From positions 1 to 20,538 of IMG/VR virus record IMGVR_UViG_3300042466_001662: DNA of 20,538 nt. One strand, 5' to 3'. This document shows, piece after piece, positions 1-20,538 of the stretch. Position numbers and translations under genes: made by a program. Under the pieces are notes generated by a model. The model saw nothing but the letters and a program-made list of their open reading frames with translations, was not told the DNA's origin and did not search any database. This DNA comes from a virus. Each line of letters starts with the position of its first letter. Position 1 is the stretch's first letter.

Positions 1-1
1 A

Positions 2-1264
2 GTAATTCGCGCCAATGCCGCTGGTGCCAACCTTAATGTAGTGCCAGAGCCGCCACGACCTCCTGCGAGACCGCCAGTAGTGGTAACCCCTCCTACCCCA
101 GTCGTTACAGCACCAACGGCACCAAAGAAGCCGCGAGCACGGAAGGGTGATGTTGTTGATACGGATATTAAACCGAAGCGCAGCCCTAAGAACACTGGCA
201 AAAAGGGTCTAGCCAACATTGACAACGCTATTGACCATCTTCAAAAAAATGATGGTCTTCTCGCCGACCTTCCAGAAAATGTTGTGGCAGAAGCGGTCAT
301 TGACAACAACCTTCGTGGCAATCCAGCAATCCTTGGTAAGACACGCAGTGAAATTATGCGTGGTGGATTTAAAGCAAATGGTCTCAGGCAAGGAGATACA
401 TTTGAAAATGATAGATACAAGTTCAAGTTAGTTAAAGAAACATCAGGATATGGCATCTGGGATGTTGTTGAAGTCGTCGATAAAGACACTAAAGAAAAAT
501 GGTTCTTGAAAGCATCACAGTTCGGTCAGCACGACGCAATGTTAGAAAATATTGGTATGGCGGCGGCGGAAGCACTTGACTTCGGCAACGATGCTAACCA
601 TATTAAAATGGGTGACGAGTTTGAGGCTTTTGACGGACGAAACGCACGATGGACAATGATGCGAGACATTAATCAGTGGGAGCATGGCGGTCAGAGGGGC
701 AATCAGCCGTATGCAGATGCGATTGATATGCCTCCGCAGTTGAGGTCAAAAATTGAATTACGCGATGCTGCAAGGCTCGCTGTCATGGACTTTGTTTTCG
801 ACAACCAAGACCGTCATGGAAGAAACTTCATGTTTGCCGAAAATGCTAAAGGTCAAGTGCGGTTAGGTGTTATCGATAATGGTCTTTTTGCTGGCGGAAG
901 AGTTGAAGATGGTGATTTCAAACGCTATGCAAAAGAGGTTAAAGGTCTTAATGTTGCTGAATACAAGGCTGGAAACCACCGTTTCTCTGGCAACAATGGA
1001 ATTAATGGACTCAGAAAGATTGGTTTCAGACACCAAGACGCCCCTAGCCGCGAGAGGTTTGCTGAACAAGCAAGGCGTTCGGTCGCAAGAATACAACAAG
1101 AACTTGATAGTATCCTTGACATAAAAAGAATTGAAGGAAATGGTGTGAAGTTGTCATCAACCGAAAAACAACATCTTGCCGCAGTTCGCACTATTGCAGA
1201 AGCAAGAATTGCTCATCTTTTAAATCCAGCAAACATGAACGAACTAGTCGGAATGTTCAACTAA
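2..1264 (+). CDS. HipA/PI3-4-kinase-like protein A, 5' end outside window
   Basis: The frame is open from the window edge. A GTG at 41 has no clear ribosome site, so the gene probably begins upstream. The first ~50 codons are Pro/Ala/Lys-rich and look disordered. A kinase-like fold follows. Numbered from the GTG at 41, a GDTF motif precedes the segment WFLKAS, whose Lys157 is the likely ATP-binding lysine. DNQDRHGRN (Asp257, Asn262; nt 800-826) is the likely catalytic loop, and IDNG (Asp279) the likely metal site. This Lys, DRHxxN, D[NQ]G order is that of HipA and PI3/4-kinase-like enzymes. The 842-aa protein at 1568 carries the same three motifs at similar spacing, so the two are paralogues. 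Both sit just upstream of the major capsid gene, which suggests virion-associated proteins. Substrate and real activity are unknown. The motif match is clear, but the family name is inference. Confidence 0.8.
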   Translation, partial: VIRANAAGANLNVVPEPPRPPARPPVVVTPPTPVVTAPTAPKKPRARKGDVVDTDIKPKRSPKNTGKKGLANIDNAIDHLQKNDGLLADLPENVVAEAVIDNNLRGNPAILGKTRSEIMRGGFKANGLRQGDTFENDRYKFKLVKETSGYGIWDVVEVVDKDTKEKWFLKASQFGQHDAMLENIGMAAAEALDFGNDANHIKMGDEFEAFDGRNARWTMMRDINQWEHGGQRGNQPYADAIDMPPQLRSKIELRDAARLAVMDFVFDNQDRHGRNFMFAENAKGQVRLGVIDNGLFAGGRVEDGDFKRYAKEVKGLNVAEYKAGNHRFSGNNGINGLRKIGFRHQDAPSRERFAEQARRSVARIQQELDSILDIKRIEGNGVKLSSTEKQHLAAVRTIAEARIAHLLNPANMNELVGMFN

Positions 1265-1271
1265 GGAAATT

Positions 1272-1562
1272 ATGTATCCAATAGTTTATACACAAACAGA
1301 CACAAACAAAAATAAGGCTTTCCGTTTAGTGGTAGTCACCGCTCTTGGTCAATTTGAAGAGCATTCCAATTTTGGAATTTACGATATTGAAACAAGCGAA
1401 AATTATTCAAACAATAAAGGTCGTTTTGATTCAGAAAAAGCAGTGCGGGGACTTTTCACTACTGGCTCACAGGGTTCTTCTACCGAATTTACAAAAATTG
1501 AAAATGCCAGCAAAGCAAAAATTACTTCTCTAATTAATGAAGTAAAGAATTACCACGAGTAG
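1272..1562 (+). CDS. small unknown protein between the two kinase-like genes
   Basis: This 96-aa protein is not recognised. The ATG at 1272 follows an AAGGAAAT ribosome site that overlaps the stop region of the preceding kinase-like gene, so the two are probably translated together. It has no signal peptide, membrane segment or cysteine. The middle is rich in Asn, Ser and Thr, and the C-terminus (SKAKITSLINEVKNY) looks helical. The arrangement kinase-like gene then small gene occurs twice in a row (see 4099-4416), which suggests a partner or chaperone role, but the two small proteins show no obvious similarity by eye. Confidence 0.75.
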   Translation: MYPIVYTQTDTNKNKAFRLVVVTALGQFEEHSNFGIYDIETSENYSNNKGRFDSEKAVRGLFTTGSQGSSTEFTKIENASKAKITSLINEVKNYHE

Positions 1563-1567
1563 TAACA

Positions 1568-4096
1568 ATGCATCAAAACCTTCTAAACCACAAATCTGCA
1601 CAGTTCGCAACAGAGCGTGACACTTCGTCCATACTGTACGAGGTAAAAAAGACTCGCGCTATTTGGGATGCTGGATTATCAGTCCCTGGCACTGACCGCA
1701 GAGGTGGCTGGCGTTGCCCGCCAGGAATGGCATTCGGTGGACAGATAACAGACCGCTTTGGTCGTAACTGTGGATACGGATTAGTTCGCCGTTTAGGCAA
1801 TGCAATGAATGACCTCGGCGAACGCATGAACGAAGGCGACAAGAGGCGTCGTGAGCGTCGCATTGCAAAACTTGGAGCAAATATCAATCAGCCAGGAATG
1901 GTAGAGCGTGCTGCTGGTCGGGTAGCCGATGCATTAGAGACCGACAAGAAACCTGCTCGTCGTGTACGAACAGGAAACATTGATGCCGTAAAGCCAATAA
2001 AACCTGTAAAACCTATAAAGCCAGTTGCGCGGGCAGCAAAAGGCGACTTAAAGAAGCCAGCAGCAGTTGACACTGTAAGCAACACCCCAGTTCCTGCAGG
2101 TGCCCCAAATGTCGGTGAAACCCTCAATGAGTACAAGCGTCGTAAGTACAACGAGCACCAGAAGCGTGTACGCGAAATCCAAGAAGGTGGCGGCAAGGCT
2201 GGGATGCTTAGATACCCAGAGTGGGATAAATTCCACGGTTCAGTAATTGAAGAAAACTGGAGAAAAAATAACGGTATCCCTAGGGCTAGAAAGCGTGTTG
2301 TCAACAAACCGAAGCCTAAAGATAAAATTGAGGCTGTTCCTGCGGATGAAGTTAAGAAGCCTGTTAAGCCTCGCGCCCCTAAGGCAAAGATTGCAGATGC
2401 CAAAAAGGAAGTCACGGCAGAGAAGCCAGCAGTAAAGAAAGCCGCTGTCAAGAAACCTGCTGTCAAGAAGGCTGCTGTCAAAAAAGAAGCAACGCCTAAA
2501 GACCCTACCAAAAAAGATAAGCCAATTGATTTCGCTGGAATACGGAAACAATTAAAAGGTAACGGAATTCTTGGTGCTGCCGATTTTGCAGAACTATTCA
2601 AAAATGAAAAAGATGCATTTGGTGATACTGTCCCAAGCAACGATATTCAGCCTCTCGCTCTTCGCGTCTACCAAGATGTAGATGCACGGCGTAAGGACAT
2701 CGGGGAAAGGTTTGCTGAGCGATACAAGAATGACACTCCTGCCCAATTTGATGCTTGGGTCTCTTTGTTTGAAGACGATATTAAGGGCGGCGAAAAAAAC
2801 ATTCTTGATGCTATTGACCGTCTAGAGAAAGCAATTGCTGACGGTGCGGAGCAAGATGAAATAAATCGTCTACGCGACAGAATTATTTCCAAGAACCGCC
2901 TTCATGTGGCAAATGTTGAAGTTGTTCGTTTAAACAAGGAATTGCCTCCACGCCCTGTTACTCCTCCTGAGTCAATAGTCCCAGAAGCCTCCGATGCTCG
3001 CGTTCTGGAACCTGCTGGCAAAGGCAAGGGTAAGGATTTAGCGAAAGTCCTTCGTGTTGCTGGAGTTAAAAAGCATGGCAAAGAAGGCAAAATTGCCAAA
3101 GGCGATGGGCTTCCTCCTGCGCCTGGTGAACTTCCTGTACCTCATATTGTTAATTCAAAGATGACAAGTGCTGAAGCAATCGCTCATGTTAAAGGCGGCG
3201 GCGACCTTGCTGTAGTCCCTCACAATCTCTGGCTTGAGGCAATTCAGGCAAACCTTAAATCAGAAAATAACCCAACTGGCAAATGGGGCAAATTGGCTAA
3301 AAAAGGTGGCAATATTGGTGACACTTTCATTTATGTAAAACTGGATGAAAAGGGCAGAAAAACAAACGCTGGCTGGGTATTCAAAGCATCAGCAGAAGAC
3401 GACAACTTGCATGAGTTAATGGCGTGGAACCTCGCAGGCGCTCATGGCTTCGATATTGAGGGTGCTCACATGGACGGACAAATCAACGGGCGTAATGCTG
3501 TTGTTTTGCCGTTTGCTCAACATCATGTTCCCAAAGAGTGGAAAGAAATTAGCGGAGACGGAAACAACTTCGATAAAGATGCAGTTGATAAACTTCCTGA
3601 CCGAGCATACCCACAGAGAATGGCACATTACCTTCACAACTATCTGCTGAATGTGCGAGACAGACATGCAGGAAATGGCTTTGCAAAAGTTTATGCCAAA
3701 CCAAGCGGTGAAAAAGTTGCACACATTATCCCTATTGACCAAGGGTGGGCATTCAAAAAAGGATACAACGCCCCTGAAGGAATAGACAGATACGACCTTG
3801 GAATGGATTACGACCTTTTCTCAAATATAAGTCGTCACTTGGCACGGATTGATGACAAAGTTGAGCGAGAGAAACAAAGAAAAGCCATTGTTGATGCAGT
3901 GGACGGTATAATTGAAAATGCTCAAAAAGTAATGAAAATGAATGAGTCAGATATTTATGACTGGGTAAAATCAATGTACCCAGAAGGTCAAAATGTTGGT
4001 AATGCAGATGTTGCTCGTTTTTGGAAAAACTACAGAAAAATGGTCAAGCAACTCACAGCGGAACGCAATAAAGTTATTGCGAAAATTGGAGGATAA
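1568..4096 (+). CDS. large HipA/PI3-4-kinase-like protein B with disordered Lys-rich middle
   Basis: This 842-aa protein has three parts. Residues 40-80 hold a Gly/Arg-rich segment with Cys50 and Cys68 (RCPPG...TDRFGRNCG). Residues ~100-310 are Lys/Ala/Pro-rich and probably disordered, with KPIKPV and AVKK repeats. A helical, charged stretch follows (~320-500). The last ~290 residues are kinase-like: Gly-Asp-Thr-Phe, Lys606 in GWVFKAS, Asp698 and Asn703 in RDRHAGN, and Asp724 in IDQG. These match protein A (2-1264) in order and spacing. The start ATG at 1568 lies 5 nt after the previous stop and has only a weak ribosome site. The next gene's GGAGGA lies across this gene's stop. The position before the capsid gene suggests a minor virion protein, possibly delivered to the host. 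The enzyme target is unknown. Confidence 0.85.
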   Translation: MHQNLLNHKSAQFATERDTSSILYEVKKTRAIWDAGLSVPGTDRRGGWRCPPGMAFGGQITDRFGRNCGYGLVRRLGNAMNDLGERMNEGDKRRRERRIAKLGANINQPGMVERAAGRVADALETDKKPARRVRTGNIDAVKPIKPVKPIKPVARAAKGDLKKPAAVDTVSNTPVPAGAPNVGETLNEYKRRKYNEHQKRVREIQEGGGKAGMLRYPEWDKFHGSVIEENWRKNNGIPRARKRVVNKPKPKDKIEAVPADEVKKPVKPRAPKAKIADAKKEVTAEKPAVKKAAVKKPAVKKAAVKKEATPKDPTKKDKPIDFAGIRKQLKGNGILGAADFAELFKNEKDAFGDTVPSNDIQPLALRVYQDVDARRKDIGERFAERYKNDTPAQFDAWVSLFEDDIKGGEKNILDAIDRLEKAIADGAEQDEINRLRDRIISKNRLHVANVEVVRLNKELPPRPVTPPESIVPEASDARVLEPAGKGKGKDLAKVLRVAGVKKHGKEGKIAKGDGLPPAPGELPVPHIVNSKMTSAEAIAHVKGGGDLAVVPHNLWLEAIQANLKSENNPTGKWGKLAKKGGNIGDTFIYVKLDEKGRKTNAGWVFKASAEDDNLHELMAWNLAGAHGFDIEGAHMDGQINGRNAVVLPFAQHHVPKEWKEISGDGNNFDKDAVDKLPDRAYPQRMAHYLHNYLLNVRDRHAGNGFAKVYAKPSGEKVAHIIPIDQGWAFKKGYNAPEGIDRYDLGMDYDLFSNISRHLARIDDKVEREKQRKAIVDAVDGIIENAQKVMKMNESDIYDWVKSMYPEGQNVGNADVARFWKNYRKMVKQLTAERNKVIAKIGG
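2426..2485 (+). repeat. four tandem 15-nt units inside kinase-like gene B
   Basis: Four consecutive 15-nt units (2426, 2441, 2456, 2471) each encode [PA]AVKK. The last three share GCTGTCAA with third-base changes only. They form part of the Lys/Ala-rich middle region, which resembles a histone H1 tail, and probably arose by in-frame duplication. Confidence 0.8.
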
Positions 4097-4098
4097 TT

Positions 4099-4416
4099 AT
4101 GGCGCAGGAAGAAATCCTCATCTACAAAACACCAACATCAATCCATGATGAAAGTGATGCAGAACTTATTTGCTCAATCTCTCGTGATGGCAAATCTCTC
4201 ACCATAAGAGGGATGAACAAGAATTGGGCAAGCACCTATTCTGACATCATTAAGAACTCATCAGGTCGACCAGATATTGGTAAAGACAAATACGGTCTAG
4301 TGACAATTCTCAACTCCACATACGGCAGAGAAGTCCATTACGGCGACCAAATTGAAGATGGCGTATTCGCTGAAGAATCAGCCACTCTTCCATTTAAAAT
4401 TACACTAAAAGTTTAG
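4099..4416 (+). CDS. small unknown protein after kinase-like gene B
   Basis: This 105-aa protein is not recognised. The ATG at 4099 follows a strong GGAGGA site (from about 4088) that overlaps the end of the kinase-like gene, only 2 nt away, so the two are surely co-expressed. The sequence is mixed alpha/beta in character, with a single Cys (CSISRDGK) and no membrane segment. It occupies the same position relative to its kinase-like neighbour as the 96-aa protein at 1272 does to protein A. A role in the head module is inferred only from location. Confidence 0.75.
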   Translation: MAQEEILIYKTPTSIHDESDAELICSISRDGKSLTIRGMNKNWASTYSDIIKNSSGRPDIGKDKYGLVTILNSTYGREVHYGDQIEDGVFAEESATLPFKITLKV

Positions 4417-4422
4417 GCACCA

Positions 4423-5250
4423 ATGTCACGCAAATCCATTATTGAGACCAAAACAGACAACCCAAAGTCACCCCTATTCGCTACCCGCGAACAGGCGATT
4501 AGTGCTGGGAATGGTTGCACGGGAGTGCGTATTGTTTTGGTTAATGGAGCACGGATGTTTGCTCCGTGCCCACCGAAAACAAATGGATTTGAAAAACTAG
4601 GCGAGCGTGGGATTCTTGGAATAGAGACCCTCCCTGACGGTGGTTTAGTTTCAGCAAAAGACGATGACATCGTGGAGATAGACGAGAAGGGCTTCGTTAG
4701 TAACTACAGCCGTTCTACTGACCCTGATGTTTTCTCTGACCCTGATTCTGCTCGTGTTCGTGCCCGCAATCTTGGCTGTATTGGGATTCGTTCATATATT
4801 GCAAAAGATGGCAAAAAGGTTTACTTGCCTTGTACAAATTCTTCTGACTACAACAAATACACGGGTCTACGCCATGACGGTAGACCGATGAAGAAGAAGT
4901 CAGCCCTGTCTCGTGTCGGTAAGCGCAAAATGCGCACGATTCTCACAAAACCAACTAAGCCAAGCGTGCCTAAAGAGATAGACATTGACTCACAAACAGT
5001 CAATACTCTCGCTATGAAAGTACGCCAGCACAACTCTGGAGTAACTAACAAGCCAGACTGGGCACATACAAACCTTAGAGTCTTAAAAGATGTTTACATA
5101 AGAGGAAATAAAGACGGCAAAGGGTTCGCCCGTGTCAATGAATTTCTAAAACTTGTGCGTAGCGGAACGGCTGATGCTGCCTACCACAAAGATGATGACC
5201 TTCTGGACTCAAATCACCCTTGGTTGAACAAGCCGAGCGGTAAAAAATAA
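4423..5250 (+). CDS. head-module protein with two Cys-pair modules
   Basis: This 275-aa protein carries an internal duplication. Module 1 has Cys32 and Cys49 (GCTGVR...MFAPC) and module 2 has Cys119 and Cys137 (GCIGIR...VYLPC). Each has the pattern Gly-Cys-x-Gly-[VI]-Arg, a short beta-like stretch, then [FY]-x-Pro-Cys, and each is preceded by an Ala/Arg-rich helix. The next region is very basic (MKKKSALSRVGKRKMR), and the C-terminus (ARVNEFLKLVRSG...DNDLL-like) looks helical. It is the last gene before the capsid gene, with 144 nt between them. Known phage layouts place protease, scaffold or minor head genes here, but I see no protease motif. The function is unknown. The paired cysteines could bind metal or form disulphides. 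Confidence 0.8.
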   Translation: MSRKSIIETKTDNPKSPLFATREQAISAGNGCTGVRIVLVNGARMFAPCPPKTNGFEKLGERGILGIETLPDGGLVSAKDDDIVEIDEKGFVSNYSRSTDPDVFSDPDSARVRARNLGCIGIRSYIAKDGKKVYLPCTNSSDYNKYTGLRHDGRPMKKKSALSRVGKRKMRTILTKPTKPSVPKEIDIDSQTVNTLAMKVRQHNSGVTNKPDWAHTNLRVLKDVYIRGNKDGKGFARVNEFLKLVRSGTADAAYHKDDDLLDSNHPWLNKPSGKK

Positions 5251-5394
5251 AACCGAAAATTTCTTAAATAGTTGCAGGGATACAACATAGTCAAGTGTTA
5301 CTCTGCTTAATAAGACATTAAACGGTTGGGTGCTCACCTGAGCCTTTATTGTAGAAAACAAAAATCCACCATAACTAACTTTTTAGGAGTTAAC

Positions 5395-6696
5395 ATGTCT
5401 TTTGACGAATCCCGCCTACGGGAACTACAAGGTGCCTTGCGCACCAAAATGGCAGACAACAAAGCAATTGCTGACTCATTCCAAATTGAGAATGAAACAG
5501 TAGTAGTTGATGCCAAGCAAAAATCAGCATTTGATAGCAACATGCGTGATATCCGCGAAATCAAGAGCCTCATTGAGGGTCTTGAGGGAATGCGCGATGT
5601 CGATTCATGGTCAAACCAACCAGCAACCGCTTCGGTAGCACAAGAGTCAAACGCTCAAGGTCAGTGGGCTCCTCAGCCTCAGGCTAAGAGCCTTGGTCAA
5701 ATGTTCCTTGATTCACCAGAATTCAAGGCTTTGGATTCAGGTAAGAATGGCGCAAACATGCCAAGTCCTTTCCAATTGAACCGTGCAGATGTTGCGGGAA
5801 TGTGGAGCACCAAGGATATCTACTCAGCATTGCCATCAGGAACTCCTGGTTCGTTTGGTTCAATCCAGCGCGACCCAATGGTTCTTCCTCCAATGCGTAC
5901 TCGCCGTGTTCGTGACTTGTTCCCAAGCCGCACCACGACAGCAGCAGTTATCGAATACTTCCGCATGACTGGTTTCACCAACAACGCGGCAGCAGTTGCA
6001 GAGCGTGCCAGTTCGGCATTCGCTGCTAAGCCACAGTCGTCTTTCTCCTTCGTTGGAGAACAGGCTCCTGTACGCACCTTGGCACACTGGGAAGCAGCAC
6101 ATCGCAATGTTCTTGCTGATGAGCCACAACTGCGTTCAATCATTGATAACGAACTCCTTTACGGATTGCGTTTGCAAGAAGATTCACAAATTCTTACAGG
6201 TGACGGCGCTGGTGAAAACCTTCGCGGTATCTTGGAGACTTCAGGAATCCAGACATACGACTGGTCTGCAGGAGTTCTCGGTGACAACAAGGCTGATGCG
6301 ATTCGTCGTGCCGCAACCTTGTCGTTCCTTGCTTACTACGAGCCAACAGGTGTTGTTCTTCACCCTAACGATTGGGAAGACATTGAACTTTCCAAGGATG
6401 ACAATGGTCAGTACCTCGTAGCAGTTTCTGTTGCTATGGGTGGCGAGCCAAAGTTGTGGCGTATTCCTGTGGTTGATACCCCAGCAATGACAGAGGGCAC
6501 TGCTCTCGTCGGTGCTTTCGGTACAGGCGCACAGTTGTATGACCGTGAACAGGCAAGCATCCGTATCAGCGAACAGCATGCAGACTTCTTCGTCCGCAAC
6601 GCTATCGTTGTTCTTGCTGAGCAGCGTTTGGCTCTTGCAGTCAAGCGTCCTGAAGCATTCGTTGCAGTATCTTTCAACGGCGCTCCAGAAGCCTAA
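5395..6696 (+). CDS. major capsid protein, HK97 fold
   Basis: This 433-aa protein builds the icosahedral shell. Residues 1-95 are charged and helical, like the delta/scaffold domain of HK97-type capsids. The shell domain starts near Lys98 (KSLGQMFLDSPEFKAL), a common beginning of the mature part in this family. Typical landmarks follow: the E-loop region around the RASSAFAAK segment, RTLAHWEAAHRNVLAD, a helix with DSQILTGDGAGENLRGIL, the P-domain PTGVVLHPNDWEDIELSK, and the C-terminal FVRNAIVVLAEQRLALAVKRPEAF. ATG 5395 was chosen because AGGAG lies at 5385-5389. An in-frame upstream extension to 5326 has no such site and reads as non-coding. The gene ends with TAATAA and a strong terminator. 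No prohead protease is visible in the window; it may lie upstream. Confidence 0.95.
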   Translation: MSFDESRLRELQGALRTKMADNKAIADSFQIENETVVVDAKQKSAFDSNMRDIREIKSLIEGLEGMRDVDSWSNQPATASVAQESNAQGQWAPQPQAKSLGQMFLDSPEFKALDSGKNGANMPSPFQLNRADVAGMWSTKDIYSALPSGTPGSFGSIQRDPMVLPPMRTRRVRDLFPSRTTTAAVIEYFRMTGFTNNAAAVAERASSAFAAKPQSSFSFVGEQAPVRTLAHWEAAHRNVLADEPQLRSIIDNELLYGLRLQEDSQILTGDGAGENLRGILETSGIQTYDWSAGVLGDNKADAIRRAATLSFLAYYEPTGVVLHPNDWEDIELSKDDNGQYLVAVSVAMGGEPKLWRIPVVDTPAMTEGTALVGAFGTGAQLYDREQASIRISEQHADFFVRNAIVVLAEQRLALAVKRPEAFVAVSFNGAPEA

Positions 6697-6710
6697 TAAG
6701 CACTAAGCGG

Positions 6711-6747
6711 AACCCCGCTCATGCCTTCGGGTGTGGGCGGGGTTTTT
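6711..6747 (+). terminator. strong intrinsic terminator after capsid gene
   Basis: The arms 6711-6725 and 6730-6744 pair over all 15 positions (G-U pairs included), closed by a C(UUCG)G tetraloop and followed by a T run to 6747. It ends the head-module transcript. The oxygenase gene starts 22 nt later. Confidence 0.95.
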
Positions 6748-6769
6748 GCTATATATGGGAAGATTATGT

Positions 6770-7309
6770 ATGAAAGAAAATGAATCGTTTTCATACTTTG
6801 GTGAGTTTCAAGATTTTGACTCGCTGTTACTGCTCGTCAATAAATTTGAAGAAGACGACTGGTTGGCGTATAAAGAACGCAAAAAAACAGGTGGTATTGC
6901 AAGCGCCTATAGCGACACCATTCCTTTGATTTATAATCCGAAAATTAGAAATGCAAAGGATATCCATCACATACATTATGAAAGATTTCAGCGTCATGTG
7001 GACGCAGTGATTCAGGCAGCACTGCCGTTTATTGGGAGAACCATCCCCGTTCAAGCCATGCTGACGCGCATGAAGCCGCAGTCAACAATTGCTAGACATA
7101 AAGATAGGGGCGAAGTAACGAAAGTCTCCCACCGCATTCATGTTCCAATCATTACTAATCAGCAATGCATATTCACTATTGAAAATGATGAAAAACATTT
7201 ACAAGCAGGGAGCGTCTGGTTGATAGACAACACTGACAGGTTTCATTCTGTTAGAAATGATGGCGATAAACATCGCATTCATCTAATTGTTGATGCCCGA
7301 GAAATATGA
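6770..7309 (+). CDS. aspartyl/asparaginyl beta-hydroxylase-like 2OG-Fe(II) oxygenase
   Basis: This 179-aa cupin protein is expected to hydroxylate an Asp, Asn or similar residue using 2-oxoglutarate, oxygen and Fe(II). By comparison with animal AspH, His110 (in ARHKDRG, with Asp112) and His159 (in RFHSVRN) are the iron ligands. Arg169 (HRIHLIVD) is the likely 2OG salt-bridge residue, and HRIHVPI (121-127) is the conserved middle strand. All key residues are present, so it should be active. ATG 6770 was chosen because GGGAAG lies at 6757-6762. Longer in-frame starts fall inside the terminator hairpin. The gene stands alone between two terminators. Such enzymes recur in phages of aquatic bacteria, but their substrates are mostly unknown. 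A virion protein is one possibility. Confidence 0.85.
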   Translation: MKENESFSYFGEFQDFDSLLLLVNKFEEDDWLAYKERKKTGGIASAYSDTIPLIYNPKIRNAKDIHHIHYERFQRHVDAVIQAALPFIGRTIPVQAMLTRMKPQSTIARHKDRGEVTKVSHRIHVPIITNQQCIFTIENDEKHLQAGSVWLIDNTDRFHSVRNDGDKHRIHLIVDAREI

Positions 7310-7342
7310 GACAATATACACATGCCTACCTTAGGGCTAGAG

Positions 7343-7377
7343 AAACCCCCTGTCCGTAATAGGCTGGGGGTTTTTTT
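7343..7377 (+). terminator. intrinsic terminator between convergent genes
   Basis: AAACCCCC (7343-7350) pairs with GGGGGTTT, with a few more inner pairs, followed by a seven-T run. It ends the oxygenase transcript. On the opposite strand only a short T run follows the hairpin, so it is a weaker stop for the minus-strand genes. Confidence 0.9.
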
Positions 7378-7381
7378 ATTA

Positions 7382-7744
7382 CTAAATTATGGCTATCTCT
7401 AGCCTATTGATTTGTTTATTAAAGAAAGACACAACATCATCAGTGGTCGCAGTTTCGCTCCACGAGTTCATATCTTCATCCATGAAGGCTTCTAAGTACT
7501 TTATTGTCTCCGCATAGAGACCCCATTTAATTGAATCAATAGGGGCATCCTCAAGAGAACCATCCCAAGATTTCATATCTTTAAGAGAAGCACCACACGC
7601 AAGAGCCACAGCGCCATTTATGTTTATCTCACCAGAATACGAATGAAGGGGTAGCCAACCATTAAAGCCATACTGCTTAACATTGCTTGCAGCATTCTTT
7701 AATATGTCAACTACCCCTATTCGTACTAGGTCAAGCAGTGTCAT
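7382..7744 (-). CDS. DUF6197-like small protein
   Basis: This 120-aa protein starts at ATG 7744, 4 nt after the ribonucleotide reductase stop, so it is probably co-transcribed with that gene. The N-terminal helix, Gly-Trp (GFNGWLPL), INGAVALACG, and a final Asn-Ser-Trp segment followed by TTDDVVSFFNKQ resemble the actinobacterial and phage family DUF6197 (W..., GA...A, W...T..DV...L). That family name is from memory of the pattern and was not searched. The role is unknown. No membrane segment or cofactor motif is visible, and the sequence has a single Cys in ALACGA. Confidence 0.75.
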   Translation of the reverse strand: MTLLDLVRIGVVDILKNAASNVKQYGFNGWLPLHSYSGEININGAVALACGASLKDMKSWDGSLEDAPIDSIKWGLYAETIKYLEAFMDEDMNSWSETATTDDVVSFFNKQINRLEIAII

Positions 7745-7748
7745 GCAC

Positions 7749-9674
7749 TCACTTTACAGGACAAGCACCGCCAGCACAGTCATCAAAGTCAATCTCAAAT
7801 CCGCGAGCGGCTTGCATTGGTGCAGAGAAGTCAACTTTCGCAAGAATCTTCTCATACTCTGCTTCGGTAATTTCCTCATATGGAGGCAACGGGAAGTTAT
7901 GGTCAGCATGAAGAAGGAAAGAGACCGACTTAACGCTCACATCATAATTCTTGGATAGCCATTCCCTGATTGAATCAAGTTCTTCCTTGCGGTAGTACAC
8001 AGTTACCGAAACAGCGTTATCTGCCCAGTCTCTCTGAAGTGCACTTACCCATTCCAACTGGTCAATAGCAGTCATGTCTTTAGCAAGCACAGAGTTATCT
8101 GGTGACTTACATGGAAACTCAACAACATACTTAGTGTGGTCTTCGCGTCCGTCAAGACCAATATCCCAAGTCACCTTATAACCACGGCGACGGCAAGCAT
8201 CAACGAGTTTATCGGCAGCACCGAACCGAACACGACGAATGTAGTGACGAGCAAATGCTGGGTGAATACCTGGTGTTACGCCAGGAAGCAAGGAGAGTGT
8301 TCCCGAAGGCTGAACAGTTGTCAAACGAACAGACACTGGCAGTTTGTTTTCGGCAGAGAACTGCTTGTCAAACCTGTCAAGTTCTTCATAGCCTGTTTTT
8401 AACCATGAAAGTTGCTCTGTGTTGCACTGAAGGATTCCAGTAACGGATTGTCCAAGTCGTGCATTCTTCTTCACGATGTTGGTTGTCTTCTCGTATGGGT
8501 AGTCCATTTGAGTGATGCGCTTCTGGCAGAGATACAGCAGGCGTGAGATTTCACAGAACTGCTCGTATGACTCAATATTCGGCAAGAACAAAGTTGCAAG
8601 GTTGCATGACTCACCGTCAGCCAGAGCAATCTCTGCGCAGGGGTTAAAGCCCTCAATAGATGGGTCAGGGCGCTTCTCCCCAGTACGACCAAATTGACGC
8701 GCTAGACGGCGATTGAGAAGCCCATACGGCTCTCCGTTGCCGCCATAGCCCTTCCATAGTTCAGGAAGGATATGGTCGTAGTAGTCGGCATAGATACTGT
8801 TGTTTGAGTTGGCTCGCCATGCTGGCACATCGCCACTTCCCCAGTTCTTTGCACGAAGGAAAAGAACATCGTCAGGGTCGCCGATAGCAATCTGTGCTGA
8901 ACGACGAGAAGAGCCAGAAACGACGATACGACCAATGATGTTGCAAATATCAAGCACATCAACTGAACGCAGTTTCTTTCCTGCACGGTTGTTCATTACA
9001 TTGCAAATGTCTTCAATACCATCAATGAGTGCACCAGGACCTGATGCTGTTCCACCAAAGGTGCTCAACTTGGCACCAAATTCACGAACAAGGATTGTTG
9101 AGTAGGTGAATGACTTGCCTGTAATGAAGTACGACTTCAGTGCGGCGTGAAGCAGGCGACGCCAACCGCCACGAGAGTCAGGAACAATGATGTCAGCATC
9201 ATTTGTGCGTTCATGAGTGATTGTTACATTTGACTTGACTTTTGGAAGGTCGTGAATCTTTGAACGCTCAACAGAGAACCCAACTCCGCCACCAAGCATG
9301 AGGTAGTCAAATAGAAGTTCAAAGTCTTCAATCTTTTCGATGTTTGTGAAGTAACAGTTATTCATTGATGTGCCATTGAATTGCTGTACAAGTGGTGTTC
9401 CTAATTGCCACAATGCTCGTCCGCTGAAAGAGCAGCGAAGGTTGAACATATGGTCAAAAAGTTTTTCTGCATCTTCTTTTGTGTACGGAACACCAATGTC
9501 GTATGCACCGTTGATGCAACGCTCAATTGTTTCTGCCCATGTTTCATTCATGTCTGTTCCGTCAATTGGACGGCTATATGTGCGGAGATAAACAATCTCT
9601 CCGAGACCGCCGAAACCCCAAGGTGGTGTTTGGTTCTGGTACGACAAAACGAACGATTTATCAAGTATTGACAC
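7749..9674 (-). CDS. nrdJ: class II (adenosylcobalamin-dependent) ribonucleotide reductase
   Basis: This 641-aa enzyme reduces ribonucleotides to deoxyribonucleotides for phage DNA synthesis. Cys346 in FNPCAEI is the thiyl-radical cysteine, with Asn344 and Glu348. Cys107 (NNCYF) and Cys357 (GESCNLAT) form the active-site disulphide pair. Cys633 and Cys638 (CAGGAC) near the C-terminus match the shuttle pair of Lactobacillus leichmannii RTPR. The 11-residue spacing 346-357 equals C408-C419 there. At 641 aa it is about 100 residues shorter than RTPR. There is no nrdB, nrdD or activase gene nearby, as expected for a monomeric B12 enzyme. The start is GTG at 9674, with AGGGG 6 nt upstream on the minus strand. 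The product depends on host cobalamin. No thioredoxin gene is seen here. Confidence 0.95.
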   Translation of the reverse strand: MSILDKSFVLSYQNQTPPWGFGGLGEIVYLRTYSRPIDGTDMNETWAETIERCINGAYDIGVPYTKEDAEKLFDHMFNLRCSFSGRALWQLGTPLVQQFNGTSMNNCYFTNIEKIEDFELLFDYLMLGGGVGFSVERSKIHDLPKVKSNVTITHERTNDADIIVPDSRGGWRRLLHAALKSYFITGKSFTYSTILVREFGAKLSTFGGTASGPGALIDGIEDICNVMNNRAGKKLRSVDVLDICNIIGRIVVSGSSRRSAQIAIGDPDDVLFLRAKNWGSGDVPAWRANSNNSIYADYYDHILPELWKGYGGNGEPYGLLNRRLARQFGRTGEKRPDPSIEGFNPCAEIALADGESCNLATLFLPNIESYEQFCEISRLLYLCQKRITQMDYPYEKTTNIVKKNARLGQSVTGILQCNTEQLSWLKTGYEELDRFDKQFSAENKLPVSVRLTTVQPSGTLSLLPGVTPGIHPAFARHYIRRVRFGAADKLVDACRRRGYKVTWDIGLDGREDHTKYVVEFPCKSPDNSVLAKDMTAIDQLEWVSALQRDWADNAVSVTVYYRKEELDSIREWLSKNYDVSVKSVSFLLHADHNFPLPPYEEITEAEYEKILAKVDFSAPMQAARGFEIDFDDCAGGACPVK

Positions 9675-9740
9675 GATGTCCCCTAATTCTTTACTAACTG
9701 TGGAGTACTAGCATACACGGAACAGGAATACAGAAAGTGT

Positions 9741-10043
9741 TTAGAGTAGTCCTAATTCTTTTGCTTTTTCGACTGTGATGTAACTGCCCTTGCGCGCTAA
9801 CAAAACCTTGTTTTTGTAAAAAGGAGTTATTTGTCTGTCTTCAAAAATGTCTTCCTCAACGAGAACTGTTGTCTTTTTATCCAGTGATTCATAAAGACCG
9901 ATGCCAACAATGTGTTTAGGTTCAGCCCCATCAACAGTACAATCACCAGTTTTGTTGCCGCAAACAATGCACGGTTGGCGTGTTGCTCTAATGATTTGCA
10001 CATCGTCAAAAATGAATTCTGGTCGTTCGCCTTGATTACTCAT
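9741..10043 (-). CDS. small protein with CxxC...C motif
   Basis: This 100-aa protein is not recognised beyond a likely metal-binding segment, PCIVCGNKTGDCT (Cys25, Cys28, Cys34), with a nearby His43. That pattern occurs in many actinobacterial and phage small proteins. The C-terminal half (ARKGSYITVEKAKELGLL) looks like a helix-ending small domain. ATG 10043 was chosen over an upstream in-frame start (10097) because it overlaps the stop of the preceding gene (ATGAGTAA, 8 nt), implying coupled translation, and because the extra residues look non-coding. It lies between the GNAT-like gene and the reductase gene. Confidence 0.8.
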   Translation of the reverse strand: MSNQGERPEFIFDDVQIIRATRQPCIVCGNKTGDCTVDGAEPKHIVGIGLYESLDKKTTVLVEEDIFEDRQITPFYKNKVLLARKGSYITVEKAKELGLL

Positions 10044-10647
10044 TATCCACAGCCTTTTCCACAGAACCAATACGCGGAGCAACTCTTGTAGATTCACTCC
10101 ACGCTTTTCGTAGTTCTTCTCCGTCGGCAGTAGTGATGTCTCCGCCGTTTAGGTGCGGGCCGTAGCCACCAGACATAATAACAACATCAGCCACACTGAT
10201 TAATACGGTAGAGATGCGTTTTCTGCGCCACATTTCATTGACCATCACTTGCTGAAGCCGTGAGTCGGAACGAAACCATCTAACAAAACCAACCCTGTCG
10301 GAAGCGGTCAACTTTATTCCGCCAACATCTTTTACCGTAAGAACGGTGCCCTTAGGGAACTCGCCGCCAGCCATTCCATGAATAGACACCATGTCTGTTG
10401 GATGGGGGTTTTCTTCAAGGATGTACCAAAGGTCTGGGACTCCATCAAACTGCTCGTCAGTCAACCTAACTACGAGGCGCTCGTGCTCGTCAGCCATAAC
10501 AAACGAATGCGGCTCAGACTTAGTGGGACACACTTTGCTTTCAACCGTAAACGGGTGGGGATGCTCGTCTGTAGCGTAAGTCGCTACAACTGACCATTTG
10601 CTATTTAGTGGTGGTCCTTTCCAGAACCAGACTGTCTTCATTGCCAT
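10036..10647 (-). CDS. unknown protein with degenerate GNAT-like C-terminal half
   Basis: In this 203-aa protein the N-terminal ~115 residues are unrecognised (Trp- and Pro-containing, one Cys40). Residues ~118-195 resemble the acetyl-CoA-binding half of GNAT acyltransferases: GFVRWF strand, LQQVMVNEMW strand, then RRKRISTVLISVADV where active enzymes have R-x-x-G-x-[GA]. Here Arg144 and Ser146 stand in for the glycines, so acetyl-CoA binding is doubtful. The ATG at 10647 is followed by an in-frame ATG at 10641. There is no clear ribosome site, and the start lies in a small hairpin. It is coupled to the next gene by an 8-nt overlap and follows the virion-like gene by 9 nt. The GNAT label is an inference from pattern only. 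Confidence 0.75.
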   Translation of the reverse strand: MAMKTVWFWKGPPLNSKWSVVATYATDEHPHPFTVESKVCPTKSEPHSFVMADEHERLVVRLTDEQFDGVPDLWYILEENPHPTDMVSIHGMAGGEFPKGTVLTVKDVGGIKLTASDRVGFVRWFRSDSRLQQVMVNEMWRRKRISTVLISVADVVIMSGGYGPHLNGGDITTADGEELRKAWSESTRVAPRIGSVEKAVDNE

Positions 10648-10655
10648 ACGGCAAT
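10640..10655 (-). promoter_or_regulatory. hairpin enclosing a start codon
   Basis: ATTGCC and GGCAAT form a perfect 6-bp stem with a 4-nt loop. On the minus-strand mRNA the ATG of the 203-aa gene lies across loop and stem. No ribosome site is visible nearby, so the hairpin may limit initiation unless ribosomes arrive from the gene upstream, which ends 9 nt away. Confidence 0.4.
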
Positions 10656-10656
10656 A

Positions 10657-11361
10657 CTAGTCGTTCCACCACTCTGTCCACGGCTTGGCTGTGGCGGATG
10701 CTGCTTCTTCGTTGGACACACCAGTGTAGGCAACCGATATTGTGACTTTCCCTTCACTGTTGTAGTCTGTCCAGTCTCCATCAGCGTTGTAGACGAACAA
10801 CTGCAACATCTCGTCAGTGTTCATAATTGCAACATCTGCTAGGTATGTATTGGCGTTGTATTCTGTTTCATTCCAACTGCTGTTTATGGCGTGGGCTTTA
10901 TCAATAGGTGCTACAGCGGTACTGCGAAGACTTTGTGCGGAGCCCCATACACCACCAGATGTAGAGAATGCGCCGAATCTTCCAGCAGCATCATCAGGGT
11001 TTCCAAGCCACATTGTTGGCTTTAGGGTTTCGTCAATGTTGCTACTGTTCCAACCTGCATCGTTGAATACAGCCATTAAGTCTGTTGGGTTATCGTAAGT
11101 TCCGTGCTGTGTCTTGGAGTTCTTAGACTTAAATGCCGCGAGACGCAATAATCTCTCGGTTGTCTCAATGTCTACGCTCGTGTCCCCGCCTTCGCCGTTT
11201 AGGGTATGCCAAAGACCATATCCGTCGCTTAGTACCTGAGTGGTAAACCAGATTTTCTCAATCTTCACTCGAAAAGGAAACGACACATTCAAGAAAGAAG
11301 GGTCTGTTTGCTTGACGGTCCACTCATAGTTGACGATTGCGGGTGCGATGATTCCAGACAT
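10657..11361 (-). CDS. probable virion surface or tail-associated beta-rich protein
   Basis: This 234-aa protein has alternating beta-type segments (VNYEWTVKQTD, PFRVKIEKIWFTTQV) and a C-terminal stretch (LQLFVYNADGDWTDYN, KVTISVAYTGV) like small beta-sandwich domains of phage fibres and decoration proteins. It is rich in Trp, Asn, Asp and Thr, has no Cys and has no signal peptide. ATG 11361 was chosen because AGGAG lies 5 nt upstream on the minus strand. A much longer in-frame extension to 11682 crosses the upstream terminator and overlaps the next gene antiparallel in character, so it is rejected. A terminator and a 19-nt conserved element precede the gene, as for its neighbour at 11462-11812, suggesting both are separately transcribed late genes. 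A structural role is inferred. Confidence 0.8.
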   Translation of the reverse strand: MSGIIAPAIVNYEWTVKQTDPSFLNVSFPFRVKIEKIWFTTQVLSDGYGLWHTLNGEGGDTSVDIETTERLLRLAAFKSKNSKTQHGTYDNPTDLMAVFNDAGWNSSNIDETLKPTMWLGNPDDAAGRFGAFSTSGGVWGSAQSLRSTAVAPIDKAHAINSSWNETEYNANTYLADVAIMNTDEMLQLFVYNADGDWTDYNSEGKVTISVAYTGVSNEEAASATAKPWTEWWND

Positions 11362-11390
11362 TTTGTCTCCTGCTTTTAGAGGGGGCGCTA

Positions 11391-11409
11391 ATATTATGAC
11401 ATAAAAAAA
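11391..11409 (-). promoter_or_regulatory. 19-nt conserved element, copy 1
   Basis: On the plus strand this reads ATATTATGACATAAAAAAA. It differs by one base from 11840-11858. Each copy begins in the T run of a minus-strand terminator and lies ~30 nt before an AGGAG-led structural-type gene. It may be a late promoter or processing site. Confidence 0.5.
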
Positions 11410-11442
11410 GAAGAGAGCGCCCCACAAAAGGACGCTCTCTTC
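11403..11442 (-). terminator. intrinsic terminator after the 116-aa gene
   Basis: The perfect 10-bp stem 11410-11419 with 11433-11442 is followed, on the minus strand, by a seven-T run (11409-11403). It ends the transcript of the 116-aa protein gene. Confidence 0.92.
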
Positions 11443-11461
11443 CAGTGAAACTAAAAGTTTT

Positions 11462-11812
11462 TTAGGCTTCGATAACAGTGAATGCAACGGTTGCGTTTGT
11501 ACCAGCAGAACCTGAACCGATTCCCGAAACATCAAGATGAACCAAGTCACCCTTAACGAAATCAACATTTGCAGCCGTAAGGGTTGCTTCATCAGAATAA
11601 CCAGTGGCAGCGATTGAAAATGCTGCTGCAACATCAGTGCCAACCTTGAGGTCTGCGGTAAGTGCTGCGCCAGTAGGTGCACCAGTCACTGCCAAAAATG
11701 CGCCAGTGATTGTTCCATTGAACGGCATTGCCATTGTGACAAGGCTGCTCGTAGTGAGTGTTCCTGGAATTCCAAGAACGATTGTGGTGGGGGCAAGAAT
11801 ACCTGTTGACAT
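11462..11812 (-). CDS. probable capsid decoration or fibre protein
   Basis: This 116-aa, Ala/Thr/Gly-rich protein has no Cys and a beta-sandwich pattern: MPFNGTITGAFLAVTGAPTG, DLKVGTDVAAAFSIAATG, then FVKGDLVHLDVSGIGSGSAG and a last strand ATVAFTVIEA. Domains of this type (NGTIT...GAPTG...G D...V...GS) are common in phage head-fibre and decoration proteins, often made in high copy. ATG 11812 was chosen because AGGAG lies 5 nt upstream. An extension to 11866 runs into the terminator. The gene sits in its own unit, with terminators on both sides. It lies on the strand opposite to, and 5 kb from, the capsid gene. The structural role is inferred from fold pattern and context. Confidence 0.82.
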   Translation of the reverse strand: MSTGILAPTTIVLGIPGTLTTSSLVTMAMPFNGTITGAFLAVTGAPTGAALTADLKVGTDVAAAFSIAATGYSDEATLTAANVDFVKGDLVHLDVSGIGSGSAGTNATVAFTVIEA

Positions 11813-11839
11813 TTTTCTCCTAAATAGTGGGGTATATAG

Positions 11840-11858
11840 ATAGTATGACATAAAAAAA
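11840..11858 (-). promoter_or_regulatory. 19-nt conserved element, copy 2
   Basis: The plus strand reads ATAGTATGACATAAAAAAA, identical to 11391-11409 at 18 of 19 positions. It overlaps the T run of the terminator behind the 80-aa gene and precedes the 116-aa gene by 28 nt. Confidence 0.5.
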
Positions 11859-11888
11859 CACCTCACTGATTAACAGTGAGGTGTTTTT
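11852..11888. terminator. bidirectional intrinsic terminator
   Basis: AAACACCTCACTG pairs perfectly with CAGTGAGGTGTTT around the loop ATTAA, and extends to 15 bp with flanking A-T pairs. A seven-A run on one side and a five-T run on the other make it work in both directions. The minus-strand gene 11901-12143 ends just before it. Confidence 0.95.
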
Positions 11889-11900
11889 AAAGTTAATTAT

Positions 11901-12143
11901 TTAAACGGTCTTTACGAAACGCTTATCGCTTTCAAGTGCCGAATACTCTTCATTGAAAAGTACTTTGAACTCTTCTTCATACTTGTGTGAAAGCACAACA
12001 TTTGCACGACGGCGTGCTTCTGCACGACGAGCATTCTCACGCTTTTGCAATTCATTGCGACGAGCCTTTTCTTCCTCTGGAAGAGGTTTGCGACCTTTGC
12101 GCTTTTGAAGTGATGCTTTCATCTGTTCATATGGTGTAGTCAT
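11901..12143 (-). CDS. small basic helical protein, possible DNA binder
   Basis: In this 80-aa protein residues 8-45 are very rich in Lys, Arg and Glu (LQKRKGRKPLPEEEKARR and RRAEARRRAN), likely one long charged helix. The C-terminal part (YEEEFKVLFNEEYSALESDKRF) is acidic and aromatic. KGRKPL resembles an AT-hook core, though a single weak hook is not proof. It has no Cys or membrane segment. It is transcribed from a promoter-like pair at 12187-12215 and bounded by a strong terminator, so it forms a one-gene unit diverging from the 86-aa gene. A regulatory or nucleic-acid-binding role is plausible but not shown. Confidence 0.78.
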   Translation of the reverse strand: MTTPYEQMKASLQKRKGRKPLPEEEKARRNELQKRENARRAEARRRANVVLSHKYEEEFKVLFNEEYSALESDKRFVKTV

Positions 12144-12165
12144 TATGTCTACTTTCTGTCTAGGT

Positions 12166-12181
12166 GTGTTCTTTTGAACAC
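12166..12181. promoter_or_regulatory. inverted repeat at minus-strand start site, possible operator
   Basis: GTGTTC and GAACAC are perfect 6-bp arms around TTTT. The repeat covers the expected transcription start (~12180) of the minus-strand promoter and lies in the 5' leader of the 80-aa gene. It could be a repressor site or an mRNA hairpin. Confidence 0.45.
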
Positions 12182-12186
12182 TTGAA

Positions 12187-12215
12187 ACAATACACCCGCA
12201 CTAGCACGATTGCAA
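12187..12215 (-). promoter_or_regulatory. promoter of the 80-aa gene
   Basis: On the minus strand TTGCAA (12215-12210) is separated by exactly 17 nt from TATTGT (12192-12187). The spacing and hexamers match three other sites in this window (12239, 12539, 18642). Confidence 0.65.
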
Positions 12216-12238
12216 CTTTTCTCAAATAATCTTTTGAC

Positions 12239-12267
12239 TTGCATTGTTTCCCGAAAGCAGATAAAGT
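12239..12267 (+). promoter_or_regulatory. promoter of the 86-aa gene
   Basis: TTGCAT is followed after 17 nt by TAAAGT. The start codon at 12275 lies 7 nt after the -10 box, so the transcript would be leaderless, a common actinobacterial style. Confidence 0.7.
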
Positions 12268-12274
12268 GCCAACC

Positions 12275-12535
12275 ATGACTAACACCTCTTTTGATTATGA
12301 GCAAGAAAAAACCCTCCTTCAAGCCCTAGATGAAGCAATCAAGGTTGCTGGCAAAAAGATGGACTTGGATGACATCGCAGATGACGCCCCAGATGACGAG
12401 CAGGACTCCCTATACGAGGAGCGCTTTCACTGTGGCACTTGTATTGTCCGCTCGGTCTTAGACACAATCTGGGTCGATATGGAGCGTCTGATGGACTTCT
12501 ACAGGGATTCAACCCCACCAGAAAATATCTTGTAG
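12275..12535 (+). CDS. small acidic protein, leaderless
   Basis: This 86-aa protein is not recognised. It is strongly acidic (DLDDIADDAPDDEQD) with a following FHCGTC segment (Cys-x-x-Cys) and a helix VLDTIWVDMERLMDFY. ATG 12275 is preferred to an upstream in-frame TTG at 12239, because that TTG forms part of the -35 box and 12275 falls at the predicted transcription start. It diverges from the 80-aa basic gene, and opposite charges make an interaction conceivable, but that is speculation. It is the first gene of the small-gene run to 14361, although a second promoter follows directly. Confidence 0.8.
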   Translation: MTNTSFDYEQEKTLLQALDEAIKVAGKKMDLDDIADDAPDDEQDSLYEERFHCGTCIVRSVLDTIWVDMERLMDFYRDSTPPENIL

Positions 12536-12538
12536 AAG

Positions 12539-12567
12539 TTGCAATACTACAACAGGGGGTGTATAGT
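12539..12567 (+). promoter_or_regulatory. promoter of the phosphatase-like gene run
   Basis: TTGCAA is followed after 17 nt by TATAGT. The predicted start, near 12574, lies about 25 nt before ATG 12599, leaving room for the GAAAG ribosome site. Confidence 0.72.
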
Positions 12568-12598
12568 TACTCCCCTTACCTACTAAAGAAAGATAAAA

Positions 12599-13081
12599 AT
12601 GAATATTTCACCTATTGAATTGCCTGTCGTCAGGAACCTTCAAGAATCACGAGAACTAGCATCAATGTTTGCTGCAATTCTCACTGTTGGGCCAGAAGAA
12701 CGAGAAGTTAGATGGAAGCACGACAACCATAAAGTATTGGTTTTCGGCGACACCACCAGCGGACATGGCGCACCAACATTTGAACAAATTGCAGAAGCAG
12801 TTGAATGGGGCAAAGACCAAAACGACTTGCTCGTTCACTGTCACGCAGGAATGTCACGCTCAACCGCTACAGCATGGGGCATCTCAATCGCACGAGGTGC
12901 AGACCCACTAGACTCATTCCTTGCACTCAAAGAAGCACAACCACAAAGCGAATATCGTGGTGGACGCGGGCGTGAGTTCATCCCCAACAATCTAATCGTC
13001 AAGCACCTCGAAAAGTTTTTCAACATCAAAGGTCTCCTTGACATTCGCAAGGAACACGCAACATCAAGTGGATGGTTCTAA
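12599..13081 (+). CDS. dual-specificity protein phosphatase-like protein
   Basis: This 160-aa protein contains the cysteine-phosphatase P-loop HCHAGMSRS: nucleophile Cys81 and phosphate-binding Arg87, preceded by a hydrophobic strand (DLLVH) and followed by a helix (TATAWGISIARG). Asp51, about 30 residues before the Cys, fits the general-acid position. The size equals a single catalytic domain. It should remove phosphate from protein Tyr/Ser/Thr or from another phosphomonoester, acting in the host cytosol. The start ATG 12599 follows AAAGAAAG and its own promoter. It heads a run of very small genes, the next starting 2 nt after its stop. The phage also encodes two kinase-like proteins, but no link between them is shown. 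Confidence 0.85.
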   Translation: MNISPIELPVVRNLQESRELASMFAAILTVGPEEREVRWKHDNHKVLVFGDTTSGHGAPTFEQIAEAVEWGKDQNDLLVHCHAGMSRSTATAWGISIARGADPLDSFLALKEAQPQSEYRGGRGREFIPNNLIVKHLEKFFNIKGLLDIRKEHATSSGWF

Positions 13082-13083
13082 CA

Positions 13084-13362
13084 ATGACCGACGAAAAGCG
13101 CAAACCTAAAATAGTTCACGGCACATACGCCTGTTACACAAACAGCAAATGCCGTTGTGAACTATGTGCAGGTGCGGCTCGTGAATACATGCGCAAATAC
13201 AGGCAGACTGAACAAGGACGCCAGAAAAGTCGCTTCTATACACACCTCGCTGCCAAGCGTGCTAGTCGTGCCGCTTCATGGCTTAAAGAGAACAACCCCG
13301 ATGTGTGGGCTGAAATATGTTTAGAAATCAATCCATCCACATACAAAAATGGTTCTAAGTAA
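13084..13362 (+). CDS. small zinc-binding protein of the HGT/CRC family
   Basis: This 92-aa protein has His12-Gly-Thr followed by Cys17, Cys23, Cys25 and Cys28 (KCRCELC), then Tyr- and Arg-rich helix REYMRKYR. The pattern HGT...Y...C.C..C...Y.R.YR belongs to a common family of small actinobacterial and actinophage proteins, often near HNH nucleases or regulatory genes, and probably folds around one zinc ion. Nucleic-acid binding is likely but unproved. ATG 13084 was chosen over 13072 because the latter would overlap the phosphatase gene by 10 nt and add only four residues. Either is possible. The stop abuts the next ATG directly. Confidence 0.82.
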   Translation: MTDEKRKPKIVHGTYACYTNSKCRCELCAGAAREYMRKYRQTEQGRQKSRFYTHLAAKRASRAASWLKENNPDVWAEICLEINPSTYKNGSK

Positions 13363-13584
13363 ATGGCAGACCACGACGAGATTCGTCGCATTATGAGAAA
13401 TCTTGAAGTCCATGACTGTCTTGACTCTCTAATGAAACTCGCTACAAGCGAATTAACTACTACAGATACTGCGCAACTAGCGCTTGACGCTCATGGGTTT
13501 TTGGTAGAACTATCCGCTGAAAATAAAGTATTCAACGATATTCTTCGCAATAGAGGGACAAGGTATCCGCATGAAGTGGTTTAA
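13363..13584 (+). CDS. small helical unknown protein
   Basis: This 73-aa protein is not recognised. It starts directly after the previous TAA with no gap and ends inside the start region of the following reading frame. The sequence is mainly helical and slightly acidic (EIRRIMRNLEVHDCLDSLMK, AQLALDAHGFLVELSAENK), with one Cys. It forms part of the small-gene run behind the promoter at 12539. Confidence 0.7.
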   Translation: MADHDEIRRIMRNLEVHDCLDSLMKLATSELTTTDTAQLALDAHGFLVELSAENKVFNDILRNRGTRYPHEVV

Positions 13585-13843
13585 CGATTCTCTAAGTGGT
13601 TACAAATCCATTGGATTTGACTATTGTGTACAAGATGGACAAAGATGGTATGGTTTATTAATATGGAACAAAGTAATAGGAATCAAAGTCAAGCAGACCA
13701 GACGGATGCTCTCCGCAAAGAAATTTCAGAACTCCGTGGACGACTTATCGACAGTAATCGCGTGGTTGAACGAGAAGAATACAGCGAGTCGGCAATCGGT
13801 AGAACCCTCGGAACAATCGGAACACGATTCAAATCCCTCTTAA
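13571..13843 (+). CDS. doubtful 90-aa frame overlapping two neighbours
   Basis: The ATG lies within the end of the 73-aa gene (14-nt overlap). The first ~40 residues (MKWFNDSLSGYKSIGFDYC, RWYGLLIWNK) look protein-like and fill the otherwise empty stretch 13585-13662. The remainder overlaps the 65-aa coiled-coil gene out of frame for 181 nt, and its codons there (CGG, TCG, AGA) look less natural. Either a true overlapping gene, or a real N-terminus whose tail was lost to a frameshift, or a chance frame. I cannot decide. Confidence 0.4.
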   Translation: MKWFNDSLSGYKSIGFDYCVQDGQRWYGLLIWNKVIGIKVKQTRRMLSAKKFQNSVDDLSTVIAWLNEKNTASRQSVEPSEQSEHDSNPS

Positions 13844-13860
13844 ACAACAAAAAAATATAA
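13663..13860 (+). CDS. small coiled-coil protein
   Basis: This 65-aa protein has a Gln/Asn/Ser-rich N-terminus, then a heptad-like helix (ALRKEISELRGRLIDSNRVV), then a basic tail (IGTRFKSLLNNKKI). The helix and natural codon use make it the more convincing of two overlapping frames. ATG 13663 lacks a strong ribosome site. Longer in-frame versions start at non-ATG codons. It has no Cys or membrane segment. The function is unknown. Confidence 0.65.
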   Translation: MEQSNRNQSQADQTDALRKEISELRGRLIDSNRVVEREEYSESAIGRTLGTIGTRFKSLLNNKKI

Positions 13861-13879
13861 ACTAACTAGAAAGTAAAAA

Positions 13880-14176
13880 ATGCAACTATCGTTTTTACCA
13901 GACGACCATGATGTTTCCATTACAGTGCCGTGCATTGTAATGCTCCATTACCCAGATGGGCAGGGCGTATATCACGGTCCATTCAAAAATGTTCTTGAAG
14001 CACGAAAATGGATTGACGACCGTCACGACAATACGAGTCGCTATATGTCTTTATCAATAATTTACCTTCGTCGTACTGACCTGCAAATGGAAACGAATGA
14101 TTACTACGCTCCCCCAAGTTGCTTCAGCGAAGAAGGCTACTTAAATCTATATCTCAGAAATGAAACGGAAAAATAA
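13880..14176 (+). CDS. unknown 98-aa protein
   Basis: This protein is not recognised. The ATG at 13880 follows AGAAAG, 19 nt after the previous stop. The pattern is alpha/beta: VPCIVMLHYPDGQGVYHGPF, a helix VLEARKWIDDRH, then a strand SLSIIYLRR and an aromatic, acidic tail. The order strand, 'G.F.....A..W', strand resembles many small phage proteins in which a helix packs on a short sheet, without a known activity. It is co-directional with its neighbours in the small-gene run. Confidence 0.72.
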   Translation: MQLSFLPDDHDVSITVPCIVMLHYPDGQGVYHGPFKNVLEARKWIDDRHDNTSRYMSLSIIYLRRTDLQMETNDYYAPPSCFSEEGYLNLYLRNETEK

Positions 14177-14178
14177 AA

Positions 14179-14361
14179 ATGGAAATGCCAGACCTACCAC
14201 CAGCAGAAAAATCAGCAGAACAACGCAGAGCGTTAAAGTTTTGGGTTGACCACTGCGCACGGCTTGAAGCAATGATTGGCGAACTTCGCGCTCAACTCAC
14301 TGAAACCAAAGGCTTGCTAGAAAAACTAGAAAAGCGCATCTTTGAAGAGTTGCCTAAATAG
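14179..14361 (+). CDS. short coiled-coil protein at end of the run
   Basis: This 60-aa protein is a predicted helix for most of its length (AEQRRALKFWVDHCARLEAM, LTETKGLLEKLEKRIFEELP) with leucine heptads and one Cys. Its start at 14179 is 2 nt after the previous stop. An in-frame ATG two codons later is equally possible. It ends 2 nt from the stop of the convergent holin-like gene, and no terminator hairpin is visible between them, so read-through into opposing genes is likely. The function is unknown. Confidence 0.68.
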   Translation: MEMPDLPPAEKSAEQRRALKFWVDHCARLEAMIGELRAQLTETKGLLEKLEKRIFEELPK

Positions 14362-14363
14362 AT

Positions 14364-14603
14364 TTATTCTGCTTTTCTGTCTACCTTGTTGAAGACAGCA
14401 TGAATCTCACTAGAGTCTAATTTGCCGTCATCAAGATAAGCCCTTGACAGACCTTCAACTACGGTGGCAACACCAGCGATACCTGCCATAAAGCATGCTT
14501 TCCATAGTGGAACGCCAGCAACAGCACCTGCACCGATAACACCAAGACCTGATGCTGCAAATACGGCAAGGATACGGGTAAGTATGTTAATTAATGACTT
14601 CAT
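14364..14603 (-). CDS. holin-like small membrane protein
   Basis: This 79-aa protein has two closely spaced hydrophobic, Gly/Ala-rich segments (ILTRILAVFAASGLGVIGAG and VPLWKACFMAGIAGVATVV), separated by a short turn. A charged C-terminus follows (YLDDGKLDSSEIHAVFNKVD). This pattern is typical of small phage membrane proteins annotated as holins in actinophages. Holins open the cell membrane for lysis. No endolysin gene is visible nearby, so the role is inferred from topology and from memory of similar proteins. The ATG at 14603 was chosen over TTG 14606 because a perfect TATAAT lies 6 nt upstream, giving a leaderless start. Confidence 0.75.
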   Translation of the reverse strand: MKSLINILTRILAVFAASGLGVIGAGAVAGVPLWKACFMAGIAGVATVVEGLSRAYLDDGKLDSSEIHAVFNKVDRKAE

Positions 14604-14609
14604 CAATTA

Positions 14610-14615
14610 ATTATA
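14610..14615 (-). promoter_or_regulatory. -10 box of the holin-like gene
   Basis: The minus strand shows a perfect TATAAT followed by six bases and then the ATG at 14603. No -35 hexamer is evident at 16-18 nt. It would give a leaderless transcript starting inside the nuclease operon's end. Confidence 0.5.
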
Positions 14616-14627
14616 CTTTATGGACTG

Positions 14628-15041
14628 CTACTTTGAGTCCTTCTTGAACTCTGTCCATGTCTTGTCGCCAACGCCGAAGTATTCACGAGCATAGCCAGAC
14701 TGAATAATGTCCTTGTTCAGACAGGCAGTAGTTGGGTCTTCAATATCATCCGAAGAAAAAATTCGTGCCAGAATACGCCCATACTTATCGTTCTTGTCAG
14801 GAATCGTATTAACAAAAACCCACTTGTGGTTTGTAAGCCAATCCTGTGTGTACGCCTTTGCTTTCATGCCCATTTCTTTTTCAGCAAGGTCTTTAGTGCG
14901 TGACTCTGGCGTATTCACACCGTAAAGACGAACACGAATCTTGTGATGGATATTGAACCCAAGGTCAATCATCAACTCAATAGTGTCGCCATCAATCACT
15001 TTCAACAGTGTTGCTCCATACCAAAAACGCTCGTTAGTCAT
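14628..15041 (-). CDS. thermonuclease-like (SNase) nuclease
   Basis: This 137-aa protein is a staphylococcal-nuclease-type OB fold. VIDGDTIEL (residues 15-23) carries the calcium-site Asp17/Asp19. VRLYGVNTPE gives Arg38 and Glu46, the counterparts of SNase Arg35 and Glu43, and KYGRILARI gives Arg89 for Arg87. SNase Asp40 is replaced by Asn43, a change seen in other family members as far as I recall. LNKDIIQSGYAREYFG is the usual C-terminal helix. There is no secretion signal, so it acts inside the host or is released at lysis. It cuts DNA or RNA with Ca2+, perhaps to degrade host DNA. The start at 15041 follows GAGGAAAT and lies 7 nt after the preceding gene. Confidence 0.9.
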   Translation of the reverse strand: MTNERFWYGATLLKVIDGDTIELMIDLGFNIHHKIRVRLYGVNTPESRTKDLAEKEMGMKAKAYTQDWLTNHKWVFVNTIPDKNDKYGRILARIFSSDDIEDPTTACLNKDIIQSGYAREYFGVGDKTWTEFKKDSK

Positions 15042-15048
15042 TATTTCC

Positions 15049-15450
15049 TCAATCTTTTGTTTTAGCGTACTTTTCTAGAAGAGCACGCCCCTTTGCAGCG
15101 AGTTTCGCTGCTTCTTCCAAATTGTCTGGCACTGGTTCACCCCATGCGGTAGCAGAAAGAGCCAAACGAGTAGGTCTACCTTTTTCATCTTTCATAGGTC
15201 CACTGGGATTAGTGAAAAACCTTGTTAAAAAAGAACCTTTACGGCGCATTTTTGCTGGGGTATCAGCAGGCCCGTCAACGCCAGGTTTCAAGTTAGAACC
15301 CTCAGTACGATTAAAGTACCTACGACCCGCTGGAGTTAAACCACCTTTTGGGTCTTTTAGAGGTTCTGATTTTTCGTTGTATTCAGCAGAATAGTCTTCA
15401 GTCTCAAACCTGACAGATTTAATGCTCCCCTGATAATCTTTCCAAAGCAT
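15049..15450 (-). CDS. DUF6321-like protein
   Basis: This 133-aa protein has a dense conserved block: GGLTPAGRRYFNRTEGSNLK, GPADTPAKMRRKGSFLTRFF, and DEKGRPTRLALSATAWGEPV. I recognise this from memory as the DUF6321 family (actinobacteria, phages and other viruses), whose function is unknown. The very basic Gly/Arg/Phe blocks suggest nucleic-acid contact. The N-terminus (residues 1-35) is acidic, and the last 25 residues form an Ala/Lys helix. It is the first gene of the unit formed with the nuclease and perhaps the holin-like gene, driven by the extended -10 promoter at 15485-15493. The ribosome site is weak. Confidence 0.85.
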   Translation of the reverse strand: MLWKDYQGSIKSVRFETEDYSAEYNEKSEPLKDPKGGLTPAGRRYFNRTEGSNLKPGVDGPADTPAKMRRKGSFLTRFFTNPSGPMKDEKGRPTRLALSATAWGEPVPDNLEEAAKLAAKGRALLEKYAKTKD

Positions 15451-15484
15451 AAAGCAGCCAATCCATAGTGGTTAGTGTGGCTAC

Positions 15485-15493
15485 ATTATACCA
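15485..15493 (-). promoter_or_regulatory. extended -10 promoter of the DUF6321-nuclease unit
   Basis: The minus strand reads TGGTATAAT, a perfect extended -10 element, 34 nt before ATG 15450. No good -35 is seen, as is usual when TGn is present. It lies in the 53-nt gap after the oxygenase gene stop. Confidence 0.68.
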
Positions 15494-15503
15494 TTCAAGG
15501 CTT

Positions 15504-16088
15504 TTAGCGGTAAGGTTCACCCTCAGCCCATGCAACAATGCACCAGCGTTCACCGCTAGTCACAGGCGTGACATGGTTAGGTAGATACGAAGCCCACAGG
15601 GTAGCAAAGCCGATATTCGTAGGAATCACATTGTCCATGTGACCAGCAGAAAGCACCACATCGCCACCCTCATACTCGTCAGGTTCCGACAACTGAAGAA
15701 CCATAGATATTTTACGGCGGGGATTATTGCTAGACCAATCCATAGAGCGACTCAAGTGGTCACCCTCTCTGAATCTTAAAATCTGGACAGTCCTGATTAT
15801 GTTCCATTCAAAACGCCAAGAATTAGAACCTTCAAAAATAGTCTGCAAACGCTCCCAAAGACCAGGGTATTTCTTTTGCGACAGCGTATATGTCATCACC
15901 GAGCGAATAGATTTATCCGATTCATTTTCGTCAACGGCGACTTCATGAATACCGTCCTCCATCAAAGCAAGAGCAATCAACTCCTCGCATTCCTCAGGAG
16001 TAAAAACAGAAACAACATTCGCCACACCATGAAGGCTCGGCGCATAAACCAATTTCCCCCTAGGGATAAAATGTCTACCCTTTGCCAT
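15504..16088 (-). CDS. prolyl-4-hydroxylase-like 2OG oxygenase, one iron ligand replaced
   Basis: This 194-aa protein has the double-stranded helix of P4H/PKHD-type 2OG-Fe(II) oxygenases. It contains a helical N-terminus (FTPEECEELIALAL), ILRFREGDHLSRSMDW, ISMVLQLSEPDEYEGGDVVL, and LPNHVTPVTSGERWCIVAW. His172 and Arg181 match the distal His and 2OG-binding Arg. The first motif should read G-x5-H-x-D, but here it is Gly109...Ser115-Met-Asp117: the codon is TCT, so the first iron-binding His is missing. His111, four residues earlier, is unlikely to substitute. The protein may therefore be inactive, bind iron differently (as halogenases do with another residue), or have another role. It overlaps the preceding gene by 14 nt, with GAGG before ATG 16088. 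Confidence 0.85.
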   Translation of the reverse strand: MAKGRHFIPRGKLVYAPSLHGVANVVSVFTPEECEELIALALMEDGIHEVAVDENESDKSIRSVMTYTLSQKKYPGLWERLQTIFEGSNSWRFEWNIIRTVQILRFREGDHLSRSMDWSSNNPRRKISMVLQLSEPDEYEGGDVVLSAGHMDNVIPTNIGFATLWASYLPNHVTPVTSGERWCIVAWAEGEPYR

Positions 16089-16317
16089 TTGTCCTCATCT
16101 TTGAATAACATTGATGCATTGCCAGAACTGGCTCCTCATGCTGGTCGCTAGAAATAAAAGACTCACCAGACCACACACGGCACTGCCAAGTTGCATCTTT
16201 ATAAGTCAAAGAAAAACTGCAATCCTTCAAAGCAAACCATTTCGTATACTGAGTCAATTCATCTGAATGAGAAATGCTTTCGCCAGAGATTGGGTCATGT
16301 CCATACAAAACTGGCAT
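16075..16317 (-). CDS. small unknown protein upstream of the P4H-like gene
   Basis: This 80-aa protein is not recognised. It is Ser/His/Trp-rich and beta-like (SFSLTYKDATWQCRVWSGES), with three Cys and no membrane segment. ATG 16317 was chosen over TTG 16326, with GAAAG about 10 nt upstream. Its end overlaps the oxygenase start by 14 nt, so the two are probably translated together and may act together. A -10-like TATAAC lies at 16343-16348 in the short gap behind the methyltransferase. Confidence 0.7.
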   Translation of the reverse strand: MPVLYGHDPISGESISHSDELTQYTKWFALKDCSFSLTYKDATWQCRVWSGESFISSDQHEEPVLAMHQCYSKMRTNGKG

Positions 16318-16352
16318 ATTAGGCAACTTTCTTTATCTTCGTTATAGACATA

Positions 16353-17504
16353 CTAGAACAAAGTTGGTTCAGGAGAAGGAGTCTCAGCAATACGCTTGCG
16401 AGCAATATCTGCATACTCAGAATTCAACTCACAACCAAACGAATCGCGCCCCAAAGACTTAGCAACAGCCAAAGTAGTACCAGCCCCAGCAAAAGGGTCA
16501 AGAACGGTACAAGGGATAACTTCACCCTCACAATCACAACCAGCAGCCCAACCGACCGTAATAGTAGGAACAACATGCTTCAAAGTGGAACCCTTTTCAA
16601 TTCCAGTCCTCTTCATTGACTGCTCTTTAATGTCGTACTGCCCAGCACCATTCGCACTCCACGCCTGAAGAATAGGTTCACCCTTTTCAATCAAACGCTG
16701 ATAAGGGGCTTTACACACCGAACAACAACCATATTCGCTCGTTCCCGCTTTAATACACGGCTCAACCAAAGCAACAGGAAAAGTAGCGAAATGCGCAGCC
16801 AGATAAGGCTTCGTATTTATAGTCCAAACAGAACGACGATTTTTGTGGGTACCCGTGCTTCCAGACATTGAGTTATAGGTAGTTCCACGACGAGTATCAG
16901 TACGAGCACCACGGTTATCCCCAGCATAAATTGCTGGCTCCTTAATAGCCTCAGCATCGTAATAGTAGCGAGGCTTCTTGGCTAGAAGAAAAAGGTACTC
17001 ATGATTGGTAGTGCACCTGTCGGTGACACTAGAAGGCATCGCATTCGGCTTGTGCCAAATAATATCTTGACGCAAATACCAGCCGTCAGCCTGCAAAGCA
17101 AAAGCAACACGCCAAGGGATACCCATCAAATCTTTAGGCTTCAACCCATCAGGAGTCAACTTATGAAGCGTGCCGATAATTGTTCCAAGAGAAGTTGCCT
17201 GCTTGGATTCAGGGTCAACATTTGCTGAACCATCAGCATTGCGTCCCTTACCAGAACCAGCATAACTATCACCGAGATTAAGCCACACAGTGCCATCGTC
17301 ACGAAGCACTCTACGCACCTCACGAAAAACAGTTACCAACTCAGCAACATACTCGTCAGGAGAGTTTTCCAAACCAATCTGGTCATCTTCACCATAATCG
17401 CGCAAACCAAAATAAGGCGGAGAGGTAACAACACAATGAACCGAATTTGCTTCTAAATTCTTTAGTGTTTCGCGGCAATCGCCGATAAGTATTTCTTCAG
17501 ACAT
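16353..17504 (-). CDS. DNA methyltransferase (beta-type, SPPY motif)
   Basis: This 383-aa enzyme transfers a methyl group from S-adenosylmethionine to N4 of cytosine or N6 of adenine in DNA. The catalytic motif IV TSPPYFGLRDYG (Ser28-Tyr31) is N-terminal, and the SAM motif I DPFAGAGTT (336-344) is near the C-terminus, so the order is that of beta-class enzymes. A cysteine-rich insertion lies between them (EYGCCSVCKAPY and AGCDCEG), probably a zinc site, as in many actinophage methylases. No restriction enzyme gene lies beside it, so it likely protects phage DNA or marks it for regulation. The start ATG 17504 lies 6 nt after TATAGT (leaderless), inside a perfect inverted repeat, suggesting repression. 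Target sequence is unknown. Confidence 0.93.
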   Translation of the reverse strand: MSEEILIGDCRETLKNLEANSVHCVVTSPPYFGLRDYGEDDQIGLENSPDEYVAELVTVFREVRRVLRDDGTVWLNLGDSYAGSGKGRNADGSANVDPESKQATSLGTIIGTLHKLTPDGLKPKDLMGIPWRVAFALQADGWYLRQDIIWHKPNAMPSSVTDRCTTNHEYLFLLAKKPRYYYDAEAIKEPAIYAGDNRGARTDTRRGTTYNSMSGSTGTHKNRRSVWTINTKPYLAAHFATFPVALVEPCIKAGTSEYGCCSVCKAPYQRLIEKGEPILQAWSANGAGQYDIKEQSMKRTGIEKGSTLKHVVPTITVGWAAGCDCEGEVIPCTVLDPFAGAGTTLAVAKSLGRDSFGCELNSEYADIARKRIAETPSPEPTLF

Positions 17505-17524
17505 GTAGCAACTATATCGCTACA
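17504..17524 (-). promoter_or_regulatory. methyltransferase promoter with inverted repeat
   Basis: TGTAGC (17504-17509) and GCTACA (17519-17524) are perfect 6-bp arms 9 nt apart. The -10 box TATAGT (minus strand, 17516-17511) lies between them and ends 6 nt before the ATG. A protein bound here would block transcription, possibly the methylase itself or a host regulator. Confidence 0.55.
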
Positions 17525-17536
17525 AGAAAGTTTTTG

Positions 17537-17830
17537 CTATTTGAACCAAGCAAGTACACGCGCACGCAGACCCTTGCTCTTGATGTCATTAGCACGAATA
17601 ATCGTGTTAGTAACAACCGTCGTAGGTGCTGGTGAAACAACCGTAGTAGAAGTTGTGCTATTTGGATACACAACAGTCTTGCTAGCGGACTGAGTCTTGA
17701 TTGTTGGTTCTTTAGGAGCAGCCTTCTTTGCAGGTGCTTGCTTCTTCGCTACTGCTTTCTTGGCGGTCGCTGCTTTTTTAGCAGGAGCCTTTTTGGCGGT
17801 AGGTTTTTTTGGTTTGTCTTTGTTAGCCAT
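17537..17830 (-). CDS. histone H1-tail-like small protein
   Basis: In this 97-aa protein residues 1-45 are almost only Lys, Ala and Pro (KKAPAKKAATAKKAVAKKQ), like the tails of histone H1 and actinobacterial HupB. This part should be disordered and bind DNA or RNA by charge. Residues 50-75 are Thr/Val/Ser-rich (STTSTTVVSPAPTTVVTNT), and the end (IKSKGLRARVLAWFK) is a basic amphipathic helix that might touch membranes or protein. It ends 32 nt before the methyltransferase start. Upstream, TATAGT at 17850-17845 (minus strand) may be its -10. The -35 is unclear. Nucleoid or genome packing is possible. A virion tail role is an alternative. Confidence 0.8.
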   Translation of the reverse strand: MANKDKPKKPTAKKAPAKKAATAKKAVAKKQAPAKKAAPKEPTIKTQSASKTVVYPNSTTSTTVVSPAPTTVVTNTIIRANDIKSKGLRARVLAWFK

Positions 17831-17899
17831 AGGGGGAAACAGTACTATAAATCACTACACAATGATGTAACTTTGGGATACTTTTTCGGCTAGCCTCAC

Positions 17900-18520
17900 A
17901 TGATGGATTCATACGATACCGAGTTAGACAAAATCGCATTAGCGGTCGAAAGCGCCAAAACTGCGAAATCAATGATTGTTAAAACTGAAGGTATTGGTGA
18001 GGAACTCAACATAACCCTTATGGCGTGGAGTAATAACTCGTTGAGGGTTGTTGCGCAAATGCACACCGATGCGATGAAAGACAAAGAGGGCAGATTGGGT
18101 CGTCTTATCAAGGTTGGCTGCGTCCTACGACAGGGTTGGGATATTGACGAGTTCACCCTTTTCGCTGAAGGCTATTTAAGTAAAGATTTGAAGGCTACCG
18201 ATGGGCGAGATATGGCGCAGGTTTACGCCGAGCAAAACTCCCCAGTGGTTGAGTGCCTCTCATTCACGCATATCCAAGTAGATGATGTCATCAATGTCGC
18301 CGTCCCCTACACCCTCGCACCTCCCCGCACTGTCCATTTCCAGACCCCCCTCAAATACGAAGGGGAAGGCATTTTTCGGGAGTCTCAATATATTGAATAC
18401 CTACAAAAGTGTCTTTTTCTGGACAGGCAGGATACTCCAGATGATTTAGATGTTGAAGAGTTTCACAGTGCCCTTGCTGAGGCTCTTGTTCTTGAAGGTT
18501 TTGAAATTAACTATAAGTAG
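17900..18520 (+). CDS. unknown 206-aa protein
   Basis: This protein is not recognised. It is mixed alpha/beta: N-terminal helix (TELDKIALAVESAKTAKS), strand NITLMAWSNNSLRVVAQM, then GRLIKVGCVLRQGWDIDEFT (a possible sheet core), VDDVINVAVPYTLAPPRTVHF, and an acidic helical C-terminus. No catalytic motif is obvious, although D..D..EF segments occur. Two adjacent ATG codons (17900 and 17903) are possible. TAGCCT at 17891-17896 lies 6 nt before the second, so a leaderless start at 17903 is possible. The 70-nt gap shared with the divergent 97-aa gene holds the promoters of both. Its codons are mixed, unlike the low-T cassette that follows. Confidence 0.8.
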   Translation: MMDSYDTELDKIALAVESAKTAKSMIVKTEGIGEELNITLMAWSNNSLRVVAQMHTDAMKDKEGRLGRLIKVGCVLRQGWDIDEFTLFAEGYLSKDLKATDGRDMAQVYAEQNSPVVECLSFTHIQVDDVINVAVPYTLAPPRTVHFQTPLKYEGEGIFRESQYIEYLQKCLFLDRQDTPDDLDVEEFHSALAEALVLEGFEINYK

Positions 18521-18563
18521 TTTGCAGCGCGTAGCGCCAAGCGCAAAATTTTGATTTCGCCTC

Positions 18564-18593
18564 TAAATAGGGTCAGCAGTCCCTTGCTATTTA
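18564..18593. other. hairpin in the gap before the low-T cassette
   Basis: TAAATAG (18564-18570) pairs with CTATTTA (18587-18593) over 7 bp, with a GG/CC inner pair. It may be a weak terminator for the 206-aa gene, since no strong T run follows. The rest of 18521-18641 holds GC-rich repeats near 18529 and an AT palindrome, and no gene. Confidence 0.35.
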
Positions 18594-18601
18594 AATTTAA
18601 A
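18589..18601 (+). repeat. 13-nt AT-rich repeat, left of cassette
   Basis: ATTTAAATTTAAA differs at one base from ATTTAAATCTAAA at 19741-19753. The two copies flank the promoter and three-gene cassette 18642-19737. Confidence 0.4.
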
Positions 18602-18641
18602 CGACCCCTAGAGTCTATTAGAAATAATCCACGACCCCCAC

Positions 18642-18670
18642 TTGCATAAACTCACAACACTAGATAAAAT
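18642..18670 (+). promoter_or_regulatory. promoter of the three-gene cassette
   Basis: TTGCAT is followed after 17 nt by TAAAAT. The predicted start near 18677 leaves room for AGGAA before ATG 18699, which decides against the longer in-frame start inside the -35 box. Confidence 0.75.
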
Positions 18671-18698
18671 AACCACTCAAAGAACAGGAAAAAGCAAA

Positions 18699-19007
18699 AT
18701 GCCAAACAACAAAGGAACCATAGGAACCTTCACCCAATCAGGAATAGACAACGATGTTGTTTATGTCATCTGGCACACATCAGACCCAGCACAAAGATGG
18801 TTCGTAACAACCGATACAAAACAACGAGCAATCCTAAAATCACTCATAGACAGACGCCCACACCCTGCAAATCACGGCTATACACAAGACGCATGGACAT
18901 ACGAAATAGTCGACGAAAAAACATGGCTCAGAATGAACGCAGGAGGACTACCAATCCCACCAAAATCAATATACCGCCAACCCACAATGCTAGTAGAACA
19001 AAAATGA
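18699..19007 (+). CDS. unknown protein, first of coupled cassette
   Basis: This 102-aa protein is not recognised. It looks like a compact alpha/beta domain (VVYVIWHTSDPAQRWFVTTD, KQRAILKSLIDRRP, AWTYEIVDEKTWLRM) with many Trp, Pro and Thr and no Cys. ATG 18699 has AGGAA upstream and fits the promoter at 18642. Its stop overlaps the next start (ATGA). Codons end mostly in A or C and the plus strand has very little T, as in the two genes that follow. Confidence 0.78.
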   Translation: MPNNKGTIGTFTQSGIDNDVVYVIWHTSDPAQRWFVTTDTKQRAILKSLIDRRPHPANHGYTQDAWTYEIVDEKTWLRMNAGGLPIPPKSIYRQPTMLVEQK

Positions 19008-19213
19008 CCCAAAAATACGACTTCACATCAAGCGGCATCAAAGTCAAAGGCAACGACTCCTATCATGTCTTCAAACTAGAAGAACAAGACGAATGGGTAC
19101 TCATCCGCTACAGAGACAACACAACCTACAAAGCAGCAACCTTCATATCGCCCGACGAAGCACGAGCATTCGCACACGCCCTAGGCTTAGAACTAACAAA
19201 AGTAAAACAATGA
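19004..19213 (+). CDS. small unknown protein, second of coupled cassette
   Basis: This 69-aa protein starts at the ATG within the ATGA overlap at 19004-19007 and ends in a second ATGA overlap at 19210-19213, so translation of all three genes is coupled. It has short strands (DSYHVFKLEEQDEWVLIRYR, TYKAATFI), then a helix (SPDEARAFAHALGLELTK), a beta-beta-alpha type of small domain. No known motif is visible. The reading frame extends further upstream, but that part overlaps the first gene and is read as shadow. Confidence 0.75.
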   Translation: MTQKYDFTSSGIKVKGNDSYHVFKLEEQDEWVLIRYRDNTTYKAATFISPDEARAFAHALGLELTKVKQ

Positions 19214-19737
19214 ACAAATGGTCATACCAACTCACACTAGAAGAAGAAAAACTCTGCGCCGAAATAGGCTGGGAACGCCAAAAACCCATGCTCGGACAAC
19301 CCGAACGCAACATCAACTACTCAGAAGGCGATGTCTGGGAAACACTCCAACACATGATATGCGTCGGCAGTGAACTCGCATTCGCCAGAATGATGGGACA
19401 ACACGACTTCACCCCCCACTACAACAAATTCAAAAGCCAACTAGACCTCCCTGGCTACGGAGAAGTACGCTACGCATTCCCACAAGGCTTCCCACAAAAC
19501 GACGGCAAAGTCAACGGACTACGCATGACCACACGAGACCCCGACGACCTCAAATACGCCCTAATCATCGGCGGACTAGCAAAACGAACACGACGCACAG
19601 CAGCAAGCAACTGGCTAGGCGAACCATATGTAGCAATCGGCTGGCTATACGGACACGAAGCCAAAAAAGACGAATACAAATACAACGACAAAACATGGTA
19701 CGCACCAGTCGAAAAACTACGACCCCTGAAGCCCTAG
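19210..19737 (+). CDS. conserved phage protein, possible nuclease-like fold
   Basis: This 175-aa protein is of a type widespread in phages. It begins with a helix (LTLEEEKLCAEIGWERQK) and a helix with Gly-Ser-Glu (ICVGSELAFARMMGQ). Then come Asp-Leu-Pro-Gly-Tyr-Gly-Glu-Val-Arg, TTRDPDDLKYALIIG, and a final WLYGHEAKKDEY and proline-rich end. The order Glu, Asp, x-Val-Arg, then Asp-Asp before a strand, and Gly-His-Glu-Ala matches my memory of this unnamed family, which has been compared with PD-(D/E)XK nucleases. Activity is uncertain, as the catalytic Lys is not evident. It is coupled to the previous gene by ATGA. T content over the gene is very low, about 13 percent in 19201-19740 by hand count. 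Confidence 0.8.
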   Translation: MNKWSYQLTLEEEKLCAEIGWERQKPMLGQPERNINYSEGDVWETLQHMICVGSELAFARMMGQHDFTPHYNKFKSQLDLPGYGEVRYAFPQGFPQNDGKVNGLRMTTRDPDDLKYALIIGGLAKRTRRTAASNWLGEPYVAIGWLYGHEAKKDEYKYNDKTWYAPVEKLRPLKP

Positions 19738-19738
19738 G

Positions 19739-19771
19739 TCATTTAAATCTAAATGAACTCCATGAGAGTTC
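19739..19771. other. two adjacent hairpins between convergent genes
   Basis: TCATTTA/TAAATGA (19739-19756, loop of 4) and GAACTC/GAGTTC (19755-19771, loop of 5) touch each other. They could end transcripts of the cassette and of the 53-aa minus-strand gene, but no clean T run follows, so the terminator role is uncertain. Confidence 0.4.
19741..19753 (+). repeat. 13-nt AT-rich repeat, right of cassette
   Basis: ATTTAAATCTAAA matches 18589-18601 at 12 of 13 positions and lies just after the cassette stop. It is part of the first hairpin here. Confidence 0.4.
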
Positions 19772-19821
19772 AAAATATTTCGTGTGGTCTCCCACAGTGC
19801 ATAGTGCCGTTCTTTCAGGCG

Positions 19822-19983
19822 CTAGCCCCGCATTGATACATCTGTGTGTACGAACACATGTTCGTGTGTTGTTGCAGTGTTTGTTGAGGGGTCAGTTGCA
19901 TTATGCTTGTGAGGATAGTGGCAGATGCAGTCGCTGTAAAGTTGGTCGCATGCCCGACATCTTTCTGTAATTGCTGGTTGCAT
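19822..19983 (-). CDS. small Cys/His-rich protein, probable zinc binder
   Basis: This 53-aa frame was found by reading the minus strand. The ATG at 19983 is preceded by AAAGGAG at a spacing of about 7 nt, one of the best ribosome sites in the window. The protein has Cys9, Cys12, Cys19 and Cys21 (CRACDQLYSDCIC), then His22, His25 and His27. A Thr/Asn/His-rich tail follows. The spacing C-x2-C-x6-C-x-C-H is plausible for one zinc ion. It fills most of a stretch that otherwise lacks genes. It diverges from the 30-aa gene at 20056. The function is unknown. The strong ribosome site and Cys pattern argue against chance. Confidence 0.65.
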   Translation of the reverse strand: MQPAITERCRACDQLYSDCICHYPHKHNATDPSTNTATTHEHVFVHTDVSMRG

Positions 19984-20040
19984 TATGCTCTCCTTTAGTT
20001 TCGTTTCACTACTCGCTTGCCTTTGTCTTTAGTCTTTGAC

Positions 20041-20049
20041 TGCTAAACT
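20041..20049 (+). promoter_or_regulatory. extended -10 box before the 30-aa gene
   Basis: TGCTAAACT fits an extended -10 (TGn then TAAACT) and ends 6 nt before ATG 20056, giving a leaderless start. No convincing -35 is seen at 16-18 nt. Confidence 0.4.
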
Positions 20050-20055
20050 TTTGCA

Positions 20056-20148
20056 ATGCTAGATATTCTTTCTACTTTGTTTGCAGGCGTGTGTCTAGTG
20101 TTGATGGTGATTGTTTATGTTGCTACTAGTGAGAAGTTTGATAAGTGA
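20056..20148 (+). CDS. 30-aa single-pass membrane peptide
   Basis: This short frame encodes a 30-aa peptide with one hydrophobic helix (FAGVCLVLMVIVYVAT) and a charged end (SEKFDK). There is no ribosome site, but TAAACT lies 6 nt upstream, fitting a leaderless transcript. Its TGA overlaps the GTG start of the 59-aa gene (GTGA), a coupling pattern typical of real phage gene pairs. The size and topology suggest a small membrane effector or lysis helper, which remains unproved. Confidence 0.5.
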   Translation: MLDILSTLFAGVCLVLMVIVYVATSEKFDK

Positions 20149-20324
20149 CTACTGTAGGGGTTGTAGATGTTGTCCCCTCTACTGATGGCTTAGCCTCTCT
20201 TAGTGTGGCTCTACGGCTGATTGACAGTGCTCTCACGACTATCCAGCATAGGGAAGTGGTGGCAGTATCTGAGATGACTGACCTGCTCCTTGATGTTCGC
20301 CTAGCCGTCGCCTCTATCGCTTAG
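20145..20324 (+). CDS. small helical protein coupled to the membrane peptide
   Basis: This 59-aa protein starts at GTG 20145, which overlaps the previous stop. It has an N-terminal strand-like part (TTVGVVDVVPSTDGL) and a long helix pair (ASLSVALRLIDSALTTIQ, EMTDLLLDVRLAVASIA) with leucine heptads. It has no Cys. Short helical proteins of this kind are common in actinophages, but I cannot name a family. The codons are rich in T and G, in contrast to the low-T genes just upstream at 18699-19737. Confidence 0.6.
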   Translation: MTTVGVVDVVPSTDGLASLSVALRLIDSALTTIQHREVVAVSEMTDLLLDVRLAVASIA

Positions 20325-20355
20325 CCCTGCCGTGGCCACGGGTGCCTACGGGTAC

Positions 20356-20383
20356 AAAAGAGGGGGGCTGTTACACCCCCCTC
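20356..20383 (-). terminator. intrinsic terminator of the edge gene
   Basis: GAGGGGGG (20360-20367) and CCCCCCTC (20376-20383) form an 8-bp GC-rich stem. On the minus strand it is followed by TTTT (20359-20356), and it lies 13 nt past the stop of the edge gene. It may also stop the 59-aa transcript, although the plus side is only mildly T-rich. Confidence 0.75.
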
Positions 20384-20396
20384 GTTCTCTGTTCTG

Positions 20397-20538
20397 TTAG
20401 CCGTACACTACTTCTTTGAGTGTTGCCCTCTGTATGACATTGTCGCCTTCGCTTGCGTCTAGGTCTAGGTCTTCATCCCATATGACTCCCTTGCCACACT
20501 GTGCCACTAGAGCGGTCATGATGTTGCTGACTGAGAGT
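20397..20538 (-). CDS. C-terminal part of an unknown minus-strand gene
   Basis: The frame is open from the window edge to TAA at 20399-20397, giving 46 visible residues. An ATG at about 20519 lies inside, but it has no ribosome site, so the true start is probably beyond the edge. The visible part is acidic (WDEDLDLDASEGD) with one Cys and ends ATLKEVVYG. A terminator follows immediately, which supports a real gene end. The family is not recognised. Confidence 0.6.
   Translation of the reverse strand, partial: LSVSNIMTALVAQCGKGVIWDEDLDLDASEGDNVIQRATLKEVVYG

Follow-up and report, generated by a model that had tools for sequence, protein, structure and literature searches.

Results

Gene organization of the locus

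The window, the whole 20,538-nt stretch analysed (positions 1 to 20,538 of IMGVR_UViG_3300042466_001662), opens within the gene for protein A (2..1264, + strand) and holds the C-terminal 420 of its 1003 aa. The start of the gene, cut off by the window edge, was recovered on contig IMGVR_UViG_3300042549_005347 (L003:7832-10843), where the whole gene encodes 1003 aa. Residues 650-969 of A form a kinase-like domain (200..1159, +), with Lys at 509-511, DRHGRN from 809 and the metal Asp at 875-877 (all +, by motif search). The family HMM scored A at E=9.4e-63, A itself being a seed of that HMM.

A small gene of 96 aa (1272..1562, +) follows A and is in turn followed by the gene for protein B (842 aa; 1568..4096, +). 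B consists of an N-module (residues 1-133; 1568..1966, +; alignments A1 and A5) with the Cys motif RCPPGMAFGGQITDRFGRNCG (C50-C68; 1715-1771, +), a basic linker (residues 75-330; 1790..2557, +; defined by composition) and a C-terminal kinase-like domain (residues 529-804; 3152..3979, +) carrying K606, E616, DRHxxN at 698-703 and D724. The linker contained 27% K+R, 12.5% D+E and 9% P. Behind B lie a small gene of 105 aa (4099..4416, +), whose homologues in other phages also lie behind kinases of this type; p275 (4423..5250, +), a recurring gene; and the major capsid protein (MCP) gene (5395..6696, +), whose earlier assignment was confirmed by Phage_capsid (E=3.5e-47).

A longer contig of this phage showed A and B to be two of four genes, ordered P-C-A-B and placed between those for the protease and the major capsid protein. 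The Cys-containing N-module is common to all four, and C, the upstream third copy, is a degenerate kinase. What had been described as twin proteins was instead an array of four N-module paralogues, one of them a pseudokinase. Promoter and terminator scans of the array were uninformative (18 found versus 20.0 expected, and 23 versus 17.0, respectively).

Scanning with the N-module gave 43 viral loci. The module was present in 17 of 18 longer records, in one cluster each, and in these records the kinase profile had zero matches outside the head cluster. The order p465-P-C-A-B-p275-MCP was seen in eight of the nine loci that cover p465 through MCP; in the ninth, L042, the array is shorter, P being absent and a single A/B gene present. 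The kinase genes thus recur in the head gene module, as the proposed neighbourhood check had asked. The kinase alignment (A2) found only three close loci in viral_contigs, and none of 466 pattern stretches found in bacterial genomes with the N-module alignment was confirmed.

The slots of the array were not always filled with the same domains. In relatives they held other kinase subfamilies, metalloprotease-like HExxH proteins (which matched no peptidase family in Pfam) or unassigned domains, and C of the L025-L033 group and of L036 had no detectable kinase-like domain. P-type proteins reached 3,490 aa, and P of L024 combined a kinase and an HExxH motif region in one chain; A and B have one recognized catalytic domain each. 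P of the window phage was considered as an ADP-ribosyltransferase (ART) from the motif GVRPVYGF...RTTIHHRDS. This reading was dropped, with zero Pfam matches, a best PDB profile match to LRRK2 at E 0.07 and an AF2 pLDDT of 38, and P carries no domain assignment.

Kinase-like domains of A and B

In the A fragment, GDTF was at 131, LKAS at 169 (Lys 170), DRHGRN at 270 and IDNG at 291; in B, GDTF was at 584, FKAS at 605 (Lys606), DRHAGN at 698 and IDQG at 723. The distance from Lys to DRH was 100 residues in A and 92 in B, and that from the Asp of DRH to the Asp of D[NQ]G was 22 and 26. These motifs and spacings reproduced exactly those reported earlier for the two C-terminal domains. The DRHxxN...ID[NQ]G pair did not occur in any of 40,000 composition shuffles. 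A single pattern with a gap of 20-60 residues from GDTF to the Lys motif recovered A but not B, where this gap is shorter.

K606, E616, D698, R699, H700, N703 and D724 were invariant in 27 of 27 aligned rows. Since the rows were chosen by DRHxxN, K, E and D724 alone provide an independent test of conservation. The first-pass annotation had named loss of Lys606, Asp698 and Asp724 in homologues as evidence against a kinase; all three were kept throughout, and Lys, Glu and the metal Asp stayed invariant at pairwise identities between active kinases down to 0.22. GDTF, on the other hand, although present in A and B as claimed, lay outside the invariant and near-invariant columns and was discarded as a family motif; the Gly immediately N-terminal of it was among those columns. 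The HMM found 43 domains, of which 29 had DRHxxN, 13 in the C position lacked it, and one was cut by a contig end. In comparison with L006, dN/dS was 0.07 across the kinase and 0.26 across the linker.

The AF2 model of B 521-842 had a pLDDT of 87.6 and a pTM of 0.88. Foldseek matched it in the PDB to CtkA (4.8e-6), HipA (7.9e-5) and PI3K (3.1e-4). VIA, run on Foldseek's candidates only so that the absence of other folds carries no meaning, gave Z scores of 13.3 for CotH, 12.5 for PI4K-II, 12.4 for CtkA, 11.0 for HipA and 10.8 for Fam20. Profile-to-PDB comparison gave Fam20 (2.1e-5) and PI4K-beta (3e-4).

At E<=0.1, Pfam PI3_PI4_kinase matched 23 of the 27 members, with a best E value of 1.6e-7. 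The matches of A (PI3_PI4_kinase E=3.8e-4, HipA_C 4.2e-4, Fam20C 6.4e-3) and B (PI3_PI4_kinase 0.043) were sub-threshold; against the gathering scores, A reached 20.9 of 27.1 bits for PI3_PI4_kinase and 20.5 of 30.5 for HipA_C, and B 14.2 of 27.1 for PI3_PI4_kinase. The structural check suggested with the original observation therefore returned a kinase fold of the HipA/PI3K-PI4K/Fam20/CotH class and not an unrelated one. We predict with confidence that A and B end in atypical kinase-like domains of the CotH/PI4K/CtkA/HipA/Fam20 class, and it is very likely that they perform kinase chemistry on some substrate.

Exchange of kinase domains and their small partner genes

Kinases were exchanged within the same slot while the front modules remained near-constant (28-33% versus 94-95% identity). 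The A proteins of L020 and L022 were 0.95 identical in the N-module and 0.33 in the kinase, with an MCP identity of 0.89. For the B proteins of L028 and L032 the values were 0.94 and 0.28, with 0.84 for p275. An enzyme domain that varies behind a constant N-domain, as found here, also characterizes MuF toxins.

A small gene stood behind every active kinase gene (29/29; 26 once those >90% identical were removed), but behind none of 12 pseudokinase C genes. The first-pass annotation had noticed a small gene after each of the two proteins, a part of its observation that proved more informative than the rest. Kinase identity was 0.433 for pairs with homologous partners versus 0.211 for those with non-homologous partners (0 of 20,000 permutations). 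N-module identity was 0.773 versus 0.770 (4,138 of 10,000 permutations). The partner family therefore tracks the kinase type, not the N-module. Exceptions ran both ways: seven pairs with homologous partners had kinase identity <0.25, and six kinase pairs >0.35 had no detectable partner homology. Kinase-type small genes also stood behind kinase-less P proteins (L031_7626 and L036_7614), and the two-domain P of L024 had a pair of small genes, of which one belonged to the kinase-matched and the other to the HExxH-matched cluster.

The 96-aa and 105-aa small genes of the window matched zero Pfam families at E<=10, including none of the HTH/HipB type, and are thus no known immunity protein; the 96-aa one also had zero significant PHROG matches. 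The partners did not form one superfamily, as among the compared families only those of the P-slot kinase and SLxF were related (87.8%, E=3.3e-6; next-best comparison 16.6%). A partner of C fused to the N-terminus of A, where there is a 90-130-aa extension, was not supported either (best profile comparison, 3.6% probability). As a control, the small gene before P was inspected. An ORF was called there in 15 loci; 11 belonged to one family, and the other four (L020, L030, L032 and L033) look like wrong-frame calls. Being mostly one family, this gene is not variable like the partners.

Relatives, host and lifestyle

No cultured relative was found by tblastn of the A fragment and B against 50,697 phage records, or of one C and one A/B protein of relatives against cultured phage records. 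WhiB genes were present in 14 of 18 longer records, and among 14 control genomes only Corynebacterium was positive; the hosts of these uncultured phages are probably actinobacterial. Tyrosine integrase, the only integrase type searched for, was found in 0 of 18 longer records of uncertain completeness, and the phages look virulent. A by-eye guess of a tail sheath at L010:239-1711 matched zero Pfam families, and a contractile tail is not claimed.

Discussion

Our interpretation, with a probability of about 0.6, is that A and B belong to a polymorphic effector array whose exchangeable kinases, each with a cognate small protein, are loaded into the head and injected. In this layout the constant, non-MuF N-module would serve head targeting or packaging; behind it come a long basic linker and a C-terminal domain that can be exchanged. 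Judging from gene position, the proteins are likely packaged in the head; that they act as injected effectors is somewhat less certain, though we favor it. Once ejected into the host cell, the kinase would act early in infection by phosphorylating host proteins, thereby shutting down host functions or disarming defence. The small gene follows the kinase domain and not the N-module, and its product therefore most likely binds that kinase. We give an even chance to its being an inhibitor, which as an antidote would silence the kinase in the producing cell; a cognate packaging chaperone would be the less probable alternative. A virulent-looking phage has no obvious need of an antidote.

The genes could instead encode internal head or scaffold parts that drive maturation by phosphorylating the capsid, scaffold, portal or protease, with the small genes as assembly chaperones. 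Their position between protease and MCP, adjoining the portal-protease-MCP core, fits this, as does the retention of pseudokinase C, by which the fold is seen to be keepable without catalysis. A maturation enzyme, however, is expected to co-evolve with the capsid, whereas here the kinase was swapped while MCP, p465 and N-module stayed alike; B of the window and L006 were 73% identical in the kinase and their MCPs 96%. Some phages also lack a kinase and have other domains in the same slots, and phosphorylation of capsid or scaffold fits poorly with domain swapping and kinase-specific partners. We consider such assembly kinases unlikely. Somewhat less probable still are HipA-like toxin-antitoxin modules of the late operon, acting unpackaged in the infected cell, for example in superinfection exclusion or host arrest. 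HipA was among the closest folds and a cognate small gene accompanies every active kinase, but neither small gene of the window had an HTH or any other Pfam match, the kinases are fused to an N-module found in the head cluster only, and a protein acting at its place of synthesis would have no plausible use for such a shared front end.

The degenerate kinase kept in 13 C-position proteins suggested that this fold can be put to non-catalytic, perhaps structural, use. Extending this to all four proteins, as rigid parts of the head or injection channel, seems quite improbable to us, for DRHxxN was kept in 29 of the 43 domains and Lys, Glu and the metal Asp in all 27 rows, with kinase identity down to 0.22.

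The effector array reading has counterparts in known systems. MuF toxins of temperate phages, in the parts of PMC5576092 and of the Apk2 report (PMC12226406) drawn on here, likewise combine a constant N-terminal head-associated domain with a variable C-terminal domain, a cognate small gene downstream and a location in the portal-capsid module. They differ in that one cargo gene directly follows the portal (PMC5576092, same parts), whereas several are present per genome here. A, B, C and P of the window phage have no MuF domain, a MuF-like domain being fused to its portal instead (Phage_Mu_F E=2.9e-6, below cutoff); a tyrosine integrase was not seen, and the kinase is of the CotH/PI4K/HipA/Fam20 class.

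Polyvalent proteins, as outlined in portions of PMC5512222, are large, similar in size to the P-type proteins, and predicted to be packaged and injected; they carry proteases, ARTs, kinases and ParB-like domains. Their kinases are described there as Ser/Thr/Tyr-type with the C-terminal subdomain lost, whereas the model here has a helical C-lobe and DRHxxN, and the effectors are split across an array with a common N-module. T4 Alt, a head-packaged ART (PMC5512222, same portions), has the mode proposed here, entering with the DNA to modify host proteins; its chemistry is different. The HipA/CtkA/HipT kinases share the fold and catalytic residues at about 9-16% identity in structural alignments, but the window genes had no detected HipB-like partner and the kinases here are fused to a phage N-module. 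The toxin HipA phosphorylates a tRNA synthetase.

Tentatively, and at slightly less than even odds, the N-module would be a new, non-MuF head-delivery domain for a modular array that brings several different enzymes, mostly kinases, per virion, swapped as enzyme-plus-antidote cassettes among virulent-looking phages. On that reading, the phage would possess a kinase-based analogue of polymorphic toxins, aimed at its own host at infection. Injected kinases would be added as a class to head-packaged effectors, which the sections of PMC5512222 and PMC9503650 used here present mainly as ARTs, RNA polymerases and MuF toxins. The packaging module would be usable to find further cargo, and dozens of kinase/partner pairs would become candidate inhibitor pairs.

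Kinases in head modules had been called unusual, which was too strong. The kinase domains alone gave weak matches (E up to 10) to Pumpernickel, Mx1 and Vibrio phages. In the cultured Microbacterium phage Pumpernickel, gp82, which has a kinase-like domain, belongs to the head module; it is preceded by the portal, has a small gene behind it and precedes genes that match head protease and major head protein. In Myxococcus phage Mx1 the order is kinase, small gene and virion structural gene. A mycobacterial minor-capsid/ART protein also gave a weak match to the kinase-like domain.

An array of large proteins in the head module

The first-pass annotation had described kinase motifs in two large proteins, A and B, upstream of the major capsid protein (MCP) gene. 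The motifs, their coordinates and their spacings were all found exactly as described in the reading frames of the window, and the DRHxxN...ID[NQ]G pair was not due to chance (0 of 40,000 shuffles).

The window is a 20.5-kb piece of a virus record, and its edge truncates the first ORF (protein A). The same region was present at 100% protein identity in two IMG/VR contigs, one of which, IMGVR_UViG_3300042549_005347, supplied the upstream part absent from the window. The gene order on this contig was portal, S78 prohead protease (2.7e-11), p465, P, C, A, a 96-aa gene, B, a 105-aa gene, p275 and MCP; there were also small ORFs on either side of P. The portal protein (Phage_portal 3.7e-52) resembled MuF at its C-terminus (Phage_Mu_F 2.9e-6).

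A Cys-containing motif was common to P (639 aa), C (677 aa), A (1003 aa) and B (842 aa), and its form in A and B was RCPPG...GGQITDRFGRNC. The motif sits inside a longer N-terminal module (N-module; alignment A1). Behind this module, A and B also had a basic linker segment in common (44% over 140 residues, 59% over 75 residues).

Fold and conserved residues of the kinase domain

The AF2 model of the B kinase domain, built from an alignment of B with 26 others (27 rows), had a pLDDT of 87.6 and a pTM of 0.88. Foldseek matched the model to CtkA (4.8e-6), HipA (7.9e-5) and PI3K (3.1e-4). In VIA, the best matches by Z were CotH (13.3; rmsd 4.5 over 256) and PI4K-II-alpha (12.5; 4.6 over 244), followed by CtkA (12.4; 4.3 over 219), actin-fragmin kinase (11.6), MavQ (11.1), HipA (11.0) and Fam20 (10.8). 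The sequence profile matched Fam20, PI4K-beta, mTOR and CtkA. Because several families were close in Z, the domain was assigned to no single family.

K606, E616, D698, R699, H700, N703 and D724 of B were invariant in 27 of 27 rows; the rows had been selected by DRHxxN, and therefore only the Lys, Glu and metal Asp tested conservation independently. Against the contig of a relative, L006, dN/dS was 0.26 for the linker and 0.07 for the B kinase, the latter being rough because the kinase dS (2.3) was near saturation.

The array in other phages

When the N-module alignment was used to scan viral contigs, 43 loci were obtained, in which the N-module is therefore present by selection; L016/L017, L026/L029, L032/L033, L034/L040 and L027/L039 are near-duplicates or the same phage. 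A motif-bearing ORF was found by pattern in all but L056 (42/43). The order p465-P-C-A-B-p275-MCP was found in eight of the nine loci that spanned p465 to MCP (L016, L017, L019, L020, L022, L023, L026 and L029). The ninth, L042, had a pseudokinase in the C position and a single A/B protein, besides p465, p275 and MCP. Three A- or B-like genes each were present in L024 and L034. Intact kinase motif genes were found in 21 of the 43 loci, and many others were truncated or carried other domains.

The N-module was found in 17 of 18 longer records (37-148 kb), always in one cluster of less than 14 kb. There were four or five hits in ten records (in two of which protein A contained additional, weak hits), three in one and two in six. 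The sole record without it, G002, begins inside B. Kinase-profile hits (15/18 records) were confined to the N-module cluster or the cut B of G002. WhiB was present in 14 of these records, and a tyrosine integrase in none of the 18. No relative was confirmed in the bacterial genomes searched, or in cultured phages by tblastn with the proteins tried.

Exchange of the C-terminal domains

Among 21 kinase-bearing A/B proteins, mean identity was 0.75 for the N-modules and 0.31 for the kinases. The A proteins of L020 and L022 were 0.95 identical in the N-module and 0.33 in the kinase (p465 0.87, MCP 0.89); the B proteins of L028 and L032 were 0.94 and 0.28 identical, respectively (p275 0.84).

The P slot held a kinase in L019, L021 and L023, and proteins with a metalloprotease-like HExxH motif in L025, L026, L029, L030, L032, L035 and the large forms of L044-L058. 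It held both in L024, and a GVRPVYGF domain without assignment in the window phage, L020, L022, L031 and L036. HExxH was recognised solely as a motif; none of the HExxH proteins scanned matched a Pfam peptidase family. An end domain was common to five of seven compared B proteins without a kinase.

Giant P-type proteins with the N-module (2,118-3,490 aa) were coded after p465 in L045, L046, L048, L050, L053, L057 and L058. The number of HExxH motifs per protein was one or two, and the proteins of L045 and L053 had a DGHHR motif as well.

The MCP of L006 was 96% identical to that of the window, with a dS of 0.14; dS was about 0.8 for p275 and the 105-aa gene and 2.3 for the B kinase. These contrasting values suggest that recombination has occurred along the head module.

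Small genes behind the kinase genes

A small gene was found behind all 29 active kinase genes; 27 were called directly, and those of L020 and L022 were hidden by the over-extended start of the next gene. In 26 dereplicated kinases, 39 of 325 pairs had homologous small genes (partners). Mean kinase identity was 0.433 for these pairs versus 0.211 for the others (0 of 20,000 permutations). The permutations do not model phylogeny, and N-module identity served as the control for shared descent. With the same split, it was 0.773 versus 0.770 (4,138 of 10,000 permutations; 20 with an A/B N-module). Regressing out N-module identity left the kinase effect as it was (0 of 10,000; same 20). The exceptions were seven homologous-partner pairs with kinase identity below 0.25, and six pairs above 0.35 without detectable partner homology.

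Kinase types changed slots together with their small gene. The window-B type was found in A-like genes of L027, L028, L031 and L032, and the window-A type in B-like genes of L024, L027 and L034. Behind P of L024, with its kinase and HExxH region, were two small genes, one in the single-linkage cluster of P-slot kinase partners and the other in that of the small genes that follow HExxH proteins. Two kinase-type small genes, L031_7626 and L036_7614, were found behind P proteins that lack a kinase; they look like orphan immunity genes.

A degenerate kinase in C

At its C-terminal end, C aligned as a diverged version of the kinase domain, with the Lys and metal Asp replaced. The seed HMM, built from DRHxxN proteins only, matched 11 C-position proteins (E 3.4e-9 to 2.7e-3), and iteration added two. 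The C form of the Cys-containing motif was found by pattern in 10 of these 13, the exceptions being those of L024, L042 and L043. The downstream small gene was absent behind all 12 pseudokinase genes with downstream sequence, where the next large gene started at -19 to +30 nt. The window phage's own C lies at 5797-7830 (+) of its longer contig, L003, and the degenerate kinase was kept at the same array position in the proteins of 13 loci.

Precedents and interpretation

In the cultured phage Pumpernickel, the C-terminal end of gp82 (2235 aa) is a kinase domain, which scored 46 bits when seven proteins were searched with the seed HMM (Pfam PI3_PI4_kinase 7.2e-5, sub-threshold). The order there is portal gp80, gp82, gp84 and gp85, with a 205-aa gene behind gp82; gp84 has matches to PHROGs for portal protein and for head maturation protease, and gp85 to major head protein. 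In Mx1, also cultured, a 619-aa kinase (Pfam 34.4 bits, cutoff 27.1) adjoins a 1479-aa Nudix protein; next come a gene of 103 aa and that of a virion structural protein. The Pumpernickel and Mx1 small genes did not match the array partner families. In prophiFSQJ01-1 gp54, VG15 and an ART domain occur together with a middle stretch that is weakly kinase-like (12.9 bits) and has no DRHxxN.

BFVD returned a Mycobacterium phage Onyinye ART (2.8e-6) and uncultured-phage proteins, one of them named 'Phosphatidylinositol 3-/4-kinase, catalytic domain containing protein' (8.4e-11). The kinase domain therefore already has a database name. The array, N-module and partner linkage were not found described in the portions of the literature available to the search.

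Two further kinase-like proteins were noted. In small Vibrio phages (class Tectiliviricetes), a HipA-like protein adjoins a HIRAN-domain protein (L061:10953-11918). Micromonospora phage pMLP1, which has no annotation, has a 647-aa ORF that carries DRNPGN and matches the kinase weakly (21.5 bits; L063:5429-7372).

Polymorphic toxin systems, as PMC5576092 and PMC3482391 describe them, are marked by a constant front, an enzyme that is swapped and a small gene specific to that enzyme; the array likewise has all three. Delivery from the head is described for MuF and polyvalent proteins in PMC5512222 and PMC9503650. The array differs from these systems in its delivery module and kinase class. We infer that the array proteins would be carried in the head, ejected and active, with the small proteins as their antidotes.

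Other genes of the window

A dual-specificity-phosphatase-like protein with the signature HCHAGMSRS (Pfam DSPc E=8.1e-5, below cutoff) is coded at 12599-13081 (+), and could be a counterpart of the head-module kinases. Directly behind MCP, at 6731-7309 (+), is an Asp/Asn beta-hydroxylase-like gene (9.7e-16); a second 2OG-Fe(II) oxygenase (1.1e-9) lies at 15504-16088 (-). A B12-dependent (class II) ribonucleotide reductase is coded at 7749-9674 (-).
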